A DNA stretch of 64,000 nt from Streptomyces sp. NBC_01198 (GTDB taxonomy: Bacteria; Actinomycetota; Actinomycetes; Streptomycetales; Streptomycetaceae): positions 3,727,001 to 3,791,000 of the forward strand of contig NZ_CP108568.1 of the NCBI RefSeq assembly GCF_036010485.1. The letters run 5' to 3'. Position 1 is the first letter of the stretch. Each line of letters begins with the position of its first letter. The position numbers and the translations under genes are program-made. Below the pieces are notes generated by a model. It was not told the DNA's origin. It saw only the letters and a program-made list of their open reading frames with translations, and searched no databases. Shown one piece after another: positions 1 through 64,000 of the stretch.

Positions 1-2
1 CG

Positions 3-143
3 GTGCCCGGAGACCTCGCCGCCCCCGCCGACCTCGTCCAGCGCCTGGAGCGCTCGCGAGTTCCACGGTCGGCGCCGGGAATCCGTGAGCGTTCCCGGGG
101 AGCCGGCCCGGCGGACGACGGGCCGCCGGCGCCCATAAGGTAC
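3..143 (+). other. possible 3' end of an upstream gene, unassigned
   Basis: An open frame enters from the left edge and stops with TGA just before 144. The first 18 codons have strongly GC-biased third positions and read as a plausible helical C-terminus (DLAAPADLVQRLERS). The bias then fades, which could mean a decayed tail. The frame has no recognisable domain and no visible start. The rest of the stretch up to the toxin start at 208 shows nothing else convincing. It could equally be intergenic sequence. Confidence 0.2.
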
Positions 144-207
144 TGACGCGGCTACGGATGGTTGCTAGGTTCGAGAGCACTGGCCTGCTGCCGTGGGGGT
201 GGGGCGT

Positions 208-2294
208 ATGGGCTTCAAGTCGTTCGTCAACAAGCTCGGGGACGGTGTCGAGCACGGCGTCGACAAGGTCAAGAAGAAGGCCGGCGAGCTCGTCGACGAC
301 GGGGCTCATCTCGTCGGCGACGGCCTCGACCACGTCGGCCTGGACGATGCCGCGGACTGGGCCGAGGACAAGGGCGACCAGATCGCGGACGACCTCGGCG
401 CCCACGTCGCCGAGCAGCAACTCGGGCAGACCGACGACCCCAAGGAGTTGCTGCACGGCGAGTCGGGGAAGATCCAGGACGTCGCCCTCCACCTCGGGAT
501 GCTGTCCAAGGCGTTCGAGACGGGGCACACCGGCCTGATACCTACAACGCGTCCGTCGACCGCTACCACGACGACGTCAAGGCCTACAACGACAAGGTCG
601 ACGACGGCAAGGATCCCGGCGCCGAACCCGTCGCCCCGGGCGCTTTCACCGACCCCGGCGCTGCGGACAGGCAGAACGCCCGGCAGACCCTGGAAGCCGC
701 CCGCAAGCAGCGCGACACCGCCGCCGGACAGGCCGAGACCGCGGTCAGGACGGCAACCGCCCTGGCCCCGGCCAGGCCGGACTTCTCCGACCGGATGGTG
801 AACGACTTCGGCAACGTCCTCATGGCCCTCGCCACCGACGGCGGCAGCGCGGGAGCCAAGGCCGCCGAGAACATCGCCAAGGACGCCGCGGAAGGCGCCG
901 GCGAGCAGGCCGCCAGGGACGCCGCTCGCGCCGCTGCCCAGGACCCGCTCAAGGCGGGGATCCGCAAGGGCGCGAAGGACTGCGTGGGCGACCCGATCGA
1001 CGTCGCCACCGGTGACGTGCTCCTCACGCAGATCGACCTGACCCTCCCGGGAACCCTCCCCCCTCGTCCTCGAACGCACCCACCTGTCCTCGTACCGCAC
1101 CGGCCGCCTCTTCGGCCCGTCGTGGGCCTCCGCTCTCGACCAGCGCCTCGAACTCGACGCCCAGGGCACGGTGTTCGTCACCGATGACGGCGCCGTGCTG
1201 CTCTACCCGGTGCCGGAGCCGCACGTGCCCGTTCTGCCGCTCGCGGGACCCCGCTGGCCGCTGGAGTGGGACGGCGTCCCCGGCAGCCCCCTGCGCATCA
1301 CCGATGCCGGCATACCCCGCGGGATCCGGCACTCCGGCGGCTACCAGGTCCCGGTCGACACCGCCGGGGGCCGCGTCACCGGGCTGCGCCTCCTCGGGGG
1401 CGACCGGAGCGACGTCCAGGTGCGCGCCTTCGGGTACGAGTCCGGCGGGCACCTCGGCGAGGTCGTCAACTCAGCCGGGCAGCCCTATCGGTTCACCTAC
1501 GACCGGGCCGGCCGCATCACGTCCTGGACCGACCGCAACGACGCCGCCTACCACTACGCGTACGACTCCGGTGGCCGCTGCGTCGCCACGCACGGGCCCG
1601 ACGGCCACCTCGACAGCACTCTGAGCTATGACGACGCCGCCCGCACCACCGTGTTCACCGACTCGCTGGGCCATCGGCGCACCTATACCCACAACACCGC
1701 GTACCGCCTCGTCGCCGAAACCGATCCGCTCGGCCACACCACCACCCGCCAGTGGGACACCGAGAACCGGCTGACCGCGATCACCGACCCGCTGGGCAGG
1801 ACGACGCGTTACGCCTACGACGGCCCTTCGCACGCGCAGCCGTCGGTCATCACCCAGCCGGACGGCACGTCGGCGACGGCCACCTACAAGGCCTGGGGAC
1901 GGCCGCTCGCCGTCACCGATCCGGGCGGCGGGGTCTGGCGGCACACCTACGACGAGCGCGGCAACCTGGCGTCCCTGACCGACCCTTCGGGAGCCGCGAC
2001 GGTCTACGCGTACGACTCCGCGGGCGCGCCGGTGTCCGTCACCGACCCCTGGGTCTGGACGCGGCGCCCGATCACCATGCCTACGTTCCCAATCCGCTGC
2101 TCTGGCCGATCCGCTCGGACTCTCCTGCGATCCCGCAGGTCCGGGCAACGCCGCGAACTACGCGAAGCAGTTGCGCTACCTCCAGCAGGCGCAGAAATAG
2201 GGTCCGCGTCGGTCGCCCGGACGCCAAGGTGACCGGAGGCAAGAAGGTCCACTGCCTCTTCGACGCCCAGGGCAACTACATCGGCACGTTCTGA
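208..2294 (+). pseudogene. wrecked RHS/YD-repeat polymorphic toxin
   Basis: This is the remains of a large secreted toxin of the RHS/YD-repeat type. The ATG at 208 opens an amphipathic N-terminus (KSFVNKLGDGVEHGVDKVKKK) typical of Streptomyces proteins thought to leave by a type VII-like route. The frame changes near 537. A second frame carries a charged helical segment and the usual junction motif DPIDVATGDVLL. An over-long run of six C at 1058-1063 shifts the frame again. From there to about 2045 there are several YD repeats (YAYDSGG, YTHNTAYR, YDERGNL). The text then jumps straight to the end-of-core signature (HAYVPNPLLW, then DPLGLSCDPAG in another frame), so most of the RHS core is missing. 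A TAG at 2198 and a further frame follow, ending in GKKVHCLFDAQGNYIGTF, the likely end of the toxin tip. At least four lesions make an intact product impossible. One C-run could be a sequencing error, but the deletions are not explained that way. Confidence 0.85.
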
Positions 2295-2318
2295 CGACAC
2301 CCACGAGCCTGAGAGACA

Positions 2319-2582
2319 ATGGACGAGCGCCTTACCCGACAGATCAAGACGAGGCTGGAATCGCTGGTGAACGATTCCACCGCCGATGTCTCCGGAATCG
2401 CCGACTGGGCGTTGGAGACGATGCAGGGTGACGACCCGCTGCTGGAACAGGAACCGGTCTGGCGCGCGCTCGACGAATTGAGCGCCGCCGACTCGATGAC
2501 CGGCCCCGGGAGTTTCCTGTACGGCCCGGCCGACTTCCGCGCGTGGCTGCGGGAGTTCACCGCGTCCTGCCCCGACGCCTGA
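2319..2582 (+). CDS. small acidic protein, likely immunity protein of the adjacent toxin
   Basis: The product has 87 residues, is acidic and soluble, and has no signal peptide or membrane segment. It begins at ATG 24 bp after the last toxin frame and keeps normal actinomycete codon bias. Features are a Trp-rich pattern (ADWALETMQGDDP, WRALDELSAAD, FRAWLREF) and a compact alpha-helical look. I do not recognise a named immunity family. The position directly after an RHS toxin tip, in the same direction, is the classical place for the immunity gene, and that is the main argument. It appears intact although the toxin is destroyed. It could instead be an unrelated small conserved protein. Confidence 0.6.
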   Translation: MDERLTRQIKTRLESLVNDSTADVSGIADWALETMQGDDPLLEQEPVWRALDELSAADSMTGPGSFLYGPADFRAWLREFTASCPDA

Positions 2583-2631
2583 CCTCCGGCCTGCCCGCGC
2601 CTGCCGCACGGACGCGTGAAGCGGGGGAGGT

Positions 2632-4191
2632 TCACAGGTGGGAGACCACGGTGCGGAGTGCGAGGTGGACCGCGCTTCGGGCCTCGTCGGAGTGGTCGGG
2701 CGTCTCGAATCCGTGGGCCGCAGACGGGATGTCGACGACCTGGACGCCCACCTCGGCGGCGAGCGCCGCGGCAAGGAAGTCCTCGACGGTCGCGGCGAAC
2801 TCGGCGCGCTCGCGCCCCACGCGGGTCAGCACGACCGGGAGCCGGCCCGCGGCGCGTACCGCCTCCGCGGGGCGGAAGCGGGGCCCCGGCACTCCCCAGC
2901 CCGGGAACGGGGCCAGCAGCGGATACGTCAGCGCGAGGCACCGCAGCCAGTCCGGCGGGGCGGCGAGCCAGTCGGCCGCGAGCAGGCCGCCCACGGAGAA
3001 GAACCAGAGCGCCACCCGGTCCGCGTCGACCCGTGGATGTGCCCGCGCGACGGCGACCGCGTCCGCGACGTCCTGCGCCGCGCGCTCGAAGCCCGCCAGG
3101 TCGTGCAGCCGGTGGTCCACCGTGACGCCGACCGCGCCGAGGTCCGCCGCTAGGCGGGCGTAGCCGAGGAAGGCCGGCCAGTCGCGTGGTGTCGGCCGTG
3201 CGCCTTCCGGTACGGGGCCGCCGTGCACGAACACCACCGCGGGGTACGGGCCGTCCGCGTCGGGCAGGTGGAGGTCGACGCGACCCACCCGCTCGCGCGG
3301 GCGCTCGGCCACGTCGATCAGGAACGGCCGCAGGTGCTCGGGCCGTTCGGCTCCGGACGGCGGCCGCACCGCGGTGCCCTCGCCCGCGGCGGCGCGCAGC
3401 AGGACGCGGGCCGTCGCGTCCGGCTCGGACAGCATCGGCCAGTGCCCGGTCGCCATCTCCAGGTAACTCAGGTGCGGGGCTGCCAGATAGGCCAGGCGCG
3501 GATCGCCCAGCCGGAGCGCGGCGTCGATCATCGCCAGGCTCGACCCGTTGGCCGCGCACAGCACGCCGGTCACCGGCAGCGGACCGGAGGCGCCCGCCGC
3601 GCCGTTCAGCCGCAGTGGCTGCGCCAGCGTGGCCCACGGCTGCGGCACCGCCCGCCGTGCCAACCGGGCAGAACCGGCCGCGCCGACCCCCTGGAGGCTG
3701 CCCCAGGCCCGCCATCCCTCCGCCGTCGGCGGCGCCAACTCGGCGGCGGCGCCGGCGTCTTCCGGTGCTGCCGTGATCCCGCGCAACAGCTCGTCGCGCA
3801 GCGCCTGTTCCGGCACCAGCGCGGCCGCCGGATCCCCGTCCATCGGCATCTGCGTGTCGACCAGGACGATCCGCGCGACCCGGTCCGGCAGCCGGTCCGC
3901 CGCGCCGACCACCGGGTGGACGCCGTAGCAGTGGCCGACGAGCACCACCGCGGGCGCGTGCGTGCCCTCCACCGCCCGCAGCACGTCGGCGATGTGCGTC
4001 TCCAGGTCGGCACCCGCTCCTTCGCCGGCCGCCCCGTCCTGCCCGCCGGGGCCGCCCATGCCGCTGAGCGTCAGCGGATACGCCTCGGCGCCGGCCTCGC
4101 GCAGCCGCTCAGCCACCTCCTGCCAGATCCATCCGCCGGTGTGCAGGCCCGGCACCAGGATGAACGCGGTATCAGCCACCGTCACTGCCAT
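2632..4191 (-). CDS. two-domain alpha/beta hydrolase fusion protein
   Basis: The 519-residue cytosolic protein carries two alpha/beta-hydrolase folds in tandem. Residues 1 to about 240 form an esterase-like domain. It has an oxyanion-type start (FILVPGLHTGG), a nucleophile elbow reading GHCYG where most relatives have Ser, and a late His (GHWPMLSEP). From about residue 270 a second domain begins (PAVVFVHGGPVPEG). It has an elbow FFSVGG and a C-terminal His (SAAHGFE), as in esterase/dienelactone-hydrolase relatives. The start ATG at 4191 is chosen because the longer open frame upstream runs back through the divergent MerR gene. The gene lies 114 bp from merR and is preceded by a MerR-type promoter, so it is the probable target of that regulator. 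The substrate is unknown. Confidence 0.8.
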   Translation of the reverse strand: MAVTVADTAFILVPGLHTGGWIWQEVAERLREAGAEAYPLTLSGMGGPGGQDGAAGEGAGADLETHIADVLRAVEGTHAPAVVLVGHCYGVHPVVGAADRLPDRVARIVLVDTQMPMDGDPAAALVPEQALRDELLRGITAAPEDAGAAAELAPPTAEGWRAWGSLQGVGAAGSARLARRAVPQPWATLAQPLRLNGAAGASGPLPVTGVLCAANGSSLAMIDAALRLGDPRLAYLAAPHLSYLEMATGHWPMLSEPDATARVLLRAAAGEGTAVRPPSGAERPEHLRPFLIDVAERPRERVGRVDLHLPDADGPYPAVVFVHGGPVPEGARPTPRDWPAFLGYARLAADLGAVGVTVDHRLHDLAGFERAAQDVADAVAVARAHPRVDADRVALWFFSVGGLLAADWLAAPPDWLRCLALTYPLLAPFPGWGVPGPRFRPAEAVRAAGRLPVVLTRVGRERAEFAATVEDFLAAALAAEVGVQVVDIPSAAHGFETPDHSDEARSAVHLALRTVVSHL

Positions 4192-4271
4192 TTGCGTCAA
4201 CTCCCACGTCTCGTACGGCGCGTGCGACCCGCACACGCCCCGGGCGGCGCGGCGCCGTCCGGTCCGCAAGT

Positions 4272-4302
4272 ACCGTAGGAACTCCCCCTGAGGGAGGTTC
4301 AA
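4272..4302 (-). promoter_or_regulatory. MerR-type promoter with 19-bp spacer for the hydrolase gene
   Basis: Read on the minus strand, TTGAAC (4302-4297) and TACGGT (4277-4272) are separated by exactly 19 bp. The spacer is filled by an imperfect inverted repeat (CCTCCC, CTCAGG, GGGAG). A 19-bp spacer with a dyad between -35 and -10 is the hallmark of promoters that MerR-family activators untwist. The right half also overlaps the ribosome-binding site of merR, so binding could repress merR itself. Confidence 0.7.
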
Positions 4303-4305
4303 GCC

Positions 4306-5253
4306 ATGCCACCCGAGCGCCTGTTCAGCATCGGCGAGCTGGCCGGCCACGCCGGTGTCACCGTCAAGACCGTGCGGTTCTACTCCGACCGCGGCCTGCT
4401 GCCCGAGGCCTACCGCAGCGCCGGCGGGCATCGCAGGTACGGTCCCGGGGCACTGGACCGGCTCCGCACGATCCGGTCGCTGCGGGCGCTCGGGCTCGGC
4501 CTGCCCGACATCGCCCGCGTCGTGCGGGAGGACGAGCACGCCCACGGGCCCGCGCCGGACGCGATACCGCTCGGCGGCGCGCTGGAGGACGCCGTGGCGG
4601 GCCGCCTGCGCGACGTCGGGTCGCGACTGGCCGCGTTGCGCTGGCAGGAGACGGCGCTCCGGCTGCTGCACGGCTGCGGCCCCCAGGAGCGGGCCGAGCG
4701 CCTGGCGCTGCTCGGTGCGGTGTGCGCGACCGCGACCCCGCCCAGCACGGCCGCGATGGCGCGGTTCTGGCGGCGCTGGCTGCCGCCGCGGATGCCGGCG
4801 CGGACCGTCGCACGCGTCCTCGACCAGGCCGTCCCGCAGCCGCCGGACGACCCGACGCCCGAGCAGGCGCTCGCCTTCGCCCGGCTGCACGCCTTCGTCT
4901 CCGGCGACTGTTCCGGCAGCACCGGCAGCGGCCAGCCCGCGGCGCACCGCACGGACGCGGGACACCGGCCGGCCGTGCTGTACGAAGGGCTGGGAGAGGC
5001 CTACGAGTTGGCGGCGCCGCACCTGCGCGCCGGACGCGCACCGCACGCGGGCGAGGCGCTGGACTGCTTCGTCGCGGCCTACGCGGCGTCCCAGCGGCTC
5101 CTGGACACCGCCGCCTTCCGCCGCGAACTGGGCGCCGTCCTGGCGGCCGACCCCCGTATCGACCACTACTGGGACCTGGTCGCCCGTATCACCGGCCCAT
5201 CCCGCCCCAGCCCCGGCGCCGCCCACACCTGGCTGACCACCGCACTCGCCTGA
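4306..5253 (+). CDS. MerR-family transcriptional regulator
   Basis: The 315-residue regulator has an N-terminal winged helix-turn-helix (FSIGELAGHAGVTVKTVRFYSDRGLLPEA, then the conserved GHRRY) and the helical linker that dimerises MerR proteins. About 200 further residues form a helical effector region without an obvious metal site. The few Cys residues are not arranged as in metal sensors. The start ATG follows GAGGG at a suitable distance. It is transcribed away from the two-domain hydrolase, and a 19-bp-spacer promoter lies in the shared gap, so it most likely activates the hydrolase gene in response to an organic ligand. The ligand cannot be read from sequence. Confidence 0.92.
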   Translation: MPPERLFSIGELAGHAGVTVKTVRFYSDRGLLPEAYRSAGGHRRYGPGALDRLRTIRSLRALGLGLPDIARVVREDEHAHGPAPDAIPLGGALEDAVAGRLRDVGSRLAALRWQETALRLLHGCGPQERAERLALLGAVCATATPPSTAAMARFWRRWLPPRMPARTVARVLDQAVPQPPDDPTPEQALAFARLHAFVSGDCSGSTGSGQPAAHRTDAGHRPAVLYEGLGEAYELAAPHLRAGRAPHAGEALDCFVAAYAASQRLLDTAAFRRELGAVLAADPRIDHYWDLVARITGPSRPSPGAAHTWLTTALA

Positions 5254-5326
5254 CACCCGGCGCCGGCCGCGGGCCCCGCCACGGGCGGCATCCACCCGCC
5301 GACCGTCGCCAAGTCCCGCCGGCCGG

Positions 5327-7354
5327 TCACGAGTCGGCGGTGGGCGCCTGCGCCCGCGCGATGACGTCGAGCAAGTCCACCAGAACCGCCCAGGAGTTGG
5401 TGAGGCCGACCGCGCCCGCCTCCTCGGCCTGGCGGTGGTTCTGGCCGGAGACCTGGCCGGTGTAGAACACCACGGGTCCGCCGTATCCGGCCGCCCGGTA
5501 TTCGCTCACCGCACGGAAACCCGCGGTCGCGTCGCCGTCCCGCTTCGTGTCGGAGACGAGCACGTCGGGTGCGGCGTGCCGCAGCAGCCGGTCGACCGCC
5601 TCCCCCGTGCTCAGGGCCGCGGTGACCACGGCTCCGACCTGGCGCAGTTCCTGCACCAGATGCACCACGGACTCGGGCTTGTCGTCCACCCACAGGATGT
5701 CGAGCGGGAGGGACTCGGGGCGCGATTCGGCGGCCTGCCTGCGCCCGTCCTGTCCTGAGTCCTCCGTCCGCGGATACTGGTACGAGCCGGTGCGGCCGGA
5801 CTCGACGAGGCCGCCCCCGGGCGGCGCCGGATCGGCGGGAACCGGTTCGGGTTCGCGGCCGCCCCTCGCCGACGACCGCTCCGACAGCCGCTGCCGGGAC
5901 GGCGGCAGCGTGGTCTGCGGGAGCCGTCCCGCCGCCAGGGGTGACTGCTGGAGCAGCCGCAGGGCCGAGGGCCCGGCCGAGCCCTGCCGGATCAGCTCGC
6001 GCAGCCGGTCCGCGTAGGGCAGGCCGTTCAGCTCGGTGATCAGCCGCACGAAGGTGAGGTCGGCGGCCAGTTGGGGGAAGACGGGCGGCAACTGCTGCTC
6101 GAGCAGCTGCAGGTAGCTGTCCCAGCGCTCCGCGTCGCCGCGGTCGGGTCGGGGCAGCAGCCATTGGTCGGCGAAGCCGTCGAGGGCGTTCCAGCGCGGG
6201 TCGTCAGGGGTCACGGCGCGTCGCCGGAGCATGCCGCGTGCCTCGTAGTACCGGACGAAGTCGCCGATCATGTCGGTGCCGTCCGGCTGGCCCGCGGCGC
6301 GGTGGAAGTCGGGGTAGAGGTGCTGGAGCAGCACCGCGCGGACCGTCGCCTCCGGCTCCACGCCGGCCCAGCGCTGGTCGAGCTGGTACATCACCAGCCC
6401 GTTGATCAGCCGCTTGATACGGCGCGGGTTGCGGCCGGTGCGCTCGGCCACCAGGCTGGCCAGTCCGGGCGTGACGAACCGCTCGGTGCCGGACAGTTCC
6501 GCGTACCGCTGGACCAGCGCGGCGGCGCGCTCCACCCCCGGGGTCGGCACCCGGAAGCTCATCTGGACGATCTTCTCCAGGTAGTCCGCGCTCGGTGACG
6601 GGCCGCCCGCCGCGGCCGCCGCGGCCAGCCGTGACTGGTCGCAGCCGAGGACGAAGACGAGCCCCGGCACGTCGAGATAGACCTTGACGGCCTCGCACAC
6701 CGCGTGCACCGTCTCGTCCGAGCAGCGGTCGAGATCGTCCACGAACACCACGAGCAGACGGCGCCGCCCGGGCCCCTCACCGGCGTGCGACCACTCGGTC
6801 GCCATCTCCTTGATGAGCTGGCGGACGTCGTTACGCGTCGCCGCGTCGGTCTCCATCCGGGACCACAGCTCGTCCACGACCTGCCCCGCGTGCAGCAGTC
6901 CCAGCGCCACTGCCGTGGTGGTGCGCAGCACCCGCAGCGCAGTCCGGTGCTCCCGCGCGCGGTTGAGGGCGCGGCGCAGCACATTGCGGTCGAACCGCAT
7001 CAGCACGGACTTGAGCAGGCCTTCGAGCGCGTCGGCGCCGTGCGAGGTCCAGGCGTTGAACCACAGGCACTCCGTGCGCGGGTACTGCGCGAGCACCTCG
7101 GCGACCTGGTGCATCAGGCTGGACTTGCCCATGCCCCAGCCGGCGTCGACGGCGACGGTGAACGGAGTGGAGTTCCGCGAGGCGGCGATCAGATCCGCGA
7201 GGCGGCCGGCGATGGGGCGGGTGCCGAGCACGTCCTCGTCCTGGTCCTCGCTGAACCCGGAGCCACGCAGCGGCTCGTCGTTGAGGAACGCGTAGCCGGG
7301 TGCGGACTGGGGTCCTTCGTACGGTAAGCGTGGCGGAACGGCGGAGTTGCCCAC
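5327..7354 (-). CDS. KAP-family P-loop NTPase with C-terminal receiver-like domain
   Basis: The protein has 675 residues. Residues 40-400 form a KAP NTPase (a STAND-like P-loop family). The P-loop GWGMGKSS lies near 72-79 and the Walker B strand LLVVFVDDLDRC near 200-211, followed by the typical sensor region (LGCDQSRLAAA) and the arginine-rich NPRRIKRLING. The low hydrophobic stretch near 145-160 could touch the membrane, as in other KAP proteins. After a Pro/Gly/Arg-rich linker (about 480-545), residues 549-670 look like a response-regulator receiver. They have the acidic pair WVDD (557-558), an Asp at 602 in the phospho-acceptor position, a Thr at 632 (FYTG), and GLTN where the usual Lys should be. 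The start is GTG with no clear Shine-Dalgarno sequence and may be leaderless. Codon 10 is TTA. KAP NTPases are repeatedly found in phage-defence loci. A defence role here is inference. Confidence 0.85.
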   Translation of the reverse strand: MGNSAVPPRLPYEGPQSAPGYAFLNDEPLRGSGFSEDQDEDVLGTRPIAGRLADLIAASRNSTPFTVAVDAGWGMGKSSLMHQVAEVLAQYPRTECLWFNAWTSHGADALEGLLKSVLMRFDRNVLRRALNRAREHRTALRVLRTTTAVALGLLHAGQVVDELWSRMETDAATRNDVRQLIKEMATEWSHAGEGPGRRRLLVVFVDDLDRCSDETVHAVCEAVKVYLDVPGLVFVLGCDQSRLAAAAAAGGPSPSADYLEKIVQMSFRVPTPGVERAAALVQRYAELSGTERFVTPGLASLVAERTGRNPRRIKRLINGLVMYQLDQRWAGVEPEATVRAVLLQHLYPDFHRAAGQPDGTDMIGDFVRYYEARGMLRRRAVTPDDPRWNALDGFADQWLLPRPDRGDAERWDSYLQLLEQQLPPVFPQLAADLTFVRLITELNGLPYADRLRELIRQGSAGPSALRLLQQSPLAAGRLPQTTLPPSRQRLSERSSARGGREPEPVPADPAPPGGGLVESGRTGSYQYPRTEDSGQDGRRQAAESRPESLPLDILWVDDKPESVVHLVQELRQVGAVVTAALSTGEAVDRLLRHAAPDVLVSDTKRDGDATAGFRAVSEYRAAGYGGPVVFYTGQVSGQNHRQAEEAGAVGLTNSWAVLVDLLDVIARAQAPTADS

Positions 7355-7362
7355 GGTCGGCC

Positions 7363-7403
7363 ATGCTAGCCGCGCCCTGCGGACGACGCAGGCGGACGTC
7401 CGC
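7363..7403 (-). promoter_or_regulatory. candidate leaderless promoter and 12-bp palindrome upstream of the KAP gene
   Basis: The perfect palindrome GCGGACGTCCGC lies at 7392-7403. TAGCAT, a plausible -10 element on the minus strand, lies at 7368-7363, eight bases before the GTG start of the KAP gene. There is no ribosome-binding site in between, so a leaderless transcript starting near the GTG is possible. No good -35 box is visible. The palindrome could be an operator. Confidence 0.35.
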
Positions 7404-7498
7404 GCCGCGGTGACCGCCGAGCACCGCCGCGGCGTCCGCCCGGGGAAGTGGCCCGGGGGGACGCCGCGGCGGGACAGGACGGGAACAGCGGGATACGG

Positions 7499-9208
7499 CT
7501 AGAACATCAGGTTGTAGGTGTTCCAGCCGCCGCCGACCTTCGTGCGGGCCGCGTAAGGCGCGGCAGCGTTGCCCGTGCCCTTGTACAGCCACAGCCCACC
7601 GGACGCGTCACGGCCCACCAGGTCCGCCTTGCCGTCGCCGGTGAGGTCGCCGGGGCCGAGCAGGACGGTGTAGGTGCTCCAGCCGGTGCCGACCTTGGTG
7701 CGGGCGGCGTAAGGCGCGGTGGCGTCGCCCGTGCCCTTGTACAGCCACAGCCCACCGGACGCGTCGACCCCGACCAGGTCGGCCTTGCCGTCACCGGTCA
7801 GGTCGCCGGTGGCGGTCAGGGTCGTGTAGGTGTTCCAGCCGGCGCCGATCCCGGTGCGCGCGGCGAAGGGGGCCGTGGTGCTGTCGGTGCCCTTGTAGAG
7901 CCAGAGCACGCCGGAGGCGTCGCGGCCGAGCAGGTCGGCCTTGCCGTCCCCGGTCAGGTCGCCGGCGCCGGTGATGGTGTCGTAGGTGTTCCAGCCGCCG
8001 CCGACCTTGGTGCGCGGTTGGAGGAAGTCGTACCCGTTGGTGCCGCTGCCGCGGTAGTACCAGAGGTTGCCGCTGCCGTCCCGGGCGACCACGTCACCCG
8101 TGCCGTGCAGGGTGACCGCGGAGAGCGCGGTCGCGGCGGTGTACTGCTGCCAGCCGTCCTCGAAGTAGTCGCGCGATCTGAACGGCGTGCTCGCGTTCCC
8201 CGTCCCGTCGTAGAACATCAGCGTTCCGTCGGCGGTGCGGCCGAACAGGCGGTAGCGCTCGCTCACCGGGGTCGGGCTGAGGACCTTGAACGTGCTGGTC
8301 GCCTCCGGATTCTGGCTGCCGTAGTCGACCACGTTGAGGACGGCGTCCGCGACGAGCTTCCAGGCCTCGACCTCGGGACCGGCGGTGAGCGTGTAGGTGA
8401 TGGTGTAGTCGCCCGCGGGCAGCTGGCAGCGGGCGGCGTCATGGCCGCCGGTCAGCGAGTCGGTGGTGTGGTCGCAGGCGTCGGCGGGTCCTCCGCCGAC
8501 CGCGGTCACCTTGACGTCCACCTCCTCCTCGTCGTTCCACCGCTCGTCCGAGGTGGGGCTGAAGTTCACGGCCAGATACGCGGGGTCGGCCGCGTGCACG
8601 TGCACCGTCTGCACGGTCGACGCGCTCAGCGGCACATCCGGGGTGGTGAGCTCGACAGTGCTCTTGGCCACCTGCTCCGGGGTCAGGACGGTGATCACGC
8701 CGGCGGTCTGCACGTCAGGCGTCGACGTGGTGCCGGCCAGCTCCGCGGCCTTGACCGCGGTGGCCAGGCTGGTGCCGCGCGGCGCGTAGGCGGCGCCGAC
8801 GTAGGCGGTGGTGTGGTTGGCGGCGTCGTCGGCCGCCACCACGGTCGGCGACGCCAGCGGGTAGTCCTCGCTGACCGGGCAGGTGTAGACCCCGGGCGCT
8901 CCGGCATAGGCGGTGCAGCCGGTGTCGGACAGCGACGCGGTCAGTCCGGCCGGCAGGCCGCCGCCGGCCCAGCCGGCGTCGGTCAGCGGGGTCTTGCTCA
9001 AGGCGTAGACGGCCGTGCCGTCAGCGGTCCCGTACGCGCCGGAGTTCACCTCCGAGCTGTTGCCGGGGCCGAGCGAGATGTCGCGTACGAGCGGGACGAA
9101 GTCCGAGTCGGCGGCGGCGCCCCCGGCGGCGGCCAGCGTTCCGGCGGCCAGGGCCGCGGTGAGCGCGCAGACAGCCGTGAGCCTCACGGTGTGCAGGCGT
9201 TTTGACAA
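7499..9208 (-). CDS. secreted FG-GAP/VCBS repeat protein
   Basis: This 569-residue exported protein begins at TTG 9208, placed nine bases after a GGGGGG ribosome-binding site. The opening residues SKRLHTVRLTAVCALTAALA and the Ala-rich stretch ending AAAD form a Sec signal peptide. The middle 300 residues are an Ig-like/beta-rich region without a named domain. The last about 230 residues contain at least four near-identical repeats of the pattern GDLTGDGKADLLGRDASGVLWLYKG, then an Asn-Thr-Tyr motif. These are FG-GAP/VCBS units that fold as a beta-propeller and bind Ca2+ through DLTGDGKAD. The protein is released or attached outside the cell. Streptomyces genomes usually carry several such proteins of unknown function. 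A fragment of a paralogue occurs at 12784-12912. Confidence 0.85.
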   Translation of the reverse strand: MSKRLHTVRLTAVCALTAALAAGTLAAAGGAAADSDFVPLVRDISLGPGNSSEVNSGAYGTADGTAVYALSKTPLTDAGWAGGGLPAGLTASLSDTGCTAYAGAPGVYTCPVSEDYPLASPTVVAADDAANHTTAYVGAAYAPRGTSLATAVKAAELAGTTSTPDVQTAGVITVLTPEQVAKSTVELTTPDVPLSASTVQTVHVHAADPAYLAVNFSPTSDERWNDEEEVDVKVTAVGGGPADACDHTTDSLTGGHDAARCQLPAGDYTITYTLTAGPEVEAWKLVADAVLNVVDYGSQNPEATSTFKVLSPTPVSERYRLFGRTADGTLMFYDGTGNASTPFRSRDYFEDGWQQYTAATALSAVTLHGTGDVVARDGSGNLWYYRGSGTNGYDFLQPRTKVGGGWNTYDTITGAGDLTGDGKADLLGRDASGVLWLYKGTDSTTAPFAARTGIGAGWNTYTTLTATGDLTGDGKADLVGVDASGGLWLYKGTGDATAPYAARTKVGTGWSTYTVLLGPGDLTGDGKADLVGRDASGGLWLYKGTGNAAAPYAARTKVGGGWNTYNLMF

Positions 9209-9489
9209 AGTGGTGGTCCCCCCACGGTGATGTGCGGCATCCGCTGCCGCAGCGGCGTCTGGATCCCCCCGGCGCCGCCAACAACGTACTGGAACAGCCG
9301 TTCGTGCGCCCCCGGCATCTGTCCTTCCGGTTGTGAGCGAGCTGGGAGCGGCGGCCGGAGGCGGACCCCCGATGAGCGGTGCGGCCGGATGCGGGTGGCG
9401 TCCATTCCCGGGAGGGAATTGCCGGGCCGCCCGGCGCACCGCAGGATCTGGCCCGGAGCAGGCGGTTCTTTCGGCAAGGAGATGCGGAC

Positions 9490-9912
9490 ATGATCGAGAT
9501 CGATCCCCAGGAACTGGCCGGCCGCTACGTCGGCCAGTGGAATCTGCGGGGCGCCACCGAACGCCGCGCGGCCGTCGAGCGGCTCTGGGCCGAGGACGCC
9601 ACCCATGTCGTCCAACCGCCCGCGGAGATCCGGGAGATCGCCGGGCGGATCGGGTTCGACCACCAGGTCCTGGAGTCGCGGGGGCACGAGGCCATCGAGA
9701 CCCGGGTGGCGCGGACCTACGAACGCTTCGTCGGCAAGGAGGGATTCACCTTCCGGCCGGCCGCCGACGCGGTACGCCTGCGTGACGTGGTCACGTTCCA
9801 CTGGGAGATGGTGTCCGCGGAGACCGGCGACGTGGCGGGCGGCGGTCTGGAGATCCTGCTGCTCGGCGCCGACGGCCGGATCAAGGCCGACTACATGTTC
9901 CCCGGCGCCTGA
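9490..9912 (+). CDS. SnoaL/NTF2-like protein
   Basis: This 140-residue cytosolic protein has the SnoaL/NTF2 cone fold pattern. It has an early long helix with a Trp (YVGQWN), the acidic strand WAEDATHVVQPP, a central Arg helix (RVARTYERFV), and a C-terminal sheet ending IKADYMF. The start ATG at 9490 is fixed by AAGGAG eight bases upstream. Longer frames upstream lack coding bias. Such proteins may be small isomerases, hydrolases or ligand-binding proteins. Nothing in the neighbours reveals a substrate. It is transcribed away from the VCBS gene, with about 280 bp between the two starts. Confidence 0.8.
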   Translation: MIEIDPQELAGRYVGQWNLRGATERRAAVERLWAEDATHVVQPPAEIREIAGRIGFDHQVLESRGHEAIETRVARTYERFVGKEGFTFRPAADAVRLRDVVTFHWEMVSAETGDVAGGGLEILLLGADGRIKADYMFPGA

Positions 9913-10022
9913 CCGCCGGGGCGCACGTGCCGCGATCCCGCCGCCGCCCGCGCGCGGTTCGACCGGCGACGACGTCCGAAGCGCCCGCGGCCGGTCGCCC
10001 GACCGGCGGGCGTCCGGCCGCC

Positions 10023-11072
10023 TCAGCTCCTGAGGGTCGCGGGGACGTCGCCCGGGCGGTCGACCACCCCGCGCTGCATGACGGCGTCCACGCCGTACAA
10101 CGTCTCGCCTGCGCTGCCGTCGCCTTCGTGCCCGGTCATGTAGTGCCGCGAGCCGAGGTAGGCGAGGGTGGTCCTGTCGAAGATCCACTCGTCGCGGGTC
10201 ATCGATCCGGGGTCCTTGCGCGTGATGCCGAAGCCGTGCCGGCCCGCCGCGTCGACGGCGTCGGGCACCACGCGGACTCCGGGGATCTTCTCGACGACCT
10301 TGTACAGCGCGGAGGCGGTGGCGGGCGGCATGATCGTCGTGCTCAGCATCTGACCGACGTTCGCGAAGACCGTCTCGTCCTGCGTCTCGCTGCCCCACGG
10401 CTCGGTCTCCCGGTAGAGCAGCGCGCGCAGGGCCTCCGGGTCCGTCGGCAGCGTGGCCAGCCACTTGTAGGTGGGGTGGTCAAGACCGGCGGACACGGGG
10501 GAGGTGGACACGATGGGACCGAGGCCCGGCATGATCGCGTCCTTGCCCGATTCCCGCATCCAGCCCTCCCTGGTCATGGGGCCGGGGCGCTGGACGGTCC
10601 AGTACTCCTGCTCGTGCAGCGCGCCGAGCCGGACCGTGCCGCCGAAGGAGCCGTTGTTCTCCCGGGTCAGGTTCTCGACGTAGACCAGCTGGTCGTCCCG
10701 CACCGGCGGCACGTCCCGCGCCAGTGCGGCGTCGGCGATCCGGCCGAGGGTGACGGAGGCGCCGTTGTCCTTCGCGGGCGGGGCCGCGGCGAACCGCTTC
10801 GGGGCGGGGCCGCCGCCCGACGCGATGGCGACCAGCACGCCGACCAGCGCGGCCGCCGCGGGCAGGACCATCACCGGACGGAGCTGCCTGCGCCACACCG
10901 GCGCCGCCGACGTCCGAGCGCCGGAGCTGCGGTCCTGGTCGATCTCCCGCAGCAGGACATCCTTGACACGGCGATGGCTGCCCGGCGGGAGGTCCCAGCC
11001 GGGCGGGTCCGCCAGCAGGCGTTCCGCCGCACTGCGGGCAGAGCCGGGGCCGTGCAGCTGGTCAGGGTTCAT
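10023..11072 (-). CDS. CU044_5270-family membrane protein
   Basis: The 349-residue protein starts with about 65 cytosolic residues. One membrane span follows (VMVLPAAAALVGVLVAIAS), then a large outer domain containing the family's typical QLVYVENLTRE strand and the late RVVPDAVDAAGRHGFGI region. CU044_5270 proteins nearly always sit directly after an ECF sigma factor gene, as here. The ATG overlaps the sigma factor stop by four bases (ATGA), which implies translational coupling. The single-span topology with a cytoplasmic head suggests an anti-sigma-like or sensing role, but the N-terminus shows no zinc-binding anti-sigma motif. The function is therefore inferred from position. Confidence 0.85.
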   Translation of the reverse strand: MNPDQLHGPGSARSAAERLLADPPGWDLPPGSHRRVKDVLLREIDQDRSSGARTSAAPVWRRQLRPVMVLPAAAALVGVLVAIASGGGPAPKRFAAAPPAKDNGASVTLGRIADAALARDVPPVRDDQLVYVENLTRENNGSFGGTVRLGALHEQEYWTVQRPGPMTREGWMRESGKDAIMPGLGPIVSTSPVSAGLDHPTYKWLATLPTDPEALRALLYRETEPWGSETQDETVFANVGQMLSTTIMPPATASALYKVVEKIPGVRVVPDAVDAAGRHGFGITRKDPGSMTRDEWIFDRTTLAYLGSRHYMTGHEGDGSAGETLYGVDAVMQRGVVDRPGDVPATLRS

Positions 11073-11716
11073 CGGGTTTCCTCCCGCAGAAAGAGCGCCG
11101 CGAACGCGGCCTCGCCCTTTGTCTCTCCGCGGGCGCCGTCCGGTTCCACCCTCGGGTCACGCGCTGTCTCGGCGCTCAGCGCGGCCAGCCGTCGCCGGGC
11201 GCGCGAGAGCCGCGAGCGGACCGTGCCGACCGGGATGTCCAGGGCTTCCGCCGCCTGCCGGTAGTCCAGCCCGGCTGCCACGCACAGGGCGATCACCTCC
11301 CTGTCCTGGCGGCTCAGCTTCCGCAAGGTGTCGTGCACGGCCGCCAGCCGGCGGGCGTCGTCGATCCGGCCCGCCGTCTCGTCCGCGAAGTCCTCGGTGG
11401 GGCGGGGCTCAGGACTGCGGGCCAGGAAGGCAAGTTTGCGCCACCGGCCGCGGTTGGCGTTGTGGGCCTTGTGCGTGGCGATACCGAGCAGCCAGGGAGC
11501 CAGCGAGCCGCCCTCCGGCTCCACGTTCTCCCGCGTGCGCCAGGCCGCGAGGAAGGTCTCGGACAGCACGTCCTCGGCCTCCGACCAGCTGCCGGTCAGC
11601 CGCAGGGCGTGGTGGTACACCGCCCGCGCGTGGTGCTCGTACAGGTCGGCGAACGCGGAACGGTCTCCCGCACGGATGCGCCCACGCGCCGACTCTGCTG
11701 GCTCTGATTGCGTCAC
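11069..11716 (-). CDS. ECF RNA polymerase sigma factor
   Basis: The 215-residue protein is a sigma-70 factor reduced to regions 2 and 4. Region 2 shows FADLYEHHARAVYHHALRL and the promoter-melting segment SEAEDVLSETFLAAWR. Region 4 shows the DYRQAAEALDIPVGTVRSRLSRARRRL helix-turn-helix. A 35-residue Arg/Glu tail follows. Translation continues into the CU044_5270 membrane protein through a four-base overlap, so the two form an operon and probably a sigma/sensor pair. The promoter region is the 117 bp up to the divergent small gene at 11834. I could not identify the regulon. Confidence 0.92.
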   Translation of the reverse strand: MTQSEPAESARGRIRAGDRSAFADLYEHHARAVYHHALRLTGSWSEAEDVLSETFLAAWRTRENVEPEGGSLAPWLLGIATHKAHNANRGRWRKLAFLARSPEPRPTEDFADETAGRIDDARRLAAVHDTLRKLSRQDREVIALCVAAGLDYRQAAEALDIPVGTVRSRLSRARRRLAALSAETARDPRVEPDGARGETKGEAAFAALFLREETR

Positions 11717-11833
11717 ACTTGTGTACTCTCCGCCGCCCTCGCCGGGTTCCCGTGTCCCCGGTCACACAACTGCCGCGCAAGCACGAGCGGACCCGCGCGA
11801 ACGGGATGAGCCTTATCGGGCGCATACTGAGCC

Positions 11834-12055
11834 ATGACAAAGCCTGCTGCCCCGAAGCGTCGTCTGCCCACCAGTCCCTTCAGCGCCCCGGTCGCGCCCG
11901 CTCCCAAGCACTTCGCCGTGAGCGATCAGGTCACACATGACGTGTACGGCCTCGGCCGGGTGATCAGCGTGGAGGAGGGAGTCGCGGTGGTCGTCCAGTT
12001 CGGTTCGGCGCAGACGCGGATCCTCAGCCCGTACGCCAAGATGACCAGACTGTAG
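11834..12055 (+). CDS. small basic protein with Tudor/SH3-like domain
   Basis: The 73-residue protein has a basic Pro/Ala-rich head of about 27 residues. A compact beta-barrel follows: FAVSDQVTHDVYGLGRVIS, a VAVVVQF strand and a final basic strand. The V-x-H-x-x-(Y/F)-G-x-G-x-V pattern is shared with the C-terminal Tudor-like domain of PcrA/UvrD helicases and with CarD-like modules, which bind RNA polymerase or nucleic acid. Many Streptomyces genomes carry such a stand-alone copy. A link to transcription is inferred only from fold similarity. Confidence 0.8.
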   Translation: MTKPAAPKRRLPTSPFSAPVAPAPKHFAVSDQVTHDVYGLGRVISVEEGVAVVVQFGSAQTRILSPYAKMTRL

Positions 12056-12065
12056 GGACCCGCCA

Positions 12066-12105
12066 CACCCCGGAGAGCCGGCCGCCGGCCGGCCCGCCCG
12101 GGGTG
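12066..12105. terminator. hairpin terminator candidate
   Basis: CACCCCGG (12066-12073) pairs with CCGGGGTG (12098-12105), and further GC pairing is possible inside the loop. The hairpin follows the small Tudor-like gene directly. A second hairpin (GGCCACC with GGGTGGCC, about 12119-12140) lies on the other side, toward the end of the truncated SDR gene. Together they can end transcription from both sides. No U-tract is present, as is usual in these genomes. Confidence 0.5.
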
Positions 12106-12175
12106 CGCGCGTCGGCGGCGGCCACCACCACGGGGGTGGCCCCCGCCGCGCCGCCGCGGCACGCCCCTGGCGGGG

Positions 12176-12784
12176 TCAGCTCTCCACCGGGAAGCCCGGG
12201 TACAGCGCCGTCGCGCCTCCGGAGAGCCCTGCCAGGGCGTTGCGGCTCTTGGCGTCGCCGATCACTTCCAGGGCCCGCGCCTGGACTCCGTCCAGCGCCA
12301 GGCGTGCCACCTCGGCGGGGTCGACCTTGTCCGACGGGTCCACGTAGTCGGCCATGTCGGTGTCCATGTAGCCGACGTGGAGTCCGGTCACGTCGATTCC
12401 CGAACCGGCCAGCTCCTGGCGGACCACGTTCGTCATGGCCCACTCCGCGGCCTTGGCGGAGCTGTAGGCGCCGTACGCCGGGTAGTGCACCCACGACAGC
12501 ACGGACAGGACGTTCAGGATCGCGCCGCCGCCGTTGGCGGTGATGACCGGGGCGAAGGCCCTGGTGACAGCGAGCGAACCGAAGAAGTGCGTCTCCATCT
12601 CGCGCCTGATGTCGGCCAGGTCCTCGGTGAGCAGCTGCGAGTGGGTGCTGATGCCGGCGTTGTTGATCAGCAGCGTGGCGTCCGGCGCCGCCTTCGCCGC
12701 GGCCTCCACGGAGTGGGGGTCGGTGATGTCCAGCTGCACCGGTACGACTCCCGGCAGGTCGACCGACTCGGGGTCGCGGGCGCC
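12176..12784 (-). pseudogene. 5'-truncated SDR-family oxidoreductase
   Basis: The sequence encodes the C-terminal about 200 residues of a classical short-chain dehydrogenase. It has LLINNAGIS, the catalytic Ser in NVLSVLS, YxxxK as YGAYSSAKAA, and the post-catalytic HVGYMDTDM. Homology can be followed backward from the possible GTG at 12739 through VDLPGVV to GARDPES, ending abruptly near 12784. The cofactor-binding TGxxxGIG segment, which should lie about 30 residues earlier, is absent. In its place, on the other strand, is the end of a VCBS-repeat gene. A protein without the nucleotide-binding glycine loop is unlikely to be active, so this is called a pseudogene even though an open frame of 187 codons remains. 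Confidence 0.75.
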
Positions 12785-12912
12785 GGGACGCCGCCGGTGC
12801 GCTGTGGTACTACACGACCTCGGTCTCGGACACCCACCTCAATCCGGCCGATCCGTTCGCCGCCCGCGTCCGGGTCGGCGGCGGCTGGAACACCTACAAC
12901 GCGCTGATCTGA
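12784..12912 (+). pseudogene. 3' remnant of an FG-GAP/VCBS repeat gene
   Basis: The plus-strand frame reads RDAAGALWYYT, a short variable part, then GGGWNTYNALI and a stop. This matches the last repeat of the exported VCBS protein at 7499-9208, which ends GGGWNTYNLMF. Only the last about 42 residues are present, without start or ribosome-binding site. Its left end coincides with the right end of the SDR remnant. It is therefore half of a gene whose other half was lost in a rearrangement. Confidence 0.7.
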
Positions 12913-12979
12913 CCCGGCGGTCCGGTGGCGCCGGCCGCGGCGGCCCGCGCCACCCTGCCACCGCCCCGGCGCCCGCGGG

Positions 12980-13861
12980 TCACCGGTCGAGCAGCACGAT
13001 GTCGAGGTCCTTCAGCCGGCCGGGCTCGCCCACCAGGGCGATGGCCGTGATCCGCCCGTCGACGACGGTGAAGCTGAACGCCACGATCGTGCGCTTCTTC
13101 GACTGCCACACGACGCCCACCGTGTCGTCGATCAGCGCGACCCGGGCGGCCGCGGCGCCGCCGTTGAAGATCTTCGCCACGCCGTCGGCGCCCCGGGTGA
13201 GCGGTGCGGCGCCGATCCGGACGGCGGTGTCGTCGGCGCTCATGGCGACGTCGGGGGCGAGCAGGGCCACCAGGGGCTCGAACTCGCCGCTGCGGGCGGC
13301 GGCGAGGAAGGCGCTCACAATGGTGTGCTGCCGGCGCAGGTCGGGCAGCGGGGAGGTGCCGTGGACGCGGCGGCGGGCACGGCTGGCCAGCTGGCGGGTG
13401 GCCGCCGGGCTGCGTCCGATGATCGCGGCGATGTCGGCGAACGGCACGGCGAAGGTGTCGTGCAGCACGAAGGCGAGCCGCTCGTCGGGGTCGAGCGCGT
13501 CGAGGACCACCAGGAGTGCGGGGCCGAGGGAGTCGGCCAGCAGGGCGGCCTGCTCCGGGTCGTAGTCCGCCTCCGACCGGGAGGCCGCGGGCGGGGCGGC
13601 GTGCTCGCCGAGCAGGTCCTCCCGCCGGCCGCGGGCGCGCAGCATGTCGAGGCAGACCCGGCCGACGACGGTGGTGAGCCAGCCGTCGAGGTTCTCGACG
13701 CTCTCCGCGTCACTGCGGTGCAGCCTGATCCAGGTCTCCTGCACCGCGTCCTCGGCCTCGTCGGCGGAGCCGAGCATGCGGTGGGCCACGCCGAGCAGCC
13801 GCGGGCGCTTCTCCTCGAACGCGCGGGCCCGCACTTCGATGTCCTGGGTGGCCACTGTCAT
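12980..13861 (-). CDS. SigJ-like ECF sigma factor with SnoaL-type C-terminal domain
   Basis: The protein has 293 residues. Region 2 covers about 10-80 (RLLGVAHRMLGSADEAEDAVQETWIRL). Region 4 covers about 130-180 (FADIAAIIGRSPAATRQLASRARRRV). The last about 110 residues form a SnoaL/NTF2-like domain (VSAFLAAARSGEFEPLVALLAPDV). In the ECF41-type groups this domain replaces a separate anti-sigma factor and controls polymerase binding in cis. The linker motif WLPEP seen in many ECF41 members is not present, so this may belong to a related SnoaL-tailed group. It is divergent from an AhpD-like gene, and both genes carry the same promoter motif upstream, as expected for autoregulation plus one direct target. 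Confidence 0.9.
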   Translation of the reverse strand: MTVATQDIEVRARAFEEKRPRLLGVAHRMLGSADEAEDAVQETWIRLHRSDAESVENLDGWLTTVVGRVCLDMLRARGRREDLLGEHAAPPAASRSEADYDPEQAALLADSLGPALLVVLDALDPDERLAFVLHDTFAVPFADIAAIIGRSPAATRQLASRARRRVHGTSPLPDLRRQHTIVSAFLAAARSGEFEPLVALLAPDVAMSADDTAVRIGAAPLTRGADGVAKIFNGGAAAARVALIDDTVGVVWQSKKRTIVAFSFTVVDGRITAIALVGEPGRLKDLDIVLLDR

Positions 13862-13937
13862 CCCCTCCGGTCGTCGGTCCCGGCCGGTGCGGGACCGTCG
13901 CTCGTCACACCTTCGTGCGCCCGATCGTCATCACTGT

Positions 13938-13964
13938 GACGAGCGAGACCGACCGCTTGTGACG
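13938..13964 (-). promoter_or_regulatory. ECF-type promoter of the SigJ-like gene
   Basis: On the minus strand CGTCACA (13964-13958) is followed after exactly 16 bp by CGTC (13941-13938). This is the known ECF41-type architecture (TGTCACA, about 16 bp, CGTC). It lies about 77 bp before the sigma factor start and implies autoregulation. The identical layout occurs on the plus strand at 14020-14046. Confidence 0.7.
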
Positions 13965-14019
13965 GCGTACGGCATTATCCTGCCCGCTTCCCCCGCGGCA
14001 GTGCCCCGTGCGCAACTCC

Positions 14020-14046
14020 CGTCACACCCGCCCCTCGCCGATCGTC
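14020..14046 (+). promoter_or_regulatory. ECF-type promoter of the AhpD-like/VOC operon
   Basis: CGTCACA (14020-14026), 16 bp, then CGTC (14043-14046), copying base for base the layout of the sigma factor's own promoter. It lies about 55 bp before the ATG of the AhpD-like gene. The match of both boxes and of spacer length to the divergent promoter strongly suggests recognition by the adjacent SigJ-like factor. Confidence 0.75.
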
Positions 14047-14101
14047 ATGACAGTGGAGAGCGCCGACCAGCGGCGCCCCACGCCCCGAGCGAAGGAAGAC
14101 C

Positions 14102-14554
14102 ATGGAACCGCGTATCAAGAACCCAGCAGAGACACTCGACGCCACCCAGCCCATCGGGCAGCTGTACGGGGCCGTCTACTCCGGCGGAGTCCCCAAGGCG
14201 ACGCTCGACCTGGTCCATCTGCGCGCGAGCCAGATCAACGCCTGCGGTCCGTGCGTGGATTCGGGCGCGCGGGGAGCCCGCAAGAGCGGCGAGAGCGAGG
14301 AGCGGCTGTTCGCCGTCGCGGCCTGGCGCGAGACGTCGTACTTCACCGACGCCGAACGCGCCGCGCTGGCGCTGGCCGAGGCCGCCACCCGGCTGGCCGA
14401 CCGCAGCGACCCGGTGCCGGACGCCGTCTGGGACGAGGCCGCGGCGCACTACGACGAGAAGGGCCTGGCCTCGCTGGTCCTGATGATCGGGCTGACCAAC
14501 TTCTTCAACCGCCTGAACGTGACCACCAAGCAGATAGCCGGCGCGTGGGGCTGA
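14102..14554 (+). CDS. AhpD/carboxymuconolactone-decarboxylase-family protein
   Basis: The 150-residue all-helical protein belongs to the AhpD-like family. Near the end of the second helix is ASQINACGPCVDSG with a CxxC pair at Cys48 and Cys51, the redox site of alkylhydroperoxidase relatives. The His that normally follows three residues after the second Cys is replaced, so peroxidase activity is uncertain. The C-terminus has the family's typical MIGLTNFFNRLN. Genes of this family are the standard partners of ECF41-type sigma factors. Here the shared promoter motif supports direct control. The next gene starts inside its last codons, so the two are co-translated. Confidence 0.88.
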   Translation: MEPRIKNPAETLDATQPIGQLYGAVYSGGVPKATLDLVHLRASQINACGPCVDSGARGARKSGESEERLFAVAAWRETSYFTDAERAALALAEAATRLADRSDPVPDAVWDEAAAHYDEKGLASLVLMIGLTNFFNRLNVTTKQIAGAWG

Positions 14555-15006
14555 CGGACGCCGCCCGCCGCCCGGCCGATCCCCCGGGCGGTACGCGTCT
14601 GGCGTTCTCCTCCTGCGCGCTCGCCGTCCGCGACCTCGACGAGACGCTCGGCTTCTACCGCGACGTGCTCGGCTTCGAGGTCCGCGACGACGTCGAGGAG
14701 GGCGGGGCGCGGTGGGTGAGCGTCGGTTCGCCGTCGCAGCCGGACGTGCAGATACGGCTCGAACGCCCGGGCTCCGTCGCGGACGTCCCGCCTGCGGTCC
14801 GCTCGACGCTCGCGGACCTGATGGCCAACGGCGTGCTGTGCCGCCTGGTCTTCGTGACCGACGACTGCGACGCCACCTTCGCGTGCGTCGAGGCGGCGGG
14901 CGCCGACGTGATGCAGGAGCCGGTCGACCGGCCGTGCGGCGTCCGCGACTGCGCCTTCCTCGACCCGTCGGGCAACCTGCTGCGCTTCACCCAGCCCGTG
15001 GCGTAG
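14545..15006 (+). CDS. VOC/glyoxalase-family protein
   Basis: The chosen start is the GTG at 14545, ten bases before the end of the AhpD-like gene and out of frame with it, giving 153 residues and probable translational coupling. From about residue 20 the protein shows a full vicinal-oxygen-chelate pattern: CALAVRDLDETLGFYRDVLGFEV in the first beta-alpha-beta module, and VFVTDDCDATFACVEAAG and CAFLDPSGNLLRFTQP in the second. Such proteins bind a metal and act as glyoxalases, dioxygenases or resistance proteins. Grouping with a SnoaL-type ECF factor and AhpD-like protein suggests a role in an oxidative or small-molecule stress response. This is inference. Confidence 0.82.
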   Translation: MGLTDAARRPADPPGGTRLAFSSCALAVRDLDETLGFYRDVLGFEVRDDVEEGGARWVSVGSPSQPDVQIRLERPGSVADVPPAVRSTLADLMANGVLCRLVFVTDDCDATFACVEAAGADVMQEPVDRPCGVRDCAFLDPSGNLLRFTQPVA

Positions 15007-15012
15007 CGGTAC

Positions 15013-15061
15013 GACGGGCCCCGGGCCACAGCCGCGTACTCGCTGTGGCCCGGGGCCCGTC
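15013..15061. terminator. strong bidirectional hairpin terminator
   Basis: A perfect 20-bp stem: GACGGGCCCCGGGCCACAGC (15013-15032) and its reverse complement (15042-15061) around a nine-base loop. It stands between the ends of two convergent genes, the VOC gene and the amidase, and so ends both transcripts. Confidence 0.9.
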
Positions 15062-15074
15062 GGTGCCGGGAGGG

Positions 15075-17003
15075 TCAGCCCGCCGCGACGTCCGAGGCGT
15101 TGACCAGGGCCACGCGGTGGTTGTACTGGATCGTGTACACCTCGCCGGCGCCCGGGATGTAGGTCTCGGTGGGACGGGTGGTGCCGTTGGCCGGGTAGAA
15201 GTCGTCCCGCTGGGCCGGCTTCTCGGTGGCCACGTACTCCTGTCCGGCGGGGAAGGCGTACTTGCTGAACGCGGGTGCCACGTCCGGCGAGAGGTTCGCG
15301 GGGTACTCCGACGCGTCCGGGTACGCCTCGCCGAACAGCGGCGCGGACGTGGTGCCGGCCGTCCTGAGCACCTTGACGTGCTTGGCCCGGACGGTGTTCA
15401 CGCCGTGCGGGTTGTCGAACCAGACCTGCTGGCCGCCGTACCAGATGGACGTCCAGTCGCCCTGCTGGCCGGCGACCACGAACTGCTGGCCCGCGGAGAC
15501 CGTCGAGCTCCAGTCGCTGATCTCGTCGGTGCCGGCCGATCCGTCGGCGTGCACGTAGGGGTCGTTCACCAGCGGCGCGGTGGCGCTGGGCGCGGTGCGC
15601 ACGTAGAGGAAGTTCGACGGGGCGGTCTGGTCGGTGCACGCGGTCGTCGCGCCGGTCGGGTCGTCTGCCGGGCAGACGTTCACCGTCTGCGCGTTGGACC
15701 CGAAGGCCGGTGCGATGGTCACCGCGGTGCCGACCGGGCCCACGCCGTGCCGGGCGTCGTCCGTCGGCGCGCCCAGCATCGCCATGAACTTGTTCCAGTC
15801 CCAGTACGGTCCCGGGTCCCAGTGCATGCCGGAGACGTACGAGTCGACCGGGCCCGGCACGTTGTCGTGGCCGATGATGTGCTCGCGGTCCAGGGTGATG
15901 TCGTACTTCTTCGCCAGGTACTTCACCAGGTCGGCCGTCTTCTGGTACTGCACCTGCGTGTACCAGCTGGCGCCGTGGGCCGCGTAGGCCTCGTGCTCGA
16001 CGCCGATCGAGTGCATGTTGAACCAGTAGTTGCCCGCGTGGAAGGCCAGGTCCTTGTCGGCCACCGACTGCGTCACCGCGCCGTCGGAGGACCGCATCAC
16101 GTAGTTCGCCGCGTCCCCGCTCGCCGGGCTCTGGAAGGTGTTGATGGCGGCCTGGTAGGACGACTCGGTGTCGTGGATGACGATGTAGTCGACCTTCATC
16201 CCGTCAGCCGGGCGGTTGGCGACCTGGTAGTTGGTCGTCGCGGCCGGCGCCGGCTGGCAGTCCATGCCCACCGGGCAGTCGGTGCCCGAGGAGGACGTCT
16301 TCTTCAGGTGCAGCGACGCCAGGTGGCTGGTGTCCGGCGTCAGCGAGGGCTGCGACGCCAGGTCCACCCGCTGCCCCGCGGCGGTGGTGCGCTCGGCGCC
16401 GGACTTCATCGTCGCGAACACCCGGTCGGCGAAGTCCTGCGCAGCCGCCTGGTCCGAGGACCCGCTGTACTGCGCCACCGCCGCGTACCAGCCGGCCGGG
16501 CTGTCCGGGGTGCTCCCCTGGAGCTTCTTCTCGTACGACGCCAGCAGCGCCGCCGCGGCACGGATGTTGTCCCGCCTGCCGGTCCGCACCTGCTGCGCGG
16601 GCACGCCGATCAGGTCGGCCGCCGCGGTCAGCGTGTGCAACGACGGGTCGGCCGCCAGCGACGCCAGGTCGGAGCGGCCGGCCGCGCCGGCGCCACCGCC
16701 CGCCACCATCGACGGCGTCACGTCCGTCAGGTTCATCAGGCCGTATCCGCCACCGGTGTTGTGGCCCTGGTGGACGTCCCACTGGGACTCCTCGTACGCG
16801 ACAGCCATCAGCACCGGCTCCGGCACTCCGGACTCCTGCGCCGCGAAGGCGAAGTCCTGCTGCTCACCCGACGGACCCGACCCCGAGTCGGTCCCGCCCG
16901 TGCCCGCCAACGCCACCGGCGCGGCCACACATCCGGCCACGACCAGCGTGGCACCCACGACGTACGCCGTAAGTCTCCGCCGTGATCTCCGCCTCTGCCC
17001 CAC
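15075..17003 (-). CDS. secreted N-acetylmuramoyl-L-alanine amidase
   Basis: The protein has 642 residues from GTG 17003, which follows GAGGA. An Arg-rich head and a hydrophobic span (LTAYVVGATLVVAGCVAAPVALA) form the export signal. About 60-220 is a helical lysozyme/transglycosylase-like domain (LMAVAYEESQWD, GGGYGLMNLTDV). About 280-440 is an Amidase_2 (T4-lysozyme-like) domain with zinc ligands in VIHDTE and in HWDPGPYW, plus the SIGVEHEAY strand. This domain cuts the bond between MurNAc and L-Ala. The C-terminal 200 residues have SH3-like features (LYVRTAP, GDWTSIWYGGQQVWF) that may bind the wall. It would act outside the cell in peptidoglycan turnover. It faces the two-component pair from which it is separated by a 226-bp control region. 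Confidence 0.9.
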   Translation of the reverse strand: MGQRRRSRRRLTAYVVGATLVVAGCVAAPVALAGTGGTDSGSGPSGEQQDFAFAAQESGVPEPVLMAVAYEESQWDVHQGHNTGGGYGLMNLTDVTPSMVAGGGAGAAGRSDLASLAADPSLHTLTAAADLIGVPAQQVRTGRRDNIRAAAALLASYEKKLQGSTPDSPAGWYAAVAQYSGSSDQAAAQDFADRVFATMKSGAERTTAAGQRVDLASQPSLTPDTSHLASLHLKKTSSSGTDCPVGMDCQPAPAATTNYQVANRPADGMKVDYIVIHDTESSYQAAINTFQSPASGDAANYVMRSSDGAVTQSVADKDLAFHAGNYWFNMHSIGVEHEAYAAHGASWYTQVQYQKTADLVKYLAKKYDITLDREHIIGHDNVPGPVDSYVSGMHWDPGPYWDWNKFMAMLGAPTDDARHGVGPVGTAVTIAPAFGSNAQTVNVCPADDPTGATTACTDQTAPSNFLYVRTAPSATAPLVNDPYVHADGSAGTDEISDWSSTVSAGQQFVVAGQQGDWTSIWYGGQQVWFDNPHGVNTVRAKHVKVLRTAGTTSAPLFGEAYPDASEYPANLSPDVAPAFSKYAFPAGQEYVATEKPAQRDDFYPANGTTRPTETYIPGAGEVYTIQYNHRVALVNASDVAAG

Positions 17004-17045
17004 GGGTTCCTCGCCTTCTGCCGGTATCCGCCATATGCACACGAT

Positions 17046-17060
17046 CGGTATATATGACCG
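17046..17060. promoter_or_regulatory. AT-rich inverted repeat in the amidase/response-regulator gap
   Basis: CGGTATATATGACCG forms an imperfect dyad (CGGT / ACCG around an AT core) in a GC-rich background. It lies 43 bp upstream of the amidase start and 170 bp upstream of the response regulator start. It is a candidate operator or -10 region for either gene. The adjacent OmpR-type regulator is the obvious candidate binder, but no direct-repeat half-sites were confirmed. Confidence 0.35.
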
Positions 17061-17229
17061 AACGTCAGTCAAGGCGTCGATCATAGTTGCCGATGGTTCA
17101 CGCGAGGGGGACGGGGTCAATGTTGCGCCGCCCCGCACCGGCAGGACCGCGCCGCGCCGACCTCCGCGCGAGGTGCCGGACGTCCCGCGAGCCGCCGGAA
17201 CCGCGCCGGGCCCGGTTACGCTCGTCGGC

Positions 17230-17956
<727 letters not shown>

Positions 17957-17970
<14 letters not shown>

Positions 17971-20110
17971 CGCGCGGGCCCGGCTGCCGCTGCGCAGGAG
18001 CCTGCTCGGGCGGCTGCTGACCGTCTCGGCGCTGGTCGCCTCCTGCTCGGTCGCCGCCACCGCCTGGCTCGCCGTGCAGACGACCTCGGGCGCGATACGC
18101 CAGGAGCAGGGCCAGAACCTCAGCGCCGACGCCGAGATCTACAACGCCCTGACCGGGTACGCGGCCACGCACCCCGACTGGGACGGCGTCGGCGCCACCG
18201 TACGGAAGCTGGCCCGGCAGTCCCAGCGCCGGATCGCGCTGACCACCCAGGCCCGCGGTCCGATCTTCGACTCGGCGGCCGACGGGCCCGGTTCGGCCGC
18301 CGCTGACCCGCTGCCCGCGCAGTCCTCGGCCGTCATCGACCCGCTGTCCGTCGACACCGCGCTGCTGCCCGACGCCGCCTCCACCGGTGCCGACCGCGTC
18401 GATCCGCGTGCCGTCGGCCCGTTCTCGCTGCCCGCGAGCGAACGCGCGCGGCTGCGGCGGGCCGCCGCGGAGAGCGTGGCGTGCCTGAACCGTTCGGGCA
18501 TCGCGGCGGACGTCGTCGCGGGCGCGAGCGGCCGCCCCCGGGTCCAGTTCGTCAGCGACCCCGCCGACAGCTACCAGGCCGACAAGTGCAGGGACTCCGA
18601 GGCGGACGCCCCCACCGCGACCGAGAAGCGGGCGCTGCGCGCTCTGGACCAGCTCGCGGACGCCTGCCTGGAACGCCAGGGCCGCACCGGCGTGACGCTG
18701 AAGCTGAACCCGGACCTGTCCTGGGACCGGGGATTCGGCCGGCCGGCCGCCGGTCAGGAGCCCACCGCCGTCGCGGCGGCCGACGGCCGGGGGGACGCGG
18801 TCAAGAAGGCGGCAGCCGATCAGCGGGTGGCGGCCGCGCGGGCGGCCAAGGAGCGCGCCGACGGTGATGTCCGGCCGCTCACCGAACCCGTGCCGGAGAC
18901 CCGCAGCAGCGGGGACGACCGGGCCATCGCCTCCTGCGTCGACAGCGCCCGCCGCGAACAGCTCACCGCCTATGTCGCCGCGCCCGCGCTGCTGTTCATC
19001 GACTCCCCCGCCGCCGTCAGCGTGCCGGGGTTCGACCTCTCGCCGTCGAACACCGCCCGCATCGCCGGTGCCACCGCGGTCGTGCTGCTGCTCACCGTCG
19101 GCGCCTCCGTGATCGCCGGGGTCCGGCTCGTCCGCCCGCTGCACGCCCTGACCGGCGCCGCCCAGCGGATGCGCGACGGCCTGGCGTCGGAGCCCGTACC
19201 GGTCGGCGCGGACAACGAGATCGGGCGGCTGGCGGCGGCCTTCAACGACATGGCCCAGCACCGCGCCCGGCTGGAGGAGCAGCGCAAGGTCATGGCCAGC
19301 GACGTCGCCCACGAGCTGCGCACACCGCTGAGCAACATCCGCGGCTGGCTGGAGGCGGCGCAGGACGGACTGGCCGAGCCCGACCCGGCCTTCGTCGCCT
19401 CGCTGCTGGAGGAGGCCGTGCAGTTGCAGCACATCATCGACGACCTCCAGGACCTGGCGGCCGCGGAAGCGGGCGCGCTGCGCCTGCACGTGGAGCCGGT
19501 ACGCCTCGACGACCTCCTCGGCCAGGTCGCCGCCGCACACCAGGCGCGGGCCGAGTCCGCGGGCGTCTCGCTCGCCGTCCCGCCGCCCGCACCCGGCGCC
19601 CCGCGGCCGCCGCTGTTCGACGCCGACCCGGTCCGGCTGCGCCAGGCCGTGAGCAACCTGGTCTCCAACGCCGTGCTGCACACCCCGCCCGGCGGCACGG
19701 TGACGCTGCGCGCGTACGCCACCGCTCCGGCGGACGAGGCCGACGGGAAGGCGCGCGCGGCGGACCGGGCGCCCGGGGGAATCGCCCTGGAGGTGGCCGA
19801 CACCGGCAGCGGCATACCGGCGGAGGACCTCGCCCATGTCTTCGACCGCTTCTGGCGGGCGGAGAAGTCCCGCAACCGGAGCACCGGCGGCAGCGGCCTC
19901 GGGCTGGCGATCGTCCTCAAGATCGCCGAGGCCCACGGCGGCACGGCGGGCGTGGTGAGCACGGTGGGGCAGGGCTCGGTGTTCACCGTGGCGCTGCCGG
20001 GCGGGGGCCGGACGGGCGGTGCGCGGCAGGTCGCGGACCCGGCCGCGCCCGCCGGACCGGGGGAGGCCGGGGAGACAGAGGAGACCGGGGAATCCTCCGT
20101 GCGGCCGTGA
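17957..20110 (+). CDS. membrane sensor histidine kinase with large Cys-containing ectodomain
   Basis: The 717-residue kinase starts with GTG inside the response regulator gene. One span lies at about 17-40 (LLTVSALVASCSVAATAWLAV). An unusually large outer domain of about 320 residues carries four Cys spread across it (VACLNRS, ADKCRDS, ADACLE, IASCVDS), probably two disulfides. The second span is AATAVVLLLTVGASVIAGV near 370-390, followed by HAMP (LVRPLHALTGAAQRM). The dimerisation box has His452 in DVAHELRTPLSN. The ATPase shows N (LVSNAVLHTPPGG), G1 (VADTGSGIP), F (FDRFWRAE) and G2 (GGSGLGLAI). It senses an envelope signal and phosphorylates its partner. The ligand domain is not one I recognise. 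Confidence 0.94.
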
Positions 20111-20230
20111 TGCGGCCACCATGACTTCCTGACAACTTCCTCACACGCGCTTGCCAGTGTGGGGCCACGCCCGGAGCCTGGTGCCGCCCGGCATTCGGAT
20201 ACCGCTGCCGGGCTGGAACTGGAGTCGCAC

Positions 20231-20614
20231 ATGTCCCGCCATCTCCGCCTGCGCGTCGCTGTCCTGACCGCCGTCGCAGCCGGCGCCGTACTCGTCCCGG
20301 CGAGCGCGGCCCTCGCATCCGGCTCGACGCCGTCTCCTTCGGCGTCCGCCACCGCCACGGCTTCTGCGCAGAAGTCGGACCGCAGCCCGGCCGCCGTGAA
20401 GAGGGCCCAGGACGCCAGGGCCAAGGCCGCAGCAGCGGCCAAGGCAGGCAAGGGCGCGCCGCGCGGCGGCGTCGCCGCCGGCGAGGCACCGGCCGCCGGC
20501 TCCGGCAGCAGCAGCACCGGCACCCTTGTCGCCGCCGCGGGCGGCGCCCTGCTGCTCGCGGGCGCCGGCACCGTCGTCCTGCGCCGCCGCGCCGCCGACC
20601 GCCGCAACGGCTGA
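20231..20614 (+). CDS. small wall-associated protein, possible sortase substrate
   Basis: The 127-residue protein begins with a signal peptide (LRLRVAVLTAVAAGAVLVPASAALA). It continues as a low-complexity Ser/Ala/Thr/Lys-rich stalk and ends with a hydrophobic span (LVAAAGGALLLAGAGTVVL) and a basic tail RRRAADRRNG. That layout is the one of sortase substrates, but no LPxTG or LAxTG is present. The span is preceded instead by GSSSTGT. The neighbouring class F sortase 93 bp downstream suggests it may be a substrate with an atypical motif. It could also be just a membrane-anchored stalk protein. Confidence 0.75.
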   Translation: MSRHLRLRVAVLTAVAAGAVLVPASAALASGSTPSPSASATATASAQKSDRSPAAVKRAQDARAKAAAAAKAGKGAPRGGVAAGEAPAAGSGSSSTGTLVAAAGGALLLAGAGTVVLRRRAADRRNG

Positions 20615-20706
20615 CGCGAGCACGGCACCGCCCCGCCAAGCCGGTGCCGCCGCCCCCCACCGGGCGGCGGCACCCGCGTCCGTCCCCTCCTGCTCTGGAG
20701 CCTGTC

Positions 20707-21354
20707 GTGTCCCCTGCCCAGCCTCCTCCGGTACGGCGCCGGCGCCCCCGGCCGGCCACCGGGTGGCTCGCCCTCGCCGTCCCCGCGGTCCTCGCCCTGC
20801 TCGCCGGCTGCTCGTCCGCTCACGGAGCGGCCGCTCCGGTGGCACCGACGGGCACGGTGGCCGCCGCCGCGGCCAGCGGCCCCACGGCCGGCACCCCGAA
20901 GCGGCAGCCCGCGGCGGCCCCCGTGAGGGTGTCCATCCCCTCGGTCGGGATCTCCGCCCCGCTGATGAAGCTCGGCCTCCAGGCGGACGGAACCGTCCAG
21001 GTCCCGCCGCCCGACAAGGGGATGACCGCCGGCTGGTACACCGGCAACCCGGTGCCGGGCGAGACCGGGGCGGCCGTCATCATCGGCCACAACTCCACCC
21101 GCTTCGGCAAGGCCGTCTTCCACGACCTGAAGGACATCGCCAAGGGAGCGGACATCACCGTCACCGACACCCGCGGCAAGTCCAGGCACTTCACGGTGAC
21201 GGCCACCGAGAGCGTCAGCAAGCAGTCCTTCCCCACCCGGAAGGTCTACGGCCCGACCGGCGGCCGCGCCCTGCGGCTGATCACCTGCGACGGAGCCTTC
21301 GACGCCGACGGCCACCCGGTGAACAACCTCATCGTCTACGCGACGCTCGACTGA
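20707..21354 (+). CDS. class F sortase
   Basis: The 215-residue sortase begins at GTG 20707, nine bases after GGAG. An N-terminal hydrophobic segment (ALAVPAVLALLAGCSS) anchors it. The LLAGC sequence is a perfect lipobox, so lipoprotein anchoring is possible. The catalytic domain starts near residue 73 (VRVSIPSVGISAPL), with His128 (IIGHNST) and Cys194 (LITCDGAF) as catalytic residues. Class F sortases of actinomycetes join proteins to the wall or process them. The gene follows a two-component pair and a small surface protein in one direction, and the gene set probably works as one envelope module. It converges with the SpoIIE gene, 13 bp away. Confidence 0.9.
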   Translation: MSPAQPPPVRRRRPRPATGWLALAVPAVLALLAGCSSAHGAAAPVAPTGTVAAAAASGPTAGTPKRQPAAAPVRVSIPSVGISAPLMKLGLQADGTVQVPPPDKGMTAGWYTGNPVPGETGAAVIIGHNSTRFGKAVFHDLKDIAKGADITVTDTRGKSRHFTVTATESVSKQSFPTRKVYGPTGGRALRLITCDGAFDADGHPVNNLIVYATLD

Positions 21355-21367
21355 CGGGCGACCCCGT

Positions 21368-24187
21368 TCAGCCCAGCGGCAGTTCGAACCAGACGACCTT
21401 GCCCGCGCCCAGGCGGGTCGCCCCCCAGCGCTGCGCCACCTGGTTCACGATGTAGAGGCCCCGTCCTCCCTCGTCCTGCGGCGTGGACAGCCGCATCCGG
21501 GGGAGCAGCGGGGCGTCGTCACCGACTTCGCAGCGCAGCACGTCGGTGCGCAGCAGCCGCAGGGTGATCGGCCGGTCCGCGTACCGCACCGCGTTGGTGA
21601 CGATCTCGCTGACCAGCAGTTCCGCCGCGTCCAGTTGGTCCTCCAGGTCCCAGCGGCGCAGCGCCTGGCGGACCAGCCGGCGCGCCCGGCCCGGGGTCTG
21701 GTCCTGCGGCTCAAGGAACCAGTAGGCGACATCGCTCGGCGCGATCCCGTCGAAACGGGCGGCCAGCAGCGCGATGTCGTCGTCCCGGTCGCCGGGCCCG
21801 AGGACGTCAAGCACCTCGTCGCACAACGGCTCGAGCGGCGGCGGCGAGACCACGGAAGCCGCGCTCTGCAGCCGCTCCCGCAGCAGCTCGATGCCGCCCC
21901 ACACGTCCTGGATGCGGGACTCGACCAGGCCGTCGGTGTACAGCAGCAGCGTGGCCCCGGCCGGCGCGGGCAGTTCGACGGCCTCGAAGGGCACCCCGCC
22001 GACGCCGATCGGGGCGCCAGGCGGCACCCGCAGCACCTCCGCGCGCCCGTCGGCGTGCAGCAGCACCGGCGGCGGGTGCCCGGCGTTGGCCACCACCAGC
22101 CGATGGGCGATCGGGTCGTAGACGGCGTAGACGCACGTCGCCATCCGGTCCTGGCCCAGCCGCTGTGCCTGCTCGTCCAGGTGGTAGAGCACCTCCTGCG
22201 GCGCCAGATCCAGGCCCGCCAGGGTCTGCACGGTCGTACGCAGCTGGCCCATGATCGCCGCCGACGTCATCGAGTGGCCCATCACGTCGCCGACCACCAG
22301 CGCCACCCGGCTGCCGGGCAGCGGGATCGCGTCGTACCAGTCGCCGCCGACCCGCGCGGACTCCGCGGCCGGCAGATAGCGGCTGGCCAGCTGGACACCG
22401 GTGGTCTGCGGCAGGGAATCCGGCAGCATCTGACGCTGGAGCGCGTCGGCGATGTATCCCTCACGGCCGTACAGGAGCGACTTGTCCACGCCCAGCGCCG
22501 TCTGGGTCGCCAGCTGGGCCGCCACCAGCAGGTCGTCGGACTCGAACGCCGGCCGTTCCGTGCTCCGCAGCAGCACCACCGCTCCGATCACCCGGCGCCG
22601 GCCGCGCAGCGGGGCCAGCAACGCCCGCCGCCCGGTGGGCAGCCCGGCCCGTTCCGGCGGGAAGCCCAGCAGCTCGGCGAGGGCGTCCGCCGCGGCCGGT
22701 GACGCCGTGAGCACCGGACGCACCCCCCGCAGCACCTCCGACAGCGGTCCGCCCGACCGGACCGCGCAGGTCCCCGACGTCCCCAGGACGGTCGGCTGCA
22801 GCGGCCGCCACCCGTCGCCGTCCTCCCCCGGCTCCACGGGCCAGCCTTCCTGGCGGCGCAGTCGCATGAGAAGCGGACCGTGGGGTCGTTCGTCGCCGAC
22901 CGGGATGGGGTCACGCAGATACACCGCGATGGCGTCGGCGAAGGTCGGCACGGCGGAGCGGCACAGGCCCAGGATGATCTCGTCCAGGTCCAGGCCGCGC
23001 GAGATCCGCCGGGTCGCCGCGCCCACGTAGCGGTGCCGGTCCCCGGCGGAGCGCTGCGTCAGCGCCAGCCGGGCCGATGCGTCACGCCTGGCCGAGGGGT
23101 TGTCAGGGGTTGTTGGCGACAATCCGGCACCGTCGTCCTCGTCGCCGCCCGTACGGGGGTCGACCCACCCCGTGCTGCTGCGGAGCACCCGGCCCGGCAC
23201 CGTACGCCACTCCTCGGCGGCACCCGGCGCCTGCGCGCCGGCGGCGGTCCAGCCCACCTCCTCGGCGGCCTCCTGAACGGTCTCGTGGCCGTGCTCAAGG
23301 ACCGCGTGGACCTTGTCGAGCACGCGATCCACGTCGTCCATGGTCTCGTCGGCCGGGTCCGCGCTCGGGATCTCCACGGAGGACGCGGCATCCGCGGGGC
23401 CGTCCGCGGGCTCCTCGGCGCGGGACACACCGCCTCCGATGCTCTTGAGCAGGCTCAGCTCCTCTTCGAGCGCCTGGATACGGCGGGCGGCGTGGTCGGC
23501 GACGCGCTGAGCCATGTCCCGCTCCTCCTCGGCGCGGGCGAGTGCCTGGCGGAGTTCCTTCTCCTGCCCGATGGCCCGCTCCAGCCGGTGGTGCAACGTG
23601 CCGAGCGCGCCGGCGCCTTCTGAGGGCCGCTGCACCCGCAGCGCGTCGATGCGCCGCGAGAGCTCCGCGATCTTCGCCTGCGCCTGCCCGAGCAGAGCGA
23701 AGACCAGCGTCGCCGCCTGCAGCGCCTGGTGCCGGCCGTGCTCGCTTGCCTGATACGCCTGCCGGGCCCGGTCGATCTCCTGGTAGGCGGCGATCGTCCG
23801 GTCCTTGGCTTCGAGCAGTTCCCGCGCCTGCACCAGGTCGGGGTCGTTGCCCGGCACCGTCGGGGTGTGCTGCGCGGCTCTCCACAACTGCTTGGCCGGC
23901 GCCAGCCGGGCGATGGACGCCGCCACGGAGTCCTCGGGGAAGCACACGTCGACGACGGCCTCCACCAGCTCCCAGGCCAGGTCCGTCCCGGCGAGGCGGT
24001 CGCGTAACTTGTGCAGCTCGGGGACGCAGCGGTCGCCGAAGTGATCGGGCGTCAGCCGCTCGTGCAGCACCGTGACCGGGACGCCCGCCGCGTCGAGCCA
24101 GCTCCGCATCAGGGCGACCAGCTCGTTGATCTCCTGGCATGAGCCCTTGGCGGCCCCCCACGGCCGGCCGGCCCGCTTCCCGCCCAT
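21368..24187 (-). CDS. large SpoIIE-type PP2C phosphatase with GAF and ATP-binding domains
   Basis: The protein has 939 residues if ATG 24187 is used. An ATG 18 codons upstream would put a dyad operator inside the gene and is less likely. About 1-270 is a helical module that in other Streptomyces proteins stands alone (SWLDAAGVPVTVLHERLTP, QLWRAAQ, RQAYQASEHGRHQAL), ending in coiled coil. About 370-570 is a GAF-like sensor. About 590-800 is a PP2C/SpoIIE phosphatase with metal-binding Asp in GGDWYD, GDVMGHS, YTDGLVE and DDDIALL. The C-terminal 120 residues are a HATPase of the anti-sigma kind (LVSEIVTNAVRYA, GGRGLYIV). Such proteins both dephosphorylate anti-anti-sigma factors and bind them. 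Codon 61 is TTA, implying bldA control. Confidence 0.88.
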   Translation of the reverse strand: MGGKRAGRPWGAAKGSCQEINELVALMRSWLDAAGVPVTVLHERLTPDHFGDRCVPELHKLRDRLAGTDLAWELVEAVVDVCFPEDSVAASIARLAPAKQLWRAAQHTPTVPGNDPDLVQARELLEAKDRTIAAYQEIDRARQAYQASEHGRHQALQAATLVFALLGQAQAKIAELSRRIDALRVQRPSEGAGALGTLHHRLERAIGQEKELRQALARAEEERDMAQRVADHAARRIQALEEELSLLKSIGGGVSRAEEPADGPADAASSVEIPSADPADETMDDVDRVLDKVHAVLEHGHETVQEAAEEVGWTAAGAQAPGAAEEWRTVPGRVLRSSTGWVDPRTGGDEDDGAGLSPTTPDNPSARRDASARLALTQRSAGDRHRYVGAATRRISRGLDLDEIILGLCRSAVPTFADAIAVYLRDPIPVGDERPHGPLLMRLRRQEGWPVEPGEDGDGWRPLQPTVLGTSGTCAVRSGGPLSEVLRGVRPVLTASPAAADALAELLGFPPERAGLPTGRRALLAPLRGRRRVIGAVVLLRSTERPAFESDDLLVAAQLATQTALGVDKSLLYGREGYIADALQRQMLPDSLPQTTGVQLASRYLPAAESARVGGDWYDAIPLPGSRVALVVGDVMGHSMTSAAIMGQLRTTVQTLAGLDLAPQEVLYHLDEQAQRLGQDRMATCVYAVYDPIAHRLVVANAGHPPPVLLHADGRAEVLRVPPGAPIGVGGVPFEAVELPAPAGATLLLYTDGLVESRIQDVWGGIELLRERLQSAASVVSPPPLEPLCDEVLDVLGPGDRDDDIALLAARFDGIAPSDVAYWFLEPQDQTPGRARRLVRQALRRWDLEDQLDAAELLVSEIVTNAVRYADRPITLRLLRTDVLRCEVGDDAPLLPRMRLSTPQDEGGRGLYIVNQVAQRWGATRLGAGKVVWFELPLG

Positions 24188-24202
24188 GATCCCCACCGTC
24201 AC

Positions 24203-24239
24203 GTTGTTGCGGACAACCCCACGTTGTCCGCTGAACAAC
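24203..24239. promoter_or_regulatory. long inverted repeat upstream of the SpoIIE gene
   Basis: GTTGTTGCGGACAAC (24203-24217), five bases, then GTTGTCCGCTGAACAAC (24223-24239). The arms pair through GCGGACAAC/GTTGTCCGC and again through GTTGTT/AACAAC with a two-base slip. It lies just upstream of the preferred start of the phosphatase and about 130 bp upstream of the divergent small gene. As DNA it looks like an operator made of GTTGTCCGC half-sites. As RNA it would fold into a hairpin close to the ribosome-binding site. Confidence 0.55.
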
Positions 24240-24367
24240 ATTTAATCGGTCATCCCGGTCGCCCGGCTCGGAGATGCTCTCTTCCGGCGGTCACCACACG
24301 TTCGGCCACGGGCGCGGCTGGAGCTCGTCGCCCGGTCCGCGCACGACCCCCAGAGGAGGCTGTCCTG

Positions 24368-24589
24368 ATGCTCACCCCCGGAACCGGCCTCCTCGGCCGC
24401 GCCCGAGGCGTCCAGCAAGCCCTCCTCGTGGCGCTGCTCCTGATCCCCCTGCTCATCGTCACGATGGCCCTGGTCCCGGCCTTGATCGTGCTGCCGTTCC
24501 TGAAGTCCCGCGGCGCACAGGTCCGTTCCCTGGTCAACCAGCTGACGACATGGACGCGAGCGCTGCTCACCAACAGCGCCGACCGCTGA
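24368..24589 (+). CDS. small single-span membrane protein
   Basis: The 73-residue protein begins at ATG 24368, nine bases after a perfect AGGAGG. It has one long hydrophobic segment (LLVALLLIPLLIVTMALVPALIVLPFL), a basic Lys/Arg edge and a polar tail with Thr/Asn. No family is recognised. It is divergent from the SpoIIE phosphatase across the inverted repeat, so the two may be co-regulated. Confidence 0.7.
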   Translation: MLTPGTGLLGRARGVQQALLVALLLIPLLIVTMALVPALIVLPFLKSRGAQVRSLVNQLTTWTRALLTNSADR

Positions 24590-24636
24590 GCCGCAGGCGG
24601 CGGGCCGCCGGTGCGGCCCGGGGCCACCCACCCGGC

Positions 24637-25515
24637 TCATGTGTCGAGGCACAGGATGAAAAGCGGGAAGGCGTAGCGGCCGGGGCGGTCCGCGGTCGTG
24701 GCCAGGGCCGTGGCGATCTCGCGCAGGTGGTGCGTGGTCAGCTGCAGCGGGGGCTCGTCGGGGTGGTGGACCGTGCGGATGGGGTGGTCCACGCCGGGGG
24801 TGCGGGTCATCTCGATGTGGCAGCCCAGCACGTGGGTCACCGGGCGGCGGGCGCTGAAGTCGATCAGGCGGGCGATCGTCCGCGTGAAGGCCTGGCGGTC
24901 CTGGATGTAGAGGCGGCCGGGGTAGACCGTGTCGCCGGTGAGGAGGAATCCCGTCCAGGGGTCGTAGAAGGTGACCGCGGCCTCGTGGTGGCCGGGGGTG
25001 GCCAGGCACTCCAGGGTCCGGCCGCCCAGGTCGACGCGGGCCACGGCGCCGGGGTCGTCGTGGAAGCCGAAGTACGCCCAGGCGGTGCGCAGGTCGGCGG
25101 CGACGACCGTGGTGCCGGGGCGGCCGGCGAACTGCCCGTCGCCCGCGATGTGGTCGCCGTGCGCGTGGGTGTGCAGCACCAGGAGGCGGTAGTCCTCCCG
25201 GGGGTGGCGGGCGAGCCACCCCGCGACCAGCTCGTCGACCACGCGGCGCACGGGGAAGTACTCCGCGCTCGCCGTGGCGCCGGTGTCGATCAGCACCGCG
25301 GAGGCGTTCCCGAACAGCAGGTAGAGGAAGGGCGCCTCGAAGTGGACCGCGATGTTCTGCCGCAGGACGAAGGTGTGCTCGTCGTAGGCGTGGACCTGGA
25401 TGTCGGGGTCGGTGTTGTGCTTGGCCGACGGCGACCCGTGGATCCACCGGACGTCGAGCCCGGCGTTCCGCTGGACCCGGCCGGTGAAGTCGATCAGCGA
25501 CACGTCGGTGCCCAC
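24637..25515 (-). CDS. metallo-beta-lactamase-fold hydrolase
   Basis: The 292-residue soluble protein starts at GTG 25515, preceded by AGAAGGAGA. The fold's metal motif is complete: HTHAHGDH gives the HxHxDH signature, TPGHHEAA the third His, LTGDTVYPG the bridging Asp, and a late His in GCHIEM. Two metal ions are expected. The strand VLIDTGATAS is the standard entry to the fold. The sequence most resembles broad-substrate hydrolases annotated as MBL-fold hydrolases in actinomycetes, not true beta-lactamases or lactonases. The substrate is not evident, and neighbours do not clarify it. Confidence 0.88.
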   Translation of the reverse strand: MGTDVSLIDFTGRVQRNAGLDVRWIHGSPSAKHNTDPDIQVHAYDEHTFVLRQNIAVHFEAPFLYLLFGNASAVLIDTGATASAEYFPVRRVVDELVAGWLARHPREDYRLLVLHTHAHGDHIAGDGQFAGRPGTTVVAADLRTAWAYFGFHDDPGAVARVDLGGRTLECLATPGHHEAAVTFYDPWTGFLLTGDTVYPGRLYIQDRQAFTRTIARLIDFSARRPVTHVLGCHIEMTRTPGVDHPIRTVHHPDEPPLQLTTHHLREIATALATTADRPGRYAFPLFILCLDT

Positions 25516-25741
25516 CAGGTCTCCTTCTGCGTGCCTCACCTCGACAGGCCGGATCCGGCGGATGTCCGCGGACCGGGCAGGCCGGGCCTTCACCGTGACC
25601 CTACGGCGTCCCGTCGCCCCGACGGCCCCGTCGCCCTGACGGCCCCGCGGCCGGCCCACGAACCCGTCCGCCCCGCGTCGCCGGTCCTCCGGCACCGGGG
25701 CGGACGGGTTCGAGCGTCCGCTCAGCGCGGTCCCGTACGGG

Positions 25742-26149
25742 TCAGGCCGCCGGCGCGGCCGGGCTGTTCTGGTAGGACACCAGCAGCCAGCCGCCGTCGC
25801 GCTTCTCCAGCACCCAGGTCGCGTAGACCGTGCGTCCGGCGGGGACCTCGGTCTCGCCCGGGAACCTGACGGCGGTCTCGCTCACCACGACCGCGGCGGA
25901 CTCGCCCAGGAAGCGGATGCTGTCCAGGGTGTCGACGGTGGTGCTGCCCTTGAGGAAGGTCGCGAAGCCCGCGGCCATGCTCGCCCGGACCTCCTCCTTC
26001 GACCTGCGGTAGGAGCCGGGCAGGATCGCGGTGGCGTCGTCCCGGTATTCCGCGACGAAGGCGTCGGCGTCGCCGGCGTCCCAGGCCTTGTAGACGCCTT
26101 CCAGCACACCCTTGATGGCGGCCTCGTCGTCCGCTCGGGTCATGGTCAT
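25742..26149 (-). CDS. SgcJ/DUF4440-type SnoaL-like protein
   Basis: The 135-residue protein has an NTF2-like cone: an N-terminal helix KGVLEGVYKAWDAGDADAFVAEY, the strand DATAILPGSY, a central strand with SAAVVVSETAVRFPG, and a final YATWVLEKRDGGWLLVSYQNS. These match the SgcJ/EcaC and DUF4440 relatives that occur both in secondary metabolism and as stand-alone proteins of unknown role. The N-terminal residues MTMTRADDEAAI and the upstream region fit the start. It is divergent from the KUP potassium transporter across a structured 240-bp gap. Confidence 0.85.
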   Translation of the reverse strand: MTMTRADDEAAIKGVLEGVYKAWDAGDADAFVAEYRDDATAILPGSYRRSKEEVRASMAAGFATFLKGSTTVDTLDSIRFLGESAAVVVSETAVRFPGETEVPAGRTVYATWVLEKRDGGWLLVSYQNSPAAPAA

Positions 26150-26176
26150 CGTTCGCTCCTCGTCATGGGGTCCGTC

Positions 26177-26209
26177 CGGGCCTGCGGCAGGCCCGCCGGT
26201 ACGTACCGG
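26177..26209. promoter_or_regulatory. hairpin plus perfect 14-bp palindrome upstream of the KUP gene
   Basis: CGGGCCTG and CAGGCCCG form an 8-bp stem with a three-base loop (26177-26195). It is followed at once by the perfect palindrome CCGGTACGTACCGG (26196-26209). They lie in the gap between two divergent genes, 180 bp before the KUP start. A TetR-like dimer site is a reasonable guess for the palindrome. The rest of the gap shows no recognised riboswitch, and the conserved sequence blocks of a c-di-AMP element were not seen. Confidence 0.4.
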
Positions 26210-26390
26210 CGCGGGCGCCGGAACTCATCGCGCCGGCCGGCGGCACTTTCCTGCCGGGTGCGGCGCCCGCCGGAGAACCGCTCCTACCCGCGCGCTGGCC
26301 GGGCACATGCCCAGGAAGCGGGACAGATCGGGATATCGTCCGCGTGATGCGTCGGGCCGGGCCACGAAGACCGCGCGGAGGAGGACTGTC

Positions 26391-28364
26391 ATGGCTGATC
26401 GTCGGCAGGAGAGCGGGTCTGACGACGGCTCAGTGCGGGTGGTCAAGGCCCGGGGCGCGGGTGCGGGCGCGCACGAGACCGCCCGGCTGGCACTGACGGT
26501 CGGCGCGCTCGGCGTGGTCTTCGGCGACCTCGGGACCAGCCCGCTCTACACCTTGCAGACCGTCTTCAACCCCGACGACCCGCACCCGGTCCCGGTCTCG
26601 GTGCGCAACGTGTACGGGGTGGTCTCGCTGGTGTTCTGGTCGATCACGATCATCGTGTCGGTCACCTACGTGCTGCTGGCGATGCGCGCCGACAACGAGG
26701 GCGAGGGCGGCATCATGGCGCTGATCACCCTGCTGCGGCCCGGACACGGCAAGCGGGGCCCGCACACCGCCGTCGTCCTGACCGGGCTGGGGATCTTCGG
26801 CGCGTCGCTGTTCTTCGGCGACAGCATCATCACCCCCGCGATCTCGGTGCTCTCCGCGGTCGAAGGGCTCAAGATCGTCGAACCCTCGCTCGGCGACGCG
26901 GTGCTGCCCATCACGGCGGCGATCGTCGTGACGCTGTTCCTGGTCCAGAGCAGGGGGACGGCCGCGGTGGGGCGGGTGTTCGGCCCCGTGATGGTCCTGT
27001 GGTTCACCGCGATCGGCGGGTTCGGCATCGCCGGCATCGCCGACCACCCGGAGATCCTCAAGGCGATCTCGCCCTCGTACGCCCTGGGCTTCCTGTTCGG
27101 CCACTTCGGCACCGCCTTCTTCTCGCTGGCCGCGGTGGTGCTCGCGGTCACCGGAGCGGAGGCGCTGTACGCCGACATGGGGCACTTCGGCCGCCGGTCG
27201 ATCACCCGCGCCTGGCTCTTCCTGGTCTTCCCCGCCTGCATCCTCAGCTACTTCGGCCAGGGCGCGCGGATCATCGCCGACACGGACAACATCAGCAGCC
27301 CGTTCTTCCTGCTCGTGCCGGGGTGGGGCCGGCTGCCGATGGTGCTGCTGGCCACCGCGGCCACGGTGATCGCCTCCCAGGCGGTGATCACCGGCGCCTA
27401 CTCGGTCGCCTCGCAGGCCGCCGGACTCGGCTACCTGCCGCGGCTGCGGATCACGCACACCTCCGAGTCCACCATCGGCCAGATCTACGTGCCCCTGATC
27501 AACTGGGTGCTGCTGGCCTCGGTGCTCACCCTGATCTTCGCCTTCCGCACCTCGACGCAGCTGGCCTTCGCCTACGGAACGGCGGTCACCGGCACCATCA
27601 CCATCACCACGCTGCTCTTCTTCTACGCCGCCCGCACGAACTGGGGCACGCCGCTGTGGCTGGTGACCTGCGGCGCGACCGCCCTGCTCTCCGTCGACCT
27701 GCTGTTCGTGGCCGCCAACCTGACCAAGCTCATCCACGGCGCCTGGCTGCCGCTGCTCATCGGCCTGACCGCGTTCACCATCATGACCACCTGGCAGCAC
27801 GGACGACGGACGGTCACCGCCGAGCGGGCCCAGCGCGAGGGCTCGCTGCGCGAGTTCGTCGACCACCTGCACCGCAAGGAGACGCCGGTGCTGCAGGTCC
27901 CCGGCACGGCCGTCTTCCTCAACCGGGACCGGCACACCACCCCGCTGGCCATGCGGGCCAACGTCGAGCACAACCACGTACGGCACGACCAGGTGGTGAT
28001 CCTGTCCATCCAGACCGAGCCCGTGCCGCGCGTCCAGTCCGGCGAGCGGGTCATCATCGACGACCTCGGCTACACCGACGACGGCATCATCCACGTCACG
28101 GCCCGCTACGGCTACATGGAGACGCCCGACGTGCCGGGCGCGCTGGCGCTGCTCGACCCGGCCAGGACCGAGGGGCCGCTGGCGCTCGACGAGGCGACGT
28201 ACTTCCTGTCGACGATCGAGCTGCGCCCGGGCAAGGCGCCCACGATGCGGCCGTGGCGCAAGCGGCTGTTCGTCGCCACCTCGTACATCACGGCGGACGC
28301 CGCGGAGCACTTCGGGCTGCCGCGCGCCCGGACCATCATCATGGGCTCGAACATCGACGTCTGA
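26391..28364 (+). CDS. kup: KUP-family potassium uptake transporter
   Basis: The 657-residue transporter begins at ATG 26391, after GGAGGAGG. The N-terminal region has the KUP signature GALGVVFGDLGTSPLYTLQTVF. About 12 membrane spans extend to about residue 470 (LTGLGIFGASLFFGDSIITPAISVLS with the conserved acidic residue, GAEALYADMGHFG, and SQAVITGAYSV). A cytosolic C-terminal domain of about 190 residues follows (VILSIQTEPVP, YGYMETPDVPGAL). KUP proteins import K+ with protons. The length and motifs are complete. Downstream, an IS110 element has inserted 76 bp after the stop. Confidence 0.95.
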   Translation: MADRRQESGSDDGSVRVVKARGAGAGAHETARLALTVGALGVVFGDLGTSPLYTLQTVFNPDDPHPVPVSVRNVYGVVSLVFWSITIIVSVTYVLLAMRADNEGEGGIMALITLLRPGHGKRGPHTAVVLTGLGIFGASLFFGDSIITPAISVLSAVEGLKIVEPSLGDAVLPITAAIVVTLFLVQSRGTAAVGRVFGPVMVLWFTAIGGFGIAGIADHPEILKAISPSYALGFLFGHFGTAFFSLAAVVLAVTGAEALYADMGHFGRRSITRAWLFLVFPACILSYFGQGARIIADTDNISSPFFLLVPGWGRLPMVLLATAATVIASQAVITGAYSVASQAAGLGYLPRLRITHTSESTIGQIYVPLINWVLLASVLTLIFAFRTSTQLAFAYGTAVTGTITITTLLFFYAARTNWGTPLWLVTCGATALLSVDLLFVAANLTKLIHGAWLPLLIGLTAFTIMTTWQHGRRTVTAERAQREGSLREFVDHLHRKETPVLQVPGTAVFLNRDRHTTPLAMRANVEHNHVRHDQVVILSIQTEPVPRVQSGERVIIDDLGYTDDGIIHVTARYGYMETPDVPGALALLDPARTEGPLALDEATYFLSTIELRPGKAPTMRPWRKRLFVATSYITADAAEHFGLPRARTIIMGSNIDV

Positions 28365-28440
28365 CCTGGACCGGTTTTCGCCCTGGCCGTGGCGGCGGCG
28401 GTCAGGCGGTCAGGCGGTCAGGCGGATGCTCCTATAGATG

Positions 28441-29526
28441 TCAAGCGGCAGGAGCAAGGTCGGTTTGTGTGGCTTGTTCGGTCGGTGTGCTGGTCAGGGC
28501 GCGGTAGACCTCGCGGGCGACGAATCGTTTGAGGCAGCGCATGATGTCCTTTTTGGACAGGCCTTCCTTGGTGCGGCGTTCGACGTAGGTGCGGGTGCGC
28601 TCGTCGTAGCGCATGCGGACGAGCACGATGGTGTGCAGGGCGTTGTTCGCGGCCCGGTCGCCGCCTCGGTTGAGGCGGTGGCGGTGGGTGCGGCCGGAGG
28701 ATGCCGGGATCGGTGCGACCCCGGCCAGGTGCGCGAAGGCGGCCTCCGAACGCATACGTTCGGGGTTGTCCCCGGCCGAGACCAGCAGTTGGCCGGCGGT
28801 TTCGGGGCCGACGCCGAACAGTTCCAGCAGTGCGGGAGCGGCCTGCCGGGTCAGCGGACCGAGTTCCGCGTCCAGCTCGGCGATCTCGGCGTCCATCGCC
28901 TGGTGGCGGCGGGCCAGGCGGCGCAGGGCTGCCCGGGTGGCGGTCAGCGGGCGGGACAGGTCGTCGCCGGGCCGCAGCCGGGCGAGCGTGCGTATCAGCG
29001 TGGCCCGGTCCACTCCCGCGACCTGCTCGCGCAGCATCGCAGGCGCCGAGACCAGCAGGCCCCGGATCTGGTTCATCGCCTGGGTGCGGGCCTTGACCGC
29101 GCTGCGGCGAGCGGTCCGCAGCACGCGCACGGCCTCGACCACGCCGTCCCGGCTCTTGGGGGTGCCGGTGGCCCGCCCGGACAGTACGGCTGTCGCGGCG
29201 GCGTAGGCGTCGATCGGGTCGGACTTGCCCTTCATCCGCCGGGTTTTGCGGTCCGGACGGTCGACATCGATGACTGTGACTCCTGCGGCGGTGAGCACCC
29301 GGGCGAGTTCGGCCCCGTAGGCGCCGGTGCCCTCCACACCCACCGCGGCCAGCTCGCCGAGTGAACGCATCCAGGCCAGCAGATCCCGGTAGCCGCGGAT
29401 CGTGGCCGGGAACTCCTGGTCAGCCAGGTGCCGGCCGATGGTGTCGATCACCGCCGCGTGGTGGGTCAGGCCGTGGGTGTCGACTCCGCCGGTGATCTGC
29501 GGGCCGTCGTGCGTCATGCTGGTCAT
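28441..29526 (-). CDS. IS110-family transposase
   Basis: The 361-residue protein has the two-part IS110 structure. An N-terminal RuvC-like domain carries the DEDD set: Asp in GGVDTHG, Glu in GVEGTGAYG, and two Asp in GKSDPIDAYAA. A helical linker follows. The C-terminal Tnp domain has the helix-hairpin-helix-like LFGVGPETAGQLL and the Ser nucleophile region PIPASSGRTHRHRLNRGGDR. ATG 29526 follows AAGGACG; a second ATG three codons on is possible. The reading frame is intact and full length, so the element may be active. IS110 enzymes are guided by a structured RNA from the element itself. Confidence 0.93.
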   Translation of the reverse strand: MTSMTHDGPQITGGVDTHGLTHHAAVIDTIGRHLADQEFPATIRGYRDLLAWMRSLGELAAVGVEGTGAYGAELARVLTAAGVTVIDVDRPDRKTRRMKGKSDPIDAYAAATAVLSGRATGTPKSRDGVVEAVRVLRTARRSAVKARTQAMNQIRGLLVSAPAMLREQVAGVDRATLIRTLARLRPGDDLSRPLTATRAALRRLARRHQAMDAEIAELDAELGPLTRQAAPALLELFGVGPETAGQLLVSAGDNPERMRSEAAFAHLAGVAPIPASSGRTHRHRLNRGGDRAANNALHTIVLVRMRYDERTRTYVERRTKEGLSKKDIMRCLKRFVAREVYRALTSTPTEQATQTDLAPAA

Positions 29527-29750
29527 GTCCGTCCTTGTGGCGTGTCCGTTCCGAGGGCGGCACGCGCCGGTCGGGCGGGTGGACAAGACAGTGACGGGGC
29601 TTCTGGACCAAGCTCCTATGAAGTCACAAGCGCCCGTCCGGCCGCGTGCGTGGTGACGCCCGGCGGGCCGACAAATCCCAAACAGGACAGTCGAGACGTC
29701 AGTCAGTTGGCGAGTCAGGCCCACCCGTAGCGTCACCACGAACATCATCA
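29527..29750 (-). ncRNA. candidate bridge RNA region of the IS110 element
   Basis: This long non-coding stretch lies directly before the transposase start, where IS110 elements encode the bridge RNA that pairs with target and donor DNA. On the minus strand GTGAC (about 29628) and GTCAC (about 29594) can enclose a loop that holds ATAGGAGC, the same octamer as at the far end of the element (28435-28428). A guide loop matching an element end is what donor recognition needs. Boundaries and folding are inferred, not computed. Confidence 0.4.
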
Positions 29751-29841
29751 CTGTCAGTTGATCGCCGGTGGACCGATGAGTCCGCGGCCGCCCGCCGGTC
29801 TACCTTCCGACCGAGAAGAACCCCTCACCCGGGAGCACGCC

Positions 29842-30486
29842 ATGGGCCTGATCCACCTCGAACTGTTCGCGACCCTCGACCTCGTCGGGCAGGCACCCGG
29901 CGGCCCGGACGAGGACCCGGCCGGCTTCCCGTTCGGCGGCTGGCAGGCGCCGCTCACCGACGAGGTCTCCGGCGCGCAGATCGGTGCCGCGTACGAGGGC
30001 ACGGACGCCCTGCTGCTCGGCCGGCGGACGTACGACATCTTCGCCGGCTACTGGCCGCACCAGGAGGGCGGCCAGGACAACGGGATCGCCACGCTCTTCA
30101 ACAGCATCCCGAAGTACGTCGCCTCCCGCGGCACGCCCGACCTGTCGTGGGCGGGCTCCACGCAGCTCGGCCCCGACCTGGCCGCCGCGGTGCGGGAGGT
30201 CCGCGACCGGCACGAGAACGTGAAGGTCGTGGGGAGCCTGGACCTGGTGCAGACCCTGCTGCGGGAGAAGCTGTTCGACCGGCTCGACCTGTGGGTGCAC
30301 CCGATCACGCTCGGCGTCGGGAAGAAGGTGTTCGACGGCGGCGCCGTGCCCACGAACCTCACCCTCCTCGAACCGCCCGCCGCCGGCCCGAAGGGCACCG
30401 TCCACCTGCGCTACGGCCTGGCCGACGGCACCCCGGCGACGGGGGACATGAGCGCGCCCGACCGCGGTGCGGGGCGCGGGGAGTAG
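29842..30486 (+). CDS. dihydrofolate-reductase-family (RibD C-terminal-like) protein
   Basis: The 214-residue cytosolic protein matches the RibD-C/DHFR-like fold. Its N-terminal strand is HLELFATLDLVGQAPGG. It has the core LLLGRRTYDIFAGYWP, an NADPH-binding region KVVGSLDLVQTLL, and a C-terminal WVHPITLGVGKKVFDGG. ATG 29842 gives the canonical opening; a longer frame reaches back into the IS flank. Stand-alone proteins of this type reduce unknown substrates with NADPH. The gene starts about 90 bp after the IS110 element and ends before a strong hairpin. Confidence 0.88.
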   Translation: MGLIHLELFATLDLVGQAPGGPDEDPAGFPFGGWQAPLTDEVSGAQIGAAYEGTDALLLGRRTYDIFAGYWPHQEGGQDNGIATLFNSIPKYVASRGTPDLSWAGSTQLGPDLAAAVREVRDRHENVKVVGSLDLVQTLLREKLFDRLDLWVHPITLGVGKKVFDGGAVPTNLTLLEPPAAGPKGTVHLRYGLADGTPATGDMSAPDRGAGRGE

Positions 30487-30509
30487 CACCGCCCGCGCGC
30501 GTACCGCCA

Positions 30510-30542
30510 GGGGCGGCCGGCTCCGGGGGAGTCGGCCGCCCC
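30510..30542 (+). terminator. hairpin terminator after the DHFR-like gene
   Basis: GGGGCGGCCG (30510-30519) pairs perfectly with CGGCCGCCCC (30533-30542) around a 13-base loop, 24 bp after the stop codon. It separates the reductase from the MFS gene. Confidence 0.8.
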
Positions 30543-30587
30543 GCCCTGTGGCCTCTTGCCTCGGGGCGAGTCGCGAGTCGGGCCCCG

Positions 30588-30634
30588 CGCCCCGGTGCAG
30601 GTCGGGCCTCACGCCCCGGTGCAGGTCCGGCCTC
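30588..30634. repeat. tandem 23-bp direct repeat before the MFS gene
   Basis: Two copies of a 23-bp unit beginning CGCCCCGGTGCAGGTC and ending GGCCTC (30588-30610 and 30612-30634) differ at one base and are one base apart. They lie 64 bp before the MFS start, a position where an activator could bind two tandem sites. Each unit is long enough for one DNA-binding domain. Confidence 0.55.
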
Positions 30635-30697
30635 GGAATCAAGGAGTGCGGCCGGACGGTCAAGCCGCGGCGGATCGTGCGCAGCAGACTGGGGCGC

Positions 30698-31954
30698 ATG
30701 ACCTCTGAGGGCTATGTGACCTGTCCCGAGTCCGCGGCGGCGCCCGGCAGTTCCGTCGCGGCCGGCTCCCCGGTGGAGGGTGCCTCTCCGGCGGAGGCGG
30801 CCTCCCCGGTGCGGGGCGCCGGGCCCGGCGCGGCCTCCTGGGCGCCCGTCGCCGCGCTCACCCTGGGGATCGCGGCCCTGGTGGGCAGCGAGTTCCTGCC
30901 GGCCAGCGTGCTGCCGGCGATGGCGTCCGACGTCGGAGTCAGCGAGGGGACCGCGGGCCTGGCCGTCGCGGCAACCGCGGTCGCGGGCGCCGTCACCGCG
31001 CCCACCATCGCCGTGCTGCTGCCGCGCGCCGACCGCAGGACCGTCCTGCTCGGCCTGCTCGCCGCCGCCGTGGTGTCCAACGTCGTGGTGGCGCTGACCC
31101 CGGACTTCCCGCTGCTGCTTGCGGGCCGGCTGCTGCTGGGCGTCGCCATCGCCGGCTTCTGGTCGTTCGCGCTCGGTGCGGGCACGCACGCGGCGCCGGG
31201 ACGCGACCACGTCGTCTCGACGAGCCTGGCGCTGGGCGTCAGCGCGGCCACCATCATCGGCGTACCGCTGTCCTCCGTCCTCGGCGACGCGGTGGGCTGG
31301 CGGCCGGTGTTCTGGTCGGCGGCGGGCCTGAGCGTGCTGGCGGTGGCCGCGGTGGCGGCGACCCTGCCGCCGGTGCCGGCCCAACCCGGAGCAGGGCTCG
31401 GCATGCTCCGGCAGGCGCTGGCCAACCGCCGGCTGATGGCCGGGGTGGGCTGCATCGCGCTGGTGGCCTTCGGCAACTTCGCCGCCTACCCGTACATCCG
31501 CCTAGCGATCGAGCGCGTCACCGCCGGCAGCACGGTCTGGCTGCTGCTCGGCTGGGGCGTCGGCGGCCTCGCGGGCAACCTCGCGGCCGGCGCGCTCGCC
31601 CGCCGCCTGTGGGTCGCCGTGATCGCCGCGCCGGCCCTGCTGGCCGCAAGCCTGCTGGCGCTCGGGACGACCTCCGGGCTCCCGGCCGCGACCGCGGCGA
31701 TCGTGCTCTGGGGCTTCGGCTTCAACATGGTGCCGGTCGCCACCCAGTTGTGGGTGACCCGCGCCGAGCCGGAGCGCGTCGAGTCGGCGCTCTCCTTGCA
31801 GGTGGGGGCCTTCCAGGTGGCCATCACTGCCGGGTCGGCGATCGGCGGGGCCGTGGTCGACGGCGGCGGGGTGCGCGGGGCGCTACTCCTCGGCGCCGTC
31901 GCCGCGCTGGCGGGCAGCGCCGGTTTCGCCGCACTGCGCGGCTCCCGGCCGTGA
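30698..31954 (+). CDS. MFS efflux transporter
   Basis: The 418-residue protein starts at ATG 30698 with a 45-residue Ala/Ser/Pro/Gly-rich head, then 12 predicted spans. Typical MFS features are a motif-A-like loop with charged residues (LLPRADRRTVLLGLL), GRLLLGVAIAGFWSFALG in TM4-5 and a split after about 200 residues. The overall pattern resembles the AraJ/YdhP type of sugar or drug efflux pump. The last 72 bp overlap the end of the convergent AraC-type gene. That regulator is a reasonable candidate controller, but this is based on proximity only. Confidence 0.9.
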   Translation: MTSEGYVTCPESAAAPGSSVAAGSPVEGASPAEAASPVRGAGPGAASWAPVAALTLGIAALVGSEFLPASVLPAMASDVGVSEGTAGLAVAATAVAGAVTAPTIAVLLPRADRRTVLLGLLAAAVVSNVVVALTPDFPLLLAGRLLLGVAIAGFWSFALGAGTHAAPGRDHVVSTSLALGVSAATIIGVPLSSVLGDAVGWRPVFWSAAGLSVLAVAAVAATLPPVPAQPGAGLGMLRQALANRRLMAGVGCIALVAFGNFAAYPYIRLAIERVTAGSTVWLLLGWGVGGLAGNLAAGALARRLWVAVIAAPALLAASLLALGTTSGLPAATAAIVLWGFGFNMVPVATQLWVTRAEPERVESALSLQVGAFQVAITAGSAIGGAVVDGGGVRGALLLGAVAALAGSAGFAALRGSRP

Positions 31955-32725
31955 GCGCCACGCCTGCGGCGAGCTGCCGTGGTAGGCGGAGAACGCCCGG
32001 CTGAAGGCCGCGGCCGAGCCGTAGCCGACGGCGAAGGCGATCTGCTCGACCGGCCTGGCCGTCCCGGCGAGGAGGTCGCGGGCGTGCCGCATGCGCACCT
32101 CCCGCAGCACCTGGGCGGGGCTGCGGCCGAGCTCGCGGCGGAAGCGCTCGCCCAGCGACGAGCGGGACAGATGCGCCACCCGGGCCATGCTCTCCACCGT
32201 CCAGGGGCGCCCGGGATGCGCGTCGAGCACCGAGACCAGCGCGGTGAGCCGCGGGTCGGAGTCCTGCGGCGCGCTCCGGTCCAGGGTCCCCACCATCGCT
32301 GCCTGGATCAGCCCGCCGTAACTGGCGGCGAACAGCGGCGGCCCGTCCCTCGGGTCCAGCGGGCAGATCCGCACCAGCTCGGCGATGCCGCGGTTGCTCC
32401 CGGCGAAGTCCCGCACCACCAGCGGGCTCGGCAGCGGCGGGACCGCCCGCAGCGCGCCCACCGCGACCTCGGCGCCCGTCAGCGCGACCAGCCGGTAGGG
32501 GCTTCTGGCGTCCACGTGGAAGGCGTCCCCCGCCTGCAGCCCCTCGGCCCCCGCCGCGGTCTCCAGCCGCGCGTCACCGTCGAGGACCAGCGCCCAGATC
32601 GCCCCGTCCGCCTCGTCCAACCCCTCCCCGGGCGCCATCCGGCGGACCGTCACGGCCACCATGTCCCAGGCCGCCATCCCGCGCACGGCACTGCCGGGCG
32701 CGGCCACCCCCTCCGCCAGCGTCAT
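31883..32725 (-). CDS. AraC-family transcriptional regulator
   Basis: The 280-residue regulator starts at ATG 32725. About 1-150 is a cupin-like ligand domain (WALVLDGDARLET, LQAGDAFHVDARSPYRLVAL). About 165-262 is the double helix-turn-helix (WTVESMARVAHLSRSSLGERFRRELGRSPAQVLREVRM, then the second helix ending with IAFAVGYGSAAAFSRAF). The upstream extension of the frame has no coding bias. The gene converges with the MFS pump and their 3' ends overlap by 72 bp, so antisense interference between the two transcripts is possible. Confidence 0.92.
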   Translation of the reverse strand: MTLAEGVAAPGSAVRGMAAWDMVAVTVRRMAPGEGLDEADGAIWALVLDGDARLETAAGAEGLQAGDAFHVDARSPYRLVALTGAEVAVGALRAVPPLPSPLVVRDFAGSNRGIAELVRICPLDPRDGPPLFAASYGGLIQAAMVGTLDRSAPQDSDPRLTALVSVLDAHPGRPWTVESMARVAHLSRSSLGERFRRELGRSPAQVLREVRMRHARDLLAGTARPVEQIAFAVGYGSAAAFSRAFSAYHGSSPQAWRSRPGAAQCGETGAARQRGDGAEE

Positions 32726-32813
32726 GCACCGGCAAGCGCCCGGGCGGCGCACGCTATTCCGCGTCCCCGGGCGCCGCGGAGCCTCGTCGCCCTCCGGCGT
32801 GGAGACTTGCCTC

Positions 32814-33278
32814 ATGGCTGACATCAGACGCAGCGCGGGCCTGCTCCTCTTCCGCCGCACCCCCGCCGGCCTTGAGGTGCTGCTCGGCCACATGGGCGGG
32901 CCGTTCTGGGCCCGCAAGGACGCGGGCGCGTGGACGGTGCCCAAGGGCGAGTACGAGGGCGACGAGGAACCCTGGGACGCGGCCCGCCGCGAATTCCGCG
33001 AGGAGCTGGGCCTCCCCGCCCCGGAGGGCACCCCGCTCCCGCTCGGCGAGGTGGTGCAGTCGGCCGGCAAGCGCGTGACGGTATGGGCGATCGAGGCCGA
33101 CCTCGACCCGGCCGCCATGGTGCCCGGCACCTTCACCATGGAATGGCCCCGCGGCTCGGGCCGCACCACCGAATTCCCCGAACTGGACCGAGTGTCCTGG
33201 TTCACCCTCCCAGCAGCCCGCACCGCCCTGGTCCGCGCCCAGACAGCCTTCCTGGACCGCCTGACCGACACGGCGTGA
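32814..33278 (+). CDS. Nudix hydrolase
   Basis: The 154-residue protein begins at ATG 32814. The Nudix box is present at about residues 44-66 (GEYEGDEEPWDAARREFREE followed by LGL). It follows the pattern G-x5-E-x7-R-E-x2-E-E-x-G and holds the Mg2+ ligands. The entry LLLFRRTPAGLEVLLGHMGGPFW is typical of the DNA-mismatch/NTP-pyrophosphohydrolase-type group of small Nudix proteins. It would hydrolyse a nucleoside diphosphate linked to another moiety. The exact substrate is unknown. It is divergent from the AraC gene with an 88-bp gap. Confidence 0.9.
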   Translation: MADIRRSAGLLLFRRTPAGLEVLLGHMGGPFWARKDAGAWTVPKGEYEGDEEPWDAARREFREELGLPAPEGTPLPLGEVVQSAGKRVTVWAIEADLDPAAMVPGTFTMEWPRGSGRTTEFPELDRVSWFTLPAARTALVRAQTAFLDRLTDTA

Positions 33279-33481
33279 CACCCCGGCCACCGGCCGGCCG
33301 CGGGAGGCGGGGGGGCGTGGCGGGGGGTTTGGTTGTGGTGGGGGGTGGGCCGCTGGGACACAATCGGAGCGGCAACGGGGGCCCGACGGGCCGTGGTGGC
33401 GGCTGCACGGGCGGGTCCGGCGCCGCGTGCCGGGGCGCGTGGCCGGGAGGGCTCACGACACCACTCACGGGAGGATCACCC

Positions 33482-35737
33482 ATGTCGGCAACAGCTCAGG
33501 TCCCGCCGGAGACGGGCAGCCGGTCGGCGCCGGCCGGCGGCAGGCTCGCCCGGCTGGCGCGCTTACTGGTCGGCCGGCGGCGGGTCACGCTGCTGCTGGT
33601 CGCGCTGGTCGCGGGCGCGGCGGCGGTTGCCGGCGGGGGTGTGGAGGGGATGCTGTCCAGCGGCGGGTACACCCCGCAGTCCGCCGAGTCCGTCTCCGCG
33701 GACCGGCTGCTGGCGCAGCGCTTCCACGCCGGCGCCCCGGACCTGATCCTGGTCGCCGAGACCGCGGCGGGGGTGACGGCGCCGGACGCGGAGCAGGCGG
33801 GCAAGGCCCTCACCGGGCAGGCGGCGCGGGCCCGGGGCGTCGTCTACGCCCGGTCGTTCTGGTCCACCGGGGATCCCACCCTGCGCTCCCGGGACGGCCG
33901 TACGGCGCTGGTCCTGGTGAAGCTGGCCGGCGACGAGGACGCCGCCTTCCACCGGGCGCACGACCTGGCGCCCGTCCTGCGCGGTGCGCACGGGCCGCTC
34001 GACGTGAGGGTCACCGGGCTCTCGCAGGTCAACTCCGAGGCCGACGACCAGAGTTCCGCCGACCTGACCCGGGCCGAGGTGCTGGCGGCGCCGCTCACCC
34101 TGCTGATCCTGCTGGCCGCCTTCGGCTCGCTGCTCGCGGCGTTGCTGCCGGTGCTGGTCGGCGTCGTGGCGGTCGCCGTCACGTACGCGATGCTGGCCGG
34201 GCTGGCCCAGGTCACCTCGGTGTCCGTCTTCGCGCTGAACATCACCACCGCGCTCGGCTTCGGACTCGCCGTCGACTACAGCCTGTTCATCATCAGCCGT
34301 TACCGCGAGGAGCTGGCCGCGGGCCGGGACGTGACGGAGGCGGTCGCGGCGGCGCTGCGGACCGCCGGGCGTACGGTGCTGTTCTCAGCGCTGACGGTGG
34401 CGCTGTCGCTGGCGGCGCTGCTGGTCTTCCCGCTGTACTTCCTGCGGTCGCTCGCCTACGCGGGCGTGCTGGTCGTGGTCCTGGCCGCGGCGGCCTCGCT
34501 GCTGGTGCTGCCGCCGATGCTGGCCGTCATCGGCCTCCGCATCGACCGGTGGGACCTGTTCGCGCCGCTGCGCCGCCGGCTCCCCGGCGCCCGGCGGCCC
34601 GAGCAGGGGGTGTGGCACCGCCTGGCGATGGTGGTGATGCGCCGCCCGGTGGCCGTCGGCGGCGTGGTGGCCGTGCTGCTGGTCGCCCTGGCGCTGCCCT
34701 TCCTGCAGGCCAGGTTCGCGCTGATGGACGACCGGGTGCTGCCCAGGCACAGCGACGCCCAGGTCGCCGCCGACGTGCTGCGCGACCAGTTCCAGCAGGC
34801 GCAGACCTCGCCCGACGTCGTCGTGCTGCCGGAGCTGGACGCGGCCGCGCAGGGCACGGCGCTGGCCGGGTACGCGCGGCGGCTGTCCCAGGTGCCGCAC
34901 ACCGTACGGGTGGACTCCGCCGCCGGCGGCTTCAGCGCCGGCCGGCAGGTGGCGCCCGCGGGGACGGCGAATCCGGCGCCGGCGGGCGGCAAGGGGACCT
35001 GGCTGTCGGTGCTCTCCGACGTCGACCCGTCCTCGGCCGCGGGCGAACGGCACGCCCGCGCGGTCCGCGCGGTGCCCGCGCCGGCTCCCGGCCCGGCCCT
35101 GGTGGGGGGCGCCGCGGCGAGCCAGGTGGACACCAAGGACGTGCTGGCCGGCCGGCTGCCGTGGGCGGGCGGCGTGATCGCCGCCAGCATGCTGGTCCTG
35201 CTCTTCCTCTTCTCCGGCAGCGTGGTCATCCCGGTCAAGCAGCTCGTGCTGAACGTGCTGAGCCTGACGGCGTCCTTCGGCGCGATGGTCTACGTGTTCC
35301 AGGACGGCCATCTCAAGTGGCTCGTTGGCGACTTCGTGAGCACCGGCAGGCTGGAGGTCACCGTGCCCATCCTGATGTTCTGCGTCGCCTTCGGCCTGTC
35401 CATGGACTACAGCGTCTTCCTGCTGTCGCGCATCCGGGAGGAGTACCTGGCCACCGGCGACACCACCCGGGCCGTCGCCTTCGGCCTCGAACGCACCGGC
35501 CGGCTGATCACCGCCGCGGCCCTGGTCGTCGCCACGGTGCTGGGCGCGCTCGCCACCTCGCAGCTGAGCATCCTCAAACTGCTGGGCGCCGGGCTGGCGT
35601 TGGCGGTGATCGTGGACGCCACGCTCGTACGGGGGCTGCTGGTGCCGGCGTTGATGCGGTTGCTCGGGCGCTTCAACTGGTGGGCCCCGGGCCCGCTTCG
35701 CCGGCTGCACCGCAGGTTCGGGCTCACCGACTCCTGA
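33482..35737 (+). CDS. MMPL-family RND-type exporter
   Basis: The 751-residue membrane protein begins at ATG 33482 with GGAGG upstream. It has the two-fold repeated RND/MMPL plan. Span 1 lies near 30-50. An outer domain follows with the family motif for lipid exporters (LTGQAARARGVVYARS). Spans 2-6 include LNITTALGFGLAVDYSLFIISRYREEL. A second outer domain follows, then spans 8-12 with MFCVAFGLSMDYSVFLLSRIREEY. The Asp-Tyr pairs in these two motifs are the proton relay. Such proteins export lipids or secondary metabolites. Codon 28 is TTA. It lies just upstream of the PigD/PigE-like operon in the same direction and might export its product. A hairpin between them argues for separate transcripts. 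Confidence 0.92.
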   Translation: MSATAQVPPETGSRSAPAGGRLARLARLLVGRRRVTLLLVALVAGAAAVAGGGVEGMLSSGGYTPQSAESVSADRLLAQRFHAGAPDLILVAETAAGVTAPDAEQAGKALTGQAARARGVVYARSFWSTGDPTLRSRDGRTALVLVKLAGDEDAAFHRAHDLAPVLRGAHGPLDVRVTGLSQVNSEADDQSSADLTRAEVLAAPLTLLILLAAFGSLLAALLPVLVGVVAVAVTYAMLAGLAQVTSVSVFALNITTALGFGLAVDYSLFIISRYREELAAGRDVTEAVAAALRTAGRTVLFSALTVALSLAALLVFPLYFLRSLAYAGVLVVVLAAAASLLVLPPMLAVIGLRIDRWDLFAPLRRRLPGARRPEQGVWHRLAMVVMRRPVAVGGVVAVLLVALALPFLQARFALMDDRVLPRHSDAQVAADVLRDQFQQAQTSPDVVVLPELDAAAQGTALAGYARRLSQVPHTVRVDSAAGGFSAGRQVAPAGTANPAPAGGKGTWLSVLSDVDPSSAAGERHARAVRAVPAPAPGPALVGGAAASQVDTKDVLAGRLPWAGGVIAASMLVLLFLFSGSVVIPVKQLVLNVLSLTASFGAMVYVFQDGHLKWLVGDFVSTGRLEVTVPILMFCVAFGLSMDYSVFLLSRIREEYLATGDTTRAVAFGLERTGRLITAAALVVATVLGALATSQLSILKLLGAGLALAVIVDATLVRGLLVPALMRLLGRFNWWAPGPLRRLHRRFGLTDS

Positions 35738-35742
35738 TTCCC

Positions 35743-35778
35743 CGGCGGCGGGTGCGGCCTTACGCCCGCCCGCCGCCG
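35743..35778 (+). terminator. hairpin terminator after the MMPL gene
   Basis: CGGCGGCGGG (35743-35752) pairs perfectly with CCCGCCGCCG (35769-35778). It begins six bases after the MMPL stop and is the natural end of that transcript, so the following operon probably has its own promoter. Confidence 0.7.
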
Positions 35779-35790
35779 GCGGCCGCACCC

Positions 35791-35827
35791 GTACGGCGGC
35801 CGTCCCGTACGGCGGCCGTCCCGTACG
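35791..35827. repeat. 16-bp tandem repeats upstream of the pigD-like gene
   Basis: GTACGGCGGCCGTCCC is repeated twice head to tail from 35791, followed by a third GTACG at 35823. The unit contains the palindromic cores CCGTACGG and CGGCCG. It lies about 160 bp before the operon. Further down, CCTGC and GCAGG (about 35846-35863) form a short dyad around TGTACGC. These are candidate operators for the biosynthetic operon. Confidence 0.5.
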
Positions 35828-35987
35828 ACCCCTTACCGACCCGTACCTGCCTGTACGCGCAGGTCCGGAGGATCGTCCAGAGAACGTACAGAACCTCTGC
35901 AGTGCGCCCGGAACATACTGCGCCCTTGGACATCGAAGTCCGGGGGTGTCGATGAGCCGACGGGAACAGGCGCAGGAGGAGCTCGTC

Positions 35988-38576
35988 TTGAGCACGGATA
36001 ATGACGCGGCTGGCCGGGCCGCACCGTTCCTGGTGGCGGCGGTGGGGAAGCGTCCGCTGTTCCACCGGACCGTGCGGGCGGCGCTGCGGGACCTGGCCGG
36101 GGACTCCGGCCGCCGGCTGGAGGAGGACGCAGGAGAGGCGGCGGGGGCCGGCTGCCCGGCCGCGCCGGCCGAACCCGCCTACGCGCAAGTCCTCGGCCGC
36201 TCCCGCCGCTTCCTGGACGCCGTCCTGCCCGACGCCGGATTCCGGCTCGTCCGGGCCGACTCGCTCGCGGACCTCGGCCACACGCTGCTGCGGAAGCCCG
36301 CGGGCCCCGGCGGGACGCCGGTGCTCGCGCTGGTGCTGATCGACGCGGCGGCGGCCGGCATCAGCGCGGCGCCGCTGGACCGCGAACTCGAAGCGGAACT
36401 GGAGCAGTTGCGCGCCGACCTGACCGGTGCGGCGGCCTTCGAGCCGTCCGGCAGCTCGGTGGTGGTCTACGAGGCGGACGTACCCGACACCGTGCACGTC
36501 GCCTCGCCCTTCACCCACCGTGTGCTGCCCGAGCAGGCCTGGGTGCTGGCCGGCGACGTCGTGTGCTGCCTCACCGACATCCTCCAGCTCCGGCAGGGCG
36601 CGGGCGCGTTGCGCGCGGCCGCCCGGACGGCGACCTCGGCGCTGGCCGCGGCGCTGGCCGGCTTCCTCCACGGCGAGGCGGGCGGCGCCTGGGGGCTGCA
36701 CTACTACACCGGGTCGGCGGTCAGCGGGCTGATCTCCGACCTGGAGGAACTGGTCGCCGCACCCGGCAACCCGGTGCTGCGCGGCCCCAGCGAACACAGC
36801 CTGGCCTGCGGCGCCCTGGCCCGCTGGCAGGTGGACGGCGCCCCCTCGCTGATCGTGGCGACCAGCGGCATGGTGGACGAGTTCCGCGGCACGCTGGCCA
36901 ACCTCCGCGAGGCCCGGGCCCGCGGCTTCATCGTCTGCGCCGACTCCCCGCGGAACGCCTGGTATCCCTTCCAGGGCACCGTTCATGCCGCCGAGGACTC
37001 CCGCGAGGTGCTGCGCGCCCGGCGGATGCCCTGCTTCTACCTGGACGACCCGGAGCGCCTGGACCAGGACCTGGCGGCCGCGTTCACGGCGTACGCGCGG
37101 GACAGCGGCCCGGTGGTGTTGCTGGCCACCCCCGAAGTGCTGCGGGTGCCGGCCGCGGTCGGGGCGGCGTCGGTGCCGCGGCCGGCCGCGAGGCCCAGGG
37201 CGGTGGTCACCGAGGACGCGCTCGCGCCCGTCATGGACATCGTCAACAACGGCCCGGCGCACGTGCTGTGGCAGTGCGGGGCCGTCGACGCGGAGCAGCG
37301 CGGCCTGATGTACGACGTCGCCGCCACCGCCGGTCTCGCGCTGGCCGACTCCCTGACCCGGCCCGGTACGGTCGCCGGCCACCACGAGGGCCGGCGGGTC
37401 GAGGAGTACCTCGGCACGCTGGGCATGTACGGCTACTCCGCCCGCGTGCACGACTTCCTCCACGAGGGCGGCCGGCTGCGCGGCCGCGACCGGCAGGCGC
37501 TGTTCTTCCTCAACAGCCGGATCGCGGAGGCCGCGACGCCCTTCGCCGCCCGCACGCTGAACCGGATGCTGCGGATCGTGCAGGTGACCCGGGAGGCCGG
37601 GCACCTGGCCCCCTTCGCCGACCACCCGGTGCACGCCGACGGCGAAGGCTTCCTGCGCGAGGTGCGGCGCCGGCTTGCGGTGCCCGAGCGCCTGCGGGCC
37701 GAGCGACGCGCCGCCATCGCGCGTACCGCGGAAAGCCCGTCGGACGTGGTGCACCTGCTGCCCGTCACGCCGATGAGCGCCAACTACTTCTTCCACCGCC
37801 TGGCGGCCGTGCTCGACGACCTGATCACCCGGCACGGCTACACCTACACCGGCGTCTACGACGTGGGCCGCGGCGGCCTGTCCGCGGTCCGCAACCTGCC
37901 GCGTACCGGGCCCGGCTTCTCCGGCTGGTACGGCAGGGCCCTGATGGGCGACGCCTTGCAGGCGGTGCCCGCGCTGGCGCTGACCCGGGAGGACAACGTG
38001 CTGGCCTTCGTCGGCGACGGCGCGGCCGCGCTGGTCCCTGACATGGTGCCCACGCTGGTGGAGCACATCTGCCTGGACGGGCGACGGGCGGCCGGGAACG
38101 TCAGCGTCTTCCGGCTGATCGACGGCGGCCACTCCGTCATCCGCACCTACCGGGAGGGCCGGGCGGGCGCCGCCTCGGCCCGCCAGACCCGGATCCTGCA
38201 CGTGCTGGACGACGAGCGGGAGCAGTCCTTCGGCCCGGTGACCGTCCACCGCCGCCGGCTGACCGGCGTGGACCCCGAGGCGCTGCGCGACCAGCTGACC
38301 CGGCCCGCGACGGTCAACCTCTACTCCGTGCTGCTCGCGCACAACAACGAGGGCGACGGCCTGAGCCTGCTGTCCTCGCTGGGCTGGCAGCGCGACCACC
38401 TCTCGGATCTGGCACTCGCGATGGGCGGCACCCCCCGGCAGGCCGCGCGGCAGACCCCGGCGCAGACCCCGACGCAGAGCGCTCAGCAGACATCGCGGCA
38501 GACCGCCCAGCAGACAACCCGCCAACCGTCCCCGCCGCCTTCCCGGCAGGCACCCCGCACTGGGAGCACACGGTGA
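35988..38576 (+). CDS. PigD-like thiamine-diphosphate-dependent C-C lyase/Stetter enzyme
   Basis: The protein has 862 residues from TTG 35988, the only start with a perfect AGGAGG at eight bases; ATG 35952 is the alternative. Length and order match PigD/SeAAS-type Stetter enzymes. Glu269 (GPSEHSLACG) is in the place of the ThDP-activating Glu of the PYR domain. Residues 676-678 are GDG in FVGDGAAALVPD, and the second half of the ThDP motif reads RLIDGGHSVIRTY at about 709-721 instead of the usual Asn-Asn. In Serratia, PigD joins pyruvate-derived acetaldehyde to 2-octenal. The exact acceptor here is unknown. The last about 45 residues are a Gln/Thr/Arg-rich tail absent from ordinary ThDP enzymes. 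The stop overlaps the next start by four bases (GTGA). Confidence 0.78.
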   Translation: MSTDNDAAGRAAPFLVAAVGKRPLFHRTVRAALRDLAGDSGRRLEEDAGEAAGAGCPAAPAEPAYAQVLGRSRRFLDAVLPDAGFRLVRADSLADLGHTLLRKPAGPGGTPVLALVLIDAAAAGISAAPLDRELEAELEQLRADLTGAAAFEPSGSSVVVYEADVPDTVHVASPFTHRVLPEQAWVLAGDVVCCLTDILQLRQGAGALRAAARTATSALAAALAGFLHGEAGGAWGLHYYTGSAVSGLISDLEELVAAPGNPVLRGPSEHSLACGALARWQVDGAPSLIVATSGMVDEFRGTLANLREARARGFIVCADSPRNAWYPFQGTVHAAEDSREVLRARRMPCFYLDDPERLDQDLAAAFTAYARDSGPVVLLATPEVLRVPAAVGAASVPRPAARPRAVVTEDALAPVMDIVNNGPAHVLWQCGAVDAEQRGLMYDVAATAGLALADSLTRPGTVAGHHEGRRVEEYLGTLGMYGYSARVHDFLHEGGRLRGRDRQALFFLNSRIAEAATPFAARTLNRMLRIVQVTREAGHLAPFADHPVHADGEGFLREVRRRLAVPERLRAERRAAIARTAESPSDVVHLLPVTPMSANYFFHRLAAVLDDLITRHGYTYTGVYDVGRGGLSAVRNLPRTGPGFSGWYGRALMGDALQAVPALALTREDNVLAFVGDGAAALVPDMVPTLVEHICLDGRRAAGNVSVFRLIDGGHSVIRTYREGRAGAASARQTRILHVLDDEREQSFGPVTVHRRRLTGVDPEALRDQLTRPATVNLYSVLLAHNNEGDGLSLLSSLGWQRDHLSDLALAMGGTPRQAARQTPAQTPTQSAQQTSRQTAQQTTRQPSPPPSRQAPRTGSTR

Positions 38577-41098
38577 AATTCGGATTCCTGGCCCACCCGA
38601 CCAGTCCCGGCCACCGCAACCAGGTCCGCGGCATGGACCTGGTCAGCCGGCTGCTCGAAGACCAGCGCGGCACCGTACGCGAGGACGCCCACCGCCACCA
38701 CGTACGGCTGCCGCTGCTGTCCTCGGTCACGTCGGCGACGGGCGCGTACTGCACCGGCGACGTCCGCTACCTGCCGTACACGGCGGGGGAGTTGCTGCGG
38801 CTGCCGGGCACCGCCAAGGACGTGGTCGCCGCCGAGGTGCTGGCGCTGCGCGAGGCCGGCGCGGACATCGTCGGGCTCGGCGGTGCCACGTCCATCGTCG
38901 GCGACCGCGGGCTGTGGACGGCCGAGCACACCAACACCCCCGTCACCAGCGGCAATTCGCTGACCACCTACGCCGCCCACCACGCGGTGCTGCACTGCGT
39001 GCGGCTGCTCGACCTGCCGGTGGAGAGCACCCGGATCGTGGTCGTCGGCTACCCGGGCTCGATCGGCCTTGCCATGACCCGGCTGCTGCTCGACGACGGC
39101 TTCCCGCTGGACCTGGTGGCCCGGCGCGGCAACCGCTCGCCGGACGCGCTGCTGCGGCACCTCGGTCCGGCGCAGCGCGAACGGGTCGCGCTGCACGACG
39201 ACATCGGCGACTGCTACGACGGGCCGCGCCTGTACGTGACCGCCTCGTCCACCGGCGGCGTGGTGGACACCGCCCGGCTGCACCCGGGTTCGATCGTCGT
39301 GGACGTGGCGCTGCCGCGTGACGTGCCCGCCGCACCGCGGTCCGGGCACGACGTGCTGGTCATCGACGGCGGCCTGGTCACGGCGGCGGACGAGGTCAGG
39401 TTCGGCGACGGATCCGTGCCGGGGCCCAGCCAGCAGCTCAACGGCTGCCTCGCCGAGACGATGGTGCTCGCCCTGGAGGGGCGTGCCGCGTCCTGCTCGC
39501 TCGGCCGCGACCTCGACATCGGCATGGTCCGCACGATCGGCGAACTCGCCGGCCGGCACGGCTTCCGCCCCACGCCGCTCGCCGCCTTCGGACGGCCGCT
39601 CGCGGACGCCGACATCGCCCGGCTGGCCGTGCACCACACCGCCTCCCGCGCCGCCCCGGCGACCGCCGCCGACCTCACCGCGGCCACCAGGTGGCGCTTC
39701 GCTGCGCACGTCAACCCGCCGATGGCCAAGCTGTTCGCCGCGCACCACATGGACCGCGTCTTCACCCGGGCGCGCGGCTGCACGCTGACCACCGCCGACG
39801 GCGTTCCCTACCTCGACTTCGTGGCCGGCTACGGCTGCCTCAACCTCGGGCACAACCACCCGGCGGTGACGCGGGCGTTGCGCAGCTTCATGGACGACGG
39901 GGAGCCCACCTTCGTGCAGTACGTCTCCATGCCCGCCCGGACAGCCGAACTCGCCGAGCGCCTGTGCGCCGTCGCGCCGCCAGGTCTCGACCGGGCCTTC
40001 TTCAGCAACTCCGGCGCCGAGGCGGTGGAAGCCGCGCTCAAGCTGGCCCGTGCGGGCACCGGCCGCCGCCGCCTCGTCTACACCCGCAACAGCTACCACG
40101 GCAAAACGCTCGGCGCCCTGTCGGTCACCGGCCGCGACGCGCACCGCGCCGCCTTCGGCCCGCTGCTGCCCGACTGCGTCGAGGTCCCCTACGGTGACGC
40201 CGGCGCGCTGGCGGCCGTGATCGACGGGGCCGCCGCCTTCGTCGTCGAGCCGGTGCAGGGCGAGGGCGGAGTCGTCCTGCCGCCGCCGGGCTACCTGAAG
40301 GCGGCCCAGGAACTGTGCCGCCGGGCCGGTGCCGCGTTCGTCCTGGACGAGATCCAGACCGGACTCGGCCGTACGGGCGCGATGTTCGCCGCCGAGCACG
40401 ACGGCCTGGAGCCGGATGTGCTGTGCCTGGCCAAATCGCTGTCCGGCGGCATGGTGCCGATCGCCGTCACGCTGTCGCGGGCCGAGCTGTGGGACGTCGC
40501 CTACGGCAGCAGCAACCGCGCGATGCTGCACTCCTCCACCTTCGGCGGCGGCAACTTCGCCGCCGCCGCGGGCCTGGCCACCCTCGACGCGCTGGAGGCG
40601 GAGAAACTCCCGGCCCGCGCGGCCGAGTTGGGCGCCCACCTGCGTGCCGGGCTGCAGGGCCTCGCCGACCGCTACGACTTCATCCGGGAGGTGCGCGGCA
40701 TCGGGCTGATGAACGCCGTCGAATTCGACGGCGACTTCGCCGGCGCCGCCCGCTCGCTGGCCGACGAACTGCTCACCAGGCTGCCCGGCGATCTGCACGC
40801 GCTTGCCGACTGGATGCCCGACGACGTACGCGACGCGATCCGGCACGCCGGCGGCGCTCTGGAGTCCACCCTGGGCGACCTGATGTGCCTGCGCTTCGTG
40901 CACGCCCTCGCCCGGGACCACCGGATCCTCACCTTCGTCACCGCCAACCACGGCCGGACGCTGCGGATCCAGCCCCCGCTGGTCCTGGACCGCGACGAGG
41001 CCGACCGGTTCGTCGCCGCCGCCGACGCCGTCTGCCGCGACCTCGGCCTGCACGCGGGTCTCGAAGCCCGCCGGTCCCCGGCCTCCGCCCACCGCTGA
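38573..41098 (+). CDS. PigE-like acyl-thioester reductase/class III aminotransferase fusion
   Basis: The protein has 841 residues, close to PigE. About 1-345 resembles acyl-ACP reductases. It shows [21 protein letters not shown], the Rossmann loop [10 protein letters not shown] (156-165), and Cys292 in [11 protein letters not shown], which aligns by pattern with the catalytic Cys of cyanobacterial acyl-ACP reductase. KHGFRP-like GRHGFRPTP ends the domain. About 375-841 is a class III aminotransferase with [24 protein letters not shown], Asp592 in [12 protein letters not shown] and PLP-Lys621 in LAKSLSGGM. The expected job is to release an acyl chain as aldehyde and to aminate the PigD-type product, which can then cyclise to a pyrroline. 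It is coupled to the ThDP gene by a GTGA overlap. Confidence 0.82.
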
Positions 41099-41144
41099 GG
41101 ACCCGACCGGTCCCGGCCACCACCCACCCGTGAGGACTTGACCT

Positions 41145-41453
41145 GTGACAACGAACGCCACCTCCGCGGACCTGCTGCGCAGCCGGATCGCCGACGTGCT
41201 CGTGGACCGCCTCGGGCTGCTCCCCGAGGAGGTCGTGCCCGGCGCGCGCTTCCGCGAGGACCTCGGGATGGACTCGCTCGACATGGTGGAACTGCTCACC
41301 GTCGTCGAGGAGGAGCTCGGCGGGCCGCTGGACTCGCCCGAGGACACCCTGGCCTCGCTGGACACCATCGGCGACGTCGTCGACTTCCTGCTGGAGCGCG
41401 GCGTCGACCCCGGCGCCGGTGCCACGGCCGGCTCCCGGGAGGTCCGGGCGTGA
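41145..41453 (+). CDS. acyl carrier protein
   Basis: The 102-residue protein begins at GTG 41145, 46 bp after the PigE-like gene. It is an acidic four-helix carrier protein with the phosphopantetheine site GMDSLDMVELL, Ser44 being the attachment point. Flanking segments (VVPGARFREDLG before, DTIGDVVDFLLERGV after) are typical of free-standing type II carriers. About 15 Gly/Ala-rich residues form a tail. Its stop overlaps the start of the ketosynthase gene (GTGA). It presumably carries the chain that the PigE-like reductase releases. Confidence 0.93.
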   Translation: MTTNATSADLLRSRIADVLVDRLGLLPEEVVPGARFREDLGMDSLDMVELLTVVEEELGGPLDSPEDTLASLDTIGDVVDFLLERGVDPGAGATAGSREVRA

Positions 41454-42691
41454 ACGGATCATCCCGGGTGGTGGTCACCGGGCTCGGGCCGGTGACCACG
41501 ATCGGCGTCGGCGCGCGGGACTTCCACCAGGCCCAGATCAAGGGTGTCAGCGGCATCGGCCCCATCACCCGTTTCGACGCCGCCGGCCTGTCCTCGCGGA
41601 TCGCCGGCGAGGTGGAGCTGCCCGACGCGCTGACGCCGAACCGCCGCGAGGCGCTGGCCGCCGACCGCTGCACCCATCTGGCCCGCGCCGCCGCCACGCT
41701 CGCGCTGGCCGACAGCGGCCTGGACCTGGCGGCGGAGGTGCCCAGCCGGTGCGGGGTGGCCGTCGGGACCGGCGCCGGCGGCCTGGACACCTGGCTGGCC
41801 AACACCCGTACGCTCATCGAGTCCGGCCCCGGCCGGCTCGGCGCCCGCTTCATCCCGATGGCGATGGGCAACGCGCCCGCCGCCAGGATCGCCGTCGACC
41901 TCGGTCTGACCGGCCCGTGCACCTCGGTGGTCACCGCGTGCGCGTCCGGCGCGGAAGCGCTGGTCGCCGCCTACCAGATGATCGTGTGCGGCGAGGCCGA
42001 CGTCGTGGTGGCCGGCGGCACGGAGGCGGCGGTCAACCCGCTGACCGTCGCCGGGTTCGCCCGGATGGGGGCGCTGTCCCGCCGCAACGAGGCGCCGGCG
42101 CTGGCGAGCCGGCCCTTCGCCGCCGACCGGGACGGCTTCGTCCTCGCCGAGGGCGCCGCCGTCCTCGTCCTGGAGTCGGCCGGGCACGCCGCCCGGCGCG
42201 GCGCCACGGTGCTTGCCGAACTGCGCGGCTACGGGCGCTCCTGCGACGCCCACCACATCACCGCGCCGCACCCCGAGGGCGCCGGTGCGCGGCAGGCCAT
42301 CACCAGCGCCCTCGCGGCGGCCCGGCTCGGCCCGGAGGACGTGTCCTACGTCAACGCCCATGGCACCGGCACCCAGTTCAACGACGCCTCCGAGGCGCTG
42401 GCTCTGCACGGCGCCCTGGGAAGGGCGGCCGCCACCGTGCCGGTGTCCGCCACCAAGTCGATGACCGGGCACGCGCTCGGCGCGTCGGGCGCGATCGAGG
42501 CGGTGGCGAGCGTCCAGGCCCTGGTCCACCAGGTGGTGCCGCCCACCGTGAACCTGGACGACCCCGATCCGGCCGTCGGCCTCGACGTCGTCGCCGCCGA
42601 CCCCCGCGAACTGCCGCTCACCGCGGTGCTCTCCAACTCCTTCGCCTTCGGCGGCCACAACGTCGTCCTCGCCTTCACCACCTGGGCCTGA
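41450..42691 (+). CDS. FabF-type beta-ketoacyl-ACP synthase
   Basis: The 413-residue condensing enzyme has the complete catalytic triad of elongating synthases: Cys164 (VTACASGAEAL), His304 (VNAHGTGTQFND) and His341 (KSMTGHALGASG), with Lys336. The GTG start at 41450 overlaps the ACP stop. The sequence is a single KS domain similar to FabF and to type II PKS KS-alpha. No chain-length factor is encoded next to it, so it likely works as a homodimer. With only ACP and KS in the operon, ketoreduction and dehydration would have to come from primary fatty acid synthesis. A terminator hairpin follows directly. Confidence 0.93.
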   Translation: MNGSSRVVVTGLGPVTTIGVGARDFHQAQIKGVSGIGPITRFDAAGLSSRIAGEVELPDALTPNRREALAADRCTHLARAAATLALADSGLDLAAEVPSRCGVAVGTGAGGLDTWLANTRTLIESGPGRLGARFIPMAMGNAPAARIAVDLGLTGPCTSVVTACASGAEALVAAYQMIVCGEADVVVAGGTEAAVNPLTVAGFARMGALSRRNEAPALASRPFAADRDGFVLAEGAAVLVLESAGHAARRGATVLAELRGYGRSCDAHHITAPHPEGAGARQAITSALAAARLGPEDVSYVNAHGTGTQFNDASEALALHGALGRAAATVPVSATKSMTGHALGASGAIEAVASVQALVHQVVPPTVNLDDPDPAVGLDVVAADPRELPLTAVLSNSFAFGGHNVVLAFTTWA

Positions 42692-42721
42692 GGTCCCGGA
42701 ACCCCGCGGGGTCCCGGGACC
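42692..42721 (+). terminator. hairpin terminator of the pigD/pigE-like operon
   Basis: GGTCCCGG (42692-42699) pairs with CCGGGACC (42714-42721), with an inner CCCCGCGGGG dyad. It begins right after the ketosynthase stop and 18 bp before the end of the convergent secreted-protein gene. Confidence 0.75.
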
Positions 42722-42739
42722 GCGGCTCACCGGCCGCCG

Positions 42740-45040
42740 CTACGGCGAGGTCCAGGTGTAGGTCGCCGGTCCGACGAGGGTGGTCCAGCTGGACGCGTCC
42801 GTCGAGCCCTGCACGGACAGGGTCTGGGTACGGGTCGGCCAGCCGGGTGGCAGCGCGATGGCCAGGGAGCTGAGCGCGTTCGCCGCGCCGAGGTCGACGG
42901 TCAGCGTGGAGGGCCAGGCACCGACCTTGCTCTGCCAGTAGGTGGCGGCGTTCCCGTCCACCGCGTTCGCGGCGGGGAGCCCGCCGGTCTCGCTGCTCGC
43001 GGTGACCGGGGCGTGCAGGGCCAGGTTGCGGCCAGTGGCGTCGTAGACGGCGAACTCGCCGGCCTGCGCGCCGGTCTGGGCGCTGTTGGCAGTGAAGTTG
43101 AGCCGGACGTAGCGGTCCCGCGCGCCCGCCGGCAGCGTGACGGCGACGTTCTCCCCGACCGGTCCCGCGGTGTCCTCGCTGAACGCCACGTTCGCCGGGG
43201 CGGCCTCGCCGATGAACTCGCCCGCAGCTCCGTCGCCGAGCACGCCGACGTCCAGGGTGCAGGCCTCAAGCAGCGTGGCGTTCTTCACGCCGTCCTTCTG
43301 GCAGAGCGCGAGTGCCTTGTCGTGCACGGCCTTCGGCAGCTGGTCGGCCCAGAGGGGCGTGGTCGGGTCGGAGTTCTTCGTCTGCTCGCCGCAGACCGCG
43401 ACCAGCGACTGGCCCGCGGGGACCCGCCAGCTGTCGCCGTAGACCTGGTAGAGCGTCTGCAGGTCGACCGGGATGGGGATGACCGTGCCCGTGCTCGTCC
43501 TGAGCTGGTTGGTGGTGCCCGGCGCGTCGGCCAGCAGCCCGCTCACCGGCTGCGGATACGTGCCGAGGCCGACGTGGACGTCCACGTAACCGGGGTTGAC
43601 CGTGGCCGTCATGTTGTCGCCCTGCGGGTTGGTCACCGCGTACTGGTTGCCCACCCTGGTGATCCGGTCCCCCGAGGCGAGGTCGATCGTCCCGCCGGAG
43701 GCCAGCGCCGTGGCGCTGCCGTCGACCACCAGGCCGCGGGAGGCGCACACCGCAACGGTGTCGGCGCCCATCTGCGTGGCGACCCCGCTGTTGACGGCGG
43801 CGCCCGGCCAGCCGAGCGAGTCGCCGGGGATCTGGTTCGACTGCACCGTCATGGCCGAGGACCGGGCGAGCGTGAAGGTGCCGTCCGCCTGGAAGTCGTA
43901 GTAGGTGCCGCCGAAGGTCTGCAGGTGCGTGTCGCCGGTGCCCTGCGCGGAGGCGCATGACGGCGGCGTCGTCAGGATGTTGCTCTGGATGCTCTGCAGC
44001 GAGGGTGACGCCCCGGTGGCGTAGGTGGGCGAGTTGACGAGGTTCAGGTTGTTGGTCTCGCCGGTGAAGCCCTCGAGCAGGCAGGCAGGCGCGTTCGTCG
44101 TGCCGTTGTGGGTGACGGTCTTGACGGTGATCGTGGAGCCGGCGTTGAAGATCGCTCCGGAGCCGCCGCCGTCACCGCCGATCATGAACTCCACCGCGTT
44201 CCACGCCGCGGACAGGCCCAGGGTGCTGTCGGCGGTCGAGGCGCTGACGCTGCCGCCGCCGGTCGTCATGATCACGGTGTCCGTCGAGCCGGTCACGTTT
44301 CCGGACAGGCTGAGGCCGGCGAGATTGCTGATCGGCTGCGAAGTGACGGCGACCGCCGGGCCGTTCGTGTAGCAGTCGCTGCCGTACGACCACCAGCCGG
44401 CCGGGCAGCCGGTGTAGTAGTTCAGGATCCAGAACTGGATGAAGGCCGCGCCTGCACCGGAGCCCGGGTTGGAGTAGATGAACTGCTCCCAGCCGTGGCA
44501 GCCGGCGTGCCCGGCGCAGATCGGGCTGGTGAAGGGCGCGCTGTTCAGCTGCAGGGAGTAGGAGTTCGGGACGCCGCCGCCGGTCTCGCTCGTCACGCCG
44601 GAGACGGTCGGGAACGAGCCGGTCGCCCCGCTGAGCACGCCGGACACCCCGGCGGAGTAGTCGATGCCGTTGCCGACGAGGTCCGGCGTCAGCCCCGGGG
44701 CCGGGTGCGCACCGGCGGGGGCGACGACCGGCAGGTGCGGACCGGCCGCGTTCGCGCCGGGCTTGGGCGCGTAGGGCCGGGCCGGCGCGGCACCGCAGCC
44801 GGTGCTCCGCCAGGCCAGCGCCGGATAGGACGCGGTGTAGCAGCCCTTGGCGGGGGTGGCCAGCCGCGTGATGGCGCTGTGCCACTGCGCCGAGCTCAGC
44901 GGCGAGGGAGTGGCGGAGCCGGCGGCCGTGCTGGTGGGGATCAGCACGATCGCCACCAGCGTGGCGACCACGGTGGCCAGGGCGCCGAGAACTCGGCGGA
45001 GCTGTCCGGAGGTTCTGGCGGTAGGACTGTCTGGAGGCAT
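42740..45040 (-). CDS. secreted protein with vWD-like and F5/8-type C (discoidin) domains
   Basis: The 766-residue protein has an N-terminal signal/anchor (LGALATVVATLVAIVLIPTSTAAG). The first 340 residues are Gly/Ser/Thr/Asn-rich beta structure with paired Cys (ICAGHAGCHGWEQF, YYTGCPAGWWSYGSDCY). From about 365 a von Willebrand factor type D-like segment begins (GTGDTHLQTFGGTYYDFQADGTF). It has the hallmark GDPHxxTFDG-like start and several Cys. The last about 125 residues are a discoidin/F5-8C carbohydrate-binding domain (LALHAPVTASSETGGLPAANAVDG, ATYWQSK, LTVDLGAA). It probably adheres to a surface polysaccharide. Its enzymatic role, if any, is not visible. Confidence 0.8.
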   Translation of the reverse strand: MPPDSPTARTSGQLRRVLGALATVVATLVAIVLIPTSTAAGSATPSPLSSAQWHSAITRLATPAKGCYTASYPALAWRSTGCGAAPARPYAPKPGANAAGPHLPVVAPAGAHPAPGLTPDLVGNGIDYSAGVSGVLSGATGSFPTVSGVTSETGGGVPNSYSLQLNSAPFTSPICAGHAGCHGWEQFIYSNPGSGAGAAFIQFWILNYYTGCPAGWWSYGSDCYTNGPAVAVTSQPISNLAGLSLSGNVTGSTDTVIMTTGGGSVSASTADSTLGLSAAWNAVEFMIGGDGGGSGAIFNAGSTITVKTVTHNGTTNAPACLLEGFTGETNNLNLVNSPTYATGASPSLQSIQSNILTTPPSCASAQGTGDTHLQTFGGTYYDFQADGTFTLARSSAMTVQSNQIPGDSLGWPGAAVNSGVATQMGADTVAVCASRGLVVDGSATALASGGTIDLASGDRITRVGNQYAVTNPQGDNMTATVNPGYVDVHVGLGTYPQPVSGLLADAPGTTNQLRTSTGTVIPIPVDLQTLYQVYGDSWRVPAGQSLVAVCGEQTKNSDPTTPLWADQLPKAVHDKALALCQKDGVKNATLLEACTLDVGVLGDGAAGEFIGEAAPANVAFSEDTAGPVGENVAVTLPAGARDRYVRLNFTANSAQTGAQAGEFAVYDATGRNLALHAPVTASSETGGLPAANAVDGNAATYWQSKVGAWPSTLTVDLGAANALSSLAIALPPGWPTRTQTLSVQGSTDASSWTTLVGPATYTWTSP

Positions 45041-45346
45041 GTCCGGTCTTCACCTTCTCGCGAGTTGTGCCCACGGGCACCGCGGGCGAGCGCGGCGGCG
45101 AGGTGTGCGGCAGAGCGGTGCCGGACGACGGGTCTCCATTCCCCCGGGTGCACACGGTCCGGCGCGGAGAGTGGCTTCGCCGGGCTGCGTCCCGTCCTGG
45201 ACTCGGTGCCGTGGGGTACGTGCTACGCATCGTAAGGAGGCGATCACGACTCGTAAATGTCATGTACAGAGAAAACTACGATTGGCGACAAACCATCGGT
45301 CATCGGGTACGCGGGAGCCCGGCGGCCACCAAAGGGGCTGGTGGGA

Positions 45347-45760
45347 TCAGCGGACCGCGGTGTCGAAGAGGCTCGGGTTGATCGCGGTCGATGCGGTCCT
45401 TGCTGTCCTCCAGGTCCTGCGCCCGGTCGGCGAGGTACTTCGCGGTGTCGGCGCTGCCGGGGCTCAGGTCCATGGCCTGCGAGGCGGTGGCGAGGACCTG
45501 CCCGAACTTCAGCGCCCGCCCGCTGTTTGCGGCGTTGTAGGCGATGACGTCGGCGAGCGTCCTGGCCGGCACGATCCCGGTGCGGCTGACCAGGCCGACC
45601 GTCGGCTTGACGCCGACGTCGGAGTTGGCGGCGGGGCTCAGGATCGAGCCCGAGGTCTCGGTGCCGATGGCCACCGCCGCCAGGCCGGCCGAGGCCGCGG
45701 CGGCGTTTCCCGCAAGGGCGGCCGTGTTGCGTGCCCGGCGGTTCAGCATCTCGCCTCCGC
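45347..45760 (-). pseudogene. amidase-signature family pseudogene
   Basis: The minus strand encodes pieces of an amidase-signature enzyme. The Ser-rich catalytic motif [16 protein letters not shown] and the following [18 protein letters not shown] lie near 45560-45700. They are then joined without the expected about 150 residues to the C-terminal [22 protein letters not shown] and [13 protein letters not shown]. Near 45388 a one-base change moves the frame, after which [10 protein letters not shown] and a TGA at 45347 appear. The N-terminal half, including the catalytic Lys, is missing: the frame runs into the upstream SDR gene's end. Truncation, internal deletion and frameshift together mean no functional enzyme. 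Confidence 0.8.
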
Positions 45761-46573
45761 AAGGAGCTTCGTCGTGGCCTCGTGCAGGCGCGCCGCCTCG
45801 TGGCGGGTGAACGGACGGGGTTCCAGGGGGACTTGGATGCCCTCGTGGACGGCGGTGAGGCGGGCGGTGGTCGGGCGGTCGAGGTAGGGGAGGATCTGGG
45901 AGACGCTCTGCTCCGCCGATTTGCCGATCACCTTCAGATACTCCACCCGCGCCGCGGTGACCGGATCGTACTCGCCGGCGAAGGTCGTGGCCACCACGCC
46001 CGGGTGGTTGAGCAGGTATCTGATCCCGGTCTCCCGGTGGAGGTCGACGAAGCTGAGCCCCAGCAGGTCGTTGAGGGTGGCGGCGTGCGCCATCGCGCCG
46101 GTTCCGCTGTAGTCGCGCTCCAGTTGCAGATCGTCCCAGCGCACCGGGCCCGCCTGGCCGGCGCCGCCGAAGTTGAGCACCACCGGGCGCCCGGCACGGC
46201 TCAGCGGGCCGACCAGACCGTGGCTGAGCAGGAAGCGGCTCAGGTAGAACAGGGCGAAGTTGCTCTCGAACCCCTCCGGGGTGACCAGCCGGGTCGAGCG
46301 GTGGTAGCGCGCGGCGAGCACCAGGACGTCCACCACGGGGAACCGGCCGGCGATCGTGGCGGCGAGCCGTTCGGTGCCGGCCACCTCGCTCAGGTCCGCC
46401 GCGAGGAAATGGGCGCGGTCGCCGGCGCCGGCGTCCTTCGCGTAGCCGAGGAAGTCCCGCCCGTTGCGGGGGCTGCTGCCGATGGCCAGGACGTCGTATC
46501 CGCGGCACAGGTAGGTCTCGGCGAGCGCCCTGCCGATACCGGCCGTTCCACCGGTGATCACTGCCGTAGCCAT
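45743..46573 (-). CDS. SDR-family oxidoreductase
   Basis: The 276-residue protein begins at ATG 46573 after GGAGG. It has the Rossmann signature [16 protein letters not shown] at residues 6-21 and the adenine pocket LAADLSEV. The catalytic region is less typical: the usual YxxxK is not clear, and the segment reads [15 protein letters not shown]. That places it among the divergent SDRs related to WW-domain oxidoreductase/retinol-dehydrogenase types, perhaps with reduced activity. A MarR-like operator lies 75 bp before its start, and the MarR gene is directly upstream in the same direction. The gene is probably repressed by that MarR until a ligand arrives. Confidence 0.82.
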
Positions 46574-46647
46574 CGCGGAGCCTCCTGAGGTCCCGGGGGA
46601 TCCGCGCGGTGCAGGGTCTGCGGGCGCCGGCGTTTCACCCGACATTA

Positions 46648-46663
46648 CTTTGAACTATCAAAG
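46648..46663. promoter_or_regulatory. MarR-type operator upstream of the SDR gene
   Basis: CTTTGA-ACTA-TCAAAG is a perfect 6-4-6 inverted repeat in an AT-rich island. Its TTTGA and TCAAA half-sites are like those bound by many MarR proteins. It lies between the MarR gene and the SDR gene, in the SDR promoter. The MarR encoded next to it is the likely ligand. Confidence 0.65.
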
Positions 46664-46711
46664 CATCGGCGCGCGGGCACGTGCAAGCCGCTCCCCCAGG
46701 GGGCCGCCGGG

Positions 46712-47221
46712 TCAGCCGCCGGTCCTGCGCGCGTCGCCCAGCATGTGCTGCTGCACCAGCAGCAGGACGCGGGCCGCCTGTTCCAGCTCGGCGGCGGGCA
46801 GCTGCGCGAAGACCTCGCCGAGCAGCTCGCGGCGCGCGGCCCGCACCCTGGCCATCACCACGCGGCCCTCGGCGGTGATCGAGACCAGCGTCACCCGTCC
46901 GTCGCTGCCGTCCGGCAGCCCCTCGACGAGCCGCTCCTGCCGCAGGCGGCGCAGCTGGATCGAGACGGTCGAGACGTCGACGTGCAGGCACTCGGCGACG
47001 TCCGAGACGCGCATGGGCGCGACGAGGTCGAAGTGCTCCAGCAGCCGGAGCTCGCTGGACGCCAGGTCGCAGCCGGACCGACGGGCCACCGCGAGGCGGA
47101 TGTGGTTGCTCTCGCTCCACCGCACCAGCGCGGAGACGCCGGCTTCGAAGCGGGCCACCGGCGTCCGGTCGGGCGGCTCGCCGCCCGAGGTTCCCGCAGG
47201 TGGCGCACCGGGTCGGCTCAC
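46712..47221 (-). CDS. MarR-family transcriptional regulator
   Basis: The 169-residue protein starts with GTG 47221, which overlaps the TGA stop of the LysR gene (GTGA), so the two genes are translationally coupled. It has the MarR winged helix: CDLASSELRLLEHFDLVAP, the recognition helix region MRVSDVAECLHVDVSTVSIQLRRLRQ, the wing GRVTLVSITAEGRVV, and a C-terminal dimerising helix. No ligand is obvious. The perfect CTTTGA/TCAAAG dyad downstream, in front of the SDR gene, is the probable binding site. Confidence 0.92.
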   Translation of the reverse strand: MSRPGAPPAGTSGGEPPDRTPVARFEAGVSALVRWSESNHIRLAVARRSGCDLASSELRLLEHFDLVAPMRVSDVAECLHVDVSTVSIQLRRLRQERLVEGLPDGSDGRVTLVSITAEGRVVMARVRAARRELLGEVFAQLPAAELEQAARVLLLVQQHMLGDARRTGG

Positions 47222-48168
47222 GACGCCACGCCTGCGGCGCCGGGATCCCCGGCCGCGGGGACGGGCGGGGGCCGGTGGGCGGCGGCCTCGGCCACGAAGA
47301 GCTGGTGCAGGTCGTGGGCCGCCCGCGGCACCGGGCCGGACAGCCGTCGCTGCACCACCATCAGCACCTCGGTGGCGTCGCCGGCCAGCGGCCGGTACGT
47401 CAGCGCGCCGCTGCGCTCCAGCGGGTCGCCGATCACGCTGAAGTCCGGCAGCACCGTGGCGCCCAGCCCCTCGGCAACCATCAGCTTGCCCATCTCGGCG
47501 CCGTCGGTGGAGTAGGAGAAGGTCGGGGTCCGCCCGGCCAGCAGCCGGTGCAGGTAGCGGTGCATGACGTAGCCGGCCCGCATCACCACCAGCGGTTCGG
47601 TCAGCAGGTCCTCGACGCCGACGGTGCGCAGCGCGGCCAGCGCGCTGTCCGGGCGCAGGCACACCACCGCCCGGCCGCGCAGCAGTTCGGTGGTGTGGAA
47701 CTCCGGCGGCAGGTCGTCGCCCTTGAGGTAGTTGACCAGCCCGAGGTCGAACCGGCCCTCGAGCAGCGCCCGGTGGATCTCGGCCTCCTGCGCGGCGACC
47801 ACCTCGACCTGGGTGGCGGGGTGGGCGGCGCGGAAGGCGCGGATCGCCGGCACCAGCAGCGGCACCGTGGCCGCGTTGACCGTGCCGAGCCGTACCGTAC
47901 GGCTGGTCCGGTGCTGGTGGTCGGCGGCCTGCCGGAGCCGGTCCACCGCGTCCAGGACGCCGATGATGTGCGGCAGCAACTCGCGCCCGCCGTCGCTGAT
48001 CTTCGCCCCGGAGCGGCGGCGGTCCAGCAGGTCCACGCCGAGCTCACGTTCCAGGTTGCGCACCGTCTCGCTCAACGCGGGCTGGGACAGGTGCAGTTCG
48101 TCGGCCGCGCGGCGGAGCGAGCCGAGCCGGGTGACCGCCTCGATGTACTCGAGCTGCTCGATCCGCAT
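47218..48168 (-). CDS. LysR-family transcriptional regulator
   Basis: The 316-residue regulator begins at ATG 48168. Residues 1-60 are the LysR winged helix (LEYIEAVTRLGSLRRAADELHLSQPALSETVRNLERELGV). The remainder is a periplasmic-binding-protein-like effector domain (VRLGTVNAATVPLLVPAIRAF, FDLGLVNYLKG, GLGATVLPDF). It is divergent from the leader peptide and sulfur-acquisition operon, with 196 bp between them. LysR proteins of the Cbl/CysB/SsuR kind often control sulfonate genes from exactly such a position. This is inferred from context. It is followed by a MarR gene with a four-base overlap. Confidence 0.92.
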   Translation of the reverse strand: MRIEQLEYIEAVTRLGSLRRAADELHLSQPALSETVRNLERELGVDLLDRRRSGAKISDGGRELLPHIIGVLDAVDRLRQAADHQHRTSRTVRLGTVNAATVPLLVPAIRAFRAAHPATQVEVVAAQEAEIHRALLEGRFDLGLVNYLKGDDLPPEFHTTELLRGRAVVCLRPDSALAALRTVGVEDLLTEPLVVMRAGYVMHRYLHRLLAGRTPTFSYSTDGAEMGKLMVAEGLGATVLPDFSVIGDPLERSGALTYRPLAGDATEVLMVVQRRLSGPVPRAAHDLHQLFVAEAAAHRPPPVPAAGDPGAAGVAS

Positions 48169-48364
48169 CGCAGTGTCACCAATCCGGCACGGTGCGGCAC
48201 CATGTCGGCCGCAGGTGGAAGGGAAACCCTATCAACCGTTCGCCAATGCCGTCTCGACCGGCGGCCGCACCCGCGCCTACTGTGGCGGTCGGGCGAAAGC
48301 CCGCGTCACCCGGCGTGCCCGGACCTGCCCGGCCCGCGACGCGCAGAGCGAGAAGGTGATCGAT

Positions 48365-48436
48365 ATGCCCGGCATCCTGACCCGGCGGCGTCACATCGAC
48401 CTCGCACGCGTCGCCAGCGCCTTCTGTTGCCGCTGA
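48365..48436 (+). CDS. short Cys-ending leader peptide of the sulfur operon
   Basis: The ORF has 24 codons: ATG at 48365, preceded by GAAGGTG, stop at 48434. The product MPGILTRRRHIDLARVASAF ends with Cys-Cys-Arg. Actinomycetes have many such peptides in front of sulfur and cysteine genes. They share the TRRxHxDLxRVAS core and a C-terminal Cys pair, and are thought to sense charged cysteine tRNA during translation. It lies 289 bp before the first structural gene of the operon and is too short for ordinary gene callers. A role in attenuation is inferred from this arrangement and from the sulfur genes that follow. Confidence 0.8.
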   Translation: MPGILTRRRHIDLARVASAFCCR

Positions 48437-48454
48437 GCGCCGCTCGCGGGCGCT
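48436..48454 (+). promoter_or_regulatory. candidate attenuator hairpin after the leader peptide
   Basis: AGCGCC (48436-48441) and GGCGCT (48449-48454) form a stem starting at the last base of the leader's stop codon. A ribosome stalled at the Cys codons would cover or free this structure. The rest of the 290-bp gap is GC-rich, with several more possible stems and no further gene. Pairing alternatives were judged by eye only. Confidence 0.4.
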
Positions 48455-48725
48455 GACGCCCCCGCTGCTTCCCGACCCCCGGACGGCTCCACGGACCGGC
48501 CGCCTCCCGGCCGCGCCCCGCCTCCCCGCGACCCGCGCGGCACCGGTTCCGCAGGCCGGAAGGACCCCGCGCGGGAGCCGCCGGCAGTTCTCCGCGGCGG
48601 CTGCCGGACCGGCACCCGGCAGTCGGGGGCGGCGGACGCCGACATCCGAGCGGGCAGCCGCCGGACCGCCCGCGCCAGGACGGCACCAGGTTCCCCGCCC
48701 CGCCTCGACTCCCAGGAGACTCCTC

Positions 48726-49967
48726 GTGACCGCTCCCCCCCGGCCCTCGACCGACCGCCCGTCCCCGCCCCCGCCCGGGCCGGCGCACGTGATCGCCGAC
48801 GACGCGGAAGCGCTCGCGGCCGCCGCCGCGTTCGCGGCCGAGTTCCGGTCCGGCGCCGCGGAACGCGATGCCGGACGCCGGCTGCCGCGGGCCGAGCTCG
48901 ACCGGCTCAGCGCGGCCGGGCTGCTGGCGGTCACCGTGCCGGCCGCGCACGGCGGCGCCGACGTCAGCCTGGTCACCCTCGCCGAGATCTTCCGGCTGCT
49001 GGCCACCGCGGACGGCAGCCTCGCCCAGATCCCGCAGAGCCACTTCGCGTACGTCAACGTGCTGCGCGCCCAGGGCACCCCCGGGCAGCAGGACTTCTTC
49101 TTCCGGGAGCTGCTGGCGGGCAAGCGTTTCGGCAACGCACAGTCCGAGGCCGGCACCAAGCACGTGCAGGACTTCCGCACCCGGCTGGAACCGGCCGAGG
49201 ACGGCGCCGGTTGGGTGCTGACCGGGGTCAAGCACTACGCCACCGGCGCGCTGTTCGCCGACTGGATCCCGGTACTCGCGCGGGCCGGGGACGAGGGCGC
49301 GCTGCACGTCGCCTACGTGGCGGCCGACGCTCCCGGCGTCACCGTGGTGGACGACTGGGAGGGAATGGGCCAGCGCACCACGGCCAGCGGAACCGTGCGG
49401 CTGGAGGGCGTCATCGTGCCCGCGGACCGGGTGGTGCCGCACCACCTGACCTTCACCGGCCCCCAACTGCACGGAGCCGTGGCCCAGTTGCTGCACGCGG
49501 CCATCGACGCGGGCATCGCGGGCGGCGCGCTGGCCGAGGCGGTGGAGTTCGTCCGCACCAAGAGCCGTCCGTGGTTCGAGAGCGGCTTCGACACCGCGGC
49601 CGAGGACCCGCTGCTGATCCAGCGGGTCGGCGAACTCGCCGTGCAGGTGCGGGCCGCTGACGCGCTGCTGGTCGCGGCCGCCCGTGCGGCGGACGCCGCC
49701 CGGGCCGACCTGACCGACGACAGCGCCGCCGAGGCGTCCATCGCGGTGGCGGCGGCCAAGGCCTTCGCCGCGACCGCCGCCGTCGAGGTGTCCGGCGCGC
49801 TCTTCGAGCTGGCCGGCACGCGCTCGGCGGCCGGCTCGCTCAACCTCGACCGCTACTGGCGGGACGCGCGCACCCACACCCTGCACGACCCCGCGCGCTG
49901 GAAAGTGCAGCACATCGGCCGCTACGTGCTGAACGGCACCCGGCCGCCGCGGCACGGCCTGCTGTAG
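48726..49967 (+). CDS. SfnB/DszC-like flavin-dependent acyl-CoA-dehydrogenase-fold monooxygenase
   Basis: The 413-residue protein has the acyl-CoA dehydrogenase fold: the N-terminal helical domain (RLPRAELDRLSAAGLLAVTVP), the flavin-binding QIPQSHFAYVNVL and NAQSEAGTKH loops, the beta-domain WVLTGVKHYATGALFADWIPV and the C-terminal helices. The pattern is that of sulfur-acquisition oxidoreductases (SfnB) and of DszC-type monooxygenases, which use reduced FMN to attack organosulfur compounds. It starts with GTG 48726 and is followed 70 bp later by an SsuD-like gene. The leader peptide upstream and the partner fit a role in getting sulfur from sulfones or sulfonates. Confidence 0.88.
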   Translation: MTAPPRPSTDRPSPPPPGPAHVIADDAEALAAAAAFAAEFRSGAAERDAGRRLPRAELDRLSAAGLLAVTVPAAHGGADVSLVTLAEIFRLLATADGSLAQIPQSHFAYVNVLRAQGTPGQQDFFFRELLAGKRFGNAQSEAGTKHVQDFRTRLEPAEDGAGWVLTGVKHYATGALFADWIPVLARAGDEGALHVAYVAADAPGVTVVDDWEGMGQRTTASGTVRLEGVIVPADRVVPHHLTFTGPQLHGAVAQLLHAAIDAGIAGGALAEAVEFVRTKSRPWFESGFDTAAEDPLLIQRVGELAVQVRAADALLVAAARAADAARADLTDDSAAEASIAVAAAKAFAATAAVEVSGALFELAGTRSAAGSLNLDRYWRDARTHTLHDPARWKVQHIGRYVLNGTRPPRHGLL

Positions 49968-50037
49968 CCCGCGGGCCCTGCCGGCCGCCACAGCCCCCGG
50001 CCGCATCCGACGCGGCACACCCGAACGGAGAGCTCCC

Positions 50038-51198
50038 GTGTCCCTGACCTTCCACTGGTTCCTGCCCACCTACGGTGACAGCCGCCATGTCGTCGGCGGC
50101 GGCCACGGCACCCCGGCGGGCGCCGCGGGCGGCGACCGGCCCGCGACGCTCGGCTACCTCACCCAGATCGGCCGCGCGGCCGAGGACATGGGCTTCGTCG
50201 GCGCGCTGACCCCGACCGGGGCGTGGTGCGAGGACGCCTGGCTGACCACCGCCATGCTCGCCCAGACCACCGAGCGGCTGAAGTTCCTGGTCGCCTTCCG
50301 CCCCGGCTCCGTCTCGCCGACGCTCGGCGCGCACATGGCCGCGACCTTCCAGCGGCACTCCGGCGGACGGCTGCTGCTCAACGTCGTCACCGGCGGCGAG
50401 AGCCACGAGCAGCGCGCCTACGGCGACTTCCTCGACAAGGACGCCCGCTACGCCCGCACCGGCGAGTTCCTGCAGATCGTGCGGGAGCTGTGGGCGGGCG
50501 GGACGGTCGATCTGGCCGGCGAGCACCTGCGGGTGGAGGGCGCCCGGCTCAGCCGGCTGCCGGACCCGGTGCCCGAGGTGTACTTCGGCGGTTCCTCGCC
50601 GGCTGCCGGGGCGGTCGCGGCCCGCTACAGCGATGTGTACCTCACCTGGGGCGAGCCGCCGGCCGCGGTCGCGAGGAAGATCGAGTGGATCCGCGCGCTG
50701 GCGGACGAGGAGGGGCGCCGGCTCCGGTTCGGCATCCGGCTGCACGTCATCTCGCGCGACACCCGCGAGCAGGCGTGGGCCGAGGCCGAACGGCTGCTCG
50801 CCGGTTTCGACCCGGCCGCCGTCGCCGCCATCCAGGCGGGCCTGGCCCGCAGCGAGTCCGAGGGCCAGCGGCGGATGCTGGCGCTGCACGGCGGCAGCAC
50901 CGCCGACCTGGAGATCGCGCCGAACCTGTGGGCCGGTATCGGCCTGGTCCGGGGCGGCGCGGGCACCGCGCTGGTCGGCAGCCACGCCGAGGTGGCCGAC
51001 CGGATCGCCGAATACCACGCGCTGGGCCTGGACGAGTTCGTCCTGTCCGGCTACCCGCACCTGGAGGAGGCGTACTGGTTCGGTGAGGGCGTCCTGCCGC
51101 TGCTGCGCGCCCGCGGGCTGTGGACGCACCCCCTCGACGCGACCCCCGGCGCCCGGGACACCGCCCCGGCCGAGGTCCCCTTCGCGGGCCGCACCTGA
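50038..51198 (+). CDS. SsuD-like FMNH2-dependent alkanesulfonate monooxygenase
   Basis: The 386-residue protein begins at GTG 50038 with GGAGAG upstream. It is a bacterial-luciferase-fold (LLM) flavoenzyme with near-complete SsuD signatures: FHWFLPTYGDSRHVVGGGHG at the N-terminus, GAWCEDAW, FRPGSVSPTLGAHMAATFQR, NVVTGGESHEQRAYGDFLDKDARY, and the C-terminal LVGSHAEVADRIAEYHALG with SGYPHLEEAYWFGE. It would cleave C-S bonds of sulfonates using O2 and reduced flavin, giving sulfite and aldehyde. No flavin reductase is encoded next to it, so one must be supplied elsewhere. It forms an operon with the SfnB-like gene. Confidence 0.92.
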   Translation: MSLTFHWFLPTYGDSRHVVGGGHGTPAGAAGGDRPATLGYLTQIGRAAEDMGFVGALTPTGAWCEDAWLTTAMLAQTTERLKFLVAFRPGSVSPTLGAHMAATFQRHSGGRLLLNVVTGGESHEQRAYGDFLDKDARYARTGEFLQIVRELWAGGTVDLAGEHLRVEGARLSRLPDPVPEVYFGGSSPAAGAVAARYSDVYLTWGEPPAAVARKIEWIRALADEEGRRLRFGIRLHVISRDTREQAWAEAERLLAGFDPAAVAAIQAGLARSESEGQRRMLALHGGSTADLEIAPNLWAGIGLVRGGAGTALVGSHAEVADRIAEYHALGLDEFVLSGYPHLEEAYWFGEGVLPLLRARGLWTHPLDATPGARDTAPAEVPFAGRT

Positions 51199-51389
51199 GC
51201 GGCCGCCCCGGGCCGCCGCGGAACGCGGGGGCGGCCGCGCCTCCCTGGTGGCGGTTCCCCGCGCCCGCGGGCGTGGACGTGCCCCCCGGTGCCGCCCGCG
51301 TCGTCCGCCGGGGCCGCCACCAGGGAGGATGGCGGGGGGACGCCCCCACCGACCGCGGCGGGGCGCCCGCGCGACGAGGAGTCACCGGG

Positions 51390-52385
51390 GTGTCGGAGGA
51401 GGGGCCGCAGGGCCTGGCCTGGCGGATGGAGCGGCACCAGGTCGCGGTCTACCTTGCGGCGATGGCCGTCGGCGGCCTGCTCGGCCGGGCCGCCCCCGGC
51501 GCCGGGCCCGGCCTGGAGCACGCCGTCAACCCGGTACTCGGCGCGCTGCTCTTCGTCACGTTCCTGCAGGTGCCCGCCGCCGATCTGCTGCGCGCGGCCC
51601 GCGGGGGCCGCTTCCTGGGCGCGGCCCTGACCGTGAACTTCGCGGTCGTGCCGCTGCTGGTCGCCGCGATGTTCAGCTTCCTGCCCGGCAACCAGGCCGT
51701 ACGCCTCGGGGTGCTGCTGGTCCTGCTGTGCCCATGCGTCGACTACGTGATCGTCTTCAGCGGCCTGGCCGGCGCCGACAACCGCCGGCTGCTCGCCCTC
51801 ACCCCGGTCCTGCTGGTCGCGCAGACGCTGCTGCTGCCGCTCTTCCTCTACGCCTTCCTCGGCTCCGGGCTGTCCGGCGTCGTGCACGCCGGGCCGTTCC
51901 TGCGGGCGTTCCTGTTCCTGATCGTGCTGCCGCTCGCCCTGGCCTGGGCGGTCCAGGCGTGGGCACGGCGCCGGCCGGCCGGGCGGAGGGCCGCAGGGGC
52001 CGCGACCTCCGCCATGGTCCCGCTGATGGCCGCCACCTTGCTGACGGTCGTCGCCTCCCAGATCCCCCGGCTCGGCGGCCATCTCGGTGACGTCGGCGCC
52101 GTCGTCCCCGTCTACGTGATCTTCCTGCTGGTCATGGCCTTCGCGGGCCGGTCGGTGGCCCGGCTGTTCCGGCTGGGCGTCCCGGCCTCCCGCGCGGTGG
52201 TCTTCTCCGGCGCCACCCGCAACTCCCTGGTCGTCCTGCCGCTGGCGCTCGCCCTGCCCGACGACCTCGCGGCCGCCGCCCTCGTGGTGGTCACCCAGAC
52301 CCTGGTGGAGGTCCTGGGCATGGTCGTCTACGTCCGGGCCGTCCCTCGCCTCGTCCCCGCCGCGGGAACCGCCTCCGCGCCCTGA
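51390..52385 (+). CDS. BASS/ACR3-type membrane permease
   Basis: The 331-residue integral membrane protein begins at GTG 51390 after GAGGAG. About ten spans are visible, with the paired unwound motifs of the bile acid/arsenite superfamily: PVLGALLFVTFLQVP, LLVLLCPCVDYVIVFSGLAGAD (with a Cys in the position where ACR3 proteins have one), and the C-terminal SGATRNSLVVLPLALALP. It is annotated as arsenic-resistance-like in many actinomycetes. Its location after the SsuD-like gene, 192 bp downstream, suggests that it may instead transport an organic sulfur compound. This is a guess. Confidence 0.85.
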   Translation: MSEEGPQGLAWRMERHQVAVYLAAMAVGGLLGRAAPGAGPGLEHAVNPVLGALLFVTFLQVPAADLLRAARGGRFLGAALTVNFAVVPLLVAAMFSFLPGNQAVRLGVLLVLLCPCVDYVIVFSGLAGADNRRLLALTPVLLVAQTLLLPLFLYAFLGSGLSGVVHAGPFLRAFLFLIVLPLALAWAVQAWARRRPAGRRAAGAATSAMVPLMAATLLTVVASQIPRLGGHLGDVGAVVPVYVIFLLVMAFAGRSVARLFRLGVPASRAVVFSGATRNSLVVLPLALALPDDLAAAALVVVTQTLVEVLGMVVYVRAVPRLVPAAGTASAP

Positions 52386-52461
52386 GTGGCCGCCCGGCAT
52401 CCGCCGCCGGCCGGGCGACAATGGTGTGGCCGCAAAAGCGGCGAAACCGCCCGAGCGGGGC

Positions 52462-52538
52462 GCGTCACCCGGCCGCGTCACCCGGGACGTGGCCAGGTGG
52501 CGCCACCCGGCCGCGTCACCCGACCGCGTCACACGACC
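52462..52538. repeat. GCGTCACCCGGCC short tandem repeats
   Basis: Variants of the 13-mer GCGTCACCCGGCC occur at 52462, 52475, 52500, 52513 and 52526, most of them head to tail. They lie just before the 35-residue membrane protein gene, whose ribosome-binding site is at 52556. The cluster is non-coding. It could be a set of protein-binding sites or a slippage expansion. Confidence 0.6.
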
Positions 52539-52573
52539 GCATAAGCCGGCCCAGAAAGGAGAGTGGTCCCACC

Positions 52574-52681
52574 ATGCGCAAGTACGCGCCGTACCTGATC
52601 ACCGGAGCGATCGTCGCCTGGATCGCCACCCTCGTCCTGCTGATCGCCTTCGGACCGGACCACGGCGCCGGTGCTCCCTGA
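52574..52681 (+). CDS. tiny membrane protein (35 aa)
   Basis: ATG 52574 lies behind a strong AAAGGAGAG. The 35-residue product is one membrane span (LITGAIVAWIATLVLLIAF) flanked by a basic N-terminus MRKYAP and a GPDHGAG tail. Streptomyces genomes carry many such conserved miniproteins without known function. It precedes the corA gene by 54 bp in the same direction and may be co-transcribed with it. Confidence 0.65.
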   Translation: MRKYAPYLITGAIVAWIATLVLLIAFGPDHGAGAP

Positions 52682-52735
52682 TCCGGCCCCCCGACCTCGG
52701 CATACTGGCGACGCCACCTTGAGGAGGATTCCGTC

Positions 52736-53830
52736 GTGCCCCTGATCCGCAATCTCCGGGCCGCGGCCCGCCGGGTCCAGCGGAGGCCGCGCAGGGTGGA
52801 CCTGAGCCACCCCGGCCGTTCCCCGCTGGGCAGCGCCGTGGTCAACTGCGTCGTCTACCGCGACGGGGTGCGCCAGCTGGACGACTGCACGCCGGCTGAG
52901 GCCGTGCGGAAGGTACGCCGGTCCGGCGGCTTCGTGTGGATGGGCCTGCACGAGCCGACGCAGCAGGAGTTCACCGGCGTCACCGAGCTGTTCGGGCTCC
53001 ACCCGCTGGCCGTGGAGGACTCGATCCACGCCCACCAGCGGCCCAAGTTCGAGCGCTACGACGACATGCTCTTCACCGTCCTGAAGACCGTCGCCTACGT
53101 CCCCCACGACCGCCTGACCACGACCAGCCAGATCGTGAACACCGGCGAGATCATGGTCTTCACCGGCGCGAACTTCGTCATCACCGTCCGGCACGGCGGG
53201 CACGGCTCGCTCGGCCACCTGCGCGAGGAGCTGGAACGCAGCCCCGAGCACCTGGCGAAGGGCCCCTCGGCGGTGCTGCACTCCATCGTCGACCACGTCG
53301 TCGACCAGTACCTCGACGTGGCGGACGCCGTGCAGGACGACATCGACGCGGTCGAGTCCGAGGTCTTCTCGCCCCTCGGCGGACGCGGCGCCGACGTCGG
53401 CCGCATCTACCAGCTCAAGCGCGAGCTGCTGGAGCTCAAGCGGGCCGTGACCCCGCTCAGCCGGCCGCTGCAGCTGCTCACGGAGCGGCCGTACGACCTC
53501 ATCGACCCGGGGATCCACAAATACTTCCGGGACGTGGAGGACCACCTGTCCAAGGCCAACGAGCAGATCAACTCCTACGACGACCTGCTCAACTCGATCC
53601 TCCAGGCCAACATCGCGCAGGTGACCGTCGCCCAGAACGAGGACATGCGCAAGATCACCGCATGGGCCGCCATCATCGCCGTGCCCACCTTGATCTGCGG
53701 CATCTACGGCATGAACTTCGACCACATGCCCGAGCTGCACTGGACGTACGGCTATCCGATCGTCCTGTCCGCCATGGCCACCGCCTGCATCGCCATCCAC
53801 CGCGGCTTCCGCCGCAACGGCTGGCTCTGA
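52736..53830 (+). CDS. corA: CorA-family magnesium transporter
   Basis: The 364-residue protein begins at GTG 52736 after GAGGAG. A cytosolic alpha/beta domain (VVNCVVYRDGVRQ, FVWMGLHEPTQQEF, HPLAVEDSIHAHQRPKFERYDDMLFTVL) is followed by the long stalk helices. Two C-terminal spans follow, with the ion-selective YGMNFDHMPEL loop. This GMN motif is diagnostic for CorA. The protein forms a homopentameric channel for Mg2+ (and Co2+/Ni2+). The length and all main features are complete. Confidence 0.95.
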   Translation: MPLIRNLRAAARRVQRRPRRVDLSHPGRSPLGSAVVNCVVYRDGVRQLDDCTPAEAVRKVRRSGGFVWMGLHEPTQQEFTGVTELFGLHPLAVEDSIHAHQRPKFERYDDMLFTVLKTVAYVPHDRLTTTSQIVNTGEIMVFTGANFVITVRHGGHGSLGHLREELERSPEHLAKGPSAVLHSIVDHVVDQYLDVADAVQDDIDAVESEVFSPLGGRGADVGRIYQLKRELLELKRAVTPLSRPLQLLTERPYDLIDPGIHKYFRDVEDHLSKANEQINSYDDLLNSILQANIAQVTVAQNEDMRKITAWAAIIAVPTLICGIYGMNFDHMPELHWTYGYPIVLSAMATACIAIHRGFRRNGWL

Positions 53831-53968
53831 CCCCTTTCCGGCCACCCCCGCGCACCGCGCGTAGAACTTCCTTTCATGCGCCTTGTGCGAGACGAAAGTT
53901 TCCTTCACTCTTGGCGTGGGCGACGCGCCCGTCCCACTCGAATCACGCTTCACATCCGGAGGTTCCCC

Positions 53969-54817
53969 ATGTTAATTTGGCATGCTCTTGCCAAGAAGCG
54001 TGTTCTCGCCACCTGCGCGGCGCTGGCCTGCGCCGCGCTGGGCGCTACGGCGGTCCCGGCCGCCGCGGCCGACCCCGGCGCCACCACGCCCGCGAACCAC
54101 ATCACCCACCCCGAACTGGACTGGGCCGGTTCGCAGACGGCCCTGCACGAGCCGGCGACCGGCGGGCACCTGACCGTCACCCCCAACGTCGCGGGGACGC
54201 CGGGGCTGGACGTCAGCGGCTACCAGGGCAACGTCAACTGGTCGTCGGTCGCGGCGAACGGCGGCCGCTTCGCCTACGTCAAGGCCTCCGAGTCCACCTC
54301 GTACGTGAACCCCTACTTCGCCCAGCAGTACAACGGGTCCTACAACGCGGGCCTCATCCGCGGGGCCTACCACTTCGCCACACCCGACACCTCCTCGGGC
54401 GCCGCCCAGGCCGACTACTTCCTCGCGCACGGCGGCGGCTGGTCCAAGGACGGCAAGACGCTGCCCGGCATGCTCGACATCGAGTGGAACCCGTACGGCG
54501 CGACCTGCTACGGCCTGTCCGCGTCCTCGATGGTCAAGTGGATCCTCGCGTTCAGCAACGAGTACCACGCCAAAACCACCCGCTGGGTGACCATCTACAC
54601 CGCGACGTCCTGGTGGAGCCAGTGCACCGGCAACGCCGGTGACTTCTCGTCCACCAACCCGCTGGCGCTGGCCAACTACAACGGCAGCCCGGGCACCATG
54701 CCCTACCACTGGCCGGTCCAGACGATCTGGCAGTTCGCCGACAGCGGCGTCTTCCCCGGCGACCAGGACGCCTTCAACGGCGACTTCAGCCGGGTCCAGG
54801 CACTCGCCAACGGCTGA
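53969..54817 (+). CDS. secreted GH25 muramidase (lysozyme) with TTA second codon
   Basis: The 282-residue lysozyme starts at ATG 53969, six bases after CGGAGG. The signal peptide (KKRVLATCAALACAALGATAVPAAAA) is followed by a 40-residue linker. The GH25 domain begins GLDVSGYQGNVNW and continues with VKASES, RGAYHFATP and the catalytic acid region LDIEWNPYG. The last part has the QTIWQFADSG strand. Asp and Glu of LDIEW are the catalytic pair of GH25 enzymes that cleave MurNAc-GlcNAc. The second codon is TTA, so translation should depend on the bldA tRNA and on development. The neighbouring GH3 gene may act on the same wall glycans. Confidence 0.93.
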   Translation: MLIWHALAKKRVLATCAALACAALGATAVPAAAADPGATTPANHITHPELDWAGSQTALHEPATGGHLTVTPNVAGTPGLDVSGYQGNVNWSSVAANGGRFAYVKASESTSYVNPYFAQQYNGSYNAGLIRGAYHFATPDTSSGAAQADYFLAHGGGWSKDGKTLPGMLDIEWNPYGATCYGLSASSMVKWILAFSNEYHAKTTRWVTIYTATSWWSQCTGNAGDFSSTNPLALANYNGSPGTMPYHWPVQTIWQFADSGVFPGDQDAFNGDFSRVQALANG

Positions 54818-54890
54818 TCCGCCCGCGCCCGGCCGGTTCCGGCCGGGCGCCCGCCCCGGCACCATCCGCCGGACTCCCAGGAGGCACGCC

Positions 54891-56036
54891 ATGGCCGGCC
54901 CCGGTCATCCCCTCTCCCGCCGCAGCGTCCTGGCGGCCGGCGCCGGAGTCGCCGCGGCGGGCCCGCTCGGCGGCCGGCGCCGCTCCGGCGGCCCGGCCGC
55001 GGCGCCGGCCGCGGTCGCCAGGCCCGCCGCGCTGGCCCCGCAGCAGCAGGCCGGGCAGCGGGTCGTCTTCTCCTACTCCGGGACGACGGTCCCGCAGAGC
55101 CTGCTCGACCAGATCAGGGCGGGCCAGGCGGCCGGCGTCATCTTCTTCGGCGGCAACATCAGCAGCCTCGCCCAGATCACCTCGGCCGTGGGGCTGATCC
55201 GGCAGGCGAACGCCGGCAGCCCGTCCCCCGCGCCACTGCTCCTGATGACCGACCAGGAGGGCGGGCAGATACGGCGGCTGCCCGGCGCGCCGGTCCAGTC
55301 CGCCAAGCAGATCGGCGCCTCCGCCGACCCGGCCGGCGGCGCCGCGGACGCGGGCACCGGCGCGGGCAACCTGCTGCGCAGCGTGGGGATGAACGTCAAC
55401 CTGGCGCCGGTGCTCGACGTCTACCGCACGGCCGGGGACTTCGACGACCAGTACCAGCGCTCCTACAGCACCGACCCGGAGCTTGTCGCCCGCTGCGGCG
55501 GTGCGTTCATCACCGCCCAGCGGGCCACCGGCGTCGCGGCCGCCGCCAAGCACTTCCCGGGCCTCGGGGCCGCGACCGCCGCGCAGAACACCGACCTGCG
55601 GCCGGTCACCCTGACGCAGTCGCTGTCCCAGCTGCGGCACCTCGACGAGGTCCCCTACGTCACCGCGCTCACCGCCGGGGCCGACCTGGTGATGGTGTCC
55701 TGGGCGATCTACTCCCAGCTGGACGCCGCGCACCCGGCCGGGCTGTCCCCGACGGTGGTCCAGAGCGAGCTGCGCGACCGGTTCACCTTCACCGGCGTGA
55801 CCGTCACCGACGCGATCGGGGCGGGCGCGCTGAGCGCCTTCGGCACCCCCGCCCAGAACGCGGTCACCGCCGCGGCGGCCGGCATGGACCTCATCCTCGA
55901 CGCCTCGGGCGACGTCGCCCACGGCCAGGCGATCGTCTCCGCGCTCGCCGCCGCCCTCCAGAACGGCACCCTGCCAGGACCGGCCTTCACCGCCGCCCTG
56001 ACCAGGATCGGCGCGCTGCGCACCCGCCTCTTCTGA
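54891..56036 (+). CDS. exported GH3-family glycosidase (NagZ-like)
   Basis: The 381-residue protein begins at ATG 54891 after CAGGAGG. The N-terminus has a Tat-type signal (LSRRSVLAAGAGVAAAGPLG). The GH3 N-terminal barrel shows AGVIFFGGNISS, LMTDQEGGQIRRLPGAPV, MNVNLAPVLDV, AAAKHFPGLGAA and the nucleophile region TGVTVTDAIGAGAL. Beta-N-acetylglucosaminidases of the NagZ type have a His-Asp dyad after KHFPG. Here the loop reads GLGAATAAQNTD, with no His, so the activity may differ or be altered. It follows the muramidase by 73 bp and probably works on the same cell-wall polymer outside the cytoplasm. Confidence 0.88.
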   Translation: MAGPGHPLSRRSVLAAGAGVAAAGPLGGRRRSGGPAAAPAAVARPAALAPQQQAGQRVVFSYSGTTVPQSLLDQIRAGQAAGVIFFGGNISSLAQITSAVGLIRQANAGSPSPAPLLLMTDQEGGQIRRLPGAPVQSAKQIGASADPAGGAADAGTGAGNLLRSVGMNVNLAPVLDVYRTAGDFDDQYQRSYSTDPELVARCGGAFITAQRATGVAAAAKHFPGLGAATAAQNTDLRPVTLTQSLSQLRHLDEVPYVTALTAGADLVMVSWAIYSQLDAAHPAGLSPTVVQSELRDRFTFTGVTVTDAIGAGALSAFGTPAQNAVTAAAAGMDLILDASGDVAHGQAIVSALAAALQNGTLPGPAFTAALTRIGALRTRLF

Positions 56037-56075
56037 CGGCGGGGCACCGCCTCTGCTGACGCCGCCGCCCCCCGG

Positions 56076-57239
56076 TCAGGAGTGGCGGGTCAGGCCGGGG
56101 GTGCCCGGTTGGGGCGGGACGCGGGGGGTGCGGGGCGCGGTGGCCCCGGCGGGCCGGTGGGGGATGGCGCGGCGAAGCAGGCGGGCGGCCGACCGGTAGA
56201 AGCGGTCCGGGAGGAACGCCGCGTCGGCGACGATCATCGCCCCCGAGAACAGCGGCAGCCCCATCAGGGCCGCGATGCCCAGGTGCATCGCCAGCAGCAT
56301 GGCCAGGATCACGTACTTCAGGCGGCTGAAGAGGGCGAAGGGGAAGGCCACCTGGATCAGCACCGTCAGGTAGCTGGCGGCGGCGATGAAGAGCGGGTGG
56401 CTGTCGGCCAGCGCCGACAGCGCGGGCCAGGGGCGGAAGAGGTCGAGGTTCACCACGTAGTGCAGGGCGGTGCCTGACTGCCAGGACGGCCCCTGGACCT
56501 TGTACAGGCCCGCAGAACCGTAGAGGAGGCAGACCTGCGCGGCGATGACGAACATGGCGCAGTTGTGGAGCGCGGTGACCAGGGACCGGCGCGCCAGGTC
56601 GAACTGCGACCACGTGTCGCTGCTCGCCCGCCACATCGCCCAGCGCCCCGGGCCGCCCCCTGCCGCCAGGCGTGCCGTGCGGCGCGCGTCGAGTGACCAG
56701 CGTCGGCCGCAGGCGGTGCAGGTGAGGTAGAGGGCCATCAGCAGGATCAGGTTGTCCCCGCCGTCGGTCATGAAGATGGCCCGCGCGTGGAACGACACGA
56801 CCACCAGCGCGAACAGCACCGACATCGCCCGGCTCCGCCAGCCCAGGACGAGCAGCGCGCAGACGACGAGGGCGATCGCGTAGCAGACGTCGAGATACAC
56901 CGTGCTGTCCGACAGCGTCAGGGGGCTGAACCACCCGGTCTGCCGGAAGAGTTCGTCGGCCAGTGCCGGTGTCCACGGCGAGTCCGGGCCCCAGATCTCG
57001 TCGCGGTGCGGCAACTCCCGCAGCAGGAAGGCGAGATAGCACAGCCCGTAGCCGATGCGCAGCACCGAGGCCGCGTAGAGCGAGATCGGGCGGCGGCTGA
57101 GGAGGGCGATCAGGCCGCCGGCGCTGAGGCGGGACGCCGGTGCGGTGCCTGCGGCATCCGCCCGCGGGGCGGCGTCCGTCGCGGCCGCTGCCGCTTTCGC
57201 CGTCCCGGTCGCCGGGAGAGCGGTCCTGTCAGTGGCCAT
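56076..57239 (-). CDS. HTTM-domain membrane protein
   Basis: The 387-residue protein has an Ala/Thr-rich head of about 45 residues. A horizontally transferred transmembrane (HTTM) domain related to vitamin K-dependent gamma-carboxylase follows: SLYAASVLRIGYGLCYLAFLLRELPHR, an outer loop with Trp residues (FRQTGWFSP), several spans, and SAGLYKVQGPSWQSGTALHYVVNLD. The Lys in the latter motif is a conserved family feature. The start overlaps the DUF5819 gene by 11 bases. In actinomycetes HTTM proteins occur paired with DUF5819, so the two probably form one membrane complex. Its reaction is unknown. Confidence 0.88.
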   Translation of the reverse strand: MATDRTALPATGTAKAAAAATDAAPRADAAGTAPASRLSAGGLIALLSRRPISLYAASVLRIGYGLCYLAFLLRELPHRDEIWGPDSPWTPALADELFRQTGWFSPLTLSDSTVYLDVCYAIALVVCALLVLGWRSRAMSVLFALVVVSFHARAIFMTDGGDNLILLMALYLTCTACGRRWSLDARRTARLAAGGGPGRWAMWRASSDTWSQFDLARRSLVTALHNCAMFVIAAQVCLLYGSAGLYKVQGPSWQSGTALHYVVNLDLFRPWPALSALADSHPLFIAAASYLTVLIQVAFPFALFSRLKYVILAMLLAMHLGIAALMGLPLFSGAMIVADAAFLPDRFYRSAARLLRRAIPHRPAGATAPRTPRVPPQPGTPGLTRHS

Positions 57240-58005
57240 GCGAGGTCACCTTCCACCAGGGCAGTTCGCGGGTGTCGACCGCGGAGGGCGAGACCGGGAG
57301 GGTGTGGCCGGTGGCATCGTTCCGCGCCACCGGGACCGTACGGACCCGGAGTTGGATGTCGGTGACGGAACCGTGCCCGCTGGCGGGGGCGCGTTCCACC
57401 GCGATGTTCCGCAGGTACTCCTGCCACATCAGCGCGCGGTCGGAGTAGGAGACGTCGCTGGTGCCGTGGGTGTCCAGGTAGCCGCTCCACGCCCGGCGCA
57501 GCATGTTCTGGCTGGTGTGGCTCGGGAAGGGGTCGTGCCTGACCGCGGCGTTGTCGATCGCCGTGAGGTCGTGCCAGCCGCTGACCGAGTGCGTGCCGTC
57601 GCTGGACGTGCTGGCCGTGCGGACCGAGATCTGCGGCACGGCCGACTCCGGATCGGGCGCGAACAGGCGCCAGTTCTGCTCGAAGAAGGGGTAGACCCAG
57701 CCCTGGATCTGCCGGGCGTAACGCTGCGAGATGGGGTTCGGAGGCGCCACGTGCAGGAAGACGAAGGCGACGTGGAGCAGCGAGACCGCCACCAGCAGCG
57801 CGGCGGCCGCTCTGGTCGCGAAGCGCAGCGGAAGCGGCAGGGCGGCGAGCCGGTCGGTGCCGTCGGCGGCCGCGAACGGCCCTGTCAGGCCCGGGGGTTC
57901 GCGACGGGCTGCCGCCGGCGGCTTTCTGAGCCGGACTCCCCCCGCTGCCTCCCCGCCCACCGGCTCACCGGTGTGCTGTACGTCCTGTGGGCCAGTCGAT
58001 GTCAT
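57229..58005 (-). CDS. DUF5819-family membrane-anchored protein
   Basis: The 258-residue protein is taken from ATG 58005, which follows GGAGGG at seven bases. After about 65 cytosolic residues there is a single span (ATRAAAALLVAVSLLHVAFVFLHVAP) and an outer domain starting NPISQRYARQIQGWVYPFFEQNWRLFAPDP. The WRLFAPDP motif and the later QMWQEYLRN-like region are characteristic of DUF5819. It lies upstream of, and overlaps, the HTTM gene, so both are co-translated. It may be a substrate or subunit of the HTTM protein. Confidence 0.87.
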   Translation of the reverse strand: MTSTGPQDVQHTGEPVGGEAAGGVRLRKPPAAARREPPGLTGPFAAADGTDRLAALPLPLRFATRAAAALLVAVSLLHVAFVFLHVAPPNPISQRYARQIQGWVYPFFEQNWRLFAPDPESAVPQISVRTASTSSDGTHSVSGWHDLTAIDNAAVRHDPFPSHTSQNMLRRAWSGYLDTHGTSDVSYSDRALMWQEYLRNIAVERAPASGHGSVTDIQLRVRTVPVARNDATGHTLPVSPSAVDTRELPWWKVTSHGH

Positions 58006-58170
58006 CCCGGCCCTCCTCTCGCAAGTCTTGCCGCTGTTCGTGCTGTGCCGTGCCGTGCGGTGCGGTGCTGGACCGCCGTGATGGAACCCGCCGTGCGGAC
58101 CGGCCCGGTGACGCGACCGGGCCCGGCGGGCGCGCGGGGCGCCCACCGGGCCGGAATCACGGGCCGGGTG

Positions 58171-59472
58171 TCAGGACTGCTCGGCCTGCTGGTCGTCGCT
58201 GTCCGCCGCGGGCCAGTCGGTGTCCGGCTTGTCGTCGCCGTACTGCGGCTGGTCGCCGTACTGCGGCTGGTCGCCGTACTGCGGCTGGTCGCCGTACTGG
58301 GGGTGGTCGCCGTAGGACGGCTGGTCACCGTAGGACGGCTTGTTGTCGTACGGCGGCTTGTGCTCGTACGGGGGCTGGTACGGGGGCTTCTCCTCGTACG
58401 GCGGCTTGCCGTGGTGCGGGGGCTTGCCGTGGTGCGGAGGCTTGCCGTTGCCGCCGCCGGTGTTGCCGGCCGTGTTGCCCTGGGTGTTGCCCTGCGTGTT
58501 GCCCTGGACGTTGCCCATGGTGCTGCCGCCGACGGTGTTGCCGGCGATCGAGCCGCCGAGCAGGCCGCCCGTGGTGACGCCGCCCAGCACGCCGCCGAGC
58601 AGGCCGCCGGTGGTCGCGCCGCCCAGGACGCCGCCGGTGGTGCCCCCCGTGGTCCCCGCGGTGGTGGTGCCGCCGGTGGTGGTCGTACCCCCGGTGGTGG
58701 TCGTACCCCCGGTGGTGGTCGTTCCGCCGGTGGTCGTACCGCACTGCGGCCGGGTGATGACGTTGGTGTCCAGCGTCACCGAGCCGTTGCGGGCCAGCGC
58801 GCGCCCGTTGACGGTCGCGCCGGTGTTCAGGCCCGTCGAGGTCAGCGACATGATCGTGCCGACGAAGGTGGTGTTGGTGCCGAGCGTGGTCGAACTGCCG
58901 ACCTGCCAGAAGACGTTGCACGGCGAGGCGCCGTTGACCAGCAGCACCCGGCTGGCGGACGAGGTGATCAGGGTGGAGCCGATCTGGAAGACCCAGACCG
59001 CGTTCGGGTCGCCGGCCGCGTCCAGGGTGAGCGTGCCGGTCAGCCCGATGGAGGAGGCCGCGTTGTAGACGCCCGGGGCCAGGTTCTGGTTACCGAGGTC
59101 GCCGCTGATGCTCGCGTCCGGCGCCTGGCCGGCCGCGTCGTTGTAGGCCGTCGTCAGGTCGCTCTGGGCCTGCAGGGCGACCGCGTCGGCGGCGTGGGTC
59201 GCACCGTTCACCAGACCGGGCGGGAAACCGCTGATCGCCGTACCCGGGCTCACTCCCAGGTCACCGGTGACCGTGGTGGGACCGGTGTTGGTCACGGACT
59301 GGCCGCCCAGCACCGCGAAGCTGTCCACCGTTCCGAGCGGAACGGCGGTCGCGATGGCGGTCGCAGGCGTCGGCGTCATCGCCACCGTGGCCGCGGCGAT
59401 CAGCGTGACCGACGCGATCGACGTGCACAGGGCGCGCCGGGCCGGCACTCCCATGACATTCAACAGTTTCAT
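58171..59472 (-). CDS. DUF3494/ice-binding-like secreted protein with repetitive tail
   Basis: The 433-residue exported protein begins with a signal peptide (LCTSIASVTLIAAATVAM). About 45-250 is a DUF3494 beta-solenoid: FAVLGGQSVTNTGPTTVTGDLGVSPG, then DLTTAYNDAAG, VWVFQIGSTLITSSAS and VFWQVGSSTTLGTNTTFVGTI. This fold is shared with ice-binding adhesins, but many actinomycete members live in warm soils and likely bind something else. The tail has four GGTTTT units, a Gly/Thr/Leu-rich stretch, and then PPHHGKPP and YGDQPQ repeats rich in Tyr, Pro, Gln and Asp. Such a tail suggests a spacer or self-associating segment. No LPxTG anchor is present. Confidence 0.88.
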   Translation of the reverse strand: MKLLNVMGVPARRALCTSIASVTLIAAATVAMTPTPATAIATAVPLGTVDSFAVLGGQSVTNTGPTTVTGDLGVSPGTAISGFPPGLVNGATHAADAVALQAQSDLTTAYNDAAGQAPDASISGDLGNQNLAPGVYNAASSIGLTGTLTLDAAGDPNAVWVFQIGSTLITSSASRVLLVNGASPCNVFWQVGSSTTLGTNTTFVGTIMSLTSTGLNTGATVNGRALARNGSVTLDTNVITRPQCGTTTGGTTTTGGTTTTGGTTTTGGTTTAGTTGGTTGGVLGGATTGGLLGGVLGGVTTGGLLGGSIAGNTVGGSTMGNVQGNTQGNTQGNTAGNTGGGNGKPPHHGKPPHHGKPPYEEKPPYQPPYEHKPPYDNKPSYGDQPSYGDHPQYGDQPQYGDQPQYGDQPQYGDDKPDTDWPAADSDDQQAEQS

Positions 59473-59834
59473 CGAAGAGCCTACTCCCTCTGGAGAAACG
59501 AAGCCTGGAGGGCGAGCCGCCGGTTGACGGACGAAATCACCCGCGCCCTTTTCCCGGCAACAGGCTGCGACTTCCCCATCGCCTGAACCGACACAGCCCC
59601 AGGAAAGAGACGGCATCAGCGTAGGAATCGAGAGAGGGTCCTTTGCGGAGGCATATGGGTGAAACGCGTTTCGCGCACCCTGGGTGGCTCAACTCGAACT
59701 GGCATATTCACAGGTCACACTCACGGCGCCCGAACAGCGGGACGCCGTCGCCCGCCACGCCCGGGACATCGTGAACTGGCACGGATGGCCCTTTAGTCGG
59801 GTCGTATGACGGCTCAGTAGGCGCGTACGACGCC
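59473..59834. other. intergenic region with short repeats, no clear gene
   Basis: This 362-bp gap between the DUF3494 start and the DCC gene end has lower GC and holds the promoter of the DUF3494 gene. ATTCACAG and similar AT-rich bits appear near 59700, but no convincing -10/-35 pair was found. At 59795-59836 two 21-base units beginning AGTCGG and AGTAGG repeat with few changes. Short open frames here lack codon bias. Confidence 0.5.
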
Positions 59835-60254
59835 TCAGTCGGGGCGCTTCGACGACGTGCCGGCTCCCGCCGCGGGCCGCCGGTCGGCGGGCAGCGCGCA
59901 GGCAGGGGTGCCACCCGGCATCCGGTCGCGGTTGTCGGCGACCAGCCGGTAGACGCCGCGCGCCACCCAGCGGACCGGCGGCATGCGGAGCAGGGCGCCC
60001 GCGACGGCCCAGACCCCGCCCGCGCTGAGCAGCAGCTTCGCCACGGCCTCGGCGCCGCCGTACACGACGCCCGGCGGCGTGACCCAGAGCACTTCGTGCT
60101 CGGCCCGCTGCTGGTCGACCCCGAGGGACGGGAGGTCCGCCCACTGCCAGGGGACGGTCACGCAGCGCGGGCGGATCCGCCGCTCGGCGAACGCCACGGA
60201 GGTGGAGCAGAAGGCGCAGTCACCGTCGTAGACGAGCACAGGTCGGGTCGGCAT
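59835..60254 (-). CDS. thiol-disulfide oxidoreductase of the DCC family
   Basis: The 139-residue protein begins at ATG 60254 and opens with the family signature VLVYDGDCAFCSTSVAF, where CxxC (CAFC) is the redox pair. A conserved GGAEAVAKLLLSAGGVWAVAGALL helix and the WVARGVYRLVADNRDR motif follow. The DCC family name comes from the conserved Asp-Cys-Cys pattern. Members are often linked to membrane HTTM proteins, here 2 kb away, and may transfer thiols. The last 15 residues are Ala/Gly/Ser-rich and end at TCA 59835. Confidence 0.88.
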   Translation of the reverse strand: MPTRPVLVYDGDCAFCSTSVAFAERRIRPRCVTVPWQWADLPSLGVDQQRAEHEVLWVTPPGVVYGGAEAVAKLLLSAGGVWAVAGALLRMPPVRWVARGVYRLVADNRDRMPGGTPACALPADRRPAAGAGTSSKRPD

Positions 60255-60496
60255 GACTCCATCATGCCGCGCCCGTCCCCTTTCGCGACGCGGCCGGCGG
60301 CCCGGCGCGCACGGTCCCGTATTCCGGCGAACCGGGGGCAGCGACCGGGAGCGCCCGTCGATCGGCGGGGATGGTGATCCGCGCCGGTGGCCCGACCTGC
60401 CGACGGCCGGTGACCGTGAGACGGTGAGAAGGAGGACCTCGATGACCCCGTGCCGCCGCCGGGACGACAGGCGGCGCCTAGGAGGAGGACCTGCGG

Positions 60497-60631
60497 ATGA
60501 GAGCTCTGGAGACGATCGGCGTCTCGCTGGCGGTGATCGCGTTCACGGTGGCCACCCTGCTCTTCATGATGGGCGGCCTGAAATACCAGCACATCGAGGA
60601 GCACCAGGACGGCAAGCCCGACAGCGGGTGA
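60497..60631 (+). CDS. small single-span membrane protein (44 aa)
   Basis: ATG 60497 follows TAGGAGGAGGAC at the right spacing. The 44-residue product is MRALETIGVSLAVIAFTVATLL then FMMGGLKYQHIEEHQDGKPDSG, one span and an acidic/His tail. Codon bias is good and the ribosome-binding site is strong. A near copy of the same ribosome-binding and start sequence lies 55 bp upstream (AAGGAGGACCTCGATG). No family is recognised. Confidence 0.65.
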   Translation: MRALETIGVSLAVIAFTVATLLFMMGGLKYQHIEEHQDGKPDSG

Positions 60632-60634
60632 GGA

Positions 60635-60702
60635 GGGGGGTGGGGTCGTGGCATGCGTGACAGTCCCGAGGTGGCTCCTGGGGACCTTTGTGCCCACCCC
60701 CC
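60635..60702 (+). terminator. large hairpin after the 44-aa membrane gene
   Basis: GGGGGGTGGG (60635-60644) pairs perfectly with CCCACCCCCC (60693-60702). The 48-base loop holds a smaller stem GTCCC/GGGAC. It follows the stop of the small gene by four bases. It can act as a terminator, but the branched shape is unusual. The next 140 bp show nothing else. Confidence 0.5.
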
Positions 60703-60848
60703 TTGACCGCGGACCTCGAAGGTTCTCTGACCGGCCTTGTTCCCGCCGTGCAAGCTAGCAGGGGGGACTGACAAGGGTCCGGCGGCAAGGGGGTTCGGCC
60801 GTCGATGGGCGCCTGGTGGAAGGGCCGCGAGGCCCTGGGGGGCGGCCG

Positions 60849-60923
60849 TCAGCTGCGTCGCAGAAGCATGACGACGGCGACGATGACGATGATGAGCACT
60901 ACCGTGCCAAGGCCTATGTACAT
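60849..60923 (-). CDS. tiny hydrophobic peptide (24 aa)
   Basis: ATG 60923 with a GAAGAGGA upstream begins a 24-residue peptide: MYIGLGTVVLIIVIVAVVML then LRRS, a single span with a basic C-terminus. The pattern Met-x-Ile-Gly plus Ile/Val-rich span plus Arg-Arg is frequent in Streptomyces. It lies 150 bp before the PoxB-like gene's end in the same direction. It is too short for confident annotation, but codons and signals agree. Confidence 0.55.
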   Translation of the reverse strand: MYIGLGTVVLIIVIVAVVMLLRRS

Positions 60924-61073
60924 GGGTGATTCCTCTTCCTGAGTCAGTGCGCGTCCGGCACGGTCACGCCGTGCCGGCCGGGATTTGTTGGCATTTCCGG
61001 TGCTGTGTTCCCAAACAGCTCCTACCCGCCGTGGCGCGGTCAAACTGGCAATCGCCTGCCGGTACGGCGGCCG

Positions 61074-62837
61074 TCATTGTCCGGGGCTGTCGTCACCGTG
61101 GCTGCGGACGAGTTCCTTCATCTTCGCAACGGCGAAACCCCACCCCTGCTCGACCGTCGGCTTGGCGGGGACGGCCACCTCCTCCGGGTTGGTGAGCACG
61201 TCGAGCAGGACGGGTCCCGGGGTGGCGAAGGCGGTCCGTACGGCCTCGTCCAGCTCCGCCGGGTCGGTGACCCGGATGCCGGTCAGGCCCACGGCGGTGG
61301 CGACCGCCGCGAAGTCGGGGTTGTCCAGGACGGTGCCGAACTCCGGGAGGCCGGACTGCTCCTGCTCCAGCTTGACCATGCCCAGCCGGCGGTTGTCGAA
61401 GACGACGAGCTTGACGGGGAGTTGGTAGGTCTTCAGCGTCATCAGGTCGCCGAGCAGCATGCTCAGCCCGCCGTCGCCGCAGAAGGCCACCACCTGGCGG
61501 TCCCGGTCCAGGGACTGGGCGCCCAGCGCGTGCGGCATGGCGTTGGCCATCGAGCCGAGGTTGAACGAGCCCAGCAGCCGGCGCGACCCGCGCATCTCCA
61601 CGAACCGGGAGAGCCACACGGTGGCCATGCCGGTGTCGGAGGTGAAGATCGCGTCGTCGGCGGCCGCCCGGTCCACCGCGGCGGCCAGCGCCTCGGGGCG
61701 GATGTCGTGCTGCCGGTTGTCCACCGCGGAGCGCAGCCGCCCGATCAGGCCCTTGTCGTGGCCCGGGGCGGCGAGCCTGGCCTGCGCCTCCCGCCAGCTG
61801 GTGAAGCGTTCGCGGGCCTGCTCCAGATGACCGCGGTCGCGGGCGCCGTCCGACCCGGGCGGCCCGGCGGTCAGCTGGGCGAGCAGGTCGCGCACGGTGG
61901 CGCCCACGTCGCCGACCAGCCCGATCTCCACCGGGACGCGGCGCCCGATGTGGGCGGCCTCGGTGTCCACCTGGATGACGGTGCGGCCCTGCGGATACCA
62001 GTCCCGGTAGGGGAAGTCGGTGCCCAGCATCAGCAGCGTGTCGGCGTCCTCCAGGGCCGAGGCCGCCGCGGGGTTGCCGATCAGGCCGGTCTGGCCGACC
62101 TGGAAGGGGTTGTCGCCCTCCATGCCCTCCTTGGCCTTCAGGGTGATCACCATGGGCGCCGCCAGGCGGTCGGCCAGCGCCAGGACGTCCTCGCGCGCCT
62201 CCCGGGAGCCCTTGCCGACCAGCAAGGTGACGCGGTCGGAACGGTCGAGCAGCTCGGCGGCCGCGCGGACCGCGTCCTGCTCGGGCCGGGTGGTCGGGGT
62301 GGTGAGGGAGAAGCGGGCCGGGCGGTCCGCGGTCAGCTCGCGGTCGCCGATGTCGCCGGGCACCGTCAGGACGGCGACACCCTTGCGGCCCAGGGCGTTG
62401 CGCACCGCCGTCTCCAGCAACAGCGGCAGCTGGTCCGGCGAGGTGATGGTCGCCCGGAAGACGGCGACGTCGCTGAACAGTGCGTCGTTGTCGACCTCCT
62501 GGAAGTACTCGCTGCCCAGCTCGGTCAGCGGCACCTGGCCGGCGATGGCGAGCACCGGCGTACGGCTCTTGGCCGCGTCGTAGAGCCCGTTGAGCAGGTG
62601 GACGGAGCCGGGGCCGACGGTGCCCATGCACACCCCGAGGCCGCCGGTCAGCTGGGACTGGGCGGAGGCGGCGAAAGCGGCCGCCTCCTCGTGCCGGCAG
62701 CCGACCCACTCCACGTCGTCGGTGGTGCGGATGGCGTCGGTCAGCGGGTTGAGGGCGTCGCCGACGACACCGAACACCTGGCTGACGCCGAGTTCGCTCA
62801 GTGCGTCCACGATGACGCGGGCTACGGTTCGGGCCAC
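61074..62837 (-). CDS. PoxB-like thiamine-diphosphate-dependent pyruvate oxidase/dehydrogenase
   Basis: The 587-residue cytosolic enzyme has the complete three-domain ThDP architecture. In the PYR domain Glu is in GCRHEEAAAFAASAQSQLTGG. The central FAD-binding domain shows SDRVTLLVGKGSR and LMLGTDFPYRDWYP. The PP domain has the GDG motif FCGDGGLSMLLGDLMTLKTYQLPVKLVVFDN. The motifs and length match pyruvate:quinone oxidoreductase (PoxB), which decarboxylates pyruvate to acetate and CO2. It ends with RSHGDDSPGQ. It lies upstream of a glutamate-synthase-like gene in the same direction. A separate ThDP enzyme, PigD-like, occurs at 36-38.6 kb and is only distantly similar. Confidence 0.92.
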   Translation of the reverse strand: MARTVARVIVDALSELGVSQVFGVVGDALNPLTDAIRTTDDVEWVGCRHEEAAAFAASAQSQLTGGLGVCMGTVGPGSVHLLNGLYDAAKSRTPVLAIAGQVPLTELGSEYFQEVDNDALFSDVAVFRATITSPDQLPLLLETAVRNALGRKGVAVLTVPGDIGDRELTADRPARFSLTTPTTRPEQDAVRAAAELLDRSDRVTLLVGKGSREAREDVLALADRLAAPMVITLKAKEGMEGDNPFQVGQTGLIGNPAAASALEDADTLLMLGTDFPYRDWYPQGRTVIQVDTEAAHIGRRVPVEIGLVGDVGATVRDLLAQLTAGPPGSDGARDRGHLEQARERFTSWREAQARLAAPGHDKGLIGRLRSAVDNRQHDIRPEALAAAVDRAAADDAIFTSDTGMATVWLSRFVEMRGSRRLLGSFNLGSMANAMPHALGAQSLDRDRQVVAFCGDGGLSMLLGDLMTLKTYQLPVKLVVFDNRRLGMVKLEQEQSGLPEFGTVLDNPDFAAVATAVGLTGIRVTDPAELDEAVRTAFATPGPVLLDVLTNPEEVAVPAKPTVEQGWGFAVAKMKELVRSHGDDSPGQ

Positions 62838-62942
62838 GAGGTCCTCCGGGCAGATGGGATGCGGTCAGGATCAGAGACGGTAGCCGGACAGATCGGGGCG
62901 GATCGGACCGGCCACCCGGCTGCCGCACGCGGGCGGCGGCGC

Positions 62943-64000
62943 TCAGACGGTGAAGGTGTCGGGGTCGGCGGCCGCCCAGTCCGCCGCCCAGTCAGCGGGC
63001 GGCTCGGCCAGCAGCTGGCCGGGCGAGAGCCAGTCGTACAGCTCGTCGTAGGAGCGCACGGTCTGCGGGTCGATACGCCGCCGCAGCATGTGCGGGCCCA
63101 ACTCGGCGGGGTCGGTGACGCCCATGGACGCCATGATCTGCAGGGCGCTGGCGACGGTCGCCTGCTGCAGGCGCGTGACCCGCTCCGTCTTGTCCCCCAC
63201 GTCGAGGGCGCGGGCCCGGCGGGGGTCCTGGGTGGTGACGCCGGTCGGGCAGGTGTTGGTGTGGCAGCGCTGGGCCTGGATGCATCCGACGGCGAACATC
63301 ATGGCGCGGGCGGCGTTGCCGTAGTCCGCGCCCTGGAGCAGCCGCTTGACCAGGTCGCTGCCGGTGGCGATCTTTCCGCTCGCACCGATCCTGACCCGGT
63401 CCCGCAGCCCGGCGCCGACCAGCGCGTTGTGCACGGTGATCAGGCCCTCGGTCAGCGGCGTCCCGATGTTGTCGGCGAACTCCAGCGGCGCCGCGCCGGT
63501 GCCGCCCTCCGCGCCGTCCACGATGATGAAGTCGGGAGCGGTGCCCTCCTCGATCATCGCCTTGCAGACCGCCAGGAACTGGCCCCGTGACCCCACGCAG
63601 AGCTTGAAGCCGGCCGGCTTGCCGCCGGACAGCTCCCGCATCCGGGCCACGAAGCGTATGAGCTCCCGGGGCGTGGAGAACACCCGGTGGTAGGGCGGCG
63701 ATTCGACGGTCCGGCCCTGCGGGACGTCACGGACGCGGGCGATCTCCGCGTTGACCTTGGCGCCGGGCAGCACGCCGCCGATACCCGGCTTGGCGCCCTG
63801 CGAGAGCTTGAGCGAGACGCATTTGACGTTCGGGTGGGCCGCCTTGTCGGCGAACTCCCGCGCGTCGAAGTCGCCGTCCCGGGTCCGGCAGCCGAAGTAG
63901 CCGGTGCCGACCTCCCAGACCAGGTCGCCGCCCGGCCGCAGATGGTATTCCGACATGCCGCCCTCACCGGTGTCGTGCGCGAAGCCGCCCGCCGCCGCGC
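62943..64000 (-). CDS. glutamate-synthase-like FMN-binding protein (partial)
   Basis: The minus-strand frame is open up to the right edge, so the N-terminal part is outside the window. The visible 352 residues are the C-terminal half of an FMN-binding glutamate synthase-like barrel: TGYFGCRTRDGDFDAREFADKA, VSLKLSQGAKPGIGGVLPG, PDFIIVDGAEGGTGAAPLEFADNIG and RIGASGKIATGSDLVKRLLQGAD, then CIQAQRCHTNTCPTGV with the Cys cluster that holds the iron-sulfur centre in this family. Family members lack the glutaminase domain, and their role is unknown in most actinomycetes. The ATG at 63956 inside it is not the true start: the conserved GEGG segment precedes it. Confidence 0.92.
   Translation of the reverse strand, partial: AAAGGFAHDTGEGGMSEYHLRPGGDLVWEVGTGYFGCRTRDGDFDAREFADKAAHPNVKCVSLKLSQGAKPGIGGVLPGAKVNAEIARVRDVPQGRTVESPPYHRVFSTPRELIRFVARMRELSGGKPAGFKLCVGSRGQFLAVCKAMIEEGTAPDFIIVDGAEGGTGAAPLEFADNIGTPLTEGLITVHNALVGAGLRDRVRIGASGKIATGSDLVKRLLQGADYGNAARAMMFAVGCIQAQRCHTNTCPTGVTTQDPRRARALDVGDKTERVTRLQQATVASALQIMASMGVTDPAELGPHMLRRRIDPQTVRSYDELYDWLSPGQLLAEPPADWAADWAAADPDTFTV

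Follow-up and report, generated by a model that had tools for sequence, protein, structure and literature searches.

In Detocs, receiver logic is used in an anti-phage protein, and a sensor kinase and a receiver-only protein are encoded beside the effector. The system is named, as a defensive two-component system, in the available part of a meeting report (PMC9966839). The KAP family of NTPases (PF07693), which includes PifA, QatA, Tmn and others, has a common P-loop NTPase core, and the accessible text of PMC10853773 ties one KAP NTPase to anti-phage neighbourhoods. The title of the founding KAP paper, as cited in the portion of PMC11846954 available to us, speaks of an NTPase domain with inserted transmembrane segments, and the same portion describes the KAP-family protein Tmn, with its two transmembrane domains, as blocking several E. 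coli phages by a mechanism that was unexplored. Conflict systems contain kinase-independent receivers, and KAP is named as a replacement for STAND NTPases, in the extracts consulted of PMC8195603; both there and in the extracts of PMC7159879 it is suggested that such receivers are nucleotide-responsive switches. Pseudo-receivers are defined by Bourret and colleagues as receivers by classification with at least one of five residues missing, and the switching of bacterial pseudo-receivers is described as a mystery in the sections available of that work (PMC12632262).

The gene described here lies on the minus strand of the window, the whole stretch of 64,000 nucleotides from Streptomyces sp. NBC_01198 that was analysed. 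The initial annotation had read it as a KAP NTPase fused to a receiver-like domain, and this is borne out by an intact NTPase and a true receiver fold. What distinguishes the window protein from the other KAP-family members is its C-terminal receiver. In contrast to Tmn, as described in the part of PMC11846954 available to us, its insert seems to have no strong membrane segment, the best 19-residue hydropathy mean within residues 101-185 being 1.23 in the window protein and at most 1.84 among six proteins compared. Unlike in Detocs, neither a sensor kinase nor a receiver-only protein was seen by eye beside the gene. With the MoxR-vWA and STAND conflict systems (PMC8195603 and PMC7159879, in extract) there is a receiver type in common, found in a Rhizobium vWA-SLOG protein, whereas the window gene is single and solitary; reading the neighbours by eye, no MoxR, vWA or EAD gene was seen beside it, and no MoxR or vWA gene beside its relatives. 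The bacterial pseudo-receivers of PMC12632262, in its available sections, share with it a receiver fold in which one catalytic residue out of five is missing, but the window family keeps D, DD and T, has a near-constant Arg at D+3 and is joined to a KAP NTPase. As for the cyclic-phosphate receivers called cRec (PMC7824862, available in part), Response_reg was the only model listed over the receiver in Pfam at E ≤ 1, in a library that may lack a cRec model.

That this layout had not been described was already suspected at the outset, and no paper on a KAP-receiver fusion was found in full-text searches of the literature, a negative result that falls short of proof of absence because the founding KAP paper and most subscription papers and preprints lie outside its scope. 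In the accessible parts of PMC13194489 and PMC11117518, KAP and receiver or response-regulator terms both occur, for separate genes.

Architecture of the window protein

The features of the gene and its product, all on the minus strand, are as follows.

5327..7354, minus: KAP NTPase and pseudo-receiver open reading frame, 675 residues, GTG start
6383..7216, minus: KAP NTPase domain, residues 47-324 (Pfam PF07693, E 2.3e-32)
7118..7141, minus: Walker A, residues 72-79, GWGMGKSS (K77 in 55/55 rows with a letter, one row gapped)
6725..6754, minus: Walker B region, residues 201-210, ending in DDLDR (D206, D207, D209 and R210 in 56/56 rows)
5987..6367, minus: helical region following the NTPase core, residues 330-456 (secondary structure of the model)
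5723..5977, minus: disordered linker, residues 460-544 (pLDDT below 50)
5348..5701, minus: pseudo-receiver, residues 552-669 (PF00072; models; Z 17.8 to PmrA)
5681..5686, minus: acidic pair D557 and D558 (kept in 53/56 and 51/56 rows)
5549..5551, minus: D602, the phospho-acceptor position (51/56 rows)
5540..5542, minus: R605 at D+3, hallmark of the receiver type (51/56 rows)
5396..5407, minus: GLTN, residues 650-653, at the place of the catalytic Lys (column 653, Lys in 0/56 rows)

The KAP_NTPase model of Pfam matches residues 47-324 with 112.9 bits, its cut-off being 20. In an alignment of 56 rows, made of the window protein, 53 called relatives, L005 and L009 (which shares its record with L072, a locus outside the alignment), the NTPase motifs are invariant, as listed above for K77 and the Walker B acids and in 56/56 rows for N309-R312 (NPRR). 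The AlphaFold2 model of the whole protein (39 rows) has a mean pLDDT of 78.0, with the NTPase and the helical region ordered, the receiver ordered in blocks mostly above 90, and residues 460-544 below 50. Compared with AAA+ proteins, the KAP part of this model gives Z 16.0 over 256 residues with Aeropyrum ORC2, and a Foldseek search with the whole model returned clamp loaders and Cdc6/ORC proteins, the third match being RdrA of RADAR, which forms a heptameric ring. Because clamp loaders and Cdc6/ORC proteins appear in the same list, the RdrA match would indicate a common AAA+-like core in the predicted structure and nothing more. To our knowledge RdrA has no receiver.

Among the padloc models, PifA (86.4 bits), QatA (85.1) and PDC-S20 (69.5) match parts of the KAP region, and the QatA equivalog of NCBIfam reaches 96.8 bits where its cut-off is 600. 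Since the QatA score lies under its cut-off and the padloc matches have their best stretches in the KAP region, membership of the window protein in a named defence system is unproven.

For the receiver, Response_reg (PF00072) matches residues 553-650 of the whole protein with 31.9 bits, and the last 129 residues searched alone reach 36.3 bits, both against a cut-off of 30.2. Modelled alone with AlphaFold2 (22 rows), the domain has a pLDDT of 93.7 and the (beta-alpha)5 order, and its best VIA match is the PmrA receiver 9of6_A, with an rmsd of 1.9 over 119 residues at the Z value listed above. The possibility raised with the initial annotation, that the domain might not model as a Rossmannoid receiver, is dispelled by this model and this match. 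A search of the PDB by sequence alone was weak, with designed TIM barrels first (E 8.6e-6) and a response regulator at 0.0037.

The residues first picked out from the sequence, WVDD (the acidic pair at 557-558), D602, T632 and GLTN at 650-653, had been read correctly. With Asp557, Asp558, Asp602 and Thr632 present and GLTN in place of Lys, the domain is a pseudo-receiver as Bourret and colleagues define it in the available sections of PMC12632262. The full set of five catalytic residues, DD, D, T and K, is found neither in the window protein nor in any other of the 56 rows, K being absent throughout: Lys occurs in no row at column 653 or at columns 651-656, and in four rows at column 650. The T position holds T or S in 43/56 rows and has lost it in 13/56, while D602 and the unusual Arg at D+3 are each kept in 51/56. 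The five rows without D602 (L005, L056, L083, L084 and L087) retain the domain itself, including the GF, R and YxGPVVF segments in slightly changed form, and were assigned to the genus of the window by the genus search. Four of the five branch with L080 (support 93), which keeps the Asp but has lost the Arg and the first residue of the acidic pair.

With five degenerate rows excluded, receiver variability peaks in helices 1 and 5 and is lowest in strands 1, 3 and 4 and in the loop preceding strand 5, a pattern that fits either the recognition of changing partners or weaker constraint. In 10 close pairs, not all of them independent, omega ranges from 0.10 to 0.37 for KAP and from 0.14 to 0.71 for the receiver; the receiver value exceeds the KAP value in 9/10 pairs and is below 1 in 10/10. 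Among the neighbours in seven of these pairs, omega is 0.04-0.17 for the aminotransferase, 0.10-0.30 for the D-aminoacylase and 0.32-0.65 for the sugar kinase (the last two where both were called). The KAP and receiver rates are therefore not exceptional, as other neighbours reach their values.

Distribution, chromosomal site and repeated loss

The species genomes of GTDB were scanned with a 12-row alignment, and 103 stretches were confirmed, the best 80 of which correspond to 77 loci. Among these best 80 stretches there are 63 KAP relatives (L034-L096), all in actinomycetes, of which 58 are full length, four are broken or truncated (L091, L094, L095 and L096) and one is a ClpC-KAP fusion (L088); the other 14 loci, left out here, are distant KAP relatives or match the receiver only. 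Fifty-three of the full-length relatives were called as proteins of more than 500 residues, and five (L070, L071, L072, L077 and L092), missed or shortened by the gene caller, were found by tblastn only; in L077 the receiver motif went undetected in a motif search. The fusion recurs in Streptomyces, Kitasatospora, Saccharopolyspora, Actinopolyspora, Amycolatopsis and others, and because it is seen across these genera its recurrence is beyond chance. The window protein pairs with that of Kitasatospora Root107 (SH-aLRT 97; 54% identity in the best segment), and its ten-row branch, with support 100 and two long branches flagged, also includes Saccharopolyspora, Actinopolyspora, Halopolyspora and Amycolatopsis. 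Apparent N-terminal extensions of 400-500 residues in L014-L017 were rejected as protein and read by eye as the antisense of a conserved gene; an aminotransferase gene lies there, divergently oriented.

At the level of the family, 19 of 121 genomes match (E ≤ 1e-30, nine candidates scored per genome), the broken copies of G006 and G112 being counted among the 19. With only this fraction of family genomes matching, we rejected the idea of a universal housekeeping locus, which would have told against the first reading of the gene. When genomes drawn from the phylum were searched with the KAP region of the ClpC-KAP protein, 2 of 396 matched, the source genome included (E ≤ 1e-25, four candidates scored per genome).

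Thirty-eight of the 54 proteins in the tree lie at one chromosomal site, marked by a divergently oriented aminotransferase gene and by a D-aminoacylase gene, and 16, the window protein among them, lie elsewhere. A protein was placed at the site when the aminotransferase, or the D-aminoacylase plus the next gene, was no more than three genes away; L053, one of the 16, is on a short contig and may be cut. All 35 genomes of the genus have the aminotransferase gene. In these the site carries the gene in 13 (G001, G003, G004, G005, G009, G012, G017, G018, G019, G024, G026, G033 and G034), a relic 41 to 67 codons long, or else multiple fragments, in five (G006, G007, G021, G022 and G027), and is empty in 17, including the source genome's own copy of it. 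Twenty-seven of the 35 sites were searched directly and the other eight were judged by match positions adjoining each other, a site being called empty when none of nine family proteins matched it at E ≤ 1e-4. In the empty site of G029, about 600 matchless bases lie between two flanking genes; among the gene-bearing sites, the C-terminal domain is out of frame with the NTPase in G034 and strongly degenerate in G024. The gene is thus accessory, with repeated losses. On the simplest interpretation it would have been present early at the conserved site in the genus, and the losses would have followed from there.

No defence-island setting was seen around the family loci, and padloc, applied to ten neighbouring window genes, returned a single match, a MerR-type regulator. 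The phage search gave no match, 36 pattern matches in viral contigs included no relative, and among ten plasmid records there was one strong match, a ClpC-KAP fusion without receiver. On these counts, phage or plasmid cargo was rejected as an explanation. Neither neighbour clustering nor the reading of 13 off-site loci revealed an operon partner common to several genera, and no histidine kinase neighbour common to genera was seen when the neighbours were read by eye.

Some neighbours recur more locally. Directly upstream of the gene and on its strand, a small protein that by eye looks like an RsbW-type ATP-binding protein is encoded at L063:7333-7839 and L093:7369-7836 (both plus strand), and a kinase-like partner is therefore possible at these two loci; the RsbW-like cluster (c37) comprises four loci, L072 and L094 being the others. 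In four Saccharopolyspora loci (L043, L050, L060 and L064) the gene of a small SixA-type histidine phosphatase-like protein (cluster c35, by eye) lies two genes downstream, which may be plain synteny. A trypsin-like gene (cluster c12; for example L035:9973-10770, plus strand) occurs in the vicinity of the KAP-receiver gene at 14 loci and in most of them follows it immediately; it is probably independent, since L094, one of the 14, has only a truncated KAP-receiver copy. In the window itself, positions 162-2232 (plus strand) hold YD-repeat, Rhs-like frames out of register, by eye a broken or frameshifted gene, and elsewhere in the source genome there is a second, distant KAP NTPase gene (G000:C1:7609027-7610718, within a 935-codon frame).

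The ClpC-KAP fusions are found on a Streptomyces plasmid (L113:4390-7356, plus strand) and on an Agromyces chromosome (L088:6510-9428, plus strand). In both, a ClpC-like N-terminal part consisting of two Clp_N, an AAA lid and UVR is followed by a KAP NTPase of the window family, which replaces the second Clp ATPase domain, and there is no receiver. By eye, the P-loop seems to have been lost from the first AAA domain of the Agromyces protein.

The receiver type in other proteins

The receiver alignment was compared with 41 relatives and 296 class genomes, and plasmids were searched by tblastn; all of the resulting counts are lower bounds. Matches were found in at least 23 of the relatives (E ≤ 1e-8), in at least 8 of the class genomes (E ≤ 1e-13, 15 candidates scored per genome) and in at least five plasmid records, of which the regions L111, L112 and L114 were inspected; L114 has no open reading frame of 200 residues or more over the match on its strand. 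In the 41 relatives, the translated matches outside KAP proteins are canonical receivers, except for L118. This survey of domain partners, proposed along with the initial annotation, found the receiver type, with its signature of WxDD, [ST]DxxR and no Lys, in KAP proteins, in membrane-anchor-like proteins and in one conflict-locus protein.

L178 is a KAP protein with two receivers in tandem. Small proteins in which the receiver type follows hydrophobic N-terminal segments, judged by eye to be anchors, are L118, L179-L183 and the E. coli L112. The conflict-locus protein, of 1509 residues, is encoded on a Rhizobium phaseoli plasmid, is annotated as a SAV_2336 N-terminal domain-related protein and has vWA-like, receiver, SLOG and caspase-like parts; SLOG is over its Pfam cut-off, the receiver with 21.9 bits is under its own, and the other parts were recognised by eye. 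Genes for MoxR and an EAD5-trypsin protein adjoin it, and the whole region (L111:492-8808), with EAD5-trypsin, MoxR and the vWA-receiver-SLOG-caspase-like protein, looks like a ternary conflict system.

By eye, eight non-KAP receivers have [ST]DxxR in 8/8 and Lys at the K position in 0/8. In a tree of 39 receivers, 26 of the window type are split from 13 canonical ones with support 100/100; as the canonical rows were hand-picked from the survey matches in the 41 relatives and the root is a midpoint root, the tree gives a split without a direction. At the sequence level, the window receiver is shown to be kin to the receivers of membrane-anchor-like and conflict-system proteins. A more far-reaching proposal, which we regard as improbable, is that receivers with this signature make up a separate, histidine-kinase-free family common to KAP NTPases, membrane-anchored proteins and conflict effectors, in which the acidic pocket and the new Arg would bind a phosphorylated or nucleotide signal, and that the actinomycete KAP NTPase would be a one-gene, signal-gated immune or stress switch.

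Related sequences were also met in other settings. In the same-order genome G043, a 1116-codon frame (L173) around the match L120 has, by eye, a KAP part, then two degenerate receivers and a TPR-like C-terminus. In E. coli (L112:3565-6354, L185 and L186), a small protein annotated as a response regulator and carrying the Lys-less receiver type is encoded between yfgI and guaA; an AAA ATPase adjoins it, with a partial integrase-core gene in the two annotated regions read, and the gene occurs in 26 of 5,426 genomes, chromosomal in all.

A candidate switch and the competing readings

Taken whole, the best explanation we can offer, held tentatively and at somewhat less than an even chance, is that the window gene encodes a solitary, accessory signal-transduction ATPase, an NTPase switch with a pseudo-receiver as kinase-independent input or docking module, plausibly in stress or phage defence. 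The KAP NTPase would bind ATP and assemble into an oligomer, and the tethered pseudo-receiver would work without a dedicated histidine kinase. Its acidic pocket may bind a partner, or else a metal-dependent phosphorylated or nucleotide ligand, and whichever is bound would determine in which state the NTPase is. The role would most likely be that of a stress or anti-phage switch, in view of the patchy distribution, the repeated loss and the occurrence of this receiver type in a conflict locus. The defence reading is one that we infer from the kinds of domains and the pattern of loss; it is countered by neighbourhoods of an ordinary kind and by the lack of relatives in phages, viral contigs and plasmids, bar one record of another layout. 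Of the earlier proposal of a candidate defence gene, then, a role in stress or phage defence stays plausible, but it is unproven, with most gene-bearing loci at one ordinary metabolic site, only the MerR-type match from padloc and no relative in phages or viral contigs. The accompanying idea that a phospho-relay couples the switch to signalling has become weak, with Lys missing in 56/56 rows, the phospho-Asp missing in 5/56 and no genus-spanning histidine kinase seen.

A related possibility is that D602 is phosphorylated by an orphan histidine kinase encoded at some other place in the genome and that this switches the NTPase, which would make the protein a true, if inefficient, response regulator. 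We consider this unlikely, given the K column without Lys in all 56 rows, the T position with T or S in just 43, the five rows without Asp (L005, L056, L083, L084 and L087) that yet keep the domain, and the high variability of helices 1 and 5, which are part of the usual kinase-docking side of a receiver. What speaks for such a regulator is that DD, D and T are present in the window protein, that D602 is kept in 51/56 rows and that, according to the available sections of PMC12632262, phosphorylation can survive substitutions at DD, T or K. Perhaps instead the function lies in the NTPase, and the receiver has become a vestigial, relaxing tail, as the higher omega of the receiver in 9/10 pairs and the loss of Asp in 5/56 rows and of T or S in 13/56 would allow; this is decidedly unlikely, since the fold, DD, D and the D+3 Arg are retained by most rows, omega of the receiver stays below 1 in 10/10 pairs and one lineage has tandem receivers.

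The remaining readings concern the place of the gene rather than its receiver. A local regulator of metabolism, acting with the neighbouring aminotransferase and D-amino-acid genes, would suit the 38/54 proteins at that site or no more than three genes from it, but is very unlikely when 16/54, the window included, are off site and when 17/35 genomes of the genus have both metabolic genes without the family gene and five have relics only. It is extremely improbable that the gene belongs to a mobile or selfish element of plasmids or phages; the strong match in one of ten plasmid records is a different fusion, phages and viral contigs gave none, and the neighbours that were read resemble ordinary chromosomal genes. 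In its favour are the patchy distribution and the unrelated chromosomal places across genera.

For the question of how bacterial pseudo-receivers are switched, the family offers a compact test case, with one gene, an assayable ATPase and, in many members, Lys as the sole missing receiver residue. The natural variants without Asp and the natural loss of the gene at a fixed chromosomal site add to this value. If the receiver gates the NTPase, the family would show a kinase-free receiver serving a defence-type ATPase.
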